The notes under the pieces were generated by a model. That model was not told the origin of the DNA, did no database searches, and worked only from the letters and a program-made list of their open reading frames with translations. From the IMG/VR virus record IMGVR_UViG_3300021181_000006, positions 1-64,000 of that record: a stretch of 64,000 nucleotides of DNA. One strand, given 5' to 3'. Every line of letters begins with the position of its first letter. Within the stretch, counting starts at the first letter, position 1. This DNA comes from a virus. This document shows, in pieces, positions 1 through 64,000 of this stretch. The position numbers were made by a program, and so were the translations under genes.

Positions 1-61
1 AAAATCTCAGTATCTGTTAATTTTATGATGAGGTGGTAATTTTCCACCATGTCAACTTGGC

Positions 62-175
62 CAAATAAAAAAAAAAAAATGATGCCCAAGGAATTCTAAA
101 AAGGGTTGTGACCCTGAGTCATGGGCAAAGTGCCAGGAATTTTTTCCTAAAAATAATTTTTTTTTTTTTTATTTG
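62..175. repeat. Nested inverted repeats with poly-A/poly-T arms
   Basis: An 18-bp perfect inverted repeat has arms at 62-79 (CAAAT plus a run of 13 A) and 158-175 (run of T plus ATTTG). It encloses TGCCCA (83-88) with TGGGCA (122-127), which in turn encloses AGGGT-TGTG-ACCCT (102-115). A further small hairpin, GGAA-TTTT-TTCC, lies just inside the right arm. The whole could fold as one extended cruciform or RNA hairpin. No gene is seen in 1-560. Function is unknown; an origin, a genome-end signal or a bidirectional terminator are possible. Confidence 0.5.
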
Positions 176-315
176 AAAATCTGTCCTGTATTGACAAGCA
201 CTTACAACATATCACCTTTAATCTCACTCGGACCCATGTTAAGAAAAACCACTACAGGTAGTATGCCATGTATCCGGGAATCAACATATTGCATTTAATG
301 TAATTTAAATTATAC

Positions 316-470
316 AGTACTTAGGTACTATAGCATTTTATGTTAAACGTTAAATAAGTAGTTTAATCTATTCATTGAACGTTAAACACTTAAATATACA
401 TATATAATAATATATAATAATAATAATAATAAATAATAAATAATGTAATATATGTATATATATAAATATA
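316..470. other. AT-rich tract with iterated motifs (possible origin)
   Basis: The stretch contains a hairpin AGTAC-TTAG-GTACT (316-329), two copies of AACGTTAAA (346-354 and 378-386), and a nearly pure A/T microsatellite from about 390 to 470 made of ATA/AAT units. Low duplex stability together with short iterons is what many replication origins look like, but no initiator gene is next to it. It could equally be a degenerate intergenic region. No coding is visible. Confidence 0.3.
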
Positions 471-560
471 ACTGAAAGTGTGCTATGGGGAAAAATAATT
501 TGGTGGTCTAATTCCTGCCTTGTCCTATACGTGAGGCTTTTCTGAAGAATTTTTTCATGT

Positions 561-600
561 GATAATGAGAATCATTCTCAATAAGAATTACGGTATAATA
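561..600 (+). promoter_or_regulatory. Fur-box-like operator overlapping a promoter
   Basis: TGAGAAT-C-ATTCTCA at 566-580 is a perfect 7-1-7 palindrome. With its left flank (from 561) it matches 17 of 19 positions of the E. coli Fur consensus GATAATGATAATCATTATC. A perfect -10 hexamer TATAAT lies at 594-599, which places the palindrome over the -35 region, where a repressor would block RNA polymerase. Transcription would run rightwards toward the small gene at 916 and the RNA locus. Whether Fur binds is inference. Confidence 0.45.
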
Positions 601-675
601 ATCATACAGAAACCATTACTATGATGTGTCATCACCACTACAATTTTCTATCCATTCTAGATAGAAATCAGGTTC

Positions 676-738
676 ATGAGCAATGGTGTTTTAGCGATCC
701 TTGAGGGCGCTATTAAATTCCTACTTGGTATCAAGTAG
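676..738 (+). CDS. Possible 20-residue hydrophobic peptide
   Basis: An ATG at 676 opens 20 codons ending in TAG, giving a short hydrophobic, possibly amphipathic helix (MSNGVLAILEGAIKFLLG...). It is the first open frame after the TATAAT at 594-599. The upstream AGG is only three bases from the ATG, so the ribosome binding site is poor. It may be a leader peptide, a small membrane peptide or chance. No family is recognised. Confidence 0.22.
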   Translation: MSNGVLAILEGAIKFLLGIK

Positions 739-766
739 ACTACTTTCTTTCACGATCTCCCTTTTC

Positions 767-796
767 TTGACTGGACTAGTAGGGTGTACCTATGGG
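767..796 (+). promoter_or_regulatory. Weak sigma70-like promoter
   Basis: TTGACT at 767-772 is followed after 18 bases by TATGGG at 791-796. The -35 is good and the -10 poor. It would transcribe the gene starting at 916. A separate TATAAT at 835-840 lacks a convincing -35. The rest of 600-915 holds no other supported gene. Confidence 0.25.
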
Positions 797-836
797 TCTT
801 CCTTGTTGGTGGAGGGAGGTCGTGACTTTATTCGTA

Positions 837-871
837 TAATATCTTCATCACTTGGAGTGATGAAGATATTA
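837..871 (+). promoter_or_regulatory. 15-bp perfect hairpin upstream of gene 916
   Basis: TAATATCTTCATCAC (837-851), loop TTGGA (852-856), and the exact reverse complement (857-871). No U-run follows, so it is not a typical intrinsic terminator. It lies 44 bases before the start codon at 916. It may be an mRNA-stabilising 5' hairpin, a processing site, or a DNA-level operator overlapping the TATAAT at 835-840. Confidence 0.4.
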
Positions 872-915
872 CAACTATGGACAATGATTTACATCAAAAG
901 CCGAAAGGCAAGTAC

Positions 916-1389
916 ATGAATCCAGCACGTGCCCGTTCTCGTCTAGAGAAACTCAAGAAAATCTATGATCCGATCCAGGAATCGATGAAGAAGAACCGCG
1001 ATGAAGCGGCTGCTCTCCATGTCCTCAATGACAAGGAATCAGCTTCTCTCTCATCTGTCTCAGAAGACGATGCCGCTATCCGTGAATCTCTCCAAAACGA
1101 GATCGTGGAGCGCTCATCCCGCATCCTCATCTTGGATACGGCCTTCCATGATACCATGACGCAGAATGCCGAACTGATTCGTCGTTTCCATGTGGCAGAA
1201 GTCACGCTTCGTCGCAAGATCTTGGAATATCCCGCCAAACTGCGCAAGCATTTGAACCGTGGTCTCAAAACCGAGACTCGTGGTCCGAAGGACATGTTCA
1301 ATGCCAAGGAAGAGCGTCGTGTTCTGCTCGCTGCAGAAGCAGAAAAGACGCCACAACAGCAGTTAGCAGCTGCTTTGTCAGGGACCTAA
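916..1389 (+). CDS. Unknown charged helical protein, 157 aa
   Basis: No family is recognised. The start at ATG 916 is preferred because AAAGGCAAG sits just upstream; an in-frame ATG at 877 has no ribosome binding site. The protein is rich in Lys, Arg, Glu and Ala and looks almost all-helical: an N-terminal basic helix (ARARSRLEKLKKIYD), an acidic Ser-rich central stretch, and a basic second half (RRKILEYPAKLRKHLNRG) suited to nucleic-acid contact. It has no signal peptide or membrane segment. It precedes the tmRNA locus and may share its transcript. A small DNA/RNA-binding or scaffold-like protein is possible. Confidence 0.6.
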   Translation: MNPARARSRLEKLKKIYDPIQESMKKNRDEAAALHVLNDKESASLSSVSEDDAAIRESLQNEIVERSSRILILDTAFHDTMTQNAELIRRFHVAEVTLRRKILEYPAKLRKHLNRGLKTETRGPKDMFNAKEERRVLLAAEAEKTPQQQLAAALSGT

Positions 1390-1543
1390 GTTTCCTATGC
1401 AAGCGGACAACCCGAATGCATAGTAGCCTCTCCATCTGATCCGTGTGGAGTTGTAGCATGCTGCTGAATCCCGTGGTATGATTAGGACTTGCAATCCGTC
1501 ATATTCGGACCTATTCGGCAGAAACGGACACGTTTTCAGGTGA

Positions 1544-1594
1544 CCACTATAGCGCTTCACCACTTGTTTACTCAAGTTCTTGGCGTTATAGTGG
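1544..1594 (+). ncRNA. Long imperfect hairpin just upstream of the tmRNA
   Basis: CCACTATAGCGC (1544-1555) pairs with GCGTTATAGTGG (1583-1594) over 12 bp with one G-U pair. The loop holds an inner stem ACTTG-TTTACT-CAAGT. It ends 15 bases before the tmRNA 5' end. It may be a processing signal for the precursor or an attenuator. The rest of 1390-1543 is non-coding, with small hairpins (CTATGCA/TGCATAG, CTCCA/TGGAG); a tRNA-Cys-like patch near 1484-1500 does not fold as a tRNA. Confidence 0.4.
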
Positions 1595-1609
1595 TTATCG
1601 TTCTTTCAT

Positions 1610-1985
1610 GGGCCTGATTAGCTTCGACGGGAATTGTGAAATAAGAGTGAGCCGTGTCGTAGAGCTTGTGGCTACGTAAAAAACAAGCAAAAAATGTAAA
1701 TGACGATTCCGTCACTTACGCATCTGCCCGTCTCGCTGCCTAACCGCAGCCTGGCTCACAGGTGTCCAATCTGCAACATACGGGTGCTTCTACCGTTGCA
1801 GATCATCAGAAGATCGTCGGCCTAGGAACTGGAAAACCTAGGGACTAAATTCCATCTCGGTCCAGCACAATGGGTACCGTAAACTCGAAATGCTAGGTGA
1901 TCATTCCAAATAATGATATATACACGGTAGAGCACACTATAGATCGATTCTCGGACCTGGGTTGCGAAACCCAGCAGGTCCACCA
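1610..1985 (+). ncRNA. ssrA: Transfer-messenger RNA (tmRNA)
   Basis: tmRNA rescues ribosomes stalled on broken mRNAs and adds a degradation tag. The 5' end GGGCCTGATTAGCTTCGACG matches the family signature, and GGGCCUG (1610-1616) pairs with CAGGUCC (1975-1981), followed by A and an encoded CCA (1983-1985). A T-arm CTGGG/CCCAG is present. Pseudoknot PK1 is visible: CGTAG (1658-1662) with CTACG (1672-1676), and GCTTGT (1664-1669) with ACAAGC (1683-1688). GTGAGCC/GGCTCAC (1647-1653/1753-1759) forms another helix. The tag frame ends at TAA 1741-1743 and reads about VNDDSVTYASARLAA, with the LAA end that ClpXP recognises. The resume codon is probably GTA 1696. Odd points: an 8-nt T-loop (TTGCGAAA) instead of 7, and a short spacer after PK1. 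Confidence 0.93.
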
Positions 1986-2031
1986 TTTGTAATTTCAGTG
2001 GCACGTGTGTACCTACTAGCAATAGTAGGAG

Positions 2032-2162
2032 TTCCTCTGATGAGTCTGCTTAAACTCCAGACGAAACCGATCAGTGAAGACGAGTGTTCTCTTCACATAG
2101 GTGGGCGTACTATTACAGAATTAACACACTCTGTACCTGTAACCTGCCTGATTGGTAAGGAA
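2032..2162 (+). ncRNA. Hammerhead self-cleaving ribozyme (type I, extended stem III)
   Basis: All invariant core positions are present. CTGATGA is at 2037-2043; stem II is GTCTG/CAGAC (2044-2048/2058-2062) with a G-C closing pair; GAA is at 2063-2065. A2066 pairs with U2156 to start stem III, ACCGATCAG/CTGATTGGT (2066-2074/2148-2156; nine pairs, one G-U). The cleavage base is A2157, with the cut expected between 2157 and 2158. Stem I is TTCCT/AGGAA (2032-2036/2158-2162). Stem III carries a 73-nt insert with its own hairpin (GTGAAGA/TCTTCAC). It lies 46 nt downstream of the tmRNA and upstream of a structured RNA, so it may separate the two RNAs after co-transcription. Confidence 0.85.
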
Positions 2163-2510
2163 ATGCTTGGATCAGACATCGGAAGTCGGTGCCAGGCCTA
2201 GACCACGTGCTTACCGTGTGTTCTAGTAGTCTATTGTCAGTCCAACCATAGGGAGCACTAGCGGTGACAGATGATTCCTGTTCGTTGCTGCTCTCAGCCC
2301 TCATAGACGGCAAATAAGTTTTTAATGACCAGAACTGAATGGTCAGAGCGAACTAACGGTAAGACGTATTTTTGAAGGTATTTTGGAGGACCACGGAGCC
2401 ATCCAAAGGCCCTCCTAGAGAGGTAGCCTAACTCTGTGGTGAAGACCACGACTCGGGGTGCAAAGCCAGGGATACCTTCTTTCTTTCAAACCATCAACCA
2501 AAGGAAGACC
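2158..2510 (+). ncRNA. Structured non-coding RNA, 5' part
   Basis: This stretch begins at the predicted hammerhead cut and has no convincing gene, but is dense in hairpins: CTAGA...TCTAG with CACG/CGTG inside (near 2196-2225), TGACCA-8nt-TGGTCA (near 2325-2345), TTTGGA/TCCAAA with GGAGG/CCTCC (near 2380-2415), and GTGGT-GAAG-ACCAC (near 2434-2448). The HNH gene follows. It probably forms one RNA with 2952-3250. Giant phage ncRNAs of the GOLLD/ROOL kind or a group I intron-like element carrying the HNH gene are candidates; no diagnostic motif was confirmed. Confidence 0.45.
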
Positions 2511-2951
2511 ATGTTCAGAAAAGGACTCTACGACATAGAATTCGTTTTTGGTCTTGTGAAAGCTCCAGAAGAGAGAGTATTGGTTGATGGAGATATCATG
2601 AATACCAAATCGTTACGCATGCGTACTTTTGCTTATAAAGGCATTCATTGCGTGAATTGTGAAAGGTATGGCAGGGGTTTCGTTAAAGAGAAACATCACG
2701 CTTCGGATCAGACGTATCATTTTGCCCTCTATCACTGGTATAACGATGATAGAGAGCCTATGATACTGATGACAAAAGATCATATACTACCCATTTCAAA
2801 AGGTGGTCGTGATTTTCTTGGTAACATGCAACCCATGTGTGCGGTGTGTAATTTTACCAAAGCAGGAGATCCTCTTCCTGTTGGTGTGAAGTTCACTCCC
2901 AATGAACTATTTCTTCGTATTCCGCTATCCAGTCCCACTATGACCTCTTAG
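2511..2951 (+). CDS. HNH homing endonuclease, 146 aa
   Basis: A ββα-metal HNH nuclease, probably a homing endonuclease that spreads its own locus. The HNH module is complete: CVNC zinc knuckle, then KDHILPISKGG with the catalytic His, then N of GNMQP, and a second zinc pair CAVC followed by N. The start at ATG 2511 is chosen because AAGGAAG lies directly upstream; a GTG at 2436 in frame falls inside an RNA hairpin and has no ribosome binding site. The gene splits a highly structured RNA region, which suggests it invaded an RNA element or belongs to an intron-like one. Function from motif is confident; the target is unknown. Confidence 0.85.
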   Translation: MFRKGLYDIEFVFGLVKAPEERVLVDGDIMNTKSLRMRTFAYKGIHCVNCERYGRGFVKEKHHASDQTYHFALYHWYNDDREPMILMTKDHILPISKGGRDFLGNMQPMCAVCNFTKAGDPLPVGVKFTPNELFLRIPLSSPTMTS

Positions 2952-3250
2952 GTGAGCTGCGTTCATGCTCTTTGCAGCATGAAGCCAGTAGCGAGATCCT
3001 AAGTGCGTCGGGATGATAGACGTGAAGAATGGATAGACAGACACTCAGGTAAGTCCAAGCGCGCTCTTGCTAAGGGTGAAATGCTGAGCTGAATGGGGTG
3101 CGAGTCGCAATGCCCGACACTGTTCGGGGATAGGAGCACGCGCCATGCAAAGATTCCTGCATCGTTAGCCGGACTTAGAGCCGGCCACTCTGATTGACTT
3201 CAGATATACATGAAGCAATCTATAGAGCAATAATATACACGAAAGAGTCC
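2952..3250 (+). ncRNA. Structured non-coding RNA, 3' part with multi-way junction
   Basis: Follows the HNH stop codon and precedes the terminator. TTCATGCT/AGCATGAA forms an 8-bp hairpin (2962-2983). AAGTCC (3051-3056) pairs with GGACTT (3171-3176) to close a junction. The junction encloses GCGCGCTC with GAG-CA-CGCGC (3059-3066/3134-3143) and ATGCA/TGCAT (3145-3149/3158-3162). Inside the second helix lie CCCGA/TCGGG (3113-3117/3124-3128) and a TGCG-AGT-CGCA stem. A final hairpin GATTG-A-CTTCA/TGAAGCAATC covers 3192-3220. The nesting is far beyond chance for 300 bases. Family unknown. Confidence 0.55.
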
Positions 3251-3287
3251 ATGCAGTATCCTACGAAAGTAGGGTACTGCATTTTTT
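3251..3287 (+). terminator. Strong rho-independent terminator of the RNA locus
   Basis: A 14-bp stem ATGCAGTATCCTAC/GTAGGGTACTGCAT with one G-U pair and a GAAA tetraloop (3265-3268), followed directly by six T (3282-3287). It ends the tmRNA/ribozyme/HNH transcription unit. Confidence 0.9.
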
Positions 3288-3299
3288 AGATACCACACC

Positions 3300-3482
3300 A
3301 TGACTGATAAACATACAGTAACCCTCGAATATCAAGTGCAGCAAGCTCGTCTTGTTAAACAATTACGCGCAGAAAACTCTCGATTACGAAACCGACTGAA
3401 AGAGCTATTAGAATATGAACGACAAAGAGATGCCGAAATCGCAGCCAGCGACACAAGTAGTGACCACATCATGCCCTATTGA
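3300..3482 (+). CDS. Small coiled-coil protein, 60 aa
   Basis: No family is recognised. The sequence is a single charged helix with heptad character (LVKQLRAENSRLRNRLKELL), like a short leucine-zipper or dimerisation segment. The ATG follows the terminator T-run by 12 bases and has no clear ribosome binding site, which weakens the call. The end overlaps the next gene by 68 bases in another frame. Confidence 0.4.
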   Translation: MTDKHTVTLEYQVQQARLVKQLRAENSRLRNRLKELLEYERQRDAEIAASDTSSDHIMPY

Positions 3483-3633
3483 GCATGGTGAGTTTAAGGT
3501 CAGTGTCAGTGAAGCTGAAGCATATTTCGAGAAATATGGCTTATATATGATTAATGGAGGTTTGAAGAAAACCACGCCATCAGAATCGGATCATCAATCT
3601 GATGCAGACGATACGCCTGATATAAGTGTATAA
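3415..3633 (+). CDS. Small acidic protein, 72 aa
   Basis: No family is recognised. ATG 3415 has AAAGAG about 11 bases upstream; ATG 3430 in frame is an alternative start. The middle (FKVSVSEAEAYFEKYGLYMI) looks folded and the tail is acidic and polar (SESDHQSDADD...). The gene overlaps the upstream small gene at its 5' end. Its last 83 bases overlap the convergent end of the minor head gene. Confidence 0.45.
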   Translation: MNDKEMPKSQPATQVVTTSCPIEHGEFKVSVSEAEAYFEKYGLYMINGGLKKTTPSESDHQSDADDTPDISV

Positions 3634-5566
3634 AGTGTTCCGCTGGCGTATCGTGTGACTTTTCTGGATGTATGACACCAGCTTTAGAGAGAGTTTCCAT
3701 TTCATGGAAGCTCTCTCTAAAAATGGGATAGAGTAACTCACCTTCACGGTGCAAAATAACATCTCTAGGATCCTCTTCGTCTTGAGGATCAATAAATAAG
3801 ATATTTTTCTCTACTTTGGATTCCATATTCCCGGGTAATGGAGTAAAAATAATCTTATCAAAGATGGTTTTTTTACCTATGCCTCGTAACCATGGGATAA
3901 ATTCTATAGGAGCATTCTCAAACTTACCGACTGAAACGCTGACTGGCATATCACGGTGTTTAGGCCGATAAGCACCTAATCCAAAGTGTGGTACAAAGGT
4001 TCCACGACAATTACTTGACAGGATACCTTCAGCCCAATACGATGATGTCATCGTATGGAGATCATACACATGCCCAGTATAATCGAATCTTTCGATACCA
4101 ATAATTTTCAACGGGACTATCTCGCCGGAATATCCATCCAACAGCTCGCTAATAATTTTGGAATCGGAAAGACAACTGTTCATCGTAAGCTGAGACAGCT
4201 CGGCCTCAAAAAAAGAGGTCTTATCGACAAAAATTCCGTTATCAGCAGATATATTGCTGGCGAGTCTGCTCTTGAGATAGCTCTGTCCATTCGTGTCAAT
4301 AAAATTACTATTTATAAAATCCTTCGTGAGCATGGTGTCCCAAGACGGTCCACTGCTCATGCTAATACTTTGAGAATGCAGAAGTTGAGCAAGGAAGATC
4401 GCCTTCTGCTCACGAATGCTGCCCACGCCGCCGTCAAAGGACAGTCCAGAACGAAAGAGGAACTTATCCAGAGAGCTAAAACGCGACAGGAGCGAAGTGT
4501 CATTGAATCCAAGGGCGAAAGGATTATGCTCGACTGGCTCAGAGAAGCCGGATTGCATTGTACTCCACAACTCGCTATTGGACCGTATAATATCGATGTC
4601 GCCGTTCATGAAAATGCCATCGCCGTGGAAATCTTTGGAGGAAACTTCCATACGGCTGGCGCTCATGCTGCTTTGTTTCGAGAAAGAACTGATTTTCTCC
4701 TGAATTCTGGTTGGTTGGTTATTATTGTCTGGGATATTAATAGATCTTGTCCATTGTCCAGGGCTGCATCCGATTACATCACTGCCCTCACGAAGATCAC
4801 CCGCTCTCATATACCCATGTGGTGTCAAGAGCATGTGATTAACGGTAACGGACAGCCTTCTTCCATCGGCAAGAATCAACTTAACTACAGGGCCTTTGTA
4901 GGAGGCGACAAATCCTTCGACGATATTATGATCACATCCAGCTGATACAATGGTGTCTGGCAAGACACAGTTTGGGTGTGAATCATGGGTGAGTGGGAAG
5001 GTATAAGACAATAGCTTACGAATATCGTGAATAGTCCCATTAAGAACCCGACAAATTGGACTCGTTCTATCATCATGGACCTCCATACGACGGCAAAGTG
5101 TGAGTCCGTCTTCTAAGAATTCTGACAGGGCTGCTTTCGCATAAATATTCATCGCAGCAGTACGAGCTACAGTGCGGTTATGTCCAAGAACCTGTTTTAC
5201 CGACTGGCCAGTGCGAAGACGGTCTTTAATGTAATCAGATTCTCTAGGACGCGCATTTAACTCCTGGAGCATACCATCGAGATCTTTCTCGTAATCGTAT
5301 GAACCAATACGTAGTTCTGAGGTCTTTATGAGACCTAAGAATCCCTGTGCCCAGTGTCTTCCAGCCATGGCTGCAGCACGCACCAGAGGCAGCACTGAGC
5401 TACGCTTCAACTCCCCGCCTGCCTCAGCAATACCCTTGGAAGCCGCCAGGATCGATTTGATCTCTGCAGGGTGTACTCCACTGGTCAGTGTACGAGTAAG
5501 TGCGTCCACGGGCTTCCTAGAATCCCAGGATCGGAGTCTTGAAGTCTTCGGTATCAGGCGCTTCAC
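3551..5566 (-). CDS. MuF-like minor head protein interrupted by an intein, 671 aa
   Basis: The spliced protein is a head morphogenesis protein of the SPP1 gp7/Mu gpF family, which sits at the portal inside the capsid. Residues 1-199 and 520-671 are the exteins. The family signature DDRTSPICRVLNGT at about 165-178 and the motif HPN-C-RGTFVPHF are rejoined by splicing. The intein (residues 200-519) enters exactly at the conserved Cys of that motif. The start is a GTG at 5566 overlapping the upstream gene by 50 bases, with a weak ribosome binding site. The 3' end converges on the small forward gene. After splicing the product would be about 351 residues, normal for the family. Confidence 0.85.
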   Translation of the reverse strand: MKRLIPKTSRLRSWDSRKPVDALTRTLTSGVHPAEIKSILAASKGIAEAGGELKRSSVLPLVRAAAMAGRHWAQGFLGLIKTSELRIGSYDYEKDLDGMLQELNARPRESDYIKDRLRTGQSVKQVLGHNRTVARTAAMNIYAKAALSEFLEDGLTLCRRMEVHDDRTSPICRVLNGTIHDIRKLLSYTFPLTHDSHPNCVLPDTIVSAGCDHNIVEGFVASYKGPVVKLILADGRRLSVTVNHMLLTPHGYMRAGDLREGSDVIGCSPGQWTRSINIPDNNNQPTRIQEKISSFSKQSSMSASRMEVSSKDFHGDGIFMNGDIDIIRSNSELWSTMQSGFSEPVEHNPFALGFNDTSLLSRFSSLDKFLFRSGLSFDGGVGSIREQKAIFLAQLLHSQSISMSSGPSWDTMLTKDFINSNFIDTNGQSYLKSRLASNISADNGIFVDKTSFFEAELSQLTMNSCLSDSKIISELLDGYSGEIVPLKIIGIERFDYTGHVYDLHTMTSSYWAEGILSSNCRGTFVPHFGLGAYRPKHRDMPVSVSVGKFENAPIEFIPWLRGIGKKTIFDKIIFTPLPGNMESKVEKNILFIDPQDEEDPRDVILHREGELLYPIFRESFHEMETLSKAGVIHPEKSHDTPAEHFIHLYQAYRLHQIDDPILMAWFSSNLH
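4010..4969 (-). other. Intein (320 residues) in the minor head gene
   Basis: A protein-splicing HINT element. It begins with Cys200 (CVLPDTIVSAG, block A), continues with VTVNHMLLTPHGYMRAGDL (block B, with the conserved His), and ends with VYDLHTM...YWAEGILSSN before the +1 Cys520 (blocks F and G). The penultimate residue is Ser rather than the usual His, which is tolerated in some inteins but may slow Asn cyclisation. The roughly 220 residues between the splicing blocks are Ser-rich with no LAGLIDADG or HNH motif. That DNA instead encodes an endonuclease on the opposite strand. Confidence 0.88.
4070..4945 (+). CDS. Vsr/EDxHD-type homing endonuclease antisense within the intein
   Basis: Two N-terminal helix-turn-helix units (SIQQLANNFGIGKTTVHRKL and LEIALSIRVNKITIYKIL) precede a Vsr-like PD-(D/E)XK domain. 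That domain has SKGERIMLDWLREAG, then YNIDVAVHENAIAVEIFGGNFH with the acidic pair and His, then RTDFLLNSGWLVIIVW. This matches the EDxHD homing nucleases related to I-Bth0305I, seen near fractured phage genes. ATG 4070 has GGAG nine bases upstream; an ATG at 4055 in frame is less likely. The gene lies wholly inside the intein DNA, on the other strand, overlapping coding for the splicing blocks at both ends. It probably mobilises the intein by cutting the empty HPNC site. Confidence 0.85.
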   Translation: MPSIIESFDTNNFQRDYLAGISIQQLANNFGIGKTTVHRKLRQLGLKKRGLIDKNSVISRYIAGESALEIALSIRVNKITIYKILREHGVPRRSTAHANTLRMQKLSKEDRLLLTNAAHAAVKGQSRTKEELIQRAKTRQERSVIESKGERIMLDWLREAGLHCTPQLAIGPYNIDVAVHENAIAVEIFGGNFHTAGAHAALFRERTDFLLNSGWLVIIVWDINRSCPLSRAASDYITALTKITRSHIPMWCQEHVINGNGQPSSIGKNQLNYRAFVGGDKSFDDIMITSS

Positions 5567-5738
5567 AAGGCTCTGTATACTTCAGTACGATCAGCTTTTC
5601 GTTGGCTTTGGTGATATGGGTCTCGTTAGCGACACCCTCTACACCTTGAGCCGATAGGATCTCGCCATAACGGTCTCGATCCGTACTGACGTCCAGATCG
5701 AGAACTTCAACCTTATGATTTCTCTGTGTATTCATCAT
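5517..5738 (-). CDS. Unknown small protein, 73 aa
   Basis: No family is recognised. The start is taken at the first of two consecutive ATGs (5738) behind AGAGGTGG; an in-frame ATG further upstream (5777) has no ribosome binding site. The protein is soluble, mixed in composition, with a β-like middle (KLIVLKYTEP) and an early LDLDVSTDRDRYGE stretch. It overlaps the start of the minor head gene, so the two are translationally coupled. A head-associated or head-assembly role is inferred from position only. Confidence 0.55.
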   Translation of the reverse strand: MMNTQRNHKVEVLDLDVSTDRDRYGEILSAQGVEGVANETHITKANEKLIVLKYTEPCEAPDTEDFKTPILGF

Positions 5739-5748
5739 AACCACCTCT

Positions 5749-5765
5749 CTACGAGTATATCGTAG
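5749..5765. promoter_or_regulatory. Palindrome between divergent genes
   Basis: CTACGA-GTATA-TCGTAG is a 6-bp inverted repeat in the 51-base gap between divergent start codons (5738 reverse, 5790 forward). It is a candidate operator or part of a phage-specific promoter. A similar short palindrome sits in the divergent gap at 24649-24663. Confidence 0.3.
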
Positions 5766-5789
5766 ATTTACAAACAAGGAAGACTCATT

Positions 5790-6278
5790 ATGTTACGCAA
5801 CGCTACGCTTATGAAAGAACTGACTATCCGCTTCTCTGGCCCAGTCAGAATTATCAAGGATCCAAAGGCGATCACACCGTCTATCAGCGGTATCTCTTAT
5901 CTAAAGCCTCATGAGTACGAGATTGAGAATCGTTTCTTGATTAAGAAGCTCGGTTTACATCGCCAAGTCTATGGCAAAGCCATGCACCGAATCGCCATCA
6001 AGAATAATCTGCAGGCTGGAACCGGTGTTCGGATCTGGTTTTCTCAGTCGAAGACGCGTCATGGAATCGACATGATCAATGATAATGGTACGCTCCTGTT
6101 CATGTACAACAACGAGTTGTTTAAGAGCATCCGCGCCATCATCTACTTCATCACCGGTCAGTATCCCGCAAGCCTTGGAGATACGTTCCATGCCTGTGTC
6201 GATGGTAAGGGTAGGGATCTCAGCTACTACCTCACCATGATCAGTCTCTATCATTACAAGAACAAGAAAGTGGCGTAA
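5790..6278 (+). CDS. Unknown protein, 162 aa
   Basis: No family is recognised. The ribosome binding site AAGGAAG lies 10 bases before ATG 5790. The protein is basic, with β-rich segments (ELTIRFSGPVRII, GVRIWFSQSK, GTLLFMYNNELF) and a helical hydrophobic segment near residues 112-122 (IRAIIYFITG). No signal peptide. It stands alone between a divergent promoter region and a terminator, as expected for a moderately expressed accessory gene. Confidence 0.6.
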   Translation: MLRNATLMKELTIRFSGPVRIIKDPKAITPSISGISYLKPHEYEIENRFLIKKLGLHRQVYGKAMHRIAIKNNLQAGTGVRIWFSQSKTRHGIDMINDNGTLLFMYNNELFKSIRAIIYFITGQYPASLGDTFHACVDGKGRDLSYYLTMISLYHYKNKKVA

Positions 6279-6293
6279 CTTGGTATAAGTTCA

Positions 6294-6322
6294 ATGATGG
6301 TCCTTCGGGACTGTCATTTTTT
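6294..6322 (+). terminator. Rho-independent terminator
   Basis: ATGATGGTCC-TTCG-GGACTGTCAT with two G-U pairs, a stable TTCG tetraloop and a run of six T (6317-6322). It closes the gene ending at 6278. Confidence 0.85.
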
Positions 6323-6368
6323 ACTATTTATAAATACTACAATTATTAACCCAGGTTAAGGTTAATGA

Positions 6369-7118
6369 ATGATTTCTCTGTCTTATAAAGCATCTTCGAA
6401 TGCTCCGTACCATATCACACATGTCGATAAAAACGCTCATGTGCAAACTCATAGTAAACTCAGGGAATCTTTTATTTCCGGTGAGTTAAATGTTTCTACT
6501 ATGCGAATGGAAACTATTATGACTCCACTTAAAAATGGAGTTAGTGATGTCAGGGTCTATCGTACTTATGGTCAACGCAGAAATATGCCATGGCCGAAAC
6601 GTATGCCTGTAGAACCTAAACTCTTCATACAGACTCCTGGTCCTATTTGGCAAGTAAAAATCGGTTGTAATATCGATGGTTATGTACGTTATCTGAGTCG
6701 TGATCGTTCTAGCGAAAGTAAAGATACATTAGCCTTTAGTCATATCAACGATCTGCTCAACCACTTCTCTCTGCATTGGAAATCTTCTGAAACCAAGAGT
6801 GTCTATGATCAGGCAGAAATCATAGATAATGGTACATTAATGACTCTGAGAGAATTTCTCGGATTCCGTGGTAACAGATGCTCTTATGAACGTGTATTTG
6901 TACCAAAGAAGAATTTCTATGCATTACATAGCGATGTCTTCCATCATCCTGATGATGCGTCAGAGAAGGTATCAGTCAATATAGCTTATGGATATACTAA
7001 CCCTGAAATTATTACGGTAAATGATCGTTCTGGTAAGGAATGGATTGCTATCGATCCATTCCTAGAATTTGTCCATAATGTCAGCCGTCGTCCTTTATCA
7101 GAGTATGTCAAGACTTGA
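6369..7118 (+). CDS. Unknown protein, 249 aa
   Basis: No family is recognised. AAGG precedes the ATG by nine bases. The protein is rich in His, Tyr and Arg and looks globular: a basic patch (RTYGQRRNMPWPKRMPVEPK, residues 63-82), a β-rich middle, and a C-terminal half with FVPKKNFYALHSDVFHHPDD. It has no membrane segments or Walker motifs. It overlaps the next gene by 14 bases, so the pair is co-translated. Confidence 0.6.
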   Translation: MISLSYKASSNAPYHITHVDKNAHVQTHSKLRESFISGELNVSTMRMETIMTPLKNGVSDVRVYRTYGQRRNMPWPKRMPVEPKLFIQTPGPIWQVKIGCNIDGYVRYLSRDRSSESKDTLAFSHINDLLNHFSLHWKSSETKSVYDQAEIIDNGTLMTLREFLGFRGNRCSYERVFVPKKNFYALHSDVFHHPDDASEKVSVNIAYGYTNPEIITVNDRSGKEWIAIDPFLEFVHNVSRRPLSEYVKT

Positions 7119-7830
7119 AGTCCTCATCAGAGCACAGAATAAACTCCTGTGCTCTGAGTTTGAAAAATCAGAAGAATTATCGATTTTACGGTGGTTATGG
7201 ACACTATCAGATAGTGTAGATTTGAACGATAAAGTAGAAGTAAAAGTAGCATACTTTATTGAATACGATAACGAATCAACCGAAGGACTATCGTATAAAA
7301 CTCCTTTTAGAGAGTTTAAAGACTTAGTTGGTTTTATTGCTGAATACCTAAAAAATAGGAAAGTTATCCAACCTATTAAAATAGAGCAAATAACCGCAAC
7401 ACATACAGTGATAGATCCTTCATCCTCGATAACAGAAGTATATGAAGATGAAGTTTCTGATGATGAAAGAGCATTATTGGTAAAACAGCCTGTCCATGAG
7501 GCTGAATATGAACCATATATGCGGGCTATTAGCCAATTTTTTTCTGATCAAAATATTCGGTATCAACCGAGTACAGGACGAGGTTTAGGTATAGTTCATT
7601 TATCTGATAATAGGACTATTAGATTAATACGTACTGTATCTGTAGGTTACTCTTTTGGTATCACGACGCCTGCCTATTATCAACAAACGGTATTTTGCGC
7701 CATTAAATATAAAGATACTATTTATATTTATCCGACATCGGTATTTATTGGTCTTAGTAAAATGACTATATGCTCTACATTTCTTTGTACTAAGAAAGAT
7801 GCATGCATAGCTCGGGTAGCTGTAACATAA
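7105..7830 (+). CDS. Unknown protein, 241 aa
   Basis: No family is recognised. ATG 7105 overlaps the end of the upstream gene and has AGAG before it; an in-frame ATG at 7069 would force a longer overlap. The N-terminal half is helical and acidic (LCSEFEKSEELSILRWLWTL, YEDEVSDDERALL). The C-terminal half is β-rich with Tyr and Ile (TIYIYPTSVFIGLSKM). Base composition is more AT-rich than its neighbours, so recent acquisition is possible. A bidirectional terminator follows at once. Confidence 0.6.
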   Translation: MSRLEVLIRAQNKLLCSEFEKSEELSILRWLWTLSDSVDLNDKVEVKVAYFIEYDNESTEGLSYKTPFREFKDLVGFIAEYLKNRKVIQPIKIEQITATHTVIDPSSSITEVYEDEVSDDERALLVKQPVHEAEYEPYMRAISQFFSDQNIRYQPSTGRGLGIVHLSDNRTIRLIRTVSVGYSFGITTPAYYQQTVFCAIKYKDTIYIYPTSVFIGLSKMTICSTFLCTKKDACIARVAVT

Positions 7831-7832
7831 AA

Positions 7833-7864
7833 GAACCCTCCATACATTTCTGTATGGAGGGTTC
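7833..7864. terminator. Bidirectional terminator between convergent genes
   Basis: GAACCCTCCATACA-TTTC-TGTATGGAGGGTTC is a perfect 14-bp stem. Reading leftwards it is followed by TTTT, so it best terminates the reverse lysis/fibre operon. Rightwards the T-run is poorer but the stem is strong. Confidence 0.85.
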
Positions 7865-7885
7865 GCTTATCTATTTTCTTAGATA

Positions 7886-8257
7886 TTACTTCAAAGGACC
7901 AGCAGTAGGTGCCGAAGTTGCAGTAGGTGCGGCGGGAGCATCTGATTCAACCACATCACCATACTTGGCTTCAGTGGCCTTCACCCATGACTTACCGATG
8001 ATGGCAGTAATGTGAGTTAACCCATTAATAATCATATATACGATAGCTGCATCAAAGATGAGGTTCTGATGTAACTCACTGAGGACACCCTTGGTGAGCC
8101 ACAGAAGTCCAACTGCAATAGCGACGAGGACATAGACGTTGATATTGCTCAGCTGAGCGTTCTCAACATCAGTTACTGCGCTTTTGACAGCAGACGAGTC
8201 TTCGACTTTGGTGAAGAGATTTTTAACTGCGGTACCGATATCTGATAAGAATGACAT
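7886..8257 (-). CDS. Holin-like membrane protein, 123 aa
   Basis: Two predicted membrane helices (about residues 41-56, VYVLVAIAVGLLWLTKG, and 66-88, NLIFDAAIVYMIINGLTHITAIIG) follow a soluble amphipathic N-terminus (MSFLSDIGTAVKNLFTKVED). The C-terminal tail is Ala/Pro/Thr-rich. Size and topology fit a holin or another small phage membrane protein. The adjacent upstream gene for a lipoprotein supports a lysis role, but no endolysin gene is seen beside it. Function is inferred. Confidence 0.55.
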   Translation of the reverse strand: MSFLSDIGTAVKNLFTKVEDSSAVKSAVTDVENAQLSNINVYVLVAIAVGLLWLTKGVLSELHQNLIFDAAIVYMIINGLTHITAIIGKSWVKATEAKYGDVVESDAPAAPTATSAPTAGPLK

Positions 8258-8283
8258 AGTTTTTCCTTAAATAGGGAAGTATA

Positions 8284-8754
8284 TTACTTCCAGTTGTTAG
8301 TGATGCGTTGTAAGAGATAAACCGATAGCATAGCCAGGACTTCTTCCACTATAAGGGAAGAGATATCCAGCGGTGAGCCCTGTTTGGCTGAAGACGGATG
8401 GGAGGTAACCTTCTGGTGGGTAGAAACTGATACCGACACCGGCTGCCCATTGAGAGGCATAGATTCCTGGCGCAAGAGTGCCATAAGCGACTCGACATGG
8501 GGAATATACAACCCCTGATTGCCAGTGATGAGGATCGGCTTTGGTGTAGGCGGTCCATACACCCCAGTCGTTGGTGGTTTCACCGAGGTAGTGATCGTTG
8601 ACTGTGGAAACTTCGAGTGTTGAGCCCGATAGTGTGTCCGGTGTGGCGTACAGCCGCTCAGAATCAAGACTGCCAAACCACAGAGTATCACCAGATTTCT
8701 TGTCTTTAATAGTAATGGTAGCATCGGTATTTTGACCTTTTTTCCAAGTAGCAT
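8284..8754 (-). CDS. Lipoprotein, o-spanin-like, nested in another frame, 156 aa
   Basis: A signal peptide (TRNLVILCGLAVLILSGC) ends in a canonical lipobox LSGC, so the mature protein would be acylated and anchored in the outer membrane. The mature part is rich in Pro, Ser and Thr (KPPTTGVYGPPTPKP), as in Rz1-type outer-membrane spanins. An in-frame ATG at 8724 is an alternative start with AAAAAAGG upstream. The gene overlaps a second long frame (8297-8848) almost completely, the layout expected of nested spanin genes. It is longer than classical Rz1 proteins, so the assignment is tentative. Confidence 0.6.
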   Translation of the reverse strand: MLLGKKVKIPMLPLLLKTRNLVILCGLAVLILSGCTPHRTHYRAQHSKFPQSTITTSVKPPTTGVYGPPTPKPILITGNQGLYIPHVESLMALLRQESMPLNGQPVSVSVSTHQKVTSHPSSAKQGSPLDISSLIVEEVLAMLSVYLLQRITNNWK

Positions 8755-8848
8755 GAAAAGCTGGTTTCGCTTTTACTTCATTCTGCCCATTAATAGACGT
8801 AGCAGGTTGGTTAAACCAAATAGTATGCCGATAATGCCTGCCAAGCAT
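8297..8848 (-). CDS. Overlapping secreted-type protein, possible i-spanin partner, 183 aa
   Basis: From about residue 25 the sequence looks like a real folded domain: VKAKPAFHATWKKGQ, then Trp/Tyr/Gly-rich β segments ending in GVGISFYPPEGYLP and GYAIGLSL. The first 24 residues look like out-of-frame noise. A 32-residue membrane-helix frame (8773-8871) overlaps them and would join this domain by a -1 shift near 8778, giving a membrane anchor plus periplasmic domain. Whether this is programmed frameshifting, a sequencing error or a decayed gene cannot be told here. Most of the DNA also encodes the lipoprotein in another frame. Confidence 0.5.
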   Translation of the reverse strand: MLGRHYRHTIWFNQPATSINGQNEVKAKPAFHATWKKGQNTDATITIKDKKSGDTLWFGSLDSERLYATPDTLSGSTLEVSTVNDHYLGETTNDWGVWTAYTKADPHHWQSGVVYSPCRVAYGTLAPGIYASQWAAGVGISFYPPEGYLPSVFSQTGLTAGYLFPYSGRSPGYAIGLSLTTHH

Positions 8849-8871
8849 ATAATAGGAATGACATTACTCAT
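8773..8871 (-). CDS. Small membrane-helix ORF, 32 aa
   Basis: ATG 8871 opens MSNVIPIICLAGIIGILFG..., a single strong transmembrane helix with a basic end (RLLMGRMK), then TAA. It is either a stand-alone small membrane protein or the true N-terminus of the 8297-8848 gene, reached by a -1 frame change. Position and topology fit an inner-membrane spanin anchor. Confidence 0.45.
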   Translation of the reverse strand: MSNVIPIICLAGIIGILFGLTNLLRLLMGRMK

Positions 8872-8911
8872 GACGAAATACTATCAAGCCTCCGTAAGTT
8901 GCAACAACTTA

Positions 8912-10537
8912 CTAGAGTGATAGCCATCCCAATGACATACTATACAATTTTAGTCGCATAGCCTGTGAATTCACACTGAGCGTAGCTCCACTCACTCCAT
9001 CAATATTAAGCGTACTGGCTATAGTAACATTATTCGTTCCAGCACTGGCAGTAATGTCTTTGATGATAATTTCATCATTAAGAGTCGGGCTTACAGGTAA
9101 TGTAATAGTAAATATTCCACCACTAGAATCAGTCGTTATAATTTGTTTATGAACGGCTGGGCTCGGCAGTGGAGTAGTGCCGGTAGTTGCAGTGGTACGA
9201 TAAAATAAATGGTTATAAGTAATACTGACAATAAACGTATGCGTATCTAATTGATACCCAATAGAATATTCAGCAGGATTTGTAGAGTAATATCCAGCGC
9301 TTACCGCAGAGAAATCATACCAAAACTGAGTCGTAGGCGGTGCGCTGGTATTAATAGGCGATAATCCAGTGGTAGTAATAGCTCCAGAAATGGTTGCCTG
9401 CCCATTTTGAGCATACCCATTAGCTCCAATAGTCGCTTGAGTCTCAGTTGCTACAGCAGGAGTTACTGTTGCTACGTTGGAAGCAATACCAGTGATTCTG
9501 AAGAGTCCTAAGTTTAATGATGTTCCAGAAGTAATGAGGATGGCATCGCCAATAGCTCTACCGAGTAGCGAGTCAGAAGTAATGGACGATGCACCGTTGT
9601 TAAAGATCCAGCCAGATCCAGGTGAAGCAGTTAATGTTACCTGGGTAGATGGCTGACTGACCACTGCTAATGGTATATCAGTGGCTAAAGTAGCCGCTAT
9701 CCAGCATTGATTACTATATAATAATGGCTCTAAATAATACTGAGGTAATACCACAGCGTTATTAACGGTAGTATGAGGAATAGCTCCCAAAGCACTCGTG
9801 GTAATAAAAACATTACTACCACTTGGACTAGCAGCACCAGAAATAGCAGCGGCTTGCGTCGCATTCACTCGTCCATCTAAGACTGATTGTGTGACATAAG
9901 CATTTCCACTACCGGGAGATACCGCTGCATCAAGCGCAGCTTTTTCATTCGCTGTAGGTAACGACGTAATAGGATCTGATCCAGTCGTCTCATGGGTTGC
10001 GTGATGTGGTGTGGTTGGCGACGCCGAAAGGATAAACTTCGAAGTACCTGCATCATATTTAATAACAAACTGGTCAGTAATGCCAGCTGAGTTCACCACA
10101 ACACCGTTAATAGATCCGGCATTTTGCGGATCAGCCAATGTACCACTCAGTCCACCAACATTCAGGACATCAGATCCTGATAATTGGTGAGTGGCAACGT
10201 GAGCTGCAGGTGTACCGCCTGAGGTACCAGTCGCATCAGTAGTAATAACAAAATTCGTACCGTTATACTTTAATATAGCATTAGAAACTAAAGATCCTGT
10301 AATAGCATGAGCTAAAATATGATCTGCATTCTGCGCTGTAGTTAAAATACCAGTTAACCCGGTGAGATCTAATTGATCTGCACCACCATTTTGATGGCGA
10401 GCATGGTGATCTAACAGTAATGCCGTATCAGTGGTATGAGCCGCTTCCAACTGTGTAATAGCATCCTGTACATTATCTGCAGTGATAATGCCAGCATCAG
10501 TGATGAAACGGATGACTTGCGCGAGAGGATTAGACAT
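8912..10537 (-). CDS. Tail fibre protein, 541 aa
   Basis: Structural fibre component. The N-terminal third carries the common fibre motif HHARHQNGGADQLDLTGLTG, repeated in diverged form as HVATHQLSGSDVLNVGGLSG and HHATHETTGSDPI, typical of trimeric tail-fibre shafts. The rest is Ser/Thr/Gly/Ala-rich β sequence ending in a receptor-proximal domain with TNNVTIASTLNIDGVSGATL. No signal peptide. It is the last gene of the fibre cluster before the lysis-like genes and starts two bases after the upstream stop. Receptor specificity cannot be read. Confidence 0.8.
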   Translation of the reverse strand: MSNPLAQVIRFITDAGIITADNVQDAITQLEAAHTTDTALLLDHHARHQNGGADQLDLTGLTGILTTAQNADHILAHAITGSLVSNAILKYNGTNFVITTDATGTSGGTPAAHVATHQLSGSDVLNVGGLSGTLADPQNAGSINGVVVNSAGITDQFVIKYDAGTSKFILSASPTTPHHATHETTGSDPITSLPTANEKAALDAAVSPGSGNAYVTQSVLDGRVNATQAAAISGAASPSGSNVFITTSALGAIPHTTVNNAVVLPQYYLEPLLYSNQCWIAATLATDIPLAVVSQPSTQVTLTASPGSGWIFNNGASSITSDSLLGRAIGDAILITSGTSLNLGLFRITGIASNVATVTPAVATETQATIGANGYAQNGQATISGAITTTGLSPINTSAPPTTQFWYDFSAVSAGYYSTNPAEYSIGYQLDTHTFIVSITYNHLFYRTTATTGTTPLPSPAVHKQIITTDSSGGIFTITLPVSPTLNDEIIIKDITASAGTNNVTIASTLNIDGVSGATLSVNSQAMRLKLYSMSLGWLSL

Positions 10538-10539
10538 AA

Positions 10540-13236
10540 TTAGTACCTAAATACCGTAATACGGTATACTTGTGCATCACGGGTAGAATTTGCAATAACG
10601 TTTACTGATGCGCATTTAAAACCATTGACGGTATATACCGAAGCATCTCCAGTAATAGTCGCTACGGTAGTCGCTATATTGTCATCCGATGCCTGCATGG
10701 CGACTGTGTAGTTTACATCTGGTTGTGCAGAAGCGAAGGTAACTTGGTATTGTCCGGTACCTACATAGGTGACACCAGAAATAATACCAGATGTGGATAA
10801 TCCAACAATCGCACCAGAGGATGGATTAAATGCAGCAGTACCAATCACTCCAGGTAATACCCATGCTCCACCAGCTCCAAGAACCTTACCAAGTGCCGCA
10901 TCTCCCAGAGATGGAGCGGGTACTGCACCTGGAGTCAGTCCACCAAAGCTATTAAAGCCTTCAGTGAAAAGCTGGAGTTTCTCGCCACTCGTCAGAGCCC
11001 TACTATAGAACTGCATCTCAGCAAGATCACCAACATAATTCTGTGCAGAGAAATCAGTGCCATAGGATAATGTATAATTATTAATAGCGAAATCAGTAAT
11101 AGATACGGTGTTACTCACTGATCCATCTATCTCAATAGTCAGATTCGTTGGCGTTTTTTCACAAATGACAAAGTGCCAAAGACCATCATTCACTGTACTA
11201 GTTGATTGGAATGAGCCTACTCCTGAACCAGTAGCCCATCCACCAATAAAGGCATTAAATCCTATAGCGCCTGCAGTCGCAGCACTGATGAATACATACA
11301 CCTGACTGGGTGTAGTAGTGCCAAAATTCTGACCAGAAGCCATGATACACTGAATGCTTGATGATGTGGTCTTCATCCAGAAAGCTACAGTCCAACTACC
11401 ACCAGTCCCAACTGCAGGAACAGCATTTCCAGTTGATATCAATGTGCTACTACCACTGAAACCAAGAGCATTATTAAATGGACCTGGTACAGATGACAAC
11501 GACGTACCAGTGAACGTACCACCAGTCCCATAATCATTTGGATTAGTAGTGCTATCATTGCCAGGAATAAATACTGCGCAATCGGTGAAAAGAACAGTCT
11601 CTCCATCACCAATGAAATCTGGAATATCAGTACCAACCAATGTGACTGCGCCTGTACGAGTATTTACGCTAGAAGCACTGGTGACCCACGTGCTACCTGC
11701 ACCTAATACTTTATGGTTACCTGCATCGCCAAGGGCTGGAGCAGGAACGGTTCCAACGGCAGGAACGGTTGTACCAGCTACGAGATTAAATTGGTTCAGC
11801 TTTATTTGTACGGCTGTTACAGGAGCTGGATCAACATCAGTAAATCTCAAGCGCCAATATCTATATGCAGTGCTTGCTGCACTGAGATCGTAGACATTTC
11901 CTGGAGTATTATTAACGGAGGTAGTTCCTGCAATATTTTGCGAGGTCTGAGTATCAACTGTATTCCATGTAGCATCATCGTTAGAACCTTCCAAGATCCA
12001 GCCATACAGGTTATTGGCGGTTCCAGCGAAGCTTAATCCAACGATATAACTTACTAATGATAAGGCAGTTCCAAGGTCATAGGCCACGGCAATCATATTA
12101 CTGGTGCTTAAGCCACCATTTGCAGCCTGAAGACCAATAATGCCAATGTTACTACCTGGAGTAAACACTCCAGCATTATTTAACATAGCCGATAAAGAGC
12201 CATAACCACTAAAGCCAGTACTATAAGATACAGCTACTACATTTGGAGTTGGTCTGGTATTCGTACTCGTATTAATATCAAAACTGCCAACCGTGGAGAA
12301 TACTTCAGTTGGCCAATTGGTATTAGGTAATGGATTAAACGATGTATCGCCAATAAATACAGGAAGGTCTGTTCCTATGAGAGTTACAGCCCCTGCTCGT
12401 GTATTGACAGTAGAAACACCGGATCCACCTCCAGGAGCATCAATGGTAATATTCGATCCAGAAGGTGTAATAGTCACACCTGATCCAGCTACTAATGTTA
12501 ATCCACCAGTCAGCGAATTCAGCGAAGAGACGCCTCCACCGCCACCACCAGTACCGAAAGGTCCAACGGTAGAGCCATTAATACGAGCAAAAAAACCTGC
12601 GGTAGTTGTCCATACATCACCATTTGCTGGTGATGTTGGCGCCGTACCATGTGGTACATTGAGTCCAGCATCATTCGTGGCAGAGGCTAAAGTAACTAAT
12701 GGCGTACCAAGAGTAAGATTATTAGTGCCTGCAGCGCCAGGAGTATAGGTCATAGCAATAATACTATGTACTACATCATTAAAAGTATAATTAGTACTTG
12801 ATGCAACCATCGTATACAGACTGGTATTATTCACCTGCATGGTGATGAGAGATGTATGGCCAGCATCGCCATCGAGTAATAGACCAGCGTTAAAAGAAGC
12901 GCCAACGAGGTTCAGAGATAACGTATGACCATCGAAGGTAAAATGGCTAGTTCCACCAACTGTATTGGTACCAATACCTACGGCGATCTGTGTAGCAGCA
13001 ATACTACCGGCTATTCCGCTACTTCCTGCAGCAGTAATAGTGATATTATTACCTGATGGTGTGAGAGTAATATTAGTACCAGCTACGAAAACAACATCTC
13101 CAACCAATGTATTGACTGAACTCACAACCGATCCAGCATCAGCATATGAATCAATCAAATCGCCAAAGTTCGTCTGAGTTGGTCTAGCGCCAGTGACGAA
13201 TACGGCTTTATTAAATGATTTTGAGCGAGCTGTCAT
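10540..13236 (-). CDS. Large tail fibre with discoidin-like and LamG-like domains, 898 aa
   Basis: Repeats of the type VNTRAGAVTLIGTD(L)P occur three or four times and form a β shaft. Between them are two probable carbohydrate-binding modules. The first is an F5/8-type C (discoidin)-like stretch around residues 310-470 (WILEGSNDDATWNTVDTQTS...YRYWRLRFTD). The second is a LamG/concanavalin-like domain around 600-770 (GSWTVAFWMKTTSS...DGLWHFVICEKTPTN...YVGDLAEMQFYSRAL). The C-terminus is a compact β domain. Such fibres bind host surface glycans. It is co-transcribed with the neighbouring fibre genes. Confidence 0.8.
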   Translation of the reverse strand: MTARSKSFNKAVFVTGARPTQTNFGDLIDSYADAGSVVSSVNTLVGDVVFVAGTNITLTPSGNNITITAAGSSGIAGSIAATQIAVGIGTNTVGGTSHFTFDGHTLSLNLVGASFNAGLLLDGDAGHTSLITMQVNNTSLYTMVASSTNYTFNDVVHSIIAMTYTPGAAGTNNLTLGTPLVTLASATNDAGLNVPHGTAPTSPANGDVWTTTAGFFARINGSTVGPFGTGGGGGGVSSLNSLTGGLTLVAGSGVTITPSGSNITIDAPGGGSGVSTVNTRAGAVTLIGTDLPVFIGDTSFNPLPNTNWPTEVFSTVGSFDINTSTNTRPTPNVVAVSYSTGFSGYGSLSAMLNNAGVFTPGSNIGIIGLQAANGGLSTSNMIAVAYDLGTALSLVSYIVGLSFAGTANNLYGWILEGSNDDATWNTVDTQTSQNIAGTTSVNNTPGNVYDLSAASTAYRYWRLRFTDVDPAPVTAVQIKLNQFNLVAGTTVPAVGTVPAPALGDAGNHKVLGAGSTWVTSASSVNTRTGAVTLVGTDIPDFIGDGETVLFTDCAVFIPGNDSTTNPNDYGTGGTFTGTSLSSVPGPFNNALGFSGSSTLISTGNAVPAVGTGGSWTVAFWMKTTSSSIQCIMASGQNFGTTTPSQVYVFISAATAGAIGFNAFIGGWATGSGVGSFQSTSTVNDGLWHFVICEKTPTNLTIEIDGSVSNTVSITDFAINNYTLSYGTDFSAQNYVGDLAEMQFYSRALTSGEKLQLFTEGFNSFGGLTPGAVPAPSLGDAALGKVLGAGGAWVLPGVIGTAAFNPSSGAIVGLSTSGIISGVTYVGTGQYQVTFASAQPDVNYTVAMQASDDNIATTVATITGDASVYTVNGFKCASVNVIANSTRDAQVYRITVFRY

Positions 13237-13251
13237 AGGGTACCTAGAGTG

Positions 13252-13554
13252 TTATTGAACCGTAAAAACTGGAGAAGGTGATGTAATAAAATCAAATCCT
13301 ATACCGTCACCAGGTGGCACAAACGAGCAGATGAGTGCGATTTTTCTATATCGGCTAGGACCAGTATACGGCTTGGTGAGTACCGTGCCAGTTGGCAAGG
13401 ATATTTTATTCACCCAATCTGGGAGCCAACGATAGGATTCGATAGCTTGCTGTCCGGTTTTATTACTACGATTCGGATTCTGGATACACCCAGCATCGAT
13501 AAAGCAATCAAACTCAGCTCCAGTGATATCTACAGTAGATGGAGGTACAGACAT
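13252..13554 (-). CDS. Unknown small protein of the fibre cluster, 100 aa
   Basis: No family is recognised. A compact, mixed α/β-looking sequence with two Cys (FDCFIDAGC) and a Pro/Gly-rich C-terminal half. No signal or membrane segment. It lies between the large fibre gene and a glycosyltransferase with short gaps, so it is part of the same operon. It may be a fibre attachment or assembly factor. Confidence 0.6.
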   Translation of the reverse strand: MSVPPSTVDITGAEFDCFIDAGCIQNPNRSNKTGQQAIESYRWLPDWVNKISLPTGTVLTKPYTGPSRYRKIALICSFVPPGDGIGFDFITSPSPVFTVQ

Positions 13555-13570
13555 ACCTCAGTATAGAATA

Positions 13571-14293
13571 TTACGGTAGGTTTGCCATGACTTGCGGTGG
13601 AATGGGTATACCACGACGAATACATGCGTTCTTACGTGCTAAATTAGCATACTTCAGATGTAAATCTGGATAATCATTCATAATCGATGAATAATTATCA
13701 TTCCAGTTGTATTGGTAGAGAATCTTCTTGAGATGGAATATTCTCCCAACTTCACTCATTTTTAGGTAGAGATCATAGTTGGCGCAGTAACGGAATGTCA
13801 GACTCAATCCATTAACAGCTGTATATAAAGTACGCTTATATACAGCTAGGTGCTGAATACAGTTATTAACGAGCATATTCTCTTTTGAATACGGTATACT
13901 TCCAGCTGGACTGATCATATTCGGTTTACCATCAACAAACCATTGTTGATCGGTATAAACGAGATCATAGTCATTAAAAACTGCTATCACATCATTAAAT
14001 GCGGTTGGATTGAGGATATCATCACTATCTAAAAAACAAATATACTCTGATGTCCCTTTACTCACGCCAAGTTTCTTAGCATAGGTTACCGAACCATTGT
14101 GAGTAGTTTTCTTCACCACAGTAATGCGTGCATCATGTCTTGCAGCATTCTGAGCAACTGCCAGAGTATGATCAGTAGAACAATCATCTACGATGATCAG
14201 TTTCCATTGGCGATAAGACTGTCCTAAAACAGAGTTAATCGCTCTCTGAAGCATCTCAGGACGATTATAGACAGCAATAATGCAATCAATCAT
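13571..14293 (-). CDS. Family 2 glycosyltransferase, 240 aa
   Basis: A GT-A fold glycosyltransferase of family GT2. The N-terminus has the nucleotide-binding strand IDCIIAVYNRPEMLQRAINS and VDDCSTDHT; the metal-binding DxD appears as CFLDSDD near residue 96. The acceptor-side half has YTDQQW and NYDLYLKM. The length is normal for a minimal enzyme. The start overlaps the spike gene by four bases (ATGA). Its place inside the fibre cluster suggests it decorates a fibre or another virion protein, or alters host glycans. Donor and acceptor are unknown. Confidence 0.88.
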   Translation of the reverse strand: MIDCIIAVYNRPEMLQRAINSVLGQSYRQWKLIIVDDCSTDHTLAVAQNAARHDARITVVKKTTHNGSVTYAKKLGVSKGTSEYICFLDSDDILNPTAFNDVIAVFNDYDLVYTDQQWFVDGKPNMISPAGSIPYSKENMLVNNCIQHLAVYKRTLYTAVNGLSLTFRYCANYDLYLKMSEVGRIFHLKKILYQYNWNDNYSSIMNDYPDLHLKYANLARKNACIRRGIPIPPQVMANLP

Positions 14294-16977
14294 TCGCCAC
14301 CTGAGACCATGGTAATCACGAGAGTTTCAGTATCTGTACCACCCGCATTAGTTGCCGAGATAGAGACGCTATATTCCATGCCATTCGTTTCACCACTGGA
14401 TACCGTACCTGAGATTACACCAGTTGATGTATTAACACTTAGGTAGCCAGGTAATCCAGTAGCATTATAACTCGTAGGAGTATTGGTAGCGACAATATCG
14501 TAAGTAAACGCTGAGTTAATCGTACCAGTAGCAGTCAGGCTACTTGTAATAACTGGCGCAGGAGACGGTGGATTAGGAGATGCAAGAGCCTGCCCGTAGA
14601 TACGTTTAGAAATCGCGTCATACGGCAGAATATTCACCGAAGCCAGATTCATATCCCATGTATACAGATCTTTAAAGATATTCCGATAGGTATCACTACG
14701 ACTTTGTAGCTCGTATCCAAGACCCTGCATATCAGCAACAGTAGCTTCTCCAGGGATGATATCGATATCGCCATCGATCATGTAGACGTTGCTTTGGAAC
14801 ATAGATCCTTCAGACAGCGTTCCTTGATAGACGGTACAACCTACTGTACCTGCTGATGCCGCAATGATATTACCAGACGATACCAGTACCGTTGGATTAT
14901 TAAGATTAATCATCACGGTAAATGGATCAGTCTGTGCAGCAGCATCCCACCAAACAGTATTGTTCTGGAATAAGAGATTACCATTATTGAGCGCAGTGGA
15001 ATCAATGACAGTGGAATTAGCTGTAGCTCCCACATCTAAAAATGCATTTCCAATGATGGAAACATTTTGTGCAACCACCTGAATAGCCATTGGGCTACTA
15101 ATAGTGGGATCGTAATTACCTCTAAAAATATTATTCAGGATCAGAACGGTATTTGTAGCACCTGAATCCTCATTGAGAGCTACTCCTACTTGTTGGTAGG
15201 AACCTAAGAAAATATTATTCGCAATGGTGAGATGAGCTGTATCCGTTGGTGTCACTAACAGACAATTCTTAGCAAGCTGTCCATTACTTTCCATGTAGTT
15301 GTATTGGAAGACGAAATTAGTGCCGATGTCACTCAATACAAAGAAGTACGGTGTCACAGTACCGACTTGTACAATTGAGTTCCCTTGGATCTGAACATCA
15401 TTATTAGCAGATTGTAAGAGAAGAGCGCCATTAGATACATTAAATCTGCAATTAAGCATTAAAAAGCCATTGAAATATGTAAAAGTCTCATCTCCACCAG
15501 ATTTTGTTAGACTAATAATATATCCGCCTAAAGAACCACCATAGAGATCAAAATCGATATCGACGATGCTTAAATTTGGTAATCCGATTCCGCCAGCCAC
15601 TGCATAATGCAGGAACGTTCCTTGTGACGGAGTCTCATAGACCTTACCATTGTTACGGACAATTGAACTATCGCTAGCATGGATATAAATAAGTCCTGAG
15701 CTATTGTCATAATACGCTGATCCAGGATTGCTCGCACAATCAGATTCATCAGTAGCATTTAAGAGTAAGACACCATCTTCAAAAATATCTGGCGTATTAT
15801 TGAAGTTCAGGCACTGAATGGCATTGGATGTCCAGACCAATAACGCACCATCATCTGGAGTCCATTTATTAAAGGTATTATTAGGAATAATACCTCCACC
15901 TGAAAACTTCACACGCTGCGTACTATCGATATTGGTCAGAGTGATACCGAAGCTACCAACATTGGTTGGGAAGTAAGCGGTATTAAGATCAATAAAGTCT
16001 CTATATGCTCCACGTGGATCCGAGTCAGTAGGAGCGCCAAAGAAGAGTTGGCTTGCTGAAAATGCCTGTCCATGCATGAATGCATTCATACGACTGAACG
16101 CTTCATTAAATGAAACCCATTCTTGACCAGGGCCAAACGTCCAGTTGTCTCCATGGGTTGTAAATACTCTAGTAAAGACTGGCGATGTCTCTAATGGTGT
16201 AGATGCAGGGCACGAAGAACCTTTATTCCATATGAATCGTAAATATCCACCATTAAACGATTTATTATCGTTAGTATAATTCCAGACGAAGACGGAGTTT
16301 ACTCCACTAGTGAGCGGCGAATGGCTAAATAATCCATCACCAGTGACAGCAGTACAGGTATGCCATACCGCATTATCAGTACTCCACTGAAATTGGTTTA
16401 AACAGACCTGTGATCCGTCAAATGTAGTAACATTATAACCAATATACATATTACCATTATGAGGATAGGTATATTGAATGAATGAAATATCTATACCAGT
16501 ACTGATGGTAAATATATTACTAATACCTTCTAAATCATCATTATTTTTTGCTGCAATGGCAACTTTTGCTCCATTGAGAGACTGACCATCACAAAGATCT
16601 GCACCAGAATTCCAAACAAAAAACTGATTGGTTGTTCCATTCGCTACCAGTGGATCTGGGCTACGCGTCACCTGAGTCATAGGTTTATACGTAGCGCCGC
16701 CATCAAGAGAGAATGCACAATCAGGGGCGTATAAGAGAACGGGTGTTAATACGTCAAAAACCGTAAAGTTAATAGTGACCTGATTGGTACCAATATCAAC
16801 ACTGGTAATAGTAATCGCAGGAGGCGGTGTAAACGTCACATGGAATGAGCCACTGAGCCCAGATTGCTTCGTCTTCTGAACGCCAATAGCAATGAGAGTA
16901 CCAGACAAGCCAGACTGACGAGAGCCCAGTTGCTTATTAACAAAATGGCTACCTGATAGGCCGCTCAAACCGGTCAT
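14290..16977 (-). CDS. Tail spike with β-helix and Ig-like (He_PIG) domain, 895 aa
   Basis: The N-terminus has three or four SGLSG repeats (residues 3-45), probably an attachment or trimerisation segment. The middle (about 330-720) looks like a right-handed parallel β-helix, with Asn-rich rungs such as VLILNNIFRGNY, VSIIGNAF and NLLFQNNTVW, typical of polysaccharide-binding or depolymerising spikes. The C-terminal ~95 residues form a putative Ig domain of the He_PIG type (ITSSLTATGTINSAFTYDI...GLPGYLSVNTSTGVISGT). No catalytic residues can be assigned by eye. Overlaps the next gene upstream by four bases. Confidence 0.78.
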   Translation of the reverse strand: MTGLSGLSGSHFVNKQLGSRQSGLSGTLIAIGVQKTKQSGLSGSFHVTFTPPPAITITSVDIGTNQVTINFTVFDVLTPVLLYAPDCAFSLDGGATYKPMTQVTRSPDPLVANGTTNQFFVWNSGADLCDGQSLNGAKVAIAAKNNDDLEGISNIFTISTGIDISFIQYTYPHNGNMYIGYNVTTFDGSQVCLNQFQWSTDNAVWHTCTAVTGDGLFSHSPLTSGVNSVFVWNYTNDNKSFNGGYLRFIWNKGSSCPASTPLETSPVFTRVFTTHGDNWTFGPGQEWVSFNEAFSRMNAFMHGQAFSASQLFFGAPTDSDPRGAYRDFIDLNTAYFPTNVGSFGITLTNIDSTQRVKFSGGGIIPNNTFNKWTPDDGALLVWTSNAIQCLNFNNTPDIFEDGVLLLNATDESDCASNPGSAYYDNSSGLIYIHASDSSIVRNNGKVYETPSQGTFLHYAVAGGIGLPNLSIVDIDFDLYGGSLGGYIISLTKSGGDETFTYFNGFLMLNCRFNVSNGALLLQSANNDVQIQGNSIVQVGTVTPYFFVLSDIGTNFVFQYNYMESNGQLAKNCLLVTPTDTAHLTIANNIFLGSYQQVGVALNEDSGATNTVLILNNIFRGNYDPTISSPMAIQVVAQNVSIIGNAFLDVGATANSTVIDSTALNNGNLLFQNNTVWWDAAAQTDPFTVMINLNNPTVLVSSGNIIAASAGTVGCTVYQGTLSEGSMFQSNVYMIDGDIDIIPGEATVADMQGLGYELQSRSDTYRNIFKDLYTWDMNLASVNILPYDAISKRIYGQALASPNPPSPAPVITSSLTATGTINSAFTYDIVATNTPTSYNATGLPGYLSVNTSTGVISGTVSSGETNGMEYSVSISATNAGGTDTETLVITMVSGGE

Positions 16978-18728
16978 GGAACAATTTGCACCTTATAGTC
17001 GATAGGACCAGAGAATGATGGTTGGTCCGTAGCTATATTATGAACAAAGGTATGACTGACGCCAGAAGGAGATGTCGTAAGACCAGTAATACCATCTCCT
17101 CCACCAGCGGTAGCAGTTGTTAAACCTGAGCCATTATCGTATTTCACAGATAAGTTCACAGTATGTGAATCATTGCTATAGAGTTTATAGGTAATGGTTA
17201 CTAATGTACCTAAGCTATTCTGAGTCGTACTCAGTACTAAGACATCTCCATCATTGGTATCCCAGGCACCAATATGACCAGTTTGAACACCTGGTAAATA
17301 ATTCGTAGTAGCCTGAGAGCTAATGACACCATAGTCAGTTGATGATAAGGTATTCGTATTATATCCAGCATGATGGATATTATTCGCAGTAGTATCGTAC
17401 CATGCTAAATGAACAATACCGCTAGTTTCATCAAGATAACCGCTTAATTGCGTAATTGATGGAGATACTCCACCAACCACCAACAGCAACACATTAACGG
17501 TAGTACCATCATAGGTAATAACGATACAAGGAGGTGTAGTCGCTCCTGTATTACGGAAACCAACAAACATATAAAACACATTATTGACAGTAGTACAGAA
17601 CGTACTGCAATACATACCAACAGTATTAATATAAGAAATAAATGACCATGATGTTAGGAATTCTTGACTACTGCCAGGAGTGACCATCAGAGCGGATGTT
17701 GTTTCATCATAACAGCCAATATCTAATGTTGAGTTACTATTACCTAATGTAGTAATAACATGACCAGATAATCCGTTGGTTCCACCAATACCAGTCAGTT
17801 TATTCCCATAATTATACTTCTGGATAGCAGTACCAGACCCAGCAATCTGATTATTAGATCCTGGAGTAAAGGTAATATTACCAACTTGGAAATTAGCAAA
17901 GTCTCTGATATCAGCTATCTGAATACGGTTACCACCATCTTCTGTCAGATGATACAGTACGCCAGTAGTAGATAAAACGATCATCTTGCCATTATAAGAT
18001 CCAGCACTGATATAGGTCTGTTCAGCAGTATTTTTTAACTGTGTTACATCGGCAGTACTCGCTGGAGTAGCTTGTACCGAGATATCAGCAAAAAAATCTG
18101 GAGCTAAAGAAGGAACAAAAGTAATATTCGTACCTGCACCACCAGAATTAAAATCTAACTCATAAATAAGATTATGAGTGAGTACACCAGATTGTGGATT
18201 ATTAGCTACAATCGTAGGGAAAGTCATTAAGATTCTATCTCGATGCTGATAGAGTATCGGAACATATGATTGTTGGTCAGTAGCCGTGGCAGAATCTGTT
18301 GTTCCTGGAATACCAACTACAGCTGTGTATTTAATGAGTCCATTGGTTGGATCAAAACGATATACCGACCATTGCGTATACGATCCACTGCCAACACCCT
18401 TCTCGACCCAGTAGATAAACCCTCGATAATTGACTGGATTACTCCATTTCCAGCTAGATACTGGATTGCTAATAGCAAGAGCATTGGTTGCTGTCATCGT
18501 ACTGGTGCCATCGAATATATTGACACATACGTTCCATTGAGAATTCGTACCAATAAATGCACAATAGAGATTACCTTCACAACTAAAAAGAACCCAGCTT
18601 TGACCTTCAGTTTGGCTAGCCCATGTGAGTCCATCAAGATCAAGTGCACATACTGTGGTCCACGATACACCAGAGAATGCCATCAGGTTATGATTAATCG
18701 CATCGATAGAATACAGTGTCTTAGCCAT
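16974..18728 (-). CDS. Tail/fibre protein with β-propeller-like repeats, 584 aa
   Basis: No named family is recognised. The sequence is Trp/Tyr/Gly-rich β structure with recurrent blade-like patterns (GVSWTTVCALDLDG, YRGFIYWVEKGVG, NGKMIVLSTTGVLYHLTEDG, SGYLDETSGIVHLAWYDTT), suggesting a β-propeller or similar. No signal peptide. ATGA overlaps with both the downstream spike gene and the upstream gene show tight coupling. Probably a virion surface protein of the fibre cluster. Confidence 0.6.
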   Translation of the reverse strand: MAKTLYSIDAINHNLMAFSGVSWTTVCALDLDGLTWASQTEGQSWVLFSCEGNLYCAFIGTNSQWNVCVNIFDGTSTMTATNALAISNPVSSWKWSNPVNYRGFIYWVEKGVGSGSYTQWSVYRFDPTNGLIKYTAVVGIPGTTDSATATDQQSYVPILYQHRDRILMTFPTIVANNPQSGVLTHNLIYELDFNSGGAGTNITFVPSLAPDFFADISVQATPASTADVTQLKNTAEQTYISAGSYNGKMIVLSTTGVLYHLTEDGGNRIQIADIRDFANFQVGNITFTPGSNNQIAGSGTAIQKYNYGNKLTGIGGTNGLSGHVITTLGNSNSTLDIGCYDETTSALMVTPGSSQEFLTSWSFISYINTVGMYCSTFCTTVNNVFYMFVGFRNTGATTPPCIVITYDGTTVNVLLLVVGGVSPSITQLSGYLDETSGIVHLAWYDTTANNIHHAGYNTNTLSSTDYGVISSQATTNYLPGVQTGHIGAWDTNDGDVLVLSTTQNSLGTLVTITYKLYSNDSHTVNLSVKYDNGSGLTTATAGGGDGITGLTTSPSGVSHTFVHNIATDQPSFSGPIDYKVQIVP

Positions 18729-20122
18729 TAGATGTTATTCCCGAGTGCTTCAGCCTGCAGAGTGAACGTGTAATTAAATACCGTAGTCGTGAGATTAGTA
18801 ATGACAACGGTCATTACAGGTACTGGTACATCTTCTTGATTACTGAAGTGCCAAAGACCATAGTCAGTGAAGATACCAGATGACAGATCGATAAAGTCAG
18901 CCTCATATTGAAGTTGCGTGATATCTGAACGTCCATAAATCTGAATACTAACATTATCCGGTTTAGCGGTGCTCGTGGCCGTGAGCTGCGTGCTATAAAC
19001 GATAGCACGAGTTCTGCCGACATTCAAGCTAAACGTAGCAGAGCCCATAGAAGAAATAGTACCGCTATGGGACGGATTCTCGTAATCCGCCAAGAGAGCG
19101 ACTGGGCTCGTATAGGTTACAGACACTGAATTATTCTGTACAGAATAATCGATACGTATTTGCTGTAAGCTTAATGGAGCGTTTAAGAATACGATACCTT
19201 CAGCTATGCCAGCAGTATCAGTAATAATAGGTACCGCAATAAAATCACCAATAGGATTACTAATGCTATTGACATCATAAATACTGGTAACACCAACCGC
19301 AGCACTCGGTTGGTCTGAACCAAAGATAATCTCAGTCACGCGAATTTGTGTATCAGATAAAATACCATCGATGATATAGCCACCATCATTATTTGGAGTG
19401 CCCTGTAATACGATGATATCTCCAGCGCTCAGGCCATCACTTAAGAAAGTAGTACTGTTACAGGTAATAATACCTTTACCACCACCATTATTCACTTGAA
19501 TGGCAGATAAATTTGCATTGGTAATGAGAGCAACAGCTGTACTACGATCCTGATTGATGCCATCAAGATAGACTTCTGGTCCATAATTCGCCGTAATAAC
19601 AAAACTCTCAGGAGCGATAAAGAGACGAGCATTACTTGCGCCACCATTGTAGCCAGTACGTGTTGGTGTAGATCTATCATTCTTTAATGGAACTACATTA
19701 GTACGACTGTCAATTGAGTTAAATAATGCATCTAATCTTGTTGCAACGTCTGGAAACGAACCCTGAGGATTTATCCCCAGAGTTTGCTGCATGGTCATAA
19801 CCGTATTGACCATGCGATTATGATGAGCGGCGATCCAACGAAGTTCAGCCGTAGCGCCTGCTGTATGCGTGGCAGGAATAGTACCATCAAATCCACGAAC
19901 AAGATTTAAGAAACTTGTTGAATTCAGAGCTAAATAATAAATAACTTCGTCATCAATCGAGATAACGCCTTGTGTCGGCCAGCCAGCTGTTGAAGAAACT
20001 CTGATAGAGTTTGTATTGCCGATATTGAGAGTTGCCGCTAAAGCAACATCCAGGTTATTGACCGCAGGCAGAAAGAAGGTCTGTGGGTCTAAGGCATTCG
20101 GATATACGCTGGTGTCGGTCAT
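18728..20122 (-). CDS. Baseplate/fibre attachment protein, 464 aa
   Basis: Residues 35-95 have the pattern RVSSTAGWPTQGVISIDDEVI...LVRGFDGTIPATHTAGATAEL, a module common in phage tail and head-fibre proteins. A short helical stretch (NRMVNTVMTMQQTLG) is followed by β-rich domains to the end. It is the first gene of the fibre group after the portal gene, separated by an intercistronic hairpin. A connector between virion and fibres is a reasonable guess. Confidence 0.65.
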   Translation of the reverse strand: MTDTSVYPNALDPQTFFLPAVNNLDVALAATLNIGNTNSIRVSSTAGWPTQGVISIDDEVIYYLALNSTSFLNLVRGFDGTIPATHTAGATAELRWIAAHHNRMVNTVMTMQQTLGINPQGSFPDVATRLDALFNSIDSRTNVVPLKNDRSTPTRTGYNGGASNARLFIAPESFVITANYGPEVYLDGINQDRSTAVALITNANLSAIQVNNGGGKGIITCNSTTFLSDGLSAGDIIVLQGTPNNDGGYIIDGILSDTQIRVTEIIFGSDQPSAAVGVTSIYDVNSISNPIGDFIAVPIITDTAGIAEGIVFLNAPLSLQQIRIDYSVQNNSVSVTYTSPVALLADYENPSHSGTISSMGSATFSLNVGRTRAIVYSTQLTATSTAKPDNVSIQIYGRSDITQLQYEADFIDLSSGIFTDYGLWHFSNQEDVPVPVMTVVITNLTTTVFNYTFTLQAEALGNNI

Positions 20123-20135
20123 AATCTTACTTTAT

Positions 20136-20184
20136 TGTGACTATACTGTCTGGGTAACTGCGTTACCAAGATAGTATAGTCACA
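20136..20184 (-). other. Long intercistronic inverted repeat
   Basis: TGTGACTATACT (20136-20147) pairs with AGTATAGTCACA (20173-20184), and an inner GTAAC-TGC-GTTAC extends the stem. No U-run follows in either direction, so it is not a standard terminator. It lies between the portal stop and the next start codon and may be an RNA processing or stability element that sets different levels for the two gene groups. Confidence 0.5.
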
Positions 20185-20207
20185 GCTCTAGAAAGTTACA
20201 GCAGCGA

Positions 20208-22178
20208 CTATACCGGGCTATTAGTCCGACGAGGAGGCTTCTGGGTTGGCAACGGTCTCATATCGCTACCTGAAGCCTGTTGACCCTGTCCTGGAGAGAT
20301 CTGGATTTTGCCACCAATGGGGGCTAATCCAGCCTGAGGAGATGGCTGAGTACTGGCTCCTGGTTTATCTTTCTCGCCTGGTTTCCTTTTGCCTTTATCG
20401 TCGGCTTTCTTCGCTTGAGATGGTTTTTTACCATCTTTATCGCCAGTCCCACTAGCCTGAGACTGCATCTCTTGGATCGCTTGGATCACCAGTTCATATA
20501 ACGTAGGCATATCAGATTTCATCTTTTCCAGAATCCCTTGAGCTGATTCAGGAGGTAAAGAAAGAATCTGAGCGGCATACTTATGGGCAACATCCATGGC
20601 AGCGATCTGTGTATCTACCGTACCATCGCCAGTTTCATTCAGTTCTGAAGCCAATTCTTGTTGCATCTTCTGTGCTTCAAACTGTGCCATAGCCTGACCA
20701 CGAGCTGTAATAGCCCCAACCAGCGACTGCACCTCCGCCTGAGAAATCAGATCATCACGCTGAATAGCCGAAAGCTCAGCATGCTCTTTCTTCTGTTGAG
20801 CATACTCTTCATGCGAGTTAATATCCCATTGATCCAGAACGCGCTTACGCGATACAAAGCCATTCTGCATGAGATTGACCATGATCTGCTGGAATTGCAC
20901 GTCATCAGCCATTTTGAAGGTCTTGAGTGCAATATCTATCTTAGGAAGCTTAAAGTACTTACTGATTCTTGGAATCAGAAAGTTATTAATGAATTCCAGA
21001 TCTTCTTCACGTTGTTTAATGAAGGTATTCTCAAGAATACGTAACGATACTGAACTACCTGAGTAATTAAGACCACCCTGAATAAACTCGATAGGTACGC
21101 CTAATGAAGCAGCAATACCCTTCGCTACGAAGTCCATCTCTTGTGTGACCATCATATTCCGTGCATCACCACCAATAAGCTCTTGGCCAATTGGTAATGG
21201 CATCACGGGAATGTAATTTGGATCTCTACGCCAATGCAGTAACTCATCCTCAACTCGACGTTTCCAGTCCTGTAAATTTACTGACTTAAACGGAGTTATA
21301 TCAGCATTCTGTTGAGGAAATAGAATCATCAACGGAACGATACGCTGTAGAGCTAATGCCTCATTCGCCTTACGAAGCACACTGAAGTAATGAATATCCT
21401 TCAGAACCGGAACAAGTGCAGGCGTTCCCCACCCGGGCCATAAATTCGCAATGGTTGGTCTTTCGAAATGGAAGAAGTGGTTATCATCAAGCTGAATCTG
21501 CTTATTTTGAGCAATGGCATCAAAGATAATACTGGGAGTGGTGTCGAGGTAGACTTTGGTACTCGCAAGGATTTTCTTCTTATCTTCTAATGGAACGTTG
21601 TAATAGTAATATTTATCACCAGTAAAGGTGTTATACTGAATATCCATGAACTCAGGACTGATCTTACTGAGTTTGAACATGGATTTATTAGCAACATACA
21701 GATCCTGAACCTTAAATTGTACTTCTTGCTTCAGTTCTGGATCGATTCCGTAGAACGACCATTTCTTCTGCTCAATCTTCATTTTATAATCGAGATCTTC
21801 TGCTTTATAACGCTTCCCCGATGGGGATATCAGATAACGTATAAAGGGATAATGCATCAACACGAAAGCATTACCATAGACAAAAACATCTTGGTGTACG
21901 CTGATTAAGAACGATTTAAGATCAATCGTTTCCTCTAGAACATGCTTCCATGACTTCTCTAGAGTATCAGAAACATTATTATAAATGAATCCCGTAACCG
22001 GGTATTCAGACATCTTGGTGACGATAGGATAGATAATAGACGAGGATACGAAATGATACTTCGTAAACTTGAAGAGTTCCTTGATATGCTTGGGCACGTA
22101 GCGGGAAGCAACATCAAACCAAGGCGATGGATACGCAATAGATTTTCTGGTTGTGGAAACCGGCAATTCGTTACTCAA
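20208..22178 (-). CDS. Portal protein, 656 aa
   Basis: The portal forms the dodecameric ring at the capsid vertex through which DNA is packaged. Diagnostic stretches include VHQDVFVYGNAFVLMHYPF (clip/stem approach), a wing domain, GVPIEFIQGGLNYSGSSVSLRILE, and the helical crown-side NTFIKQREEDLEFINNFLIPRI. The C-terminal ~150 residues are Gln/Lys/Gly/Pro-rich low complexity. No terminase lies next to it in the window. A GIY-YIG endonuclease gene is inserted directly upstream, separating it from the two genes that precede it. Confidence 0.85.
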   Translation of the reverse strand: MSNELPVSTTRKSIAYPSPWFDVASRYVPKHIKELFKFTKYHFVSSSIIYPIVTKMSEYPVTGFIYNNVSDTLEKSWKHVLEETIDLKSFLISVHQDVFVYGNAFVLMHYPFIRYLISPSGKRYKAEDLDYKMKIEQKKWSFYGIDPELKQEVQFKVQDLYVANKSMFKLSKISPEFMDIQYNTFTGDKYYYYNVPLEDKKKILASTKVYLDTTPSIIFDAIAQNKQIQLDDNHFFHFERPTIANLWPGWGTPALVPVLKDIHYFSVLRKANEALALQRIVPLMILFPQQNADITPFKSVNLQDWKRRVEDELLHWRRDPNYIPVMPLPIGQELIGGDARNMMVTQEMDFVAKGIAASLGVPIEFIQGGLNYSGSSVSLRILENTFIKQREEDLEFINNFLIPRISKYFKLPKIDIALKTFKMADDVQFQQIMVNLMQNGFVSRKRVLDQWDINSHEEYAQQKKEHAELSAIQRDDLISQAEVQSLVGAITARGQAMAQFEAQKMQQELASELNETGDGTVDTQIAAMDVAHKYAAQILSLPPESAQGILEKMKSDMPTLYELVIQAIQEMQSQASGTGDKDGKKPSQAKKADDKGKRKPGEKDKPGASTQPSPQAGLAPIGGKIQISPGQGQQASGSDMRPLPTQKPPRRTNSPV

Positions 22179-22195
22179 TGTAATTTAAGCGCTGA

Positions 22196-22978
22196 TTACT
22201 CAGCGCCCCCTTCCTGAGTTAGAAACTTAAAAGTATAACGACCACCAACAACTTTCGCTCTACCGTGAAGAGCATTGCTAATACTTTTGTGCGATATCTC
22301 TAAATCATCGCCACATTTTCTTACATTGATCCATGTGCCTACGACTTCATCATCTTCAATATCGTATACTTCAAATAATTTTCCACCACGATCAATAGAC
22401 ATCTTATCGTCAAATTTCTTTAGAAATCTTGACTTACAGTCCTCAACTCTGGTAGCCAATAGATTAGGATCTGCTTCAAGGTCTGAAACCTTAATAAATG
22501 TATACCCCTTATGGATTCGCATAGTACCACTGAGTATAGTGCGAACTGAGCGACTTGCTAATCCTAACTCTGTAGCGCACTGACTAGCATTATCCCAAGT
22601 TCCGACTTCCTGACCATCTAAAGTAAATCCTTTAAATGGAACTGTCCCATGTGACCTAGCACTTTGACTACGCCATACAGGATCTCTTGGCCGTAAATCT
22701 CCACCAGCACATACATTATAACCTTGTTCGGTCTCCGCTAAACAACCAAATTTTTCGATCCAATAAATCTCTTTTTTATTTAATTCTTCTAATGAGGTGG
22801 CTGTATCAATAATTTCCCATACAAAAGAATCGAACCCATATTTATTTAATGCATTATGAAAAGGTTTATTAGACCGTTTCATATCACAACGATGTTGGTT
22901 TTGACGAATATTTAATGAATACGTTGTAATCCCAATATATTTCTTCCCCGAAGGGCTAGTAGCGCAATAGACTATCAT
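22196..22978 (-). CDS. GIY-YIG homing endonuclease, 260 aa
   Basis: The GIY-YIG catalytic domain is at the N-terminus: VYCATSPSGKKYIGITTYSL (the GIY is degenerate, YIG intact), then NIRQNQHR with the catalytic Arg, and EIYWIEKFG with the Glu. Three C-terminal modules resemble NUMOD-type DNA-binding repeats (GTWDNASQCATELGLASRSV, GTWINVRKCGDDLEISHKSI). It is free-standing, between the portal gene and an unknown gene, and probably cuts a related phage genome in this region. Composition is more AT-rich than its neighbours. Confidence 0.88.
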   Translation of the reverse strand: MIVYCATSPSGKKYIGITTYSLNIRQNQHRCDMKRSNKPFHNALNKYGFDSFVWEIIDTATSLEELNKKEIYWIEKFGCLAETEQGYNVCAGGDLRPRDPVWRSQSARSHGTVPFKGFTLDGQEVGTWDNASQCATELGLASRSVRTILSGTMRIHKGYTFIKVSDLEADPNLLATRVEDCKSRFLKKFDDKMSIDRGGKLFEVYDIEDDEVVGTWINVRKCGDDLEISHKSISNALHGRAKVVGGRYTFKFLTQEGGAE

Positions 22979-22987
22979 AGGGTTCTT

Positions 22988-23743
22988 CTACCCCATCATG
23001 ATGGCTACGTATGCAGAAATATCAATCAATTTCTGCATTTGTACACCAATTACCGTATCAGCTTCATCAAAATCCATCAACCCTTCAATAGGCAGCCCTG
23101 ACAGACTATTCCAAGCCTGTTCTACTGCACCTGTATACTCTGAAGCGATTTTCACATCGATATCGCCCATAGGGAAGAATAAAAGTCCTTCTTCTTGCAT
23201 CAGAGCCTGAATATAAGCATACACATCATCCCATAACTCAATATCAGGATTAATGGCCTTCATCACCATATATCCGTAACGAATGACTTTGAGTGATGGC
23301 AACTCCCAGATACTAAACTCTGGCACCATATTATTAAAGACGATACAGAGTTTCTCAAACATATCAGCATCGAAGCCAATATTACCGCATACAGATGGGT
23401 CACGGCAAATCTGTATAGCGCGTATTTTATCATTTAAAAGACTCGATGGTCCTTCAATAGGCGCATGTTCGCCTAATGTTTGGAGTACCGTATCAGGCTC
23501 CCATGTATGCCACTGCTCATGAATGGTATTCAGGAACCGATTCAGCATCACAGGACATAGTGTGTCTGATCCAATATGTATAGACGATGTCTTATCCATT
23601 CCCTTCGTGAGAAGAGCCTGGGCGATCATACGTAACGGCGTCTCACTATTAATACGACCAGCAGGAAGTTTTAATGCTAAATTAATAGCTTTCTTCTGCT
23701 TATCTTCTTTAGTGAGTTCGTGCTTAACAGCTGAATCGCTCAT
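22988..23743 (-). CDS. Unknown protein of the portal region, 251 aa
   Basis: No family is recognised. Mostly helical, hydrophobic C-terminal half (VIGVQMQKLIDISAYVAIMMG), charged N-terminus (KHELTKEDKQKKAIN). Contains several Cys (TLCPVML, QICRDPSVCGN) without a clear metal-site pattern. It overlaps the upstream gene by 20 bases, so the two are coupled. Position next to the portal suggests a head or packaging-associated role. Confidence 0.6.
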   Translation of the reverse strand: MSDSAVKHELTKEDKQKKAINLALKLPAGRINSETPLRMIAQALLTKGMDKTSSIHIGSDTLCPVMLNRFLNTIHEQWHTWEPDTVLQTLGEHAPIEGPSSLLNDKIRAIQICRDPSVCGNIGFDADMFEKLCIVFNNMVPEFSIWELPSLKVIRYGYMVMKAINPDIELWDDVYAYIQALMQEEGLLFFPMGDIDVKIASEYTGAVEQAWNSLSGLPIEGLMDFDEADTVIGVQMQKLIDISAYVAIMMG

Positions 23744-24638
23744 CGATTAACTCACGATCCGGTGTAGGTAAGCTGGCATATACTGCAGCAGGATCTTTAT
23801 CCCACTCAACCGCAAACTCTTCACCGAATACATCCTTCAGCTGTGATCCAGAGATATGACTCACTTTCGATGCAGAACTCTTCTCTAATGTTCCATACAC
23901 CGATGCATAAGGATCTGGGATTCGCTTATGACTGACAGATGCAGTCTTATCCCACTCCCCAAGGTATGCAATAGCATCTTTGGCATCAGTAGGTACATAT
24001 GCCTTGAGCGCAGCAATCTTCACGGAATCAGCACATTCGATAGTTCGTTGCTGAACTCCATGGTGCCAAGCAGTCTTAGATAACTCTGTTCCAGAATAGT
24101 CTAGGATCGTATTACCAATATCTACTTTGAGCACCGATGCCTGTTTCATGATATTCTGAGCATATTCATAGCGCTCTGATGGACGCAGTGTATCGCATGA
24201 CATACGGAAGCTCTCAGAGGCTGCCTTCACTAATTCAGGAGTTTCGATGGGAAAGTATCCTTTACCAGCGATAGTAATGCCAAATACTGAAGCTACTTTA
24301 ACAGGAGTCTCGTGAGATAGATCAATAACCACAGGTCTGGCTGACGCATCAGCTAAACCAGAACGTGCTGCATCTGCAACCTCAGTAGGCAAGGTAGATG
24401 CAACTTTATCGAAATAAAACTTTGATATCTCATGCGCATCACGTGTATGGCATGGATACTTCCGACGAGATTCACCAGAAGCTGTCTTGATGATCACAGC
24501 AAAGGCTGTGTCAGGAAGCTTAGCGACTTCTTCATGCGAATGGAGACGATAAGACGCAATCTTCTCACCATGCTCAGACAACAGGGAGTAGTGGGCATCG
24601 TCATAAATATCAACGATAGTACTTGAGTCTAAAGGCAT
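23724..24638 (-). CDS. Unknown virion-type protein, 304 aa
   Basis: No family is recognised. GGAGA precedes ATG 24638. The sequence contains several short repeats of the kind KVASV, KTASV and SASKVS, which also occur in the ligase gene of this window (KTASVLH, KTASRR). The N-terminal third (STIVDIYDDAHYSLLSEHGEKIASY) and the middle (VVIDLSHETPVKVASVFGITIAGKGYFPI) look folded. It is the first gene of the portal operon, read from a divergent promoter region. Confidence 0.6.
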   Translation of the reverse strand: MPLDSSTIVDIYDDAHYSLLSEHGEKIASYRLHSHEEVAKLPDTAFAVIIKTASGESRRKYPCHTRDAHEISKFYFDKVASTLPTEVADAARSGLADASARPVVIDLSHETPVKVASVFGITIAGKGYFPIETPELVKAASESFRMSCDTLRPSERYEYAQNIMKQASVLKVDIGNTILDYSGTELSKTAWHHGVQQRTIECADSVKIAALKAYVPTDAKDAIAYLGEWDKTASVSHKRIPDPYASVYGTLEKSSASKVSHISGSQLKDVFGEEFAVEWDKDPAAVYASLPTPDRELIDERFSC

Positions 24639-24648
24639 ATACAGTCTC

Positions 24649-24663
24649 CGTATCTATGATACG
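24649..24663. promoter_or_regulatory. Palindrome in a divergent promoter region
   Basis: CGTATC-TAT-GATACG is a perfect 6-3-6 palindrome in the 68-base gap between divergent starts (24638 reverse, 24707 forward). It is a candidate operator. For the forward side a -10-like TATACG follows within about 30 bases. Confidence 0.35.
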
Positions 24664-24706
24664 CTGACTGCATGAAAAATCTATACGTTTATGGTATGAG
24701 ACTTAT

Positions 24707-25027
24707 ATGAATGAAACATTAGCCAAGCGGCAGCGCAAGCAGCCTCAACCACGTAATTTTAAAGAGTTTGCTATTATCTTCTCCGATGGTACGATCATCA
24801 AAGCTGATCCTACTGATATCGTCGAGAAGACGCAGCAGGCTCAAGCCGAACTTCTCAAGCCAGAGAATGCTGGCAAGTTAACCTTAGAAATCCGAGGCCT
24901 GAGCCGTAAGATAACTAGTATTCACCAGAAATCATCGCGTACTAAGAACGTCCAACTCGATGGAGAAGGCGTACATACCGATGACAACCGTGATGACGGT
25001 GCTATCGTCATTACCTACCAGGACTAA
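24707..25027 (+). CDS. Unknown basic protein, 106 aa
   Basis: No family is recognised. A basic N-terminus (LAKRQRKQPQPRNFK) is followed by a β/α core (FAIIFSDGTIIKADPTDIVEKTQQAQAELL) and an acidic C-terminus (DDNRDDGAIVITYQD). No signal or membrane segment. It sits six bases ahead of the next gene in a two-gene forward operon inserted between the reverse structural operons. Confidence 0.55.
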   Translation: MNETLAKRQRKQPQPRNFKEFAIIFSDGTIIKADPTDIVEKTQQAQAELLKPENAGKLTLEIRGLSRKITSIHQKSSRTKNVQLDGEGVHTDDNRDDGAIVITYQD

Positions 25028-25033
25028 CGATTT

Positions 25034-25900
25034 ATGATTTCTGACCGCGCATTGCCAAATGAAGATGAAAAGCGTGAGAATATGGAGAAAGCTATCCGCA
25101 CTCTCAAAAAGAGCGGACAGTTCACTCCTAAGGAGCACGTAAAAAATAAAATTGAAGAAATGATCTCTCATCCGCCAGTGATGCACCACATTGATGATCC
25201 TGTTGCATGTGCGGGCAGAGAATGTCTCCATTGTACTGGTTGCCCTTCATTTCTTGCGTTTATGTCTGAATTGCGTGAAATCAATCAGTTGGATGCCGAT
25301 GAAGTCGAAAACGACAAGGCTCCAGATGCACCTCCTCTTGCTGCTGCAAAAGAAGCAAATAACGAGGAGTTAAAGAAAGCACACGCGTTCCATAACGAAC
25401 TCAAGAAGTCATCAGTTAAATACTCGCAATGGGATATGATCAAGTTCATGCAAAGAGCGGTGCTCTTCATCATGAAGATTGATCTCTTTGCCATCAAAAA
25501 GAAGATGGCGAAGTTCCAAAAAGAAATCAAAGAAGAAGATCGTGTCGATATCAATCAAGAAGACTGGAATATCATTCGGAATTTCTTTATTCTGAATGAG
25601 ATGCAGTGGTGGCTCGATAATATGAAAGCGGTAGGAACCAAGACTGATCCGAGTAAGTTCACCTTACTCCTCGTTGAAAAACAGAAACATCTCTACCTAC
25701 CTGGTAAGATGCTGTTCGTCCAAGCATTGGGCACAACCGAGAAATTCAGTACTGGGGAAACACAGACTAACGTTGGTGCTGCCGACCTCATAGAATCTTT
25801 CGATCCAAAAGTGGCTAAAAAGCTCAAAGAGCTTCAAGTCAATTTATCAGATCAAATGAAGTCACTGGCTCTTTGGACTGTCCATTTTGATAAATCATAA
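25034..25900 (+). CDS. Unknown helical protein with Cys cluster, 288 aa
   Basis: No family is recognised. A cluster CAGRECLHCTGC at about residues 59-70 could bind zinc or an iron-sulfur centre. The rest is helical and charged, with a hydrophobic helix near 140-150 (MQRAVLFIMKIDLFAI) and a Trp-rich stretch (NEMQWWLDNMKAV). It is followed by a palindrome and a strong bidirectional terminator. Confidence 0.6.
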   Translation: MISDRALPNEDEKRENMEKAIRTLKKSGQFTPKEHVKNKIEEMISHPPVMHHIDDPVACAGRECLHCTGCPSFLAFMSELREINQLDADEVENDKAPDAPPLAAAKEANNEELKKAHAFHNELKKSSVKYSQWDMIKFMQRAVLFIMKIDLFAIKKKMAKFQKEIKEEDRVDINQEDWNIIRNFFILNEMQWWLDNMKAVGTKTDPSKFTLLLVEKQKHLYLPGKMLFVQALGTTEKFSTGETQTNVGAADLIESFDPKVAKKLKELQVNLSDQMKSLALWTVHFDKS

Positions 25901-25948
25901 ACATATCTTTAAGATATGTTTGTTGTTTATCGCCTATTTATATAAAAT

Positions 25949-25986
25949 AAAAAAAAGACACATCGTTGCTGATGTGTCTTTTTTTT
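25949..25986. terminator. Bidirectional rho-independent terminator
   Basis: AAAAAAAAGACACATC-GTTGCT-GATGTGTCTTTTTTTT: an 8-bp GC-containing core with A-run and T-run flanks works in both directions, separating the forward gene ending at 25900 from the reverse HNH gene ending at 25989. A separate AAACATATCTT palindrome lies just upstream near 25899-25921. Confidence 0.9.
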
Positions 25987-25988
25987 AG

Positions 25989-26558
25989 CTAGTATTTATC
26001 GTTCTTACTAAGATTATCTAGAGCCCAAAGAGGCTGCATGTTGCTATAATGGAAACATTGCTCTTGTTGTCTTGTATCAGTAAGATCGAATGAAGAGCAT
26101 GGTCTCATATGATCTAGATGAATCTCGGATATACGTTCCCAAGACATCCCATCAGTAAATTTACTTTCTATATATACTTTAAATTCTTGTAATGAACATC
26201 CGAGCAGTTCTAATGAACTCTTAGACTTCAGCGTACCATTTAAAACTTTCCAGATACGTGTTCTTAAGCGGCAAGCTATCTTAAACTGAGGATCTTTTTG
26301 TAATCTTTCTCTGCGATCTTGATTAATACGATCACGATTATTAATACGATCTTTTCTTTTACTCTCTTTAACTTTTTCAGGATTATTTTTCTTATACACT
26401 CTAGCATATTCATTAAGTTTTTCTTTATTTACTTCTCTATAAGCTCTTTGAGCTGCTTGAGCTTTTTCAATATTATTATGATAATAATTGTTAGATTTAG
26501 CTTTGATTTTTTCTTTATTAGCTAAATAATATTCTTTACCGTATTCTGATTTAGTCAT
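25989..26558 (-). CDS. HNH-type homing endonuclease, 189 aa
   Basis: The N-terminal half has repeats of the type YYLANKEKIKAK / YHNNIEKAQAAQ / YREVNKEKLNEY, a Lys-rich helical DNA-binding segment common in phage HNH nucleases. The C-terminal half has LLGCSLQEFKVYIESKF, then HLDHMRPCSSFDL with the HNH His pair, and SNMQPLWALDNLSKNDK with the catalytic-site Asn residues. AT-rich composition unlike its neighbours indicates a mobile gene. The start overlaps the upstream gene by four bases. Target site unknown. Confidence 0.85.
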   Translation of the reverse strand: MTKSEYGKEYYLANKEKIKAKSNNYYHNNIEKAQAAQRAYREVNKEKLNEYARVYKKNNPEKVKESKRKDRINNRDRINQDRRERLQKDPQFKIACRLRTRIWKVLNGTLKSKSSLELLGCSLQEFKVYIESKFTDGMSWERISEIHLDHMRPCSSFDLTDTRQQEQCFHYSNMQPLWALDNLSKNDKY

Positions 26559-26749
26559 ACATGATCGGCGTGATTCTCAAATAACTCAGTTAACATTTGA
26601 TGGAACACGTAGCCTTTATTATTTGGAGGCAGTCTACACCGCATCCACGCCATGTAAATAGAATTTAAAGTGGCTTCAGGGTTTCTAAAAGTAATTTTAC
26701 GAGTTCGTTTACTCGGTAGCGCTATTGGTGGTCTTTTAATATTAGGCAT
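26555..26749 (-). CDS. Unknown small basic protein, 64 aa
   Basis: No family is recognised. Short, basic (RPPIALPSKRTRKITFRNP), with a helical second half (NSIYMAWMRCRL...HQMLTELFENH). It overlaps the ligase gene by eight bases upstream and the HNH gene by four bases downstream, so all three are translationally coupled. It may be a DNA-binding accessory or the remnant of a gene invaded by the HNH element. Confidence 0.5.
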   Translation of the reverse strand: MPNIKRPPIALPSKRTRKITFRNPEATLNSIYMAWMRCRLPPNNKGYVFHQMLTELFENHADHV

Positions 26750-28508
26750 TTTTATGTTTAAAGTATTCGATCTGCCCTAAGCGCTTAGCAGCTTCTGCCT
26801 TGCTCGCGTAACCTCTCGATAACTTCTTCCCTTTTTCAGAATGAACAAAATACTGACCGTTCTCTTCTTTAATAAATGCAGTCTTGGTCATGCCCTGCTT
26901 TTTCTTACGTTTAAACTTATGACGGTGATCCCAAGCATAGCCACCGATATCAGAGGCTGTTTCTAGAAGATCATCATGCATAGAACGACGTGAAGCAGTC
27001 TTGGTGATGGTTCTCTTAATAGCATTTTTTATTTTGCTTATATGTCCCATGGCTTGATCAGCGAGCATCTTACCGCCAATCTTATAAGCGTTTAATGCTT
27101 CCTTACCTGTCATAGTATCTGGTAAGGCGCTTGCAGTTTGACCAAGAACGTGGAGAACACTAGCAGTCTTAACACCTGAGTAATCTTCATGTAAAGCCAA
27201 GAACGAAGGCGCTCTGAGGCTTCGTGATGTATGTTCGCCCATAGATCTCACTCTAGCAATTCTATTAATATAGGAATCTGGATTCTCTAACATATCTTTA
27301 CGTATTTCGTCAGAGAATCCAGTCCCGACTTTACCGACTATTGTATCTGAACCAACATGGGCATATTCAAACCCTCCTGCGTGTGAACCTGTATATTTAC
27401 CTTCACCTGAGAATATCCTCTTAATTACTACATCCGTTTCGGGTAACACCTTAACTTTCGACGGTCTACCTCCGCCCAATTCATTCTTGGGCCAAGCTAT
27501 AATGCCTTCATGAGTCAATGGATTAGTCTGATCGACGATACTATTCCATAAACGGTGGGCATTGTCACTTGTTCCTGCACTGAGTGGCAAGACGAAATTC
27601 TTTGGAAGATACTTGATCACTTTACTGAGCTGTTCTGGATCATGAACTCCATTAACAGCAAAAATTGCATTTTTAAGTTTTATACCTCGGTCAGTTTGTG
27701 TTTTAAGAGATTTTTCAACAGAAGAGTTTAGTAATCCACCTAATTCGTGTGGTGGTATAGCCTTGCCATCTTTCACGCCGAATGTCTCACCCTGCAAGAT
27801 AGTACCAACCAACTCAGGAGGTAAAGTGTCTAGCGGCTTTACACCTGTCAGCCCTATTCTCTGAGTATGGATTATTGGTCCACCAGACGCAGACTCACGA
27901 TGCGAGATAGCCTCTATTTTATCTTTATAGAGCTTAAATAACTGGTAAGCACCATCGATTTTTTCCTGCACATCATGTGTTCCTGATAACAAAGTTTCTA
28001 CTTTGTTAGCAGGAACACTGACCATCTTGATCTTATCTGGCTTTTTCTGTCCCAAGAACTTATCGGTATCCTTGGGAGTCGTATTAATCATGAGCCAGTT
28101 CTTATCACCAGTAGGAACCATGGTGAAGTATTCTGGATTCTTCTTGTGCGTGATGACGAAATTGATCTTTTCATCACTGACATGAGTCAGTAGAACAGAT
28201 CCTTTATCTTTGGTCTTTACGGTTCCTGCGCCATAACCCGTAGGGATAGTGCCTTGGAAATCTGCATACTCAGAAGTATGGAGTGGCTGACGCACTGCTA
28301 AACGTTTCTCACCAGGAGCTGGAACGCCTTTACGGCTAGCCCAGGAGTAAAGACCTAATTCTGGATTGCCGAAGCGTATGTCACTATGTAAACCAGCTTT
28401 ATTCGCTTGATGGTCTTGAACTACGTACTGAAGAAGTTTACCTACAGGTAACTTCTTCAGATCACCTACATTATCTTTATCTGGTAATCCTGGCGCAAAT
28501 TCACTCAT
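26742..28508 (-). CDS. LigD-like 3'-phosphoesterase plus ATP-dependent DNA ligase, 588 aa
   Basis: Residues ~25-110 form a LigD-type 3'-phosphoesterase domain: YVVQDHQANKAGLHSDIRF, EKRLAVRQPLHTSEYADF, GTIPTGYGAGTV, with the His/Asp/Arg metal site (LHSDIR). An ATP-dependent ligase follows: nucleotidyl Lys183 in EKIDGA, motif III GETFG, motif IV EGIIAW, motif V VVIKRI, and an OB-fold-like end. The C-terminal ~120 residues are an extra tail with KTASVLH/KTASRR motifs and a final module (GQYFVHSEKGKKLSRGYASK) also seen in small virion-region proteins here. It would clean 3' ends and seal breaks. No Ku or polymerase domain is fused. Confidence 0.88.
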   Translation of the reverse strand: MSEFAPGLPDKDNVGDLKKLPVGKLLQYVVQDHQANKAGLHSDIRFGNPELGLYSWASRKGVPAPGEKRLAVRQPLHTSEYADFQGTIPTGYGAGTVKTKDKGSVLLTHVSDEKINFVITHKKNPEYFTMVPTGDKNWLMINTTPKDTDKFLGQKKPDKIKMVSVPANKVETLLSGTHDVQEKIDGAYQLFKLYKDKIEAISHRESASGGPIIHTQRIGLTGVKPLDTLPPELVGTILQGETFGVKDGKAIPPHELGGLLNSSVEKSLKTQTDRGIKLKNAIFAVNGVHDPEQLSKVIKYLPKNFVLPLSAGTSDNAHRLWNSIVDQTNPLTHEGIIAWPKNELGGGRPSKVKVLPETDVVIKRIFSGEGKYTGSHAGGFEYAHVGSDTIVGKVGTGFSDEIRKDMLENPDSYINRIARVRSMGEHTSRSLRAPSFLALHEDYSGVKTASVLHVLGQTASALPDTMTGKEALNAYKIGGKMLADQAMGHISKIKNAIKRTITKTASRRSMHDDLLETASDIGGYAWDHRHKFKRKKKQGMTKTAFIKEENGQYFVHSEKGKKLSRGYASKAEAAKRLGQIEYFKHKNA

Positions 28509-28523
28509 GACAATCTCATTATA

Positions 28524-28949
28524 GTGGGATGGTATAAGGAAGATAAGGAGTCAGATGCTGTGGAGATTACGGGCAAAATCAACATCATACCTATTCAGAG
28601 TATCCTGGTGCAGGACACTCTGAAAGAAAAATATACATCTCAGTTTGTTTTCAATACAACGGCATATATGGGGAATGGCGAATACTCATATGACGAGATT
28701 GTCATAGATTCGCCGGAAGAAGCCGTTGAACTTCTGACTTTACTGGCTGATGCCTTAAAGTTTGATTCGAAGGCGACCTATAGCCAGCAACCGACTCTGA
28801 AACACTGGCAGAAGTATCTTGCAGCATTTCCATGCATAAACTCACCTAGTGATTATGCGCCTCTCGTTTATGCTGAAGCCTTCTATTATGATAAATTCTC
28901 AAGAAAACGTGATATTTCTATCATTTACAAGGATCCATCCCATGCGTAG
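28524..28949 (+). CDS. Unknown protein, 141 aa
   Basis: No family is recognised. It starts at GTG 28524, only 15 bases from the divergent ligase start codon, and lacks a good ribosome binding site, so the start is uncertain. The sequence looks folded: β strands (VEITGKINIIPIQSILVQD), then TTAYMGNGEYSYDEIVIDSPEEAVELLTLLADALKF as a strand-helix unit, and a C-terminal β hairpin. It overlaps the next gene by eight bases in a four-gene forward operon. Confidence 0.5.
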   Translation: MGWYKEDKESDAVEITGKINIIPIQSILVQDTLKEKYTSQFVFNTTAYMGNGEYSYDEIVIDSPEEAVELLTLLADALKFDSKATYSQQPTLKHWQKYLAAFPCINSPSDYAPLVYAEAFYYDKFSRKRDISIIYKDPSHA

Positions 28950-29112
28950 TTTCCTAGCAGACCTTGTAAAAGAGGTCTCTTCAAAAGTCACCAAAGCATC
29001 CATTAAACCAGTCGTTCAGCGAGATACACGCGCTGAACTCACCAAACAAGGAAAGAAACCCCATGCCATCAAAGCAAAAACCAATCGTTCTCGAACTCCA
29101 AATACCGAATGA
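28942..29112 (+). CDS. Small basic protein, 56 aa
   Basis: No family is recognised. ATG 28942 is chosen because AAGGA lies about nine bases upstream; longer in-frame starts run through the preceding gene. The product is strongly basic (KEVSSKVTKASIKPVVQRD, KKPHAIKAKTNRSR), typical of a small nucleic-acid-binding or internal virion protein. It overlaps both neighbours. Confidence 0.5.
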   Translation: MRSFLADLVKEVSSKVTKASIKPVVQRDTRAELTKQGKKPHAIKAKTNRSRTPNTE

Positions 29113-29755
29113 TGGATCTGTCTCTGACCAGGAAGCTGGTCACATGCTCAAGATTCTCATTCATGATATCGAGGAGCAAGCACATACTCTGCGTGATACA
29201 GCTAAAGCTCTTCTGAAGAATGCCGAGGAAGAAGCATGCTCATATTATCAGGAGTGGTTACACCTGGTGATAGAAGAGGTCAAGACTCGCGTAGGCTTAC
29301 ATCATATATTAGCAGTTGCTGGTTTTGAGTTAGAAGATCAGCATATAGAGGTTAGGATTAGTGATAGAGATGATGATATGCATAGTTACATGTCGCTTGT
29401 TATGGGAATGCCAATAAAGACAAGAAGCCAAAAAGATAGAAGTGACCATATACCATACGTGGTATTTATTAATCATCGTGGGCGTGAAGATGATAAACGA
29501 GATCCTGATCGAGCTATTAGCATGTCCTTAAAAGGATATTTACTGGTCACTGCCTTATCTCCAGATATGAGACTCAGCCATGATACCTATACACAGCTGC
29601 TGAAGAATCGTGAAGAAGCTAAAAAATCAGTAAGGACTGCCGAGAAGCAAGTAGACGATCTCCCTCGTGCCATTCGCAAAGCTGAAGCCAAGTTCGCTGA
29701 ACATCTCCTCAAGAAGACAAAATCAGGACAAGACCTCCTATCCTTAAAAGGATAA
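29063..29755 (+). CDS. Unknown coiled-coil-flanked protein, 230 aa
   Basis: No family is recognised. AAGGAAAG precedes the ATG. A helical N-terminal region (EAGHMLKILIHDIEEQAHTL...AEEEACSYYQEWLHLVIEEV) is followed by a β-rich centre and a charged coiled coil at the end (EEAKKSVRTAEKQVDDLPRAIRKAEAKFAEHLLKK). No membrane segment. Likely a cytoplasmic accessory protein. Confidence 0.6.
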   Translation: MPSKQKPIVLELQIPNDGSVSDQEAGHMLKILIHDIEEQAHTLRDTAKALLKNAEEEACSYYQEWLHLVIEEVKTRVGLHHILAVAGFELEDQHIEVRISDRDDDMHSYMSLVMGMPIKTRSQKDRSDHIPYVVFINHRGREDDKRDPDRAISMSLKGYLLVTALSPDMRLSHDTYTQLLKNREEAKKSVRTAEKQVDDLPRAIRKAEAKFAEHLLKKTKSGQDLLSLKG

Positions 29756-29761
29756 CTCATT

Positions 29762-29893
29762 ATGGGTAAGTATCAAAACACGTACTCTAACCGCAATCTG
29801 CGTGTTAATCCTCAGCGATTACACCTGATGCATTATCGAGAGTCGAGACAAAAATCTCGTACTCAGCCGATGAAGAAAGCTGCGTCAAAATAA
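29762..29893 (+). CDS. Very small basic protein, 43 aa
   Basis: No family is recognised. AAAAGGA lies 9-10 bases before ATG 29762, a strong ribosome binding site, which supports a real gene. The product is rich in Arg, Lys, Gln and Asn (MGKYQNTYSNRNLRVN..., ending KKAASK). It is the last gene before a terminator. Confidence 0.55.
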   Translation: MGKYQNTYSNRNLRVNPQRLHLMHYRESRQKSRTQPMKKAASK

Positions 29894-29896
29894 AAT

Positions 29897-29926
29897 AAAT
29901 AGAGACACTTAATTGTGTCTCTATTT
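29897..29926 (+). terminator. Hairpin terminator
   Basis: AAATAGAGACAC-TTAATT-GTGTCTCTATTT: a 12-bp perfect stem directly after the stop codon of the small basic gene. The T-run is short, so termination may be partial. Confidence 0.7.
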
Positions 29927-29952
29927 AGGTATAAGTTATTTATAGGAGAGTT

Positions 29953-30444
29953 ATGCGTGTACATACTACAGAGGATGACTTTAATCCTCAAATACAATTT
30001 TTAGAAATAACTCATAAAGGTGCCGTCGCTGCAGGATCTATAATAAGATCAGGTAAAAATGGCGATTATATTTCTGCTGCTGATGCAGTAGAGCAGTCTG
30101 TATATGAAATGGCTCATGATGTATCACATAGATATCAACTACGAAAAATATCTATTTTAGAACAGTTAGTAGTTCCAGAACAGTTACGTGGGCAAGGTAT
30201 AGGCACAAGACTAGTTAAGCATTTCATAGCGATACAAAGAATACAGAAGGTACAGATTATTCTATTACGGGCCAACCCACCAGATAAACAAGATTTTGAT
30301 CGTTTAATTAAATTTTATAAGTCATTAGGGTTTACAGTGCCAGATGATACTAAACCTGCACAAATGGAACAAATCTTACAGAAAAAAATAATCATTCAAA
30401 AAAAAGACTACATAAATGATATAGAGGCTCTTTACACTGTATGA
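29953..30444 (+). CDS. GNAT-family N-acetyltransferase, 163 aa
   Basis: Acetyl-CoA-dependent acyl transfer is inferred from the GNAT fold. Motif A is clear: LEQLVVPEQLRGQGIGTRLVKHFI (the pyrophosphate loop RGQGIG at about residues 80-85), and motif B-like LIKFYKSLGF follows near 120-129. Length is normal. GGAGAG precedes the ATG. The gene is AT-rich and stands alone between terminators, suggesting an accessory gene acquired separately. The substrate is unknown; a modifier of host proteins or a self-protection enzyme is possible. Confidence 0.8.
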   Translation: MRVHTTEDDFNPQIQFLEITHKGAVAAGSIIRSGKNGDYISAADAVEQSVYEMAHDVSHRYQLRKISILEQLVVPEQLRGQGIGTRLVKHFIAIQRIQKVQIILLRANPPDKQDFDRLIKFYKSLGFTVPDDTKPAQMEQILQKKIIIQKKDYINDIEALYTV

Positions 30445-30448
30445 AAAT

Positions 30449-30479
30449 AAAAGAAAACGCAATATATGCGTTTTCTTTT
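30449..30479. terminator. Bidirectional terminator between convergent genes
   Basis: AAAAGAAAACGCA-ATATA-TGCGTTTTCTTTT: stem of 13 bp with A/T-rich flanks usable on both strands. It separates the GNAT gene from the reverse tail operon. Confidence 0.85.
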
Positions 30480-30484
30480 AGATA

Positions 30485-30661
30485 TTAAGCATTTACACCA
30501 AGTTTTTGTAACCGATGTACACGATTTTCAGCCTCTTGCTGAGTAAAGTATCCACGAGATACTGGCTTATTGTCAGTATCGCTATAAACAAAGAAGCGAC
30601 CTTTTTGCTCTTTAATATGAGCAACTTTCTCGATAGCTTTACTGATCTGATCGAGGCGCAT
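30485..30661 (-). CDS. Small protein with NIEKIA-type N-terminus, 58 aa
   Basis: A short gene at the end of the tail operon. The N-terminus (MRLDQISKAIEKVAH) resembles those of three other small proteins upstream. The rest (KGRFFVYSDTDNKPVSRGYFTQQEAENRVHRL) matches the C-terminal module of the ligase in this window. It overlaps the end of the preceding gene by 23 bases. No enzyme motif. A small virion-associated or peptide-binding domain is possible. Confidence 0.65.
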   Translation of the reverse strand: MRLDQISKAIEKVAHIKEQKGRFFVYSDTDNKPVSRGYFTQQEAENRVHRLQKLGVNA

Positions 30662-31322
30662 TTTTAGGTCCTAAGAAATACTGTTGTACGGTTGATTCTA
30701 AACGCATTCCATCGATAGGATTACCGAAAGAATCCTTACGGATGATATTGGGATAGTCGTAACTAGCAAGATCGATAAAATTCACGACACGAAGTTTAGG
30801 AGAAGTAAACGTCTTTACTTCATGATTATTACGTATGAGCTGATAGACCTGACCTGGCATAGTATTCACACGCCAGTGTCCAAAAGCATCCGTTAACTCA
30901 ATGACTGAACTTATAAGACGACTCTTAATAATGAAGTCGTCATACTGGAGTAACTGAATTTCTTGTCCATTAAGTGGCATACCAACGCCATCAGTAATCC
31001 GACCATAGATGAGACAGAAATTATCATTGGTATTAACCAATTGATCTTTCCATACAAAATCATGCCGCTTTACTTGCTCAACATTACCAATAGGGAAATA
31101 GGTCCAGAAGATCGAATACGTATCACCAGGAATAAGTTGATTCATCTCAAATTCAACGAAATACCGTCCACGAGATGCACGAACTGGATCTCCTTGTAAG
31201 AAAACAGACCCAGCTTCATCACGTAGTACGACCTGAATAGACATAGGATCAATGAGATTATTTGTCTCTTGATTGCCGATCCATTCAATCCGCCAGAACT
31301 CTTGTGAGAATCTAAAAATCAT
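30639..31322 (-). CDS. Unknown structural-type protein, 227 aa
   Basis: No named family is recognised. β-rich throughout with an Ig/carboxypeptidase-regulatory-like pattern: IYGRITDGVGMPLNGQEIQLL followed by TDAFGHWRVNTMPG is the typical 'variation on a theme, then design' motif of such β-sandwiches. It overlaps its upstream neighbour by four bases. Probably a decoration, fibre or baseplate accessory protein. Confidence 0.6.
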   Translation of the reverse strand: MIFRFSQEFWRIEWIGNQETNNLIDPMSIQVVLRDEAGSVFLQGDPVRASRGRYFVEFEMNQLIPGDTYSIFWTYFPIGNVEQVKRHDFVWKDQLVNTNDNFCLIYGRITDGVGMPLNGQEIQLLQYDDFIIKSRLISSVIELTDAFGHWRVNTMPGQVYQLIRNNHEVKTFTSPKLRVVNFIDLASYDYPNIIRKDSFGNPIDGMRLESTVQQYFLGPKNAPRSDQ

Positions 31323-31546
31323 TTCTTCATAGCTTTCAGGTATTCAGGAAGCATCTCGGAATAGGAATTATATCCTTCACCGACTGGTTTGTAATGTCCT
31401 TTATAGACGTAATACTTACCATTATGCTTACGGAAGGTATGACTATGAAACGAATTATCATCATGATCCACCATGGGAGTCATGGCTGGTTCAGCAGTAG
31501 TATTCGTAGCCAATGCGTCGGCAATTTTCTCTAAATTGGACTTCAT
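31319..31546 (-). CDS. Small protein with NIEKIA-type N-terminus, 75 aa
   Basis: The N-terminus (MKSNLEKIADAL) resembles those of the small genes at 34998, 35250 and 30485. The C-terminal half (KHNGKYYVYKGHYKPVGEGYNSYSEML) is the same kind of module as the ligase tail. ATGA overlaps at both ends show tight coupling in the operon. Function unknown. Confidence 0.6.
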   Translation of the reverse strand: MKSNLEKIADALATNTTAEPAMTPMVDHDDNSFHSHTFRKHNGKYYVYKGHYKPVGEGYNSYSEMLPEYLKAMKK

Positions 31547-32070
31547 GGCTCAGGTCTCCGTGGAATGTAATAACCATACTTGGTGAGGTCCTTATAGTCC
31601 ACTGCGCTCATATTCGGCACTTGGAACCATAGGACTTTATCGTCTGGCTCAATCCACAGCTTTGGCTTACAGCCTGGCTGAAGATAGAAGAAGAAGTTCC
31701 CGAGGCTCGTAGCAGCCTTGCTGATAGTATTTTCACCAACTTCAACAGTAATAGTAGCTAGTATACGCGCAGAACCATCAAACTGCTTCACGCAGCCGCC
31801 AACACGGCAGAGTCCACTCGTAGGACGAATTACAAGATCCATATCCTCGTAAGAGCAGATAACCGTATTGGCCTTATCAACACCAAATACACGATAACGG
31901 TCAGTCAGCTGACCATCGATTTCACCGATACCACCTGGGCAGTCGAGACTTTGAGCCCCAGTAGTCAGGTTATAGAGACGCCACGTCCATACTGGTCCTG
32001 GACCTACGAAGCCAAGTTGCTGCTCTTCGAGGTTGTTATGATATGGCCATTCTACAATGTTCTGTGGCAT
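31543..32070 (-). CDS. Unknown structural-type protein, 175 aa
   Basis: No family is recognised. β-rich with many Gly, Trp and Tyr (FVGPGPVWTWRLYNLTTG) and five Cys (DCPGG, ICSYED, CRVGGC). The segment SARILATITVEVGENTISKAATSLGNFFFYLQPG is Ig-like. It lies between two other small structural genes. A tail or fibre accessory protein is likely. Confidence 0.55.
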   Translation of the reverse strand: MPQNIVEWPYHNNLEEQQLGFVGPGPVWTWRLYNLTTGAQSLDCPGGIGEIDGQLTDRYRVFGVDKANTVICSYEDMDLVIRPTSGLCRVGGCVKQFDGSARILATITVEVGENTISKAATSLGNFFFYLQPGCKPKLWIEPDDKVLWFQVPNMSAVDYKDLTKYGYYIPRRPEP

Positions 32071-32075
32071 GTCGA

Positions 32076-32435
32076 TTAGGTCGTTGTGGTCTTCACGGTG
32101 CTATAGGTATCGCTATTCTCACGTACAGTGGTCATAGCGGTAGCTAAGCTCGTATTAATTCCAGCAGCATAGGCAATCGCTTTAGTCTCTGCCTGAGAAT
32201 CGACATTACCATCAAATAACTGCGTCCAACCTGTTCCAGCACGTAATCCACGGAAGTTGTTTGGCAGCGTAAACAAGAGACTCGGAGACATGCCAATGGT
32301 ATAAATCGCTCCACCATAGTTTACCTCAGGATCACCGTACTTGTTCAGTAACAGGTTATCTGCATCGGTAAACGTTAAATCAAATCTCACGGAATAAACA
32401 TTGTTCGTGATAACTTGTGTAGTCTTGACATCCAT
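32076..32435 (-). CDS. Unknown small structural-type protein, 119 aa
   Basis: No family is recognised. A compact β/α protein (VYSVRFDLTFTDADNLLLNKYGDPEVNYGG) with a Thr-rich end. It directly follows the giant fibre gene at 32461, the position where fibre chaperones or fibre-tip proteins are often encoded. Confidence 0.55.
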   Translation of the reverse strand: MDVKTTQVITNNVYSVRFDLTFTDADNLLLNKYGDPEVNYGGAIYTIGMSPSLLFTLPNNFRGLRAGTGWTQLFDGNVDSQAETKAIAYAAGINTSLATAMTTVRENSDTYSTVKTTTT

Positions 32436-32460
32436 GGTTCAGTTCCTCGAATCAGTATAA

Positions 32461-34998
32461 TTATCGGCCAACAATAGTTAAGAGAGCGTATCCATTACCA
32501 CCATTACCGCCCTGATCTCCTCCACCACCACCGGAACCTTTAGTTCCAGGTACCGCTGGCGTTGGACCTGTTGAATTCGATCCACGGCCACCCATAGCAA
32601 GAGCAGATGCGCCACCAAAGTTTGACGCATGTACGGTATTCGTACCTGCGAATCCATTAGTGCCTGTAATCCCAGCGGGGAAATCGGATTGTACAGTGGA
32701 AGTACCGTCAAAGGAGGTATAGGTAACATTGCCACCTACGCCGAAGAACGATCCTGTATTTATAGCGCCAGTACCACCATTCAGTGTTAGGCTTAAATTT
32801 TCTGACCCAGCAGAAGTAATCACTACAGTAGTTGCAGTACCATTAGTACCATTAGCGCTACTGCCACCAAGACCACCATTACCCATAGTGATAGCGATGG
32901 AATCACCATTTGCTAAAGCGATAGGCAGATTCACTATCGCACCGCCACCGCCACCGGAGCCACCATGATGGTCATCAGATGCACCACCGCCACCAGCGCC
33001 AACTGCGGTGAGCATAACTAATACATTACTAGTAGCGTTATATGTATTCGAAGCGTTATACTCTATCACTTCCGTGAGCGCTGATTGTACAAAGGCAGTT
33101 GTTGCTACCTGAGTTGTATTAGTGCCTGGAGCTGCTGTTGGAGCTGTAGGAGTACCAGTGAGAGCTGGACTGGCTAAAGGTGCTAAAGTAGGCAATGTAC
33201 TATTAATAGTAGCAACAGCTGTAGTGAGCGTGCTATCAGCACTCGCTCTAGCAGCAGCTTCTGCGTTTAATTCAGTAACACGTACCGCATTAGTTCCAGA
33301 CACTGGAACCGAAGTAATATCAACTGCAGTGGGAGTTATTGTAACCGTATGCGTACTATCTGTCAGTACAGCATGAACATTGGTAATATTGGTGCTATTA
33401 GAACCAGCAGTTAATGATACTAAATTGGCATGAGATGTATTAGTATTCGTTCCATCCGTAGTCACTGTACCCGTAGGTGTAGTAACCGTGGAATTACTTC
33501 CAGCATCTACCGCAGTAATGGCTGTACTGGTTACTGAGATGGACGCTCCAGCAGGAACGCTATTTCTTACAGAATCATTCGATGAGTACGTATGAGTACC
33601 TGTGATAACGTCAGTGCCACGTGATGTATATTTATTACGTAATTGCTCAATAGCATCAAGGAACGTGAGATTAGTACCAGACCAATCCGATCCTGATGGA
33701 TTTGTGAGAGAGAATACCTGCAGCGTCACTGTCGAGGCATTAATATCCTGCCGCATCGAGTGGCTACTGATATAGGTAAAGCCTAAACGAGAACTAATAA
33801 AAGCAATGGCTTGGTCTAAGATTGAAAGCGCTTTGTTATGCGAATCTCCAGTATTACTGGAGTTGACATAAAATACATTGCCATTCTGAATGACGAAGTC
33901 AGACCCATTATACGCCACTGGATTACCAGACTGTCCAAGAGCGACAATGTCAGCAACTTCAGTGAGTGTCTGGTTATAAGCAACTAAGCTGGATTCGCCA
34001 ATACGATCCACGATCAAACGTAAGAAAGTGTCTAAGCGTTGGAATGACTCACGCAGAGGTCTTCCATCTCGTAAAAAGGATGTGAAGCGGTAATTCGAGT
34101 AGTTGGTATCTGTAGTCTCAAAGGTTCCATAGATTGGATGGACTGACGGAGTACCAGCTTGCCCAGAACTGAAAGCAGGATGTGTATTTAGCCCAAAAGT
34201 TTGATCCGTAGGCGTCATAGTATACGTGACGTTTGTAGGACTATTGTTATCGTTTTCAATCAATGGCTCAAAGATATTGACGCCCATCAGGTCGTTCATA
34301 TTCTCGAAAAGATTCTTATAACGATAGACATCAACACCAGTCGAAGGATTACCAGATCCATCGCTTAAGAATGGAGGTAATGCAGCGGTACTTACTCCAT
34401 ATACTTCTTGGATACGAATCTTAAGAATAGGTGTAATATTATTTAAGACAGAGTTTGCATTCTGCCAAGCCTGCTTCGTAGGACCTGATACCGTGCCATC
34501 TCCACCTGGATTTTGCTCATATAACTCGTTATATGCTTGACGATCAGGATCAGGAAGTAACACACCAGTGCCAACTGGCTGCAGCGTGAGCATATCTAAC
34601 TCTAAGAGATAGTATGCTGGAGTCTGATCTTGCTGAGATACACGAACTTCAATAGCGACTAACTTAGGAGCAATAGTCGTAGTCGAAGCGATATAATTGT
34701 GTTGGATACCAATAATGATGTTCTTAGGATATGGAAAATCACTCACTGGCATCTTTCCGCCAGGATTGATACCATTAATCGTAAAGCTTACTGGATCATT
34801 AAAGAACAGTTTGACGCCATCTTGCGTGACAATAGCACCAGGTCCCAGATTAATCTGGTTACGATTAGTCGTAGGAAAACTATAGTCGAAGCCAAATACG
34901 ACGTGACCACGCTGCCAACCAGCATCGTCCTTTACCAACTCATTGAGAAGTAGCGTAGAGCGCTGATCTCGATAGGAAAATGTGGCCTGGTCAACCAT
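32461..34998 (-). CDS. Large tail fibre with glycine-rich tip, 845 aa
   Basis: The N-terminus (QATFSYRDQRSTLLLNELVKDD) probably attaches to the baseplate. The middle includes the fibre-typical ALTGTPTAPTAAPGTNTTQV followed by ATTAFVQSAL near residue 625. The last ~190 residues are Gly-rich with GGGG/GGSGGGGG runs and β repeats (GNGGLGGSSANG, GGASALAMGGRGSNSTG), like the polyglycine receptor-binding tips of T-even-type adhesins. Host range probably depends on this tip. No signal peptide. Confidence 0.8.
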   Translation of the reverse strand: MVDQATFSYRDQRSTLLLNELVKDDAGWQRGHVVFGFDYSFPTTNRNQINLGPGAIVTQDGVKLFFNDPVSFTINGINPGGKMPVSDFPYPKNIIIGIQHNYIASTTTIAPKLVAIEVRVSQQDQTPAYYLLELDMLTLQPVGTGVLLPDPDRQAYNELYEQNPGGDGTVSGPTKQAWQNANSVLNNITPILKIRIQEVYGVSTAALPPFLSDGSGNPSTGVDVYRYKNLFENMNDLMGVNIFEPLIENDNNSPTNVTYTMTPTDQTFGLNTHPAFSSGQAGTPSVHPIYGTFETTDTNYSNYRFTSFLRDGRPLRESFQRLDTFLRLIVDRIGESSLVAYNQTLTEVADIVALGQSGNPVAYNGSDFVIQNGNVFYVNSSNTGDSHNKALSILDQAIAFISSRLGFTYISSHSMRQDINASTVTLQVFSLTNPSGSDWSGTNLTFLDAIEQLRNKYTSRGTDVITGTHTYSSNDSVRNSVPAGASISVTSTAITAVDAGSNSTVTTPTGTVTTDGTNTNTSHANLVSLTAGSNSTNITNVHAVLTDSTHTVTITPTAVDITSVPVSGTNAVRVTELNAEAAARASADSTLTTAVATINSTLPTLAPLASPALTGTPTAPTAAPGTNTTQVATTAFVQSALTEVIEYNASNTYNATSNVLVMLTAVGAGGGGASDDHHGGSGGGGGAIVNLPIALANGDSIAITMGNGGLGGSSANGTNGTATTVVITSAGSENLSLTLNGGTGAINTGSFFGVGGNVTYTSFDGTSTVQSDFPAGITGTNGFAGTNTVHASNFGGASALAMGGRGSNSTGPTPAVPGTKGSGGGGGDQGGNGGNGYALLTIVGR

Positions 34999-35249
34999 TA
35001 GTGCAGTCCTTTGAACCCATTACGCATATAAGGTACTGCGAGGGCTCCTAATCCGCCGACTTCTAAGCCATCCTTGGCTTTATCATTCATATCTTTACCG
35101 GTAGTCAGTTTATAAGCTGAAGGCGCAGCGAGTGCTCCTAAAGCCCCTACTTCACGAATATTAGATGCCTTACCACCCATGGAAAAGGCATCTCCGATGA
35201 TACCAGATGTCTTTTCGATAGCTGATGCGATTTTTTCGATATTGTTCAC
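34998..35249 (-). CDS. Small protein with NIEKIA N-terminus, 83 aa
   Basis: Begins MNNIEKIASAIEKTSG, nearly the same as the next gene upstream, then a Gly/Ala-rich part with possible membrane-inserting segments (VGALGALAAPSAYKL, VGGLGALAVPYM). Start and stop codons abut the neighbours (stop overlaps the fibre start by one base). May be a membrane-active virion peptide or internal protein. Function unknown. Confidence 0.6.
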   Translation of the reverse strand: MNNIEKIASAIEKTSGIIGDAFSMGGKASNIREVGALGALAAPSAYKLTTGKDMNDKAKDGLEVGGLGALAVPYMRNGFKGLH

Positions 35250-35486
35250 TTATTCGCCTTTTCTTTTACTGCGTAATGCACCTACTGCACCAATTAATCC
35301 AGCACCGATTAACGCTCCATGTAGACTAGTTTTACTTGGGAATTTAGTTTTCCCATGAGTAACTAACTCAGAGGCATGATTAGCCACTGCACCAGCTATA
35401 GAGCCTATGCCAGCACCAATCGCCGTATTTTTAGCACGTCTCTTCACTTCTGAAGTGGCTTTAGCGATTTTTTCGATATTGTTCAT
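35250..35486 (-). CDS. Small glycine-zipper protein with NIEKIA N-terminus, 78 aa
   Basis: Begins MNNIEKIAKATSEVKRR. Two glycine-zipper helices follow (AIGAGIGSIAGAVANHA and HGALIGAGLIGAVGAL), then a basic tail (RSKRKGE). Such zippers occur in membrane-permeabilising virion proteins and in tape-measure ends. It is immediately followed by its paralogue-like neighbour. A role in penetrating the inner membrane is a guess. Confidence 0.6.
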   Translation of the reverse strand: MNNIEKIAKATSEVKRRAKNTAIGAGIGSIAGAVANHASELVTHGKTKFPSKTSLHGALIGAGLIGAVGALRSKRKGE

Positions 35487-35488
35487 GC

Positions 35489-35519
35489 GTTACCTGACAA
35501 TGGCTTCAGGTAGTGTAAC
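35489..35519 (-). other. Intercistronic hairpin without U-run
   Basis: ACCTGA (35492-35497) pairs with TCAGGT (35506-35511), extended by outer GTTA/TAAC. No T-run follows. It sits in the 62-base gap between the baseplate gene ending at 35549 and the small gene starting at 35486 and may be a processing or stability element. Confidence 0.4.
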
Positions 35520-35548
35520 TAAAAATAAAGCCCGGACAATCGGTCTCT

Positions 35549-36022
35549 TTAGAAGGAGATTTCCCACCGAATAGAAAGTGTCGTACCAGCAGGCTTCTGA
35601 ATGGCACCAAACGTAGCCCGTGACCAGAGATAGCCGCCTTGACTGAATAGACCAGCTTCGTCAAAAGTGATAGCAGTAGCGATAGGAATAATACCTGTCC
35701 ATACCACTACGCTACCAAATGCACTTAAATCTGATGCATCTTGCACGTAAGGGCGCGGATCAATACTTGGACCAATAGCAATAGAAAGTAATGGATTAAC
35801 TAACCCAGTTTGAGTTACTAATACGGTCTGAGGAGTAGCATCACCAGTGAATCCGATATTCATAGATGCTAAGAAGTCCGAGCTAGGACCACCAATGAGC
35901 GATGCTGCCTTGATAGTTCTTGAAGAGTTTACGATCTCATTGTGAGTAGATACCACAATCTTGCCATCCAGAATAATCTGTATAGCTCCATGCTCACGAC
36001 GATCCTGATCAAATAATTTCAT
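35549..36022 (-). CDS. Baseplate or tail accessory protein, 157 aa
   Basis: No named family is recognised. β-rich with LIGGPSSDFLASMNIGFTGDATPQTV and SVVVWTGIIPIATAITFDEAGLF, typical of baseplate/fibre connector proteins, and an ending LSIRWEISF. It overlaps the upstream wedge-like gene by 14 bases. Part of the tail operon. Confidence 0.6.
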   Translation of the reverse strand: MKLFDQDRREHGAIQIILDGKIVVSTHNEIVNSSRTIKAASLIGGPSSDFLASMNIGFTGDATPQTVLVTQTGLVNPLLSIAIGPSIDPRPYVQDASDLSAFGSVVVWTGIIPIATAITFDEAGLFSQGGYLWSRATFGAIQKPAGTTLSIRWEISF

Positions 36023-39000
36023 TGAGTAACCCTATTACGTAGAATTCAGATGTTAATGTGATATTTGGATTTGTAAAGGGCTGTACGAAGTTGAGCGTAA
36101 AATTATCTACAACATTGCTAACAGTGTATACGCCAACGTTTTCTCCATCAAGAATTACCACTTGATTACCAACTTGAATACTCGCTGATAACTGATCATT
36201 GCTTTGCCAGTTCACTCCATTGATCTGTCCTGTTGAGACATAGCGTTGGAACTGAGCCGTTACAGGTGAACTAAAGACAGTAAAAGCCATGTCCATAGTT
36301 AATGAGTTACCTGAAATAGCAGTAACCGTCAGATATTGTGTACTGGTAGGCTGCCCTGCTAAGAACACCACATCATTAACCTGTACACCAGGATCTGCTC
36401 CTGAGTAGGTCAGATGAATACCATCAGCCCCAGTCACTGCGAGGCTGTACGGTAAGAAGTTCAGATGCGTAGAGACGAAAGCCTTCTCAGTAGAAGCGAT
36501 GGTATCGCTATCTGATAGAGCGCTATTTATGTCAATGAACCAGTGACTAGAGCTTGGAATAATATTATCAAGGAACGTCGTAATATTCGACAGATCTGGA
36601 TTCGCAATAAACGAATTCGCATCTAACTCAATGATGGTCGTGTGTGGTTTTATTTGGTTGTAGAGGCTAGTGGCATTATTAGTAATATCTAACGTATTGT
36701 TTAATGTGCTCACATTCTCGATAGCCGCATAAAACACTTCACGAAGCGTATTAGATGAAAACGCCCATACTAACGAAATCTGTTGCCCAGTCGTCAATGA
36801 CTGTGCGAGTTGAAATTGGTTCTCTTCATTCCAAGAACGAATACACTGTCTAATCGTATTACCAACTATTTCTTTATAGAGAATCAATTCAGTAAAATGA
36901 CCTTTAATGACACGTAATACTCCCTGAGGAGGTAATTGTGACGCATCATTCACGATAAGAATATTAGCTGATGCCGTTGCATCAGATGTTAAAGTCACGG
37001 TCACTGGAGCAGCTACGGATACACGTTGTGTATTTGGAATCTCTATACTCTTCACCGTATGAGAAACGCTATATCTAATCGGATTAGGATCTACAACAAC
37101 GTTTTGCTTCAGTATCAATGTATGAGTAGATACGATACGCACTGTATATGGAAGTGTAGCAGCATTTAATCCACTCATGATAAAGAGCTGATCACCAACA
37201 CTGACGGTACCGATGAAGTTCGTCGCAGAGTCTGTGAATGAGAAGCCATTGGCAGATACTGCACCGGTATTGCTATTCACCACAATGATCTGCTGGTCTT
37301 GAACTTCTGTATTAGCTACAGCAAAAGCTGCATTATTAGAAAACAACCAATTAGGACGATCATGATCGTCATAGACAGCTACTTGAGCGCTGAGAGGTTG
37401 ATATTGTGTAACGACATCACCTTGCTTCACTGCAGGAGGTAATGCTGGAGGCAGACTATAGGTATTGCCATCTTGAGTAAGAATTTCGGTATTAAAGATC
37501 TGATTGATAGCTGTGACAGTTCCGAACTTCGTCACAAGAGGTAATGCATCTGTACGAAGGATAGATATCTGCGCAGGATTCCAAATAACGAAACTGAGCC
37601 CGTTTAAGCCACTCACAGCTATATTTAATGTGAGTGTTGCACCGGATATGGATGCGACTGTAAACAGGCCTTTGGTCGAAATAAAGATCTGGGAACCAAC
37701 TTCGATATTACTAGCGAACTTGGGCCATGATATAGTGCGTGTGATGATGTTGCTTAAGACGGTGGCGTCAAACACGGCTGACTGGATTAAACCAATAGAA
37801 CCGGTGAGTGGCGTAGAGATGGTCAGCAACCCATCAGAAATATTGGAGATGGAATACCCTCCTTCGGCATTAAAGCCTACTATGGACAGTAAATCTCCAA
37901 TTTGTGCCTGTGTAGGCAGGATAGCATCTGAGATAGAAGTCTGGCCAAAGACACCAACGGTGTTTTGCCCAGCTACCGTAGAAAATCTTGGTTTAAATAA
38001 CGCTGATTGGCCTGGAAATACAATATCACCGACTTGTAGTTGTGTGGAGAGGCCATCATCAAGAGTGATAGTCTCACTACTCGTTATCAAGTTTGTTTGA
38101 GATAATACCTGTGTTACAGCACTTACTGTACTATTGGTATTAAAGAACGGAATACCCAGGAACATAGATACCGTTTCTTCGATATCTAATATATTAGGTC
38201 CGCTCCAATAACCTCTCCATAGGGCCTGTAACGCAGCCTTATACTGAGGAGTGGATCCGACTTGTGGGAAGTTCACCACAACACCGAAATTCTTAGCTAA
38301 GGTATTTTCATCAATTTCAACTACTGGACACCAGACTTTATCTGGTAATGGATGATCAGATAAGATCGCTCCATCAACGATGTCGTAGTCAGTTTCATTA
38401 AAGTACGTGAAAGTTGATCCATCAATGCGGTCTTGTAACTGCGGTATGGATGCGAGAGCAACATCCTGGCTAGCAAGAGTATATGCTTCTAATGCAGTCA
38501 GCGTCTGCCCAAGAGCATTAACAGAATACTGATTTATCAGTTTAATGTCTTCATTATAGAAGAGCAGCATATTCGTTTGCTGCAGTTGCTGCGTGGTCAA
38601 ACCAGAAAGGTCTGTTAATCCATATACATATTGTCGAGAGATTCTCTCGTACTCAATACGAATAGTTCCACCAGCAATGTTAAAGTTAAACAGTAACTGG
38701 GTGCCATCACTGGATAAAGCAAAGTTATAGTTAATGAGCTGGAGCACGCCATTAAAGAATACGCGTAAATCATCAGCTTCTGCGATCAAGAAGCCAGCAG
38801 TTACGACGTTCTGCTGATCCGTAGTATCGAATGTGCCACCATCATCGAAACGTCCACCATCATCAAAGAACGATATATTAGCAGGAACCGTAACGTTAGA
38901 CTGCTGATTCGTCAGATGGAAATGCTGTGGATAGTTACTAATGAACTGGATATTAGTCCATTCCACAATCACAGGTACAAACGTATCACTCGTCCATGAA

Positions 39001-40040
39001 TATGGGTTTACAAACTGAATCGAGGATGTAACAACATTATAAGTATACATGTTGTCTGGAATGAGTTTGCCACCAATCCAAATCCTGAGTTCTGACTCAG
39101 GACCATTGATACGCACAGTAGGAGGACATGTAATGCCATCCGTAATAGGAAGCGTGCTAAATTGTCCCGCAGTCCCGGTACCAGAGAAAGCTGCATTATT
39201 AAAGAGGTACTGTTGTCTCTGATGAACATGACGCTCCGTAAAGGTAAAGCTATCAGCGTGTGTAAACCATACGAATTCAACGAGTCCTGTCTCAGGAAGG
39301 TTAGCAATAATCGTATTACCAGATGACTGGCTATACTCTGATTGGTCTAAATAGAGTCCATTAACGAACATCATAATGTTGCCAGTCTCATAGACTGCTG
39401 GCAAGATGAAGGTACGTTGATTAGTAGCTTGGAAACTAGTTCTGAAGAAGTTAGCCTGTGGACTTAATCCTGTTAAGTCCACGCCGATGTATCCCTGTAC
39501 CACGGTGGTATTGGGAATCGATGGGTCTAAGATCAGCTGGTTACCATGAATGGTGTACTGAGAGCCATACATCAGCTCTGTGCCGTTTTGCAGAATCCCG
39601 TCAAAAAGTCGGTAGAGTTCTACGAGATTGGCTTCTAAAGCAAAAGGCAGAGTAATCGTACTACGGAATGTACGAGGTATGATCTTAAAATGTTTATGAA
39701 TTATATTGTTTTCAGTAGCAAAAGCCTGGTTAATACTACTAGTGAAAGTCGTAGTCGTCAGGTTATTCGTATTACGAATATTAGCGCCAGCAGATGCGAT
39801 ATTTGCTAGATTGGAAGCGCTCAGATCCAGTAACAACCAGCGATATTTAATAAATACCGGACACGTTGCAAGAGCTTTAGACTGATCCCGTTGATAGAGG
39901 AGAGCATAATCAGCATCCAGAACTCGCATATATGCGGTCCAGAGTCCTTCTATGAACTCACGTTGCTCTTGAGGCAGTCTATCCCAGAAATTGGGAAGAT
40001 AGCGCCAGATAAGATCTGTATTAGGACTCTGTGCTTCCAT
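36009..40040 (-). CDS. Giant baseplate wedge-like protein, 1343 aa
   Basis: N-terminus LIWRYLPNFWDRLPQEQREFIEGLWTAYMRVL resembles tail protein I/wedge proteins that contact gpJ. The bulk consists of repeated β modules of ~90 residues with patterns such as ITDGITCPPTVRINGPESELRI, GDIVFPGQSALFKPRF and VGDQLFIMSGLNAATLPYTV. No catalytic motif. It lies directly downstream of the gpJ-like gene (3-base gap), as wedge genes do. Probably forms the outer baseplate and carries fibres. Confidence 0.65.
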   Translation of the reverse strand: MEAQSPNTDLIWRYLPNFWDRLPQEQREFIEGLWTAYMRVLDADYALLYQRDQSKALATCPVFIKYRWLLLDLSASNLANIASAGANIRNTNNLTTTTFTSSINQAFATENNIIHKHFKIIPRTFRSTITLPFALEANLVELYRLFDGILQNGTELMYGSQYTIHGNQLILDPSIPNTTVVQGYIGVDLTGLSPQANFFRTSFQATNQRTFILPAVYETGNIMMFVNGLYLDQSEYSQSSGNTIIANLPETGLVEFVWFTHADSFTFTERHVHQRQQYLFNNAAFSGTGTAGQFSTLPITDGITCPPTVRINGPESELRIWIGGKLIPDNMYTYNVVTSSIQFVNPYSWTSDTFVPVIVEWTNIQFISNYPQHFHLTNQQSNVTVPANISFFDDGGRFDDGGTFDTTDQQNVVTAGFLIAEADDLRVFFNGVLQLINYNFALSSDGTQLLFNFNIAGGTIRIEYERISRQYVYGLTDLSGLTTQQLQQTNMLLFYNEDIKLINQYSVNALGQTLTALEAYTLASQDVALASIPQLQDRIDGSTFTYFNETDYDIVDGAILSDHPLPDKVWCPVVEIDENTLAKNFGVVVNFPQVGSTPQYKAALQALWRGYWSGPNILDIEETVSMFLGIPFFNTNSTVSAVTQVLSQTNLITSSETITLDDGLSTQLQVGDIVFPGQSALFKPRFSTVAGQNTVGVFGQTSISDAILPTQAQIGDLLSIVGFNAEGGYSISNISDGLLTISTPLTGSIGLIQSAVFDATVLSNIITRTISWPKFASNIEVGSQIFISTKGLFTVASISGATLTLNIAVSGLNGLSFVIWNPAQISILRTDALPLVTKFGTVTAINQIFNTEILTQDGNTYSLPPALPPAVKQGDVVTQYQPLSAQVAVYDDHDRPNWLFSNNAAFAVANTEVQDQQIIVVNSNTGAVSANGFSFTDSATNFIGTVSVGDQLFIMSGLNAATLPYTVRIVSTHTLILKQNVVVDPNPIRYSVSHTVKSIEIPNTQRVSVAAPVTVTLTSDATASANILIVNDASQLPPQGVLRVIKGHFTELILYKEIVGNTIRQCIRSWNEENQFQLAQSLTTGQQISLVWAFSSNTLREVFYAAIENVSTLNNTLDITNNATSLYNQIKPHTTIIELDANSFIANPDLSNITTFLDNIIPSSSHWFIDINSALSDSDTIASTEKAFVSTHLNFLPYSLAVTGADGIHLTYSGADPGVQVNDVVFLAGQPTSTQYLTVTAISGNSLTMDMAFTVFSSPVTAQFQRYVSTGQINGVNWQSNDQLSASIQVGNQVVILDGENVGVYTVSNVVDNFTLNFVQPFTNPNITLTSEFYVIGLLNEII

Positions 40041-40043
40041 GAA

Positions 40044-43000
40044 TTACGAACTCGAAATATTCACAGTGATCACAGATGGGATATACGTACTGGTCTCCGA
40101 ACTCGTAACACTCGTAGGAGATGTTGTTGTAGTCATGGTACCATCAGACTGTAGGTATACTGCCGTCAGAAGCAAGCTAGATGTATCTACGTAGGTAACG
40201 CCATTCGCATACAGTAACTGAATAATATCAGACGCCTGAATCGGATTCACTGACTCTTGAGTCGTTATATAACTATTAATAACATCTTGGGCAGTAGTCA
40301 GCGTAATGGTACCAGTCACATTGACAGTGACTGATACAAAGGTCGATTCAAATCTCTTAATAAGCAAGTTATTACACGTCACTTTATTACCACGAGTATT
40401 ACAGAACGAATTCACAGTAGCAACATTCGGATCACTAAAGTAAGAAATCTGTAACGCTGATCCAATCAATGCTGAGTTCGTGAATACGAGATTCACTTGT
40501 TCTTGAGCGCTATAGCGTGTACCAATATTGACCACTTCGAGAGTATAATCTGATCCCTGCACCAATGGCGATGATGATACATCACCCGTGGTTGGATCAA
40601 TGGTAAAGATATTCTGGATACCTAAGATCGGTAAATTAAAGAACGTATTACCGTAGTAATCATAGTTTTCATTAATCGTATAGGTGATATTAGACTTAAT
40701 AGGAACTTGCTTACTGATATACCATTGTTCACTATTCGCAGGGCTTGTAGAATTAATAAATCCACTGCTGTTAAAATTGGCGTCATATGCAGTCGTACCT
40801 GTGTTAATAGCAATCTGCGTTGCCGATAACTGACTCTGTATGATATATGGGGCGACGCGAGCATGTGTTCCAGAGATAATAAACAGGTTATATCCCACGG
40901 GATCAATACCAGTAAAGGCATCGTCGAAATTAATATCCAGGGATTCAAATACATTCGTAGCATTAGCAGCTCCACCAGCCAGTCCTTCAGCAGGACGGTT
41001 ATTGAGCACGGGAACAGAATCTACTTCCCATGGTTGCTGTAAGCTCGTGATAATAAATGGATTCACATTATCACGGACAATAGTGTAGGTTTCTGATCCA
41101 GGAATTACTGAATCCACTAATGGCTGACTCAAAGTCAGCGCCGACGAGGTTGTGCTGGCAATATAATAATAACTGAGCGTTCCGCCGCTATTAATAATCA
41201 GCGTATCACCAGCCAATACACTAGCATATGGTGTGCCAGGCTCAGTAATAACTGTAGATCCAGCAACATGGGCAGCGTTAAACGTTGTGTTAGCAGGTAA
41301 GATTGACTCACCACTGGTTACTAATGTTCCATTAATTTGTACTTCATTCGCTGAAGTAAACTGAATCACTTCATATACACCTTGATTCGGTCCATTAATG
41401 ATATTAACGAAGTATGGAAAATTCGTTGTTGGAAATCCTGAGGCGATAGCGGAGAAATCATTTCCGTTAAACGTTGGGCAATACAACGTTGATCCCCACG
41501 CTGATCCAGCAAAGTCGAGAGCACCACCGATGGAGTTCACCACAGACCACTGATCTCCAACGGCGACAGCACCAAGTAACCCAGTGCTCAATGTGAGAGC
41601 CCCTGTAGCCATCGTGGTGGCATTATCTATCGTATAGGTACCAGCGGCTGTTCCGGTATGGATAATCAGTATGAAGCCAGGCCAGGCACCTCTGCCGAGA
41701 TCGGAATCCGTAAGGACCGTCGCGCTTGCCGCCTGTGTGGTCTGGAAGGAGCCGGTATTAATAAAGCGGTTGAGTTTGATATTCGATGTACTGAATACAT
41801 TGGCAGGATAGCGGCCAATCGTGAGATTGGTAGAAATTCCTGATCCAGTGTATTGTTTATCGAACTGTGCTCTGAGATTCGTGCCATTGTCGTATACATC
41901 CACCAGCGTATAAGTAACGCTACTATCAGTAAAGACATCACCGCGCTTAATATTAGCGCCAGTAGCGAATGTAGCAAAACGAGCATTAGTTACGATAGTT
42001 GCTGATAATGCAACCGTTACCGATGTACTTTTCGTAGGAACTACAAAGATCTCAAAGAGATCTCCCACATTCACATTTTGTGTAGGCACTAATGGCGAGA
42101 TCCAAACAGTATGCGCACCAGTAATGCTATGATTCGTTGTAGTCGTAGTCGTACTAGCAATCTGGAATGCTGTCGCAGCAGGATTTCCGCCTAATGAAGA
42201 CTGAATGACAATATACTGACCGATTAACGACGGATCCACGGCAGAAATAACATTCGTTCCACCAAAGGTGATCGATTGAGTAATAGGAGTTTGAGCCACC
42301 CAGATCTCGTCGTCACTAACGACGTTAAGGACGGTATATTGACCCCAGGCACTCCCTGTTGTAATAAAAAGTATGTCGCCTGTTTGAGTCTGTGTTGGAC
42401 CAGCAGTGCCACCAATACCGGGATAGTTGAAATCAGCTGAGGTTCCATTAAATGAGATAGCGGCATTAAATACTCCTGATTGACGGGAGATATTTGATGG
42501 CGTCAATTCAATGAGATTCGGCGTCACGTAATCTATTGAGTGATAACCGAAGAGATTGCTCACGAAGTAATCACCAACTGCAATACCATCATCAACAATG
42601 AAGTTTCCAGAACTAAAATCAGTAAAGAAGTTACTGTTCGGGAAGTAGATACCATCTAATGAATTTAATTTCTCACCAGATGAGATACGCAGCGTATTAT
42701 CAGCGGATGACTGCTTAATGGTATAGGTCGTGGTGACTACCTCGCCAAATTCAGTCTCGGTAGTATTTAAGAGGTTACCGCTAATAATCTGGGCTACACC
42801 ATTGATGTAGAATGCCTGATTTGGATCATAAAAAATATTACCCTGGATAACACCAGTATCGCCAGAGAAGATCGTCGTTGATGTTGCGCTAGGAATAGCC
42901 TGTACCACCAGATTTTCTGGTAACGCATTAATATTCAGCTGATACGATGTAATACCAGTCGTATCGATATAGACGTCTACATAGCCGCCGATGTGGATTT

Positions 43001-43766
43001 GGTAGCTTGGGCTAGAGTTAATGGTTAACAAATCACGGACCATAGCAGGATCACCTGCACCAGCCACGTAAATATCACGAATAAAACCAAATTGATTAAA
43101 TAATACAGTCTGAATCGACGTATCATTCACCAGATTACGTACTGCTATTGCTCGTCTTACTTTGTCGTAGAGGACAGCATTGCTCTCAGTTTGCACAGCA
43201 GGACTAAAAGCAGCGAGATTGGTGACTGATGCGATCTGTGATGGCTGATTTTGTACTAAAGTAATATCTCCAGCCTGTACTGAATACTGTGGTCCTGGTA
43301 GAGCTGCCTGAGCCAATACATCTAGGTAGTATGTCCCATCAGTGTTTCGATTAGCTAACAGCTGACTGACTGAAGTAGTCACTGGTGCCATCGAGAAGAA
43401 CTGCAACCCCATAGTGTCCATAAACACGAGGGTGTTAAGGAAATAATCCCCAGGAGTAGTGAAGTACACGCGCACTGTACCAGTAGCGTTGGTTCCCAAG
43501 GCGCGTTGTACTAAGAAATTGCCTACAAGAGCGTTAATGTCATCTGATGACATGTTATCAAAATTTAATATGCTCTGCGATATCTTTAATTGATTGATTT
43601 CATGTCGATATGGCTGCTGTAAAGCAGCCATGACATTACCGAATAAATCATTAAAAGCAGTTCCTTGACGAAAATCAATATTAGCAAAGTTGTCTGCGAC
43701 AAATTGCTCGATAAATGCACGTACTGGCAGATTAACGGCAGGAGTAACTGAAATAGGTGTGGCCAT
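40044..43766 (-). CDS. Baseplate J-like wedge protein, 1240 aa
   Basis: The N-terminal ~300 residues match the gpJ/T4 gp6 wedge family: LPVRAFIEQFVADNFANIDFRQGTAFNDLFGNVMAAL, FLVQRALGTNATGTVRVYF, VLYDKVRRAIAVRNLVNDTSI. The start ATG at 43766 is preferred over a TTG seven codons upstream. The rest is a long series of β modules similar to those of the next gene. It follows the gp25-like gene, the normal W-J order in contractile tails. Such size is typical of complex baseplates in large phages. Confidence 0.82.
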   Translation of the reverse strand: MATPISVTPAVNLPVRAFIEQFVADNFANIDFRQGTAFNDLFGNVMAALQQPYRHEINQLKISQSILNFDNMSSDDINALVGNFLVQRALGTNATGTVRVYFTTPGDYFLNTLVFMDTMGLQFFSMAPVTTSVSQLLANRNTDGTYYLDVLAQAALPGPQYSVQAGDITLVQNQPSQIASVTNLAAFSPAVQTESNAVLYDKVRRAIAVRNLVNDTSIQTVLFNQFGFIRDIYVAGAGDPAMVRDLLTINSSPSYQIHIGGYVDVYIDTTGITSYQLNINALPENLVVQAIPSATSTTIFSGDTGVIQGNIFYDPNQAFYINGVAQIISGNLLNTTETEFGEVVTTTYTIKQSSADNTLRISSGEKLNSLDGIYFPNSNFFTDFSSGNFIVDDGIAVGDYFVSNLFGYHSIDYVTPNLIELTPSNISRQSGVFNAAISFNGTSADFNYPGIGGTAGPTQTQTGDILFITTGSAWGQYTVLNVVSDDEIWVAQTPITQSITFGGTNVISAVDPSLIGQYIVIQSSLGGNPAATAFQIASTTTTTTNHSITGAHTVWISPLVPTQNVNVGDLFEIFVVPTKSTSVTVALSATIVTNARFATFATGANIKRGDVFTDSSVTYTLVDVYDNGTNLRAQFDKQYTGSGISTNLTIGRYPANVFSTSNIKLNRFINTGSFQTTQAASATVLTDSDLGRGAWPGFILIIHTGTAAGTYTIDNATTMATGALTLSTGLLGAVAVGDQWSVVNSIGGALDFAGSAWGSTLYCPTFNGNDFSAIASGFPTTNFPYFVNIINGPNQGVYEVIQFTSANEVQINGTLVTSGESILPANTTFNAAHVAGSTVITEPGTPYASVLAGDTLIINSGGTLSYYYIASTTSSALTLSQPLVDSVIPGSETYTIVRDNVNPFIITSLQQPWEVDSVPVLNNRPAEGLAGGAANATNVFESLDINFDDAFTGIDPVGYNLFIISGTHARVAPYIIQSQLSATQIAINTGTTAYDANFNSSGFINSTSPANSEQWYISKQVPIKSNITYTINENYDYYGNTFFNLPILGIQNIFTIDPTTGDVSSSPLVQGSDYTLEVVNIGTRYSAQEQVNLVFTNSALIGSALQISYFSDPNVATVNSFCNTRGNKVTCNNLLIKRFESTFVSVTVNVTGTITLTTAQDVINSYITTQESVNPIQASDIIQLLYANGVTYVDTSSLLLTAVYLQSDGTMTTTTSPTSVTSSETSTYIPSVITVNISSS

Positions 43767-43800
43767 AATTATTCTTTGTCTCAAGTATAACGATTACAGA

Positions 43801-44232
43801 TCATACCGCAACCTGCGCTGTGTTGACCAGGCCAGCCTGTGACGTGATGGAGATCGATACTAACCATGCTGTTTGACTCACAGAGAACGTACATGAGATT
43901 AATGTTAATGCCTTCAGTAATTCTGTCGGATCTGAATTTTCGCCAGATTGCGATGCTAAAATAAGAGCCTCACATTTACCTACCGCTACCGCTACATCAT
44001 TCTGTACGGCTTGATTTCCATTAGGATCAGCTGCACCAACATCTGGCAACGCATTCACTAATCCAGAACCCCATGTTGGATTAAAGATATCACTACCAGG
44101 AGTAGTCAGCAAACATTTTAGAACATACTGTAGAAGTTTTCCGCTACCATCAATGGCAGGAGCTGGATTAGGAATACCAAGCTTTACGAATAAACCTTTC
44201 TGAGTAAAAACCTGCAGATCAACTGTACTCAT
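43801..44232 (-). CDS. gp25/GpW-like baseplate protein, 143 aa
   Basis: Family pattern: KLLQYVLKCLLTTPGSDIFNPTWGSGLVNAL, the conserved segment of T4 gp25-like wedge proteins, with the helical N-terminus and a β C-terminus (WLVSISITSQAGL). It binds gpJ and the sheath base and helps start sheath contraction. ATGA overlap with the upstream gene; gpJ-like gene follows. Confidence rests on both sequence and gene order. Confidence 0.78.
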   Translation of the reverse strand: MSTVDLQVFTQKGLFVKLGIPNPAPAIDGSGKLLQYVLKCLLTTPGSDIFNPTWGSGLVNALPDVGAADPNGNQAVQNDVAVAVGKCEALILASQSGENSDPTELLKALTLISCTFSVSQTAWLVSISITSQAGLVNTAQVAV

Positions 44233-46436
44233 ATTAATCCTTCAGCCTGGCTTACAGTTGTAATGATACTATTGGAACTAGCAAGACCATTGTTATATGA
44301 AGGATTCGTTGAGCAGTAAATAGACGCATAGGTCAATGGACTACCATTACTAGTAGCCTTTTGCGTATTATCGGTAGGCAATGTCAATTGAGTTAATCCA
44401 GCAGTATATGTACCGATACTCTGAAGAGTACCTAAAAGCTGCTGAATAATATTGAGATTATTATTACCTTTAAACTTATTTGAAAGTTTAGCCTCTGAAG
44501 CCATGTGAGTATAGTCTACATTGACGGTATCATCCGCTTGTTTTGATGTATTCAAGTTCGTCATGAGCGTATTAACATAATTTACCACACCTGGATTATC
44601 GGTATTATTCAGTACGCAACTCAGCGACTGTAATAATGACTCATTAATCGATGACGCACCACCTGCAGTAAATAAAGAATCAAAGTCTAGGCTCGTAAAA
44701 GCTAAAACAGTGGCAGGATTCATACCTTGCATCAGTTGGCTTACGATTGCTGGACTAATGCCTAATGAAGACATAATTTCAAGTATTTGGCTATTACCTG
44801 TATTTAAAGCATTACCAGTACAGGTCAACCATTGTTCTTGAGCTACAATCGATGTCAGTAACTGCCTGCCAATAGTCGCTACCTGTTGAGGAGAAACCGA
44901 TCCACCAGCCATACTGGCGTTCAATGCATCAGCATATTTACCAAGATTACAGAGCACGTCAGTACCTTTAAACGCTGTACATGGTGCTGTGCTAAAACGG
45001 CTAATAACCGATTGTATCTGCTTAAAGAACTGATTTGGATTAAGGCTATTTTGTAAGTTTAATAGACTTTGTACCTGTTTAAAGGATTGACAAATAGTCT
45101 GAGCGATCATCACTAATGATGTCACTTGTACTAAGGCCTGTACCTGCGCTGAAACTGCATTGGCCATAGCAATAGGAGCACCAGCAGCGACATTACCAAG
45201 ATTTTGAGCAGCTTGACCCAATCCAGTAATTTGGCTATTGAGCTGCTCGATCTGTAACTGTAATGACGCTACCTGAGCTGCAGATCCTGATGGAGTGACT
45301 ATTCCACCTGACAAACTGGCTGTTTGTGCCTGTAGAGCTGCAGTGAGTGCATCTCGCTGTGTACTTAATGTCGCAATATTACCAGTAGGATCCTGCATCG
45401 CAGTCTTAAGTAACGACTGAATCGTCTGAATCTGAGTAATAAGGAAACCAATGATCTGAGCCATAAAGGCTTCAAGACCAAAATCTATCTGAAAACTTGG
45501 TATCAACGTGCTGATATTCGTGGTGAGATTATACAAGGTACTATTAGTCTGACCGATAGGAGCAGCTAAGACTAAAATAGCTTCTTTCTGTAAAAATACT
45601 TGATAATTAGGAAGCCATTGCGTGGCAGCTAAGGCCTGCGCTTGAGCGGCCACAACGTTAAAGTTCGACTTCGCAGCCTGTTCAAAAAAAGATACTGTGT
45701 TCTTTCCATTTACGAGTATCTTACTGACATTAAGCAGATGCCCAGCACCTGATGAACAATGACCAGCATCAAAGCTACTCTCGTTAGTGAGTTTACTTTG
45801 CACGGTATCCAGATCATTCGTAGCTAGACAGAGTTCATTCAGCGCTTCAGTAAATGGATTCACTGGAGTTGGCTGGGTTGGTACAGAACCTTTTAATACC
45901 ATACTATTGGTGCTCTGTACTAAACGTTTTAACGTCTGGAGAGAACCTTGTTGCATGATAACCGCTGTTTCTCCATACTGCATGGCGTACATCATCATGC
46001 CAACAATGCTAGCGGGATTAAAGAGACGTAATGAGTTAAAAAGATTCTGCACAGCAGCGAAAATACTACCGCTTGGAGAAGCTCCAGTCTCTATTAATTG
46101 ACTAAATGATCCTTCTAGTGTCTGTAACAAAGGTCCAAGATTCAGTGGATTATCCTGTACCTGACCCAGCATATTCTGGAGATTATTCGTCATGAAACTA
46201 TTGACGACGTTAGTTAACTCATCGTCATCTATTGATGCTGATGAGTTCACAACATCTTGTAGACTATTGAGAATATCTAAAAATGGTGACGCAGCCATCG
46301 TGGATACGACAGCATCATTCATCGAACTCTGAGCTTGATTATAGGTGCTCAGTAACCCTAAATTTGCAGCTAAGTCACTCAGACACGTCTGGAGATCAGG
46401 ACCTGAAGTAACTGGTGGAGCAGCAAGGGTGACCAC
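44229..46436 (-). CDS. Unknown large helical tail protein, 735 aa
   Basis: No family is recognised. Long α-helical, Gln/Ser/Asn/Ala-rich sequence with a coiled-coil-like middle (QRDALTAALQAQTASLSGG, AAQVASLQLQIEQLNSQITGLG). No signal peptide. It lies between the sigma factor gene (gap of one base) and the gp25-like gene. A baseplate hub or tail-core protein is inferred from context. Confidence 0.6.
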   Translation of the reverse strand: MVTLAAPPVTSGPDLQTCLSDLAANLGLLSTYNQAQSSMNDAVVSTMAASPFLDILNSLQDVVNSSASIDDDELTNVVNSFMTNNLQNMLGQVQDNPLNLGPLLQTLEGSFSQLIETGASPSGSIFAAVQNLFNSLRLFNPASIVGMMMYAMQYGETAVIMQQGSLQTLKRLVQSTNSMVLKGSVPTQPTPVNPFTEALNELCLATNDLDTVQSKLTNESSFDAGHCSSGAGHLLNVSKILVNGKNTVSFFEQAAKSNFNVVAAQAQALAATQWLPNYQVFLQKEAILVLAAPIGQTNSTLYNLTTNISTLIPSFQIDFGLEAFMAQIIGFLITQIQTIQSLLKTAMQDPTGNIATLSTQRDALTAALQAQTASLSGGIVTPSGSAAQVASLQLQIEQLNSQITGLGQAAQNLGNVAAGAPIAMANAVSAQVQALVQVTSLVMIAQTICQSFKQVQSLLNLQNSLNPNQFFKQIQSVISRFSTAPCTAFKGTDVLCNLGKYADALNASMAGGSVSPQQVATIGRQLLTSIVAQEQWLTCTGNALNTGNSQILEIMSSLGISPAIVSQLMQGMNPATVLAFTSLDFDSLFTAGGASSINESLLQSLSCVLNNTDNPGVVNYVNTLMTNLNTSKQADDTVNVDYTHMASEAKLSNKFKGNNNLNIIQQLLGTLQSIGTYTAGLTQLTLPTDNTQKATSNGSPLTYASIYCSTNPSYNNGLASSNSIITTVSQAEGLI

Positions 46437-46437
46437 G

Positions 46438-47148
46438 TTAGGTATTCTCTAAATATACCTGTAACTTAGTAGAAACAGAGTTTCTGAGCTTAGATACCTT
46501 AGAAGGTGACATTTTCATAATCTTAGCAATCTGCCCAGGATTTGATTTCACTTTACCATGCTGTCCCAAGGTGTAATCGTAAATCAGTTGTTCTTCTGGA
46601 GTTAAAGAATAATATCCCATCGCTAATATTTCTAAGCGAGGATTATGCTGGTCAAAATGCTCATCGCCCTGCCAGGCAGTAGATGCAATGTCCTGTCTCA
46701 GTGAATTATCCACTTGAGCCACGTGTTTCTGACTCCACTTCAGATGGTCAGCTAACTCAATATGGGTAGGAGGTCTTCCGAACTTCTCTTGTAACTCACT
46801 TTGAGCAGATTTATACGCATTAATCTTCAGGGCCACGTGCTCTGGGATACGCGCAAAGTTCTGATGCTGCGTTGTATACCGATACATCTTCTGTAGCCAG
46901 TTTGTAACGTGAGTAGAGAGCTTTACGCCACGGTTTGGATCATACGTCTCGAAAGCTTTATACGCCCACTTTTTAGCTTCTCCTTCGAGAGCTGAACGAG
47001 GTACTGGAGCAGCCGAGAAGATATTGACCTTCTTCTGGATGAGATTTTCCATTTGCTTAAATAATGCCGATAAGTCCTGTGAGGAGCGTGACTTATTCCA
47101 ACGCTTCCAGACTTCTGTATCGGGATCAATTGCGATATTAGCGTCCAT
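46438..47148 (-). CDS. Sigma70-family RNA polymerase sigma factor, 236 aa
   Basis: Region 2 is visible near residues 67-100 (AFETYDPNRGVKLSTHVTNWLQKMYRY followed by FARIPEHV), region 3 as KFGRPPTHIELADHLKWSQKHV, and region 4 as LTPEEQLIYDYTL...SNPGQIAKIMKMSPSKVSKLRNSV with a helix-turn-helix. Region 1.1 is absent. It would steer host RNA polymerase, probably to late phage promoters. It is encoded inside the tail operon, overlapping the hub-like gene by 11 bases, so its level rises with structural gene expression (positive feedback inferred). Confidence 0.85.
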   Translation of the reverse strand: MDANIAIDPDTEVWKRWNKSRSSQDLSALFKQMENLIQKKVNIFSAAPVPRSALEGEAKKWAYKAFETYDPNRGVKLSTHVTNWLQKMYRYTTQHQNFARIPEHVALKINAYKSAQSELQEKFGRPPTHIELADHLKWSQKHVAQVDNSLRQDIASTAWQGDEHFDQHNPRLEILAMGYYSLTPEEQLIYDYTLGQHGKVKSNPGQIAKIMKMSPSKVSKLRNSVSTKLQVYLENT

Positions 47149-49036
47149 CTCTACCTACTGCTGAGTTGATATCATTCTGTAATGCTAACGCAGCATCGTA
47201 TTTATGAGTATCAGTTCCCGAGATAGTGTAGCTAGATTGAGCGTTCAAGCTATAGCCAGTTGGGACATTAAAGATCAATGATGACTTACCTAAGTTTTTA
47301 GGTGGCTCAGTCGTTTCATCGGCTAATGTAACTTTAATATTTAGGTAGTTAAAATAGTCTTTTGCTGTAATGATATTACGATAAGTATATTTATATTCGA
47401 ATGCTCTCGGATTAGCTACGTTTTGTGTATAGAGCGGAGTAGCTTGAGCCGTACCACTATTGGTAGCTATTGGATATACCGTAGAAGCAATATCTGCAAT
47501 ACTATACTGTTGGTTATTTGCTAACTTATAGCTCACAGAAGAACGTTTAGCACTCGCAATATTCGGACCGCCTAAAGCTGCATGCTTGGTTTTATCGTCA
47601 ATAATATTAGCGCCAAACATCGCTGCATAGGTCGCATCAGAACCCTCAGGGCGATAATTTTGAGACATCCAAGTCGGTAGTGGAGGATAGGTTAATCCTG
47701 ATGGGTCGTTTCTATCAGCCGGATACACATGCGTAAAGTTGATGATAGACGATGCAGAGCCTTCAGCACTGAGTGTATGCGTAACAGAATCGACCATCCC
47801 GAATAGAGATTGATGTGGGTCAAAAATAGCGCCAGGATATCCAACGATACAATATGGATGAAAAATACCATTAAGAGAACAGCGGCGTAAGGCGAACTTA
47901 GCTTCAACAAACTGATAATATGCATACGCTTGATAGGTACTCTGTAATGCGAGCAATGATGGGTCTGTAGCTGCAGCAATAGCTTGGTTAGCTCTCTCAT
48001 AGTTTAAGTTTAACTCCAAAGGCAAGATACCACCATCTATTTCTTCTGGAGATAAGAAATCTTTGATAATAGCAGCATTTCCTACAGTGGTATTCAATGC
48101 TAAACCACTTCGAGAATCATTAAAGAAGAACATAGAGCGATAACCACCAGCAACTGGTACATTTTCCGTAGTCATCAACATACGGGTTGGCTCAGTGAAG
48201 TGGTCTACGCCATAGCCACTCATAGATGAATACATTCCTGGAAAGAATGTATTAAAAACTGGTGGAGTGCTAAAGTGATTCTTCGGCTTAAAAATAGATA
48301 ATGTAGGTATTCCACCGTAATTCGTAGGTCCAACGACTGGCACACGAATATAGGCAGCAATATCCATAAAATAAGCAAGAACAGCCTCTAGTGAGGTATT
48401 ACCAGTAAACTTATTCGCAATGACATTCCGAATGAAATCATTAGCAATATTATTCGTCAGAATAGCTTTGAGATTGTTATCAGGCAGAGATATAAAGCGA
48501 GGTACTACCTTGTTTCTCGTATTAGCATCCTGGAAATAAGGAACGTTGTTCCAACAGGTCTGGATCAGTTGCGTTAAGATAGACCCGAAATCAGCTGGGC
48601 TCGCCTTTGATACTATGGCAGTGATCAGGTTCGCAAAAGTACCACTTCCCAGTGGCTGGAGATTAATCTCTTGTCCAGTATGGAATATAGCTTTTACAGG
48701 AGCACTCAGCGCATCACCAAAATTCTCAAATATAGCGCGAGTCATATAGGACAGCGCGTTGGAGTGATCAGCTCCTAAAATCTGCATCTGTAACGATCCA
48801 GATGACTTCGACATACCCCATCCACGGAACTCACCATCCCAAAGTACTTTCCAAACCCGACCTTCTTGGAAGAGTACGAGCATATTGCTACGTGCTACAA
48901 TATTCTTCACGTATTCAGATGGGATTACATCAATGACGCAAGTAGATGCTTGGTTTACTGCACTCGTAATCGATACCGTAGTGAATGGAATCTCACAGCC
49001 CTCGATATAGAGCTTTGCATTAATACGTTGGGCCAT
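47138..49036 (-). CDS. Baseplate hub-like protein, 632 aa
   Basis: N-terminal β-barrel pattern INAKLYIEGCEIPFTTVSITSAVNQ...VIDVIPSEYV...MLVLFQEGRVWKVLWDGEFRGWGMSKSSGS resembles gp27/GpD-type hub proteins that sit at the tube tip. The middle is mixed α/β with YVKNIV and NFTHVYPADRNDP. No lysozyme domain is visible. It overlaps its upstream neighbour by one base and the sigma gene by 11. Confidence 0.62.
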   Translation of the reverse strand: MAQRINAKLYIEGCEIPFTTVSITSAVNQASTCVIDVIPSEYVKNIVARSNMLVLFQEGRVWKVLWDGEFRGWGMSKSSGSLQMQILGADHSNALSYMTRAIFENFGDALSAPVKAIFHTGQEINLQPLGSGTFANLITAIVSKASPADFGSILTQLIQTCWNNVPYFQDANTRNKVVPRFISLPDNNLKAILTNNIANDFIRNVIANKFTGNTSLEAVLAYFMDIAAYIRVPVVGPTNYGGIPTLSIFKPKNHFSTPPVFNTFFPGMYSSMSGYGVDHFTEPTRMLMTTENVPVAGGYRSMFFFNDSRSGLALNTTVGNAAIIKDFLSPEEIDGGILPLELNLNYERANQAIAAATDPSLLALQSTYQAYAYYQFVEAKFALRRCSLNGIFHPYCIVGYPGAIFDPHQSLFGMVDSVTHTLSAEGSASSIINFTHVYPADRNDPSGLTYPPLPTWMSQNYRPEGSDATYAAMFGANIIDDKTKHAALGGPNIASAKRSSVSYKLANNQQYSIADIASTVYPIATNSGTAQATPLYTQNVANPRAFEYKYTYRNIITAKDYFNYLNIKVTLADETTEPPKNLGKSSLIFNVPTGYSLNAQSSYTISGTDTHKYDAALALQNDINSAVGRDGR

Positions 49037-52026
49037 TAGATGGTTTCCGTTACACTCGTGCCTTGGGTCGTGCCCACGATAGCAAAGTTATAGACGAATG
49101 TCAAACCACTAAATGTCTGATCAGTTAATGATATTTTATTGAGATTATTAGATGGACTACCAGTAATATTTGATAAACTAATCACTAATGCTGCTAATTG
49201 AGCAGTATATTGCATGGGCGGAACGACAGTATTATTCATGAGAATTACTACTGAATTAGCTGCTACTTCAGACCCTGTCACATCGCCAGCCTGAGCGAGA
49301 GTGATCCCACCAATGGTAAATTGTATTTTACAAGTTTGCGGTGTCTGCGTACCATTTTTGGTTACTTGGATATTTGCTAGTGCATTCAGTACTGACTCAG
49401 CAATAGTCGAACCAGATGGAGGCGCATACATCACTGGAGCAGATGTTGTGCCAGCAGTAATCGTCACACTTAAATTAGCCGCTAAGAAATTAACATCAGG
49501 TGGCGAAGAAAACTGCAATAAACATCGTCTAATAAGCAATGCTCCTGGAGCACCAGTAGTACTGATAAACGATCCTGTATAGAATGATGGATCCAGTCCG
49601 GTCATATCACGAGCTGATATCAGAGTGCTCGTCCCAGCAGATTTTGGTGGTATGACCGTAATATTAAAATCAATCAGATTTCCAGCAAAGGAATATCCAA
49701 CTAATTTATAAATCATTGGATTACCAACGACTAATGGTATATTCCCATTATAGTTAATAACGCAATTAAGTGTAAATACAGCGATAGTCGGATCGCTGCC
49801 AGCGGAAGGTTGGATAGTAAGTACACAATTAGCGATATCCTGGGAAGGCTGCGTACTGTTCGTAGCAGTAATATTATTTTGGTTAAACTGAATAGAGTTA
49901 ACAAAAACGTCAGATGAAAATGGTATATTCGTGTTGGTACTACCATTTTGTTGAGTTACTTGAGCCGTTGCAGTAAAGGTACGAGAATTTAAGCTCGTAG
50001 TAGTAGCAGTGGCTGAGGTCAGATCCATAGTAGCGTTAAACAGATAATCACTACTCGATACCAGTGATGGGCTTTGTATACCGCCAGTCAATCCTTCTGG
50101 AGAGCCTTCAGGATTCAGCGTAACCGTTATCCCAGATAGAATCACCATGCCATTGAGCTGAAGATTATTCTTCGCTGTAGCTCCAACTCCACTAAAAGAC
50201 ATCTGAACCCTAAGCGTCGCTGATCCCAACTGAGACATGAGCGTCGTGATAGAGCTAGGAATGAGTGCTGGTTGTAAGATGAGCGCATACTGCTGACCAG
50301 CTGCACCGCCAGTAGAATAGGTAGTACCTGCTGCATTTTGCTGAGCCACGCCAGTGCTCGATGTGGTCGCCAAGGATAACGCCTGAGATAAATCACCAAA
50401 CAGTACTTGATCATTAGGGTTATCTGTACTTGATATGGTATATTTAACCTGAAATTCAGTGATACCATTACTTGATTGTGCTTGAGGATCAGTAGTTGGT
50501 AATGGAGTCAGCGTATCCTTCTGAAAGAATACTGGTTTAATAGTAAAAGCGTCTGACTGCAATATTGGATTAGACCCACCACTCGTTATAGTTTTAGTGA
50601 GATTCGATGTTCCTACTGATAAGTTATTTGATGAACCTGTTAATATTGCCAAGCCTATGTCAGTGTCATCAAGATTAGCTTTTACAGCAGATGCCTGTGC
50701 AGTGGTCAGTTCATCCGACTCCAATAGGAGTTCAGTAGCTACTGCAGTAATATCAGGATCATTCTGCTGAGTTTCATTTTCAACGAACATCGATATGGAC
50801 ACTGTAGCCATATTATCATTGTCAGATGATTCATTAAACTGCGCAGCTAACACATAACCACGACGTGTGTTATTTTCGAAAGTAATAACAACTTTCGTGT
50901 TATTTACTACGCATGCAGTGCCACGTAATAAAAGATCATAAGCATATTTGAAACGATCTTTCCACGGATTATTTCTTGTATTCTCTAAAACAAAGCTGTA
51001 GTTATAGACTCGTGCTCTACGATTAAAGAAATAAATCATAGGGCTTGAGAAGGTCTCAATGATCTGATACTTTTCAGTATCGGCTTCAGAAATACTTTGG
51101 AGCCAGAAGGTCTCTAAGGTAAATATATTATAATCGCTAATATCAGTACTATTAGGGCTCTCAGAATAAATAGCGAGTGTCGCTTTTTTATTGAGTTTAC
51201 TTAAAAATGGCTTTCTGAATGCGAAAACATCATTCACATCCTGATTTGTATCTGGAAAAATAATATTTGTAACAGGTATAGTACTTATTTCAAATGCAAC
51301 AGATGCTGCTTCAGGCGCTGTGCTTGCAGCTGAGCTATCACGAGATATAAGTGCTGCGCGGCGAGTAGCAGTAGAAAGAGTATAGTCACTGAGATCTCCA
51401 ACGGCGTTTTTTACCGTAGCGGCAGCAGCAATATACGCCACGGCTGCTGGTCCACTCAAGCCTTCAGCCGCTGCGCTTGCAGCTACTGCGTTATAATTTT
51501 GCTGTTGATTAGACTGTTGATCCAAGACAGATTGTGCTGTAATACCAGCTGCTGCTGTGACTTGGCTTGTGAGATAGGCTGCACTCGCAGCAGTAATATC
51601 AGCTAAGATATCGCTGGCGAAATAAGCTACCTGATTAATGATAAGTGGTACCAACAATGTCTGAGCAGCCGTTAACTGTGATGCTGTCTTACCAGTCGAG
51701 GTTACCACGATTGACGAGGTATTACCGTAGATATCAGATACAGCTAATTGTGAATTAATCGTAGGAAAATCAGAAATAAAGAATGTGGGTCCAGACACTG
51801 TTCCTAATGCCTGAAAGCTCATAGCTGCAGTAAAATACGTATTAATATCTAAAACTGTGGCTGTAGCTGTCTGTAAATCTGCAGTAGGATCCTGTACGAG
51901 CTGCACCTGGGGTGCGGTATATCCAGCGCTCTGACCAGTCGATGTGGCTGGAATCACTGTTACTGGAGGTACAGTTGTCTGAGACTCCATCGCTGAAGCG
52001 GCATAAGTCGATACGGGAGGTGACAT
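49036..52026 (-). CDS. Large tail/baseplate protein, 996 aa
   Basis: The N-terminal ~250 residues are Ala/Thr/Gln-rich. Around 300-430 is a folded domain (EKYQIIETFSSPMIYFFNRRARVYNYSF, then NPWKDRFKYAYDLLLRGTA and ARR-like GYVLAAQFNESSDNDNMATVSISMFV) similar to tube-tip/hub adaptor domains. The remainder is β-rich Ig-like repeats. It lies between the tape measure group and the hub-like gene, fitting a hub or tail-tip role. Confidence 0.6.
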   Translation of the reverse strand: MSPPVSTYAASAMESQTTVPPVTVIPATSTGQSAGYTAPQVQLVQDPTADLQTATATVLDINTYFTAAMSFQALGTVSGPTFFISDFPTINSQLAVSDIYGNTSSIVVTSTGKTASQLTAAQTLLVPLIINQVAYFASDILADITAASAAYLTSQVTAAAGITAQSVLDQQSNQQQNYNAVAASAAAEGLSGPAAVAYIAAAATVKNAVGDLSDYTLSTATRRAALISRDSSAASTAPEAASVAFEISTIPVTNIIFPDTNQDVNDVFAFRKPFLSKLNKKATLAIYSESPNSTDISDYNIFTLETFWLQSISEADTEKYQIIETFSSPMIYFFNRRARVYNYSFVLENTRNNPWKDRFKYAYDLLLRGTACVVNNTKVVITFENNTRRGYVLAAQFNESSDNDNMATVSISMFVENETQQNDPDITAVATELLLESDELTTAQASAVKANLDDTDIGLAILTGSSNNLSVGTSNLTKTITSGGSNPILQSDAFTIKPVFFQKDTLTPLPTTDPQAQSSNGITEFQVKYTISSTDNPNDQVLFGDLSQALSLATTSSTGVAQQNAAGTTYSTGGAAGQQYALILQPALIPSSITTLMSQLGSATLRVQMSFSGVGATAKNNLQLNGMVILSGITVTLNPEGSPEGLTGGIQSPSLVSSSDYLFNATMDLTSATATTTSLNSRTFTATAQVTQQNGSTNTNIPFSSDVFVNSIQFNQNNITATNSTQPSQDIANCVLTIQPSAGSDPTIAVFTLNCVINYNGNIPLVVGNPMIYKLVGYSFAGNLIDFNITVIPPKSAGTSTLISARDMTGLDPSFYTGSFISTTGAPGALLIRRCLLQFSSPPDVNFLAANLSVTITAGTTSAPVMYAPPSGSTIAESVLNALANIQVTKNGTQTPQTCKIQFTIGGITLAQAGDVTGSEVAANSVVILMNNTVVPPMQYTAQLAALVISLSNITGSPSNNLNKISLTDQTFSGLTFVYNFAIVGTTQGTSVTETI

Positions 52027-52028
52027 AG

Positions 52029-52733
52029 TTACGTCTTCTGTAAGCAGGCTGCCTGCAATGGAGTCATGTTATTCTGAGTATTGGATGGAGTGCTGAGGGT
52101 TGGATCTATCATACCAGCTACAGGGGTATCGCCAGTTTCATCAATACCAGCTCGCAGTAACCACGCCTGTGCGGATGCGGCAGCTGAAGATGGAGTAAGT
52201 TCTTGGACAAACTGTCCTTGGGTGAGAGCATTGGGCAACGGTTGTGAAAAGCTAGCAATAAATGTGTTGGTACTTTTTGGACCATAGAGTACCCCGAATT
52301 GAGCATTATACAGATTCGTAAGGTCGGCACCTGGATTAGTGGCTGAACGTACCGCAGCATTCTGTGGGCTATTAATAGCATTTTGAATATAAGCGCCAGA
52401 CGGATCATAGAAGTTCTGTAACTTCGCCTGCATATAACGAGACATTTTCTCAACGCAGTAGTACAGTCCTGAATAGACTTTCTTCTGTAAAGTGGTCGGT
52501 GTAATGACTGGTTGAGGTGCATTGGCCTGCAACTCAGCTGGAGATCCAGACAGTGTACTCTGAACGATCAGGCCAGTAAGAATATTCGTTCCTGATGGAC
52601 GGACATTCTTAGCCTCACTCTGAGCCTGTAACTGAGCAGGAGTCGCTATTTGAGTAGCGTTCTTGCCAGATGGAGGAGCGAAGAAGTTATTAATCGTTCC
52701 TGAATTAATCTGCTGTGTATTAAGATCGGTCAT
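52029..52733 (-). CDS. Unknown tail protein, 234 aa
   Basis: No family is recognised. Gln/Asn/Ser/Pro-rich with a central helix (VYSGLYYCVEKMSRYMQAKL) and otherwise low-complexity segments. Its ATG overlaps the stop of a 28-codon gene (ATGA). It is positioned just after the tape measure gene, where tail-tip and hub assembly genes lie. Confidence 0.58.
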   Translation of the reverse strand: MTDLNTQQINSGTINNFFAPPSGKNATQIATPAQLQAQSEAKNVRPSGTNILTGLIVQSTLSGSPAELQANAPQPVITPTTLQKKVYSGLYYCVEKMSRYMQAKLQNFYDPSGAYIQNAINSPQNAAVRSATNPGADLTNLYNAQFGVLYGPKSTNTFIASFSQPLPNALTQGQFVQELTPSSAAASAQAWLLRAGIDETGDTPVAGMIDPTLSTPSNTQNNMTPLQAACLQKT

Positions 52734-52816
52734 TTTTGTTTCAACTTCTTAATGATACGGGCTAATTCTAGGAGTTGCTTAGCAAACTCAGCTAATTGTT
52801 GCGGATTAGGCTTCAT
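52730..52816 (-). CDS. Micro-protein of the tail operon, 28 aa
   Basis: MKPNPQQLAEFAKQLLELA...KKLKQK: one amphipathic basic helix. Its ATG overlaps the tape measure stop (ATGA) and its stop overlaps the next ATG (ATGA), so it is coupled on both sides. That arrangement argues for a translated gene, or at least a reinitiation bridge between two tail genes. Confidence 0.45.
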   Translation of the reverse strand: MKPNPQQLAEFAKQLLELARIIKKLKQK

Positions 52817-55800
52817 TTGTTCTTCATTTCTTTAACGACATTAGCTAACTCAACAGCACTGTGTCCAAAATCCGCCAGAGATTTCGCCTCTGAAGCGCCA
52901 GCAGGACCAGCGTGTGCTCCACCAATTTCATTAGCAATAAGATCTTTCTTGAGCGCATCAGCACCTTCAGTGGTGAAAGTTTTCTTTAACGCCTGTAGCT
53001 GACTATCATCTACATTCACCCCAAATTTATCACCAAAAGCCTTCGTGCTAGAGAAATCAGCGTTTGAGATATTAGACTCAAAGGTACTCACTACTCTCTT
53101 CAATGTTGGGTCAGCACGTACTGCATCTCGGAAGGATTGCTCTTTGAGATCTCCCATCAGCATACCGATCTTGCCATTAAAGCTTCCGCCATCTGATCCC
53201 AGAGCATATAATTTCTTATACGTAGAAGAATCTCCACGGTAGTCTTCGGCCATACCAGAGAACTTTTCAGCAAGATCCTGATTAAATTTCTTACCGGTAC
53301 TAGATTGACGTAAATGATCTACGGCTGCTTTCAGACCACCGATATTACCACTTGGCAATTTACCAGTCTTACCGAAATCCTTAATAGCATCAGTAATCTC
53401 ACTATCTAATCCCATACCCTTGGTGAGTTCCAAGAAATTACCAACTGAAGTCTGACGTGCACCAGCGTCACCACTGGATCCAGCATCTAAGACATCTGAA
53501 AGCGCTGATAAAGCATCTGTATTATCAGTCAGTTGATCAAGCCCTTTATCTACAGAACGATGGAATGGATTCCAGCTTCCCTGATCGAAGAAGCTCGTCA
53601 ATTGTTTAGCAACTGCCGTACCCTCATCTGGATTACCTTTAACATAAGTATTATAGACAGCGAGATCAGCGCCCTCTAAGAGATTGCCCTTCATCATACC
53701 TTCATTTTGCATGAAGTTTGATACCATGTCAGTACTATAGCCTGTATTCTGAGAGATCTGTTTCACTGCTGCTGCAATTTTAATCGTATTATCAGCAGTT
53801 ACACTGTACTGTCCTAACACACCAGCACTTGACATGGCAGAGAACATTTTCTTTTTAAAGGCAGGATCCTGCATTGTTGCGGACTCAGCCTTCGAAAAAT
53901 TCTTTCCGATGTTCCATGAGGTTACAGCATTATCGTAGGCTTGGCCCATATTCTTGCCAAGAATTGATTGCTCATTATTAGTAGATAAAGATTTAATTAA
54001 TCCATATGATCCACCAATAGCTGCACCTGTTCCTACGGCTGCTAATCCTCCACTAATACTGCCAGCCCAAAATCCACGAAGAGCGCCCCAACCAGCGCCA
54101 GCTAAAGCACCAACAGCCATTCCTACTGGTCCTCCTTCAATGCCCTCTATAGCACCAGTAAGAGCTCCTGATCCAATACTAGCTAACATGACACCACTGG
54201 TGTATCCACTAAAACCAGCACCAGCACCAACCCATGTTCCCGCTGCTGTCATAGCTCCAGTATGATTTGGAGTGCTGAGCTGAAGTGCTGGATCTGAGTT
54301 AAATGAGTTCTTATAATCACCATTTAATAAGAAACGCTGTTCGTCTCCAGAACTAATTGAACCATATCCACCTTGTCCTAAGGCACGTTCTTTAGCACGG
54401 TTCGCTATAATATCCTCGGGACTAGAGCCATATGCCCAATCTGAAATTCTTTCCTGAATAGCGGCTCTTGGATTATTATAAAGAGTATTCTCCATACGGG
54501 TTACAAAACCGCCAAAGCTATTCTCTTGATAATCCAAATCTAATGCTCGTTTACGTTGAGACATCTTCATTGCGCCTGCTGCAGCTCGACGAGTATTAGC
54601 CATGGATCTCTGGCCATCTTCAGTGAAGTTACTCTGAACGAAAGCATTAGCAGTATTAGAATCTCCACCGAACATAGTCTCAGAAGCCAACATCTTCATC
54701 ATGTTGACGTCTTCTTGGCTGCCCTGATTAAAATCACGGCTATTCACTGACTTAAAGACTTGTTCTAATGATGCACGTTGCATGGCTAGGGTATTTGTCG
54801 TTCCAGCTTGAGCGAGGATATCCTGTTTATTAGCCTGAAAATTAGCATAGCTTTGTATCGAATTAATATTCGATGAGGCCATCATACCCACATTACCGAA
54901 TCCACCCTGCAGCGCTTGATTGAACTTACCCTGATTAAACTGTCCACCCTGCATACCAGCCATCAAGTACATCTGGCCTTGATTTGTAGCATAATTAATA
55001 GTACTAGCAGTTAATCCTGCAGCTAAGTTCTCAACACCGCCAGCTTGCTGAATGATATTCTCGTTCAGAATACCGCTAGTATATAGGTTATTTGTAGAAG
55101 CTAAGTTATTACGTCCCAGGATACCACCCATAGCGACGTTATAGCCAGTGCCACGAGCCAAGTTAGATCCGATAAGAGCCCCGCCAAGAAGTTCAGTTGT
55201 ATTCAGTCCACTTGCTAATCCAAGAGCCGCTGTGCTTTGGAGGAACTGACTCTGAGCACCGATACTAGTAACGCCCATCGACTGACGTAACTGCCCCATA
55301 GTCTGAGCAGCTTCCTGAATGGTCATTCCAGTAGCCTTAGCTACGTTCTGAGTCTCTCTGAGTATATCGGCAACTCTACTCAGCATTTCTGCAGAATTAT
55401 TTGATCCAATGAACTGACCAGTCTCAGCAGCAATACCAGTCACAGCACGGGCTTGTTCATAGTTAATGCCGAGATCATTAAGGGCCAGATTATAAATACC
55501 ATGAGCAGCGCTCATGGATTCCTGACGGCTTAAACCAGAGCCAGCGATAGCACTCGAAGCGCCAAACTTAATAAATCTACGTGAATATGATTCAATATCT
55601 GAAGCCATGGCTTCATCACGAGCCACATCAATTCCAGCTAGATTTAATGGAGATAATCCACTTCCTAAAACACGTGCTCGTAAATTATTACTAGCCTCAG
55701 CCTGGAAATCACTCTGGTACATATTCTGTGGAGCACGTGTCAGCCCTACAGATGCACCAATATCCTTCATGAAGGTAGAGCGGTAGCTCGTCTCGTACAT

Positions 55801-56193
55801 GGGATCAACGCCCCAGAACGATTGTGCGCGTTGCTGGAATGGACGATTTAACTCAGAGATGAATGGCTGTGACATAGCATAGCTGGTTGCTCCTCCAGCA
55901 GTGTCCACTACTGGTGCCCCAACGCGTTGTGCAATGCTATTGACAGATTGTGTCAGTTTGGTGATATCTGACTCAAAACGAGAATAACCTAAAGCGCTCA
56001 CTTGCTGTACAGAAGGTAAGTTTCCTACAGTAGAAGCTACTGCATTACCCTGAAAGAACTGATTGGTGCTGAGGTTCGTAGCCTGGACTGACTCCAGAGA
56101 TACGAGCTTCTGCATCGATTCATTAATGCTCTGAAGCTGGTCTAATTGCCCAGCTTCATTTGCTTTTGAGTTAAAGTCATCAATTTCAGGCAT
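52813..56193 (-). CDS. Tape measure protein, 1126 aa
   Basis: Sets tail length and probably enters the cell with the DNA. It is largely helical, with Gln/Ser/Ala/Asn-rich repeats (QTMGQLRQSMGVTSIGAQSQF), a hydrophobic Gly-zipper region near residues 640-740 (ALTGAIEGIEGGPVGMAVGAL, GISGGLAAVGTG) that could cross membranes, and a charged C-terminus. It follows a tail chaperone pair with a programmed frameshift, the usual gene order. At roughly 1.5 Å per residue the tail would be about 170 nm (rule of thumb). Confidence 0.85.
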   Translation of the reverse strand: MPEIDDFNSKANEAGQLDQLQSINESMQKLVSLESVQATNLSTNQFFQGNAVASTVGNLPSVQQVSALGYSRFESDITKLTQSVNSIAQRVGAPVVDTAGGATSYAMSQPFISELNRPFQQRAQSFWGVDPMYETSYRSTFMKDIGASVGLTRAPQNMYQSDFQAEASNNLRARVLGSGLSPLNLAGIDVARDEAMASDIESYSRRFIKFGASSAIAGSGLSRQESMSAAHGIYNLALNDLGINYEQARAVTGIAAETGQFIGSNNSAEMLSRVADILRETQNVAKATGMTIQEAAQTMGQLRQSMGVTSIGAQSQFLQSTAALGLASGLNTTELLGGALIGSNLARGTGYNVAMGGILGRNNLASTNNLYTSGILNENIIQQAGGVENLAAGLTASTINYATNQGQMYLMAGMQGGQFNQGKFNQALQGGFGNVGMMASSNINSIQSYANFQANKQDILAQAGTTNTLAMQRASLEQVFKSVNSRDFNQGSQEDVNMMKMLASETMFGGDSNTANAFVQSNFTEDGQRSMANTRRAAAGAMKMSQRKRALDLDYQENSFGGFVTRMENTLYNNPRAAIQERISDWAYGSSPEDIIANRAKERALGQGGYGSISSGDEQRFLLNGDYKNSFNSDPALQLSTPNHTGAMTAAGTWVGAGAGFSGYTSGVMLASIGSGALTGAIEGIEGGPVGMAVGALAGAGWGALRGFWAGSISGGLAAVGTGAAIGGSYGLIKSLSTNNEQSILGKNMGQAYDNAVTSWNIGKNFSKAESATMQDPAFKKKMFSAMSSAGVLGQYSVTADNTIKIAAAVKQISQNTGYSTDMVSNFMQNEGMMKGNLLEGADLAVYNTYVKGNPDEGTAVAKQLTSFFDQGSWNPFHRSVDKGLDQLTDNTDALSALSDVLDAGSSGDAGARQTSVGNFLELTKGMGLDSEITDAIKDFGKTGKLPSGNIGGLKAAVDHLRQSSTGKKFNQDLAEKFSGMAEDYRGDSSTYKKLYALGSDGGSFNGKIGMLMGDLKEQSFRDAVRADPTLKRVVSTFESNISNADFSSTKAFGDKFGVNVDDSQLQALKKTFTTEGADALKKDLIANEIGGAHAGPAGASEAKSLADFGHSAVELANVVKEMKNK

Positions 56194-56533
56194 TACCAGG
56201 CACTCGCTTAATACGTATGATACCGTCTTTGTACTCAGCAGTGAAGGTAGTATCTTTCTCCTTGGCCATGGATGCTTGTTTTTTCAAGATATCTTCGTAA
56301 ACAGCCTCTGGATCCTTCGGTAAGACAAGATCTTCCAGCATTTTCAGAGATTTTGTTATATCTTTACCTGGACTACACGATGCATGTGCTAAAATCTGCA
56401 TCTGCATGAACTCATGCTGTTTACGTTGAATATAACAAAGATAGGTAGCTCTACCATGAGGGCTATTATCAAGGGGATCGACCCCATCAATCTGGGCGTT
56501 CAGGGCAAACCAGACTGAAGGAGTCCTTAAGAG
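56186..56533 (-). CDS. Tail assembly chaperone, frameshifted second part (T-like)
   Basis: This frame has no good start of its own upstream of the ATG at 56407, but it is open back to the slippery site at 56533-56539. Read by -1 shift it continues from the chaperone as LLRTPSVWFALNAQIDGVDP..., to a C-terminus ending IIRIKRVPGNA; the fusion would be about 290 residues. The extension ends eight bases inside the tape measure gene. This is the G/GT arrangement of long-tailed phages, in which the fusion recruits tail tube subunits onto the tape measure. Confidence 0.75.
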   Translation of the reverse strand, partial: LLRTPSVWFALNAQIDGVDPLDNSPHGRATYLCYIQRKQHEFMQMQILAHASCSPGKDITKSLKMLEDLVLPKDPEAVYEDILKKQASMAKEKDTTFTAEYKDGIIRIKRVPGNA

Positions 56534-57057
56534 TTTTTTAGTGAAAATCTCAATCCACAGTTAATCCAGCGAGTGAACTGTGTATATTCTTTCCATAATT
56601 CAGCGAAAATAACTTCATTAATCTGCTGCACAGCGGCAACAGCCTGTACAAAGTCCTTTGGCACTGGAACGGTCTTGTCAGGGACTCCAAATCGACGGAT
56701 AGCCTTAGCTAAGATCAATACCAGTGAGATATTCTGGATATACATCCCAGTCTCATCACGATAATTCTTAAGAGCCTTATCTACCTCTAATGAGTCACCT
56801 TTGCTTAAATTAGCGATCTCTACTTCAAAAAGCTTGGTCTTCACACGAACAGATACGTTGCCAACCACAACTAGATCAGCTAAATCAACATCTTTGTACT
56901 TCTCACGATTATTCTCAAAGAATGTTCTATCAACCTCTTCTCCTGCCAACTGGACTTTACCATTTAAGGTTTCTACTTCATTTTGAAGGATTTCCAGCTG
57001 CTTCTCTAGCGCTGTACGCTTGTCTTCGAGTTCAACTTGTTTAGCGGGCTTTGTCAT
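56527..57057 (-). CDS. Tail assembly chaperone (G-like), 176 aa
   Basis: First part of the chaperone pair. AAAAAGGA precedes ATG 57057. A coiled-coil N-terminus (VELEDKRTALEKQLEILQNEVETLNG) is followed by a mixed domain (VDLADLVVVGNVSVRVKTKLFEVEIANLSKGD) and a helical end (VAAVQQINEVIFAELWKEYTQF). The terminal codons contain the slippery heptamer. It opens the reverse tail operon. Confidence 0.75.
   Translation of the reverse strand: MTKPAKQVELEDKRTALEKQLEILQNEVETLNGKVQLAGEEVDRTFFENNREKYKDVDLADLVVVGNVSVRVKTKLFEVEIANLSKGDSLEVDKALKNYRDETGMYIQNISLVLILAKAIRRFGVPDKTVPVPKDFVQAVAAVQQINEVIFAELWKEYTQFTRWINCGLRFSLKNS
56533..56539 (-). promoter_or_regulatory. Programmed -1 frameshift site A AAA AAC
   Basis: On the reverse strand the frame reads CTA AAA AAC TCT TAA; the heptamer A-AAA-AAC is a classical X-XXY-YYZ slippery sequence placed two codons before the chaperone stop. 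The -1 frame then stays open for 115 codons to the tape measure gene. Confidence 0.8.
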
Positions 57058-57099
57058 TGTAATCCTTTTTGGTATGCTTAGAGTACCGAGTAATATCCA

Positions 57100-57558
57100 A
57101 TGTCAAACCCTTTCGCATTGAATCCCTTTCATAAAGGGAAGTCCTACATACCTCTCAAGTTGAGCCCAGCTCCTCAAGAGATAGAGAAAAAGAAATACTA
57201 TGAAGAATGCACCGCCTGTGGCTCCGATGTCTCCCGTGGAACCAGAATCGTCTGCACTGAGTGTGGAAAGCCCTACTGTGGCGATCACGCCGACATCGAA
57301 TCCGGTATCTGCAATCGATGCGCTAAAGACGCAGCTGGAAGGGCTCAGCGCAAGATACGATCAACTGAAAGACGTCTCCGAGAAGGAGAAAGACTCGACC
57401 TTGAAAGCATTGCTCGGGATGAGCCTGGCCTACGCAGACCAGCAGATCAATTCGACGGTAGCCTTAATGGTGGATCAGTATCTCCAAAGCCAAAATTTCG
57501 TACCATCGAAGACTATCGAGCCGAGCAAGCCGATAAAGCGGCAAAGAGGAAGCGTTAA
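57100..57558 (+). CDS. Zinc-ribbon/finger protein, 152 aa
   Basis: A treble-clef or AN1/RING-like zinc module lies at about residues 37-75: CTAC, then CTEC, then CGDH, then CNRC, in the pattern CxxC-x11-CxxC-x4-CxxH-x7-CxxC, enough for two zinc ions. The C-terminal half is strongly basic and Arg-rich (RKIRSTERRLREGERL). A nucleic-acid or protein adaptor role is likely. Its last ~359 bases also encode a second protein in another frame, which may explain the unusual C-terminal composition. Divergent from the tail chaperone gene. Confidence 0.65.
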   Translation: MSNPFALNPFHKGKSYIPLKLSPAPQEIEKKKYYEECTACGSDVSRGTRIVCTECGKPYCGDHADIESGICNRCAKDAAGRAQRKIRSTERRLREGERLDLESIARDEPGLRRPADQFDGSLNGGSVSPKPKFRTIEDYRAEQADKAAKRKR

Positions 57559-57580
57559 CGGGACTCCCTTGACACCATAA
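57200..57580 (+). CDS. Overprinted coiled-coil protein, 126 aa
   Basis: A second frame starting at ATG 57200, inside the zinc-finger gene and ending 22 bases after it. The N-terminus is Pro/Ser/Thr-rich (APPVAPMSPVEPESSALS); the middle is a well-formed helix (SAIDALKTQLEGLSARYDQL then SEKEKDSTLKALLGMSLAYADQQI). Composition looks like a real protein rather than noise. The ribosome binding site (AGAAAAAG) is moderate. It could be the true gene, the overprinted one, or both could be expressed. Confidence 0.5.
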   Translation: MKNAPPVAPMSPVEPESSALSVESPTVAITPTSNPVSAIDALKTQLEGLSARYDQLKDVSEKEKDSTLKALLGMSLAYADQQINSTVALMVDQYLQSQNFVPSKTIEPSKPIKRQRGSVNGTPLTP

Positions 57581-57596
57581 AGTGCCGCGCTATCTT
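57569..57596 (+). promoter_or_regulatory. Sigma70-type promoter of the replication operon
   Basis: A perfect -35 TTGACA (57569-57574), 16-base spacer, and -10 TATCTT (57591-57596). It begins a transcript with a ~195-base leader before the Sak4-like gene at 57800, probably an early promoter read by the unmodified host polymerase. Confidence 0.6.
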
Positions 57597-57602
57597 ATTC
57601 CC

Positions 57603-57799
57603 AGCACCAAGTCTGACATGCGAGTCAGCTTGATGTGGCCGTCCCACCAGAGGCCACTGTCCTAGCAAACCTGGTTCAATCTATAGGGTTTAATACCTAT
57701 GATGGACTATTGTCGATATCTAAGAAGCCACGGTTTTGTGGTAACATATTCTTACGGTATTTGATTATTTATTGTCCATTTCTATTTTAGGACACGACT
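57603..57799 (+). promoter_or_regulatory. Structured 5' leader of the replication operon
   Basis: No gene is seen here. It contains AAG-t-CTGAC/GTCAG-CTT (57609-57630), GTGGCC/GGCCAC (57635-57640/57652-57657) and a CCAC/GTGG hairpin near 57729-57742. A second weak promoter (TTGATT...TATTTT) lies about 40 bases before the ATG, and AGGA before the start serves as ribosome binding site. The leader may bind a regulator or process the mRNA; no known riboswitch is recognised. Confidence 0.35.
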
Positions 57800-58552
57800 A
57801 TGAAGCGAATGTTTACAAGTGATTCTGAATCAGATCATATTAATGCTCTGATCTACGGAGAGGCCGGAACAGGCAAAACCCGTAGCGCTATTACTCTGCC
57901 TGGTAAGACCGTTATTATATCTGCCGAATCTGGATTGAAGACCTTACGTGGTTATGAAATCGAAGTTTGGAAGGTAGAGTCTTGGGTCGATTTTGATACT
58001 GCTATCAACACTCTCATTGAAGGCAAAGGGACCGAGGAATATGCTTACGACAATGTCTTTGTCGATTCACTGACTGAAGTGACGAAGATATGTGGTGATT
58101 ATATTCTGAATGAGCGTAAAGATATTTACGCTGCTCGTAAGACGAATACTAAGACCATGTTTCACGATCAGCGCTCAATCGAAGATTGGGGTGTGATCAA
58201 GGGACGCATGGATCGTATGTGTCGTGCATTCCGAGATCTTCCTTATAATGTGTTCTTCACTGCGTTAAAGCATGATATCAAAGATGAAAAGACTGGTATA
58301 ACCAAATCAGTTCCTCTCGTATCACCTGGTTCTCTTGCTGAAGACCTTCCTGGTATTTTTGATCATGTCATCTTGGCAAAAGCTGATATGGATCCATCAA
58401 CCAAGAAACCAGTCTTCTGGTGGGAACATGCTCAGACTGAAAAACAGATGGGCAAAGATCGCTCTAATAACTTAGAGTGGAAGACTGAGCCAAACTGGCA
58501 ATTAATATTTGATGCGTATAAATTAAAAGTAACTCCTAAGGAGAAAAAATAA
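57800..58552 (+). CDS. Sak4-like AAA/RecA-fold ATPase, 250 aa
   Basis: A phage single-strand annealing/recombination ATPase of the Sak4 (AAA_24) type, with a RecA-like core. Walker A is GEAGTGKT (residues 20-27), Walker B is DNVFVDSL near 85, and a sensor-like stretch FFTALKHD follows near 153. The next gene encodes an SSB-like protein, the usual Sak4 partner. First gene of the replication operon; its stop overlaps the next start by one base. Acts in the cytoplasm on phage DNA. Confidence 0.85.
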   Translation: MKRMFTSDSESDHINALIYGEAGTGKTRSAITLPGKTVIISAESGLKTLRGYEIEVWKVESWVDFDTAINTLIEGKGTEEYAYDNVFVDSLTEVTKICGDYILNERKDIYAARKTNTKTMFHDQRSIEDWGVIKGRMDRMCRAFRDLPYNVFFTALKHDIKDEKTGITKSVPLVSPGSLAEDLPGIFDHVILAKADMDPSTKKPVFWWEHAQTEKQMGKDRSNNLEWKTEPNWQLIFDAYKLKVTPKEKK

Positions 58553-59115
58553 TGCCTCTTAATCTCGAAGGCGTGGAACCTATCGCTAATGAAGGTTTCC
58601 AGCCGATCCCTGATGGTGTGTATGCATTTCGTATCACTAAGGCATCTGAACAAGATGCCGTTGGTGAGAAGAATGGCCAACACAAATTCCAGCTGACTGT
58701 TCAGCATGGACCTTATGAGCGTAGAATCGTATTCTGCGATTTTGCTCTCACTGAGAAGATGGCTGGATATATCCGCCATTTCTATAATATCATTGGAGCA
58801 ACTAGCTTCAAAGAACTTAATCCATTGGATTATATCGGCAAGCCTCTTCGTGCAGAGGTCCATACCGATGAGTACAATGGTAAGAAGAACAACAAGGTTC
58901 GCCTTGGATGTTACTACCCATGGGATGGTAAGGAAGAGACAGCCGAAGGCGGATCTTCTGTAGCCTCCAAGACATCAGCAGCAAAAACTGAAGTGAAGGC
59001 AACGAAGTCTTCTCCTTTCAGTAATGCGGCGCCCAAGGCAGCAGCTGCCAAGAGTGCGGGGAAGCAGTCAACACTGTTACCACCGGCTGATGATGGGGGA
59101 GAACCACCGTTTTAG
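58552..59115 (+). CDS. SSB-like protein (DUF669 type), 187 aa
   Basis: A single-stranded DNA-binding protein by context and architecture. The N-terminal OB-like domain (EGVEPIANEGFQPIPDGVYAF, YERRIVFCDFALTEKMAGYI) is followed by a Lys/Ala/Ser-rich linker and ends in the acidic tip ADDGGEPPF, the hallmark tail through which SSBs recruit partners. It is paired with the Sak4-like ATPase directly upstream, as in other phages. GGAG precedes the ATG. Confidence 0.8.
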   Translation: MPLNLEGVEPIANEGFQPIPDGVYAFRITKASEQDAVGEKNGQHKFQLTVQHGPYERRIVFCDFALTEKMAGYIRHFYNIIGATSFKELNPLDYIGKPLRAEVHTDEYNGKKNNKVRLGCYYPWDGKEETAEGGSSVASKTSAAKTEVKATKSSPFSNAAPKAAAAKSAGKQSTLLPPADDGGEPPF

Positions 59116-59125
59116 TAGATGAACG

Positions 59126-59159
59126 AACTGGCACTCATACGAGTGAGTGCCAGTTTTTT
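59126..59159 (+). terminator. Rho-independent terminator after the SSB gene
   Basis: AACTGGCACTCA-TACGAG-TGAGTGCCAGTT, a perfect 12-bp stem, followed by TTTT. It lies 11 bases after the SSB stop codon and probably attenuates the operon, so that the first two genes are made in excess. It also shows that an ATG at 59119 is not a real start. Confidence 0.85.
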
Positions 59160-59169
59160 AGGTAATAAA

Positions 59170-59658
59170 ATGAAGTTAACTCAAATAGAACTGTTCGATC
59201 TCATCGAACTATGGAAGACAGGTACATGGTATGAACGCCTGGCTTACTATTTAATAAGTAAAAATAAGTTTAAATGTATTTATGACAGTGCTCCAGAAAA
59301 AAATGTGTATTTAGTGCGTATGTATATATTCGGAACTAGTAAAAGTGCGTTCTCACTCTGGCTACACTTCTTCCCTCGTGGCGATGAAGATAGAGCTTTA
59401 CATTCGCATCCATTCCCATTTTTATCATATGTTGTGGCTGGTTCCTACATAGAAGAACTCTTACGCGGATGGAAGATACGTAAAAAACATTCTGTGGTAT
59501 TTAGATCAACTGATCATCTTCATCGTGTACATACCAACTATGCATGGACACTCATTTTACGTGGGCCTAAAGTCAAAGACTGGGGATTCCTCGTTTGTGG
59601 TAAAATGATTCCATGGAGGAAGTTCTTAGGACTTCCAGAGACCGTAGAGGATATCTAA
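59170..59658 (+). CDS. Cupin-like protein, 162 aa
   Basis: Start ATG 59170 follows the terminator with AGG upstream. The pattern SLWLHFFPRGDEDRALHSHPFPFLSYVVAGSYIEE then STDHLHRVHT resembles a small cupin barrel with His residues that could bind a metal. The final strands (WTLILRGPKVKDWGF, GKMIPWRKFLGL) support this. The stop overlaps the next start (TAATG). The enzymatic role, if any, is unknown; it may hydroxylate or modify a nucleotide or protein. Confidence 0.65.
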   Translation: MKLTQIELFDLIELWKTGTWYERLAYYLISKNKFKCIYDSAPEKNVYLVRMYIFGTSKSAFSLWLHFFPRGDEDRALHSHPFPFLSYVVAGSYIEELLRGWKIRKKHSVVFRSTDHLHRVHTNYAWTLILRGPKVKDWGFLVCGKMIPWRKFLGLPETVEDI

Positions 59659-60692
59659 TGCCTATCGATTTGTCATATCTCGATGCAAAACCGCCAGTTG
59701 AAGTCGTTACCGAAGGTAATCTCACCAAGATACTCTTAACGAATTCAAACATGTCGATGTTCCAGGAGTGCCATTGGAAGTATTGGGTCAGACAGCTGAA
59801 ATACTTAGTGCCTCTTAAGAAGGGTGCTGCGCTCAATTTTGGATCTGCCTACCATGATGGCATTGAACATTATTATAAAGGTCTACAGGCAAAAGCATTG
59901 CCGATGAACGTCTTAGATGACGATGTATTAGCCGATACTCAGCAATTTATTGATCTTGGGCTCGCTACTGGCAAGTTTGAGGAAGATGATGCTATCCCCA
60001 CCAAAGTGAAAGCAATGGTAAAGGGGTTCATTCGTTACTTCAGAGGGTCAGTGTATCGTATCGATGAGTTAGAGACTCCTTTTCTCGTAAAGATGGATGA
60101 AGCTCCTGACTTTGAGATTGATGGTCATCGGTATGAGTTTTGGCTCTCAGGCCAGATGGATGCACTCATGCATCATACTGGTACGAATTTACCATATATT
60201 GGTGAATGGAAGACCTGCACTCAATTCGCTGACTTTATTTCAAAGGCGAAGGTCGATAATCAGCCGTGGCATTATATGCTATGTCGTTATCTGGTGACTG
60301 GTAAAAATCCTAATGGAGTAATATATCGCATTGCCCGTAAGACATTGATTCGTCAGAAGAAAGATGAAACTGCTGGTGATTATTATTCTCGTATTGTGGA
60401 ACAGTACAGCACTTTAGAGAAAGACCATTACCATGAAGAGATTATTTATTGGGAACCTCGTCGTATAGATCGTCATATTGAGTATCTCAATATGATGGCA
60501 CTTGAGATTAGGAATGCATTCGTTCAGGAATTATGGCATAGGAATAAAGGATCATGCTTTAAATACAATAATGCATGTTCCTATATGTCTCTCTGTAATA
60601 CCTATAGCGCTGGAGACTTCCAGGCACTTGCTGATATTAATTTCGCTGTTGAGAAACCAAACAGTGAGATTGTGGAACCAGTAGATGAATGA
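59658..60692 (+). CDS. Cas4/RecB-like PD-(D/E)XK nuclease, 344 aa
   Basis: A PD-(D/E)XK exonuclease with a probable iron-sulfur site. The N-terminal SMFQECHWKYWVRQL provides the first Cys. The nuclease core is LSGQMDALMHH...PYIGEWKTC (Asp, then Glu-x-Lys), and the C-terminal CFKYNNACSYMSLC gives the other Cys residues. The start is ATG 59658, behind GAGG and overlapping the cupin stop. In a recombination operon with Sak4 and SSB it would resect double-strand ends to make 3' tails for annealing. Confidence 0.82.
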   Translation: MPIDLSYLDAKPPVEVVTEGNLTKILLTNSNMSMFQECHWKYWVRQLKYLVPLKKGAALNFGSAYHDGIEHYYKGLQAKALPMNVLDDDVLADTQQFIDLGLATGKFEEDDAIPTKVKAMVKGFIRYFRGSVYRIDELETPFLVKMDEAPDFEIDGHRYEFWLSGQMDALMHHTGTNLPYIGEWKTCTQFADFISKAKVDNQPWHYMLCRYLVTGKNPNGVIYRIARKTLIRQKKDETAGDYYSRIVEQYSTLEKDHYHEEIIYWEPRRIDRHIEYLNMMALEIRNAFVQELWHRNKGSCFKYNNACSYMSLCNTYSAGDFQALADINFAVEKPNSEIVEPVDE

Positions 60693-60933
60693 TCTCCGTA
60701 AACTCCCACAGGCTTCAGATTTGAAACATCAGATTCACTATATCTACGATATGCATAAATTAAATCGGTGGGAGTGGGGAGAAACTATGATGGGCCATTC
60801 ATCAAGTGTTGTGACATTAAGAAATAAGTATATTTATATCACGCTAGACGGCGTAAAAGCTGCTCTATACATGCCATTCTGGCACGCTTATTTACTATTT
60901 GTAAAGAATAAACTAAGAATACCATTGGAGTAA
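60685..60933 (+). CDS. Unknown small protein, 82 aa
   Basis: No family is recognised. Mixed α/β with many aromatic residues (HYIYDMHKLNRWEWGETMM) and a hydrophobic C-terminal half (LYMPFWHAYLLFV). It overlaps the nuclease gene by eight bases and ends two bases before the primase-helicase, so it is co-translated with both. Possibly an adaptor of the replication complex. Confidence 0.55.
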   Translation: MNDLRKLPQASDLKHQIHYIYDMHKLNRWEWGETMMGHSSSVVTLRNKYIYITLDGVKAALYMPFWHAYLLFVKNKLRIPLE

Positions 60934-60935
60934 TT

Positions 60936-63900
60936 ATGGACTTTCAAGAGCTATTTCGTCAGATTCCTGATACATCTCGTTTTATCGAACAATTGTTAGG
61001 TGAAGCAGGATGTGGTCAGATCAAGCATAAGGGCGATGAAATATCTGCGACGTGTCCCAGTGGTACGCATGCAGATCAGCACCCAAGCTTTAGTGTGAAT
61101 GTACGAGAACCAAACTCGTTATTTAATTGCTTTGCATGCGATTTTACCGGTAATCTTATTACTCTGGTGCAGCATATTCGTCATTGTGATGGTAAGACAG
61201 CCGTATCGCTTATCTGTAAAGAGTTCGATATCGTTGATGATACCAACCGTCATGGCGTCGCTAAGCCAGTCCAGACCATTCGACAAGATGAAGTCGATAT
61301 GTTTTATCGTACTCTTCGTTCATCAAAGTGCGCACATATCAGAAAGCGTATTGAAGAGGAATGGGGTATCGAAGACCAGAATGTTCTTGATGATCTTGAG
61401 ATCGGCTACAGTGATAAGAGAGAACGTCTCTCTATTCCTGTACGCGATGCTGATAGCGCAATCAAGAACATCCGATTCTATAGTTTCGATAACAAAGACG
61501 CTAAGATGATTAGCTATTTCACTGGCAGTGGTGAGAATAGATTATTTCCTTACAAGAATCTGACGCATGAGGAAATCTGGCTCTGCGAAGGTGAGAAAGA
61601 CGCTATTGTAGGTATCTCTCATGGCCTGAACTGTGTGACTATGACCGCTGGGGCCATGTCATGGAATCCAAGCTTTAACGAGTTATTTACTAAGAAAATA
61701 GTCAATATTGTATTCGATGTAGACCGTGCTGGCCAAGAAGGTGCTACGATTATTCTCAACGAACTGAAAGAGTTCGCTGCTGAAGTGCGTATTATTAGCT
61801 TGCCAGTCACTAAGCCTAAGAAGGACTTGACTGACTTCTTTGTGTATTCTGGTGGTTCTTCGGAACAGCTGAAGAAGCTCCGAGACACCACCCCTATTCA
61901 TACGACAGAAACTCAAGAGACACCTGTTGAGATTGATTCATCGAAGATCACGAAGGTGAGCTTAGCGGCATCATCAAATGCTGAGTATTTCCATCAAATG
62001 CTTGAAACCAAAGCAGTAGTTATTGGTAAGTTAGAGTCACCATATCAAGCCTCTAAGGAAGTCAGTTGTAAATGCCAGATGACTACGGCCATTCCAGCAT
62101 GTAAAAACTGTCCACTCAAGAGTCCTGGTGGATCATACCAATATACCTTTGATACTAAGCATCCAGACATGCTGAACTTTGTAGACTCGAATGAGGTATC
62201 GAGACATCGATTTATTCGAAATAAGATTAAATATCCAGAGAAGTGTCGTGTCGATATCGAGGATGTCTCAATCCAGAACATCGTTGAACTGTTTCTTGCC
62301 CCAGATATCGATACAATGACCGCATCTGCAGATAATCAGAAGTTTTCGAATGCTAAGCGTACTGGATATCTCATTGGTGATGATATTGAAGCGAATCAGT
62401 CCTATGTGATTCGTGGATATGCAACACCTATGCCGAGCAATGGTTCATCAGTATTCGTCATCTTGGAGCATGAACCTATCCAAGATGATATTAATGCATT
62501 CCGTATGTCATCCACCATCATGAAAGATTTATCGATCTTTCAGGCTGATGGCGATGAGAATAATCTTCAGGCTATCTCAAATAAGCTCAATGATATCTAC
62601 GCAGACTTTTCTGACAATGTCACTCATATGATTGGCAGACAAGAAATGCATTTCGCGGCTGATCTCTGCTACCATAGTGCGATTAACTTCTCGCTCAGTG
62701 GTATATCTCTGAAAAAGGGATGGGTAGAGATTATGATGCTTGGCGATACCCGCACCGGTAAAAATGATGTAGTAGAGGGATTAAGAAATCACTACCGTGC
62801 TGGTGAGATGGTCAACGCTGAGAACTGCTCACAAGCTGGTCTTATCGGTGGTCTGGCAACCGCTGGTAATGGTCGTCAGTTCGTGAACTGGGGACGACTT
62901 CCTGTGAATGATCGACGCTTATTAGTGCTTGATGAAGCTTCAGGTATGAGTGTCGATGTGATTTCAAAGTTGTCTCGTGTTCGTTCTGCTGGTATTGCTG
63001 AAGTGACCAAGATCAATGGTAATCAGTCTGCTATGGCACGCACACGCATGATCTGGATGGCTAATCCCAAAGATGGGAGAGTTCTGAAGGATCGTGAGTT
63101 CCCAGTAGAAGCGATTATGGGTATCATGGGTGCGACTGAAGACGTAGCTCGATTTGAGTTCGTCTGCTTTATCTCTCAAGATGATATCCCTAAGAATATC
63201 AATGTACTCTCCAAGAGACAGCGTGTACCACATAAGTATGTGAGCGAAAAATGCTCAAAACTTGTGTATTGGGCATGGTCACGTCAGCCAGAGCAGATTG
63301 AGTTTACTGATGCTGCTGAAAAGATGATTTATAAGGTAGCTGCTGATCTGACCAATCGATACGTAGAAGACGTACCGCTCATTCAGAAAGCAAACTTCCG
63401 TATTAAGTTAGCGCGTATGTCAGTAGCATTAGCTGCTCGTCTATTTAGCACTGATGCCAGCGGTGAAAAGCTCATTGTGCAAGCTCGTCATGTAGCCTAC
63501 GTTGCAGACTTTATTAATATCCATTATTCCAGTGAGGCATGTCAGTATGGTGCCTTCTCGAAACAGAAACGTGATGAGAGACAGATTAATAATGAGCAGG
63601 AGTTAAAGGATTTCTTCAATAAGCTTGAAGAGTTTGGACTACTAGAACGTTTCTGTGCTCAAATGCAGAATAGTAATGCGACAGCTTTTACTGCTGAACA
63701 GATTGGCGGTTTAACTGGAGCTGCTGATGGTAAATTTAATAAGACTGATAAACAGATTGTAGCATTCTTAGTCAGCTGTAATGCTTTAGAATCCTACTAT
63801 GGTAAATATAAGAAAACGAATGTATTTGTGTCATGGGTCAAGAAGAATGGTCCAAAGAAAGTTGGATTCAGTGCTTCAAGCCTCATGGCGAACTTAACAG

Positions 63901-63971
63901 AAGCAGAGCCTCTTACTGATGAAGAAATCAGAGCAGCAGAAGGAAAAGATGAAGATCTACGAAATAGATAA
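60936..63971 (+). CDS. DNA primase fused to MCM-like AAA+ helicase, 1011 aa
   Basis: N-terminal DnaG-type zinc domain (C40...H45...CFAC at 65-68), then a TOPRIM core (WLCEGEKDAIVGISHGL and IVFDVDRAGQEGA, with the Glu and DxD), then a Cys cluster CKCQ...CKNC around residues 375-390. From ~590 a AAA+ motor follows: Walker A GDTRTGKND near 601, then the MCM pattern WGRLPVNDRRLLVLDEASGM (Walker B near 663), a following GIAEVTKINGNQSAMARTRMIWMANP (sensor-1 Asn and Arg). Most phages fuse this primase type to a DnaB-like SF4 helicase; an MCM-type motor here is unusual. Central replication enzyme. Confidence 0.82.
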   Translation: MDFQELFRQIPDTSRFIEQLLGEAGCGQIKHKGDEISATCPSGTHADQHPSFSVNVREPNSLFNCFACDFTGNLITLVQHIRHCDGKTAVSLICKEFDIVDDTNRHGVAKPVQTIRQDEVDMFYRTLRSSKCAHIRKRIEEEWGIEDQNVLDDLEIGYSDKRERLSIPVRDADSAIKNIRFYSFDNKDAKMISYFTGSGENRLFPYKNLTHEEIWLCEGEKDAIVGISHGLNCVTMTAGAMSWNPSFNELFTKKIVNIVFDVDRAGQEGATIILNELKEFAAEVRIISLPVTKPKKDLTDFFVYSGGSSEQLKKLRDTTPIHTTETQETPVEIDSSKITKVSLAASSNAEYFHQMLETKAVVIGKLESPYQASKEVSCKCQMTTAIPACKNCPLKSPGGSYQYTFDTKHPDMLNFVDSNEVSRHRFIRNKIKYPEKCRVDIEDVSIQNIVELFLAPDIDTMTASADNQKFSNAKRTGYLIGDDIEANQSYVIRGYATPMPSNGSSVFVILEHEPIQDDINAFRMSSTIMKDLSIFQADGDENNLQAISNKLNDIYADFSDNVTHMIGRQEMHFAADLCYHSAINFSLSGISLKKGWVEIMMLGDTRTGKNDVVEGLRNHYRAGEMVNAENCSQAGLIGGLATAGNGRQFVNWGRLPVNDRRLLVLDEASGMSVDVISKLSRVRSAGIAEVTKINGNQSAMARTRMIWMANPKDGRVLKDREFPVEAIMGIMGATEDVARFEFVCFISQDDIPKNINVLSKRQRVPHKYVSEKCSKLVYWAWSRQPEQIEFTDAAEKMIYKVAADLTNRYVEDVPLIQKANFRIKLARMSVALAARLFSTDASGEKLIVQARHVAYVADFINIHYSSEACQYGAFSKQKRDERQINNEQELKDFFNKLEEFGLLERFCAQMQNSNATAFTAEQIGGLTGAADGKFNKTDKQIVAFLVSCNALESYYGKYKKTNVFVSWVKKNGPKKVGFSASSLMANLTEAEPLTDEEIRAAEGKDEDLRNR

Positions 63972-64000
63972 TTTCACGTTTTGTTGGTACAATGACACTA
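63949..64000 (+). CDS. Partial gene at the window edge
   Basis: ATG 63949 behind a strong AAGGAAAAG opens MKIYEIDNFTFCWYND..., still open at the window end. It overlaps the primase-helicase by 23 bases, so it continues the replication operon. Too short to name. Confidence 0.55.
   Translation, partial: MKIYEIDNFTFCWYNDT

Follow-up and report, generated by a model that had tools for sequence, protein, structure and literature searches.

Judged from its sequence, the element at positions 2032–2162 is a genuine type I hammerhead ribozyme, far beyond what chance would supply, and it occupies an undescribed position behind a tmRNA gene. The window, i.e. the whole stretch of DNA analysed here, covers the opening 64 kb of a virus record 184,466 bp in length. 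The ribozyme probably cuts itself between 2157 and 2158 during the synthesis of a transcript that would carry both the tmRNA and an HNH endonuclease gene, and the likeliest effect of the cut would be the processing of this mixed transcript. For the hammerhead in the window, we infer co-transcription, cleavage activity and effect alike.

All elements of the hammerhead core, namely CUGAUGA and GAAA, the A15.1–U16.1 pair and the NUH triplet before the cut, were identified by the descriptor (Table 1). The core is surrounded by three helices of 5, 5 and 9 pairs (19 in total), and the topology is that of type I, the open stem being stem I (UUCCU/AGGAA) with both ends of the element in it. The preliminary description of this DNA had drawn an invariant core with three stems, a cut between 2157 and 2158, a 73-nt insertion in stem III and a location directly downstream of the tmRNA. 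The core and stems were recovered at the same coordinates, the descriptor placed the cut in the same register, the insert (2075–2147) is 73 nt long, and the hammerhead lies on the same strand as the tmRNA with 46 nt from the CCA end (1985) to stem I (2032). The GGAG at 2028–2031 and the CUC(C) at 2055–2058 of loop II could form either a stem I/loop II contact or a competing hairpin.

Table 1 Features of the tmRNA–hammerhead–HNH locus in the window, and hammerhead–tRNA-Tyr genes in other viral contigs.
Feature	Position	Strand	Basis or remark
Non-coding, strongly foldable stretch upstream of tmRNA	1390–1609	+	MFE −80.9, z −5.8
tmRNA, ends CCACCA, G3–U70 pair	1610–1985	+	RF00023, 101.4 bits, E 1.8e-38
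GGAG immediately 5′ of stem I	2028–2031	+	Sequence reading and inference
Type I hammerhead ribozyme	2032–2162	+	19 pairs, perfect core; MFE fold identical
Stem I, UUCCU/AGGAA	2032–2036/2158–2162	+	5 bp
Core CUGAUGA (C3 to A9)	2037–2043	+	G8 = 2042
Stem II, GUCUG/CAGAC	2044–2048/2058–2062	+	5 bp
Core GAAA (G12, A13, A14, A15.1)	2063–2066	+	A13 = 2064
Stem III, ACCGAUCAG/CUGAUUGGU	2066–2074/2148–2156	+	9 bp
Stem III insert, 73 nt	2075–2147	+	Foldability ordinary, z −0.7
Predicted cleavage A2157 (H17)/A2158, triplet GUA	2157–2158	+	Descriptor
Non-coding leader after the cut, 353 nt	2158–2510	+	No convincing ORF; z −1.6
HNH endonuclease ORF, 146 aa, AGGAAG upstream	2511–2951	+	PF01844, PF14279
Non-coding stretch 3′ of HNH ORF	2952–3250	+	z −3.3
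Intrinsic terminator of presumed transcript	3251–3288	+	14-pair stem, T run
Hammerhead–tRNA-Tyr genes	L031 6483–6756; L030 8399–8525; L023 3824–3946; L036 4240–4372; L029 5777–5902		Predicted cut at first base of tRNA

The descriptor comprised the type I core, the stems, the NUH triplet and a stem III insert of up to 250 nt, and its chance baseline was obtained from 30 Markov-simulated genomes of the same size (5.5 Mb), searched on both strands. The element in the window scored 19 pairs versus 13 for the best chance match, and it is the single hammerhead found by the descriptor in the whole virus record. A second pattern test gave 0.00 matches expected in shuffles. The unconstrained minimum-energy fold of 2025–2170 is the hammerhead fold. 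Among 20 type I hammerheads, including that of the window, pairing is kept while the bases vary in all three stems; this count leans towards the fold because the descriptor itself requires pairing, and it supports the fold for the class, not for the individual in the window. The flank just 5′ of stem I is AG or AA in 14 of the 20 and an A follows the hammerhead in 17; the window fits both. A blastn search of the locus against 50,697 phage records returned no relatives, and thus there is no covariation for the individual hammerhead. The element shares the core, three stems, open-ended stem I, NUH triplet and a possible stem I/loop II contact with described type I hammerheads (Perreault 2011, PMC3088659; de la Pena 2017, PMC6155905), and differs from them in the 73-nt stem III insert, the tmRNA–HNH setting in a phage and a score below the Rfam gathering threshold.

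The tmRNA at 1610–1985 is not called by ARAGORN. Its acceptor and T loop were read from the sequence, and the T loop (region 1959–1978) has 8 nt (UUGCGAAA) rather than 7, which is possibly why ARAGORN misses it. The foldable stretch in front of the tmRNA (1390–1609) ends in a long hairpin right before position 1610 and matches no Rfam family. A terminator scan of the + strand found no terminator-like site from the tmRNA to 3251, and the strong terminator at 3251–3288 is the sole candidate on this strand in the interval 1985–3300. As the tmRNA is not followed by a terminator-like site ahead of the HNH gene, the cut would split one co-transcript, and read-through from the tmRNA into the HNH gene is likely. 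The HNH ORF has a plausible ribosome-binding site, and homologues of its product occur in 44 phage records.

In the proposed mechanism, the tmRNA and the HNH gene would be transcribed together and the hammerhead would cut the transcript between 2157 and 2158 while being made. The upstream product would be a tmRNA precursor carrying a 172-nt trailer with a 2′,3′-cyclic phosphate end, to be trimmed by host nucleases. Since the predicted cut lies 172 nt past the CCA, the mature 3′ end of the tmRNA is not made by the hammerhead. The downstream product would be the HNH message with a long leader and a 5′-hydroxyl end, and such a message would be less accessible to decay initiated at a 5′-monophosphate.

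The preliminary description had the ribozyme separate the tmRNA transcript from a large structured RNA. The first part, the cutting of a co-transcript, fits the lack of an intervening terminator. The large structured RNA is not demonstrated, because the leader 2158–2510 folds like coding controls (z −1.6, control range −0.5 to −3.8) and shows no gain when folded jointly with the tail after the ORF (−6.4 versus a null of −9.9 kcal/mol, sd 3.6). The leader has no match in Rfam, no tRNA by ARAGORN and no blastn relative, and no recognisable RNA begins at 2158. For want of a covariance-model match, 2158–3250 was rejected as a group I or group II intron; the idea that the HNH gene interrupts one large RNA was also rejected, as joint folding gains less than the null.

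These properties of the leader bear on an alternative in which a distinct functional non-coding RNA begins at 2158 and owes its 5′ end to the hammerhead; hammerheads in phage tRNA arrays provide a parallel for this. In the first case found, contig L023, a hammerhead located between two tRNAs has its predicted cut at the first base of tRNA-Tyr. A directed pattern, consisting of a hammerhead core and then a tRNA T loop with 31-nt freedom in spacing, matched ten sites in nine viral contigs. Nine of the ten sites adopt the type I hammerhead fold with 15–19 pairs; L034, with 13 pairs, was no better than chance and was left out. For L023, L029, L030, L031 (6674), L035 (2361) and L036, the predicted cut coincides exactly with the first base of the tRNA as called. 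The same holds for L031 (6525), whose tRNA is only partly called and has a 7-bp acceptor that was read by eye. In L032 and L033, the predicted cut is one base upstream of the called tRNA start; for the tRNA-His of L032, the extra base is G, as expected for G−1. Anticodon or resemblance identifies seven of these nine tRNAs as tRNA-Tyr or Tyr-like. The ribozyme and tRNA folds are mutually exclusive because stem I uses the 5′ strand of the tRNA acceptor. As a control, the directed pattern was run on 257 Gb of prokaryotic genomes, where it gave three matches, none of which folds as a hammerhead. Cultured phages with a hammerhead–tRNA unit like that of L030 were not found by blastn. The predicted cuts at tRNA starts suggest a function for hammerheads in phages, and together with the prokaryotic control they also count in favour of the mechanism proposed for the window.

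In or near tRNA arrays, predicted cuts are also followed by stretches other than tRNAs, namely in L035 (1486), L037 (8300) and L038 (8922), where the non-coding stretches after the cut are 1486–1596, 8300–8746 and 8922–9169, respectively. In L039 (2560), a hammerhead in a non-coding region has its predicted cut before a non-tRNA stretch, and its stem III insert is 71 nt versus 73 nt in the window. These four hammerheads are the nearest analogues of the locus in the window. The RNAs downstream of them show no convincing similarity to one another or to the window. The predicted cuts at mature 5′ ends in tRNA arrays, the non-tRNA stretches behind some hammerheads (L035, L037 and L038, the last with z −5.5) and the 353 non-coding nucleotides, long for a leader, argue for a distinct RNA; its ordinary foldability and its lack of an Rfam or tRNA match, of homologues and of likeness to other post-hammerhead RNAs argue against it. 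On balance, we consider a distinct RNA starting at 2158 doubtful.

The stretch at 8922–9169 of L038 is a highly foldable RNA of 248 nt that lies between the hammerhead cut and a tRNA-Asn in a phage tRNA array. In a 347-kb phage with three hammerheads, two of them at tRNA-Tyr, a region (L163, 1443–1801) matches the permuted two-piece tmRNA model RF04321 (81.6 bits, gathering 47), and the beta_tmRNA model matches there too. The same jumbo phage has a type I hammerhead of 20 pairs (L142, about 1496–1557) that starts a few bases from an apparent stop codon and is followed by an apparently non-coding stretch.

Another alternative is that the hammerhead is part of a mobile HNH unit (about 2032–3288) inserted behind the tmRNA, in which it would serve as the 5′-end maker of the endonuclease message. 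The HNH ORF begins 353 nt after the cut and has its own terminator, in keeping with such a unit, and hammerheads in front of genes occur in other viruses. A pattern for the stem II type of the window matched five viral contigs; L004 and L005 carry clean type I hammerheads shortly upstream of start codons, and that of L002, at a contig end and complete except for the 5′ strand, is also near a start codon. Short type I hammerheads in L019, L022 and L025 are likewise close before start codons; these and the three preceding contigs favour the mobile unit. Lariat-capping (GIR1) ribozymes are located upstream of homing endonuclease genes in twin-ribozyme introns and make the 5′ end of the message. 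The likeness to a mobile unit in the window would lie in a ribozyme making the 5′ end of an endonuclease message, whereas the fold and chemistry differ and there is no intron at the locus.

No close relatives were found via three proteins of the window; with a terminase profile, 55 distant ones were recovered. A core-pattern search (CTGATGAG-N8..24-CGAAAC) in 50 terminase-related records, two cultured phages included, found the pattern in none of them. Three of the 50 contain a plausible tmRNA (two above the family cut-off), and no type I hammerhead is present in the loci around these three; the tmRNA–hammerhead cassette is therefore not conserved in the lineage as sampled. In the 3.3 kb surrounding the tmRNA of Bacillus phage G, no type I hammerhead is present. 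The absence of a hammerhead behind the tmRNAs of relatives counts for a mobile unit and the absence of a second copy in the genome counts against it, and we regard such a unit as unlikely.

The lack of conservation among relatives would also fit a decayed or inactive hammerhead, as would the predicted probability of stem I, which in longer transcripts (about 200 nt or more) is low (0.05–0.18) owing to competing pairings; both points, like the absence of blastn relatives of the locus, also count against the proposed mechanism. A candidate competitor, by inspection, is the pairing of GGAGUU (2028–2033) with AACUCC (2053–2058). However, this low probability weighs little against activity because most of the comparison viral hammerheads behave alike in the same calculation, in which core and tertiary energies are outside the model. 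Decay, moreover, would not preserve all core bases and 19 pairs, all of which are intact, and an inactive ribozyme is accordingly improbable.

Rfam gave no hammerhead match at the gathering threshold, and the stem III insert is probably the reason why it misses the type I hammerhead. The sub-threshold match to Hammerhead_3 (2020–2072, 17.6 bits, E 2.3, gathering 48.5) would make the motif a type III hammerhead, which we rejected as highly improbable since the score is below gathering, stem III would contain several mismatches among its seven pairs and the loop of stem I would comprise about two bases, whereas the type I reading gives 19 unbroken pairs.

Hammerheads are known in intergenic regions of phages and prophages with no role given (PMC3088659, PMC6155905), and what they do in prokaryotes and their phages has been described as an open question (PMC6155905). 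The hammerheads described here are intergenic too, and those in tRNA arrays add an exact positional logic. The theta ribozymes of gut phages are HDV-like, cut at tRNA 3′ ends, adjoin phage stable RNAs and were proposed to process them (PMC10879173); the text of that paper mentions neither tmRNA nor hammerheads. Theta ribozymes and the element in the window are both self-cleaving RNAs beside phage stable RNAs, but the latter has a hammerhead fold and a predicted cut at a distance of 172 nt from the end of the tmRNA, and the hammerheads of tRNA arrays differ from theta ribozymes in their predicted cuts at tRNA 5′ rather than 3′ ends. The preliminary description knew of no tmRNA–hammerhead–ncRNA cassette, and the non-subscription literature we searched likewise yielded no tmRNA–hammerhead cassette; no paper in it describes hammerheads adjoining a tmRNA or located at the 5′ ends of tRNAs.

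As in the tRNA arrays, the hammerhead in the window sits among stable RNA genes. It may be part of a wider phage system for making stable-RNA ends, although nothing recognisable begins at its predicted cut. A tentative extension, possible but not favoured, is an RNase P-independent hammerhead route to stable-RNA 5′ ends in phage tRNA/tmRNA clusters, of which the window would be the tmRNA-linked, large-insert form releasing an undescribed RNA from 2158. If this were true, phage stable RNAs would be processed by built-in ribozymes, tRNAs would have 5′-hydroxyl ends made without RNase P, and the phage take-over of RNA would be read differently, with a counterpart to the theta ribozymes of tRNA 3′ ends. 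With a hammerhead behind a tmRNA and others predicted to cut at or within one base of tRNA starts, the role of phage hammerheads becomes directly testable.

Elsewhere in the window, the head-protein gene at 3551–5566 (− strand) contains an intein-like stretch (residues 218–517, about 4016–4915). Almost exactly antisense to this stretch lies a 296-aa ORF (4055–4945, + strand) with an HTH_7 domain and a REase_MTES_1575-like nuclease domain.
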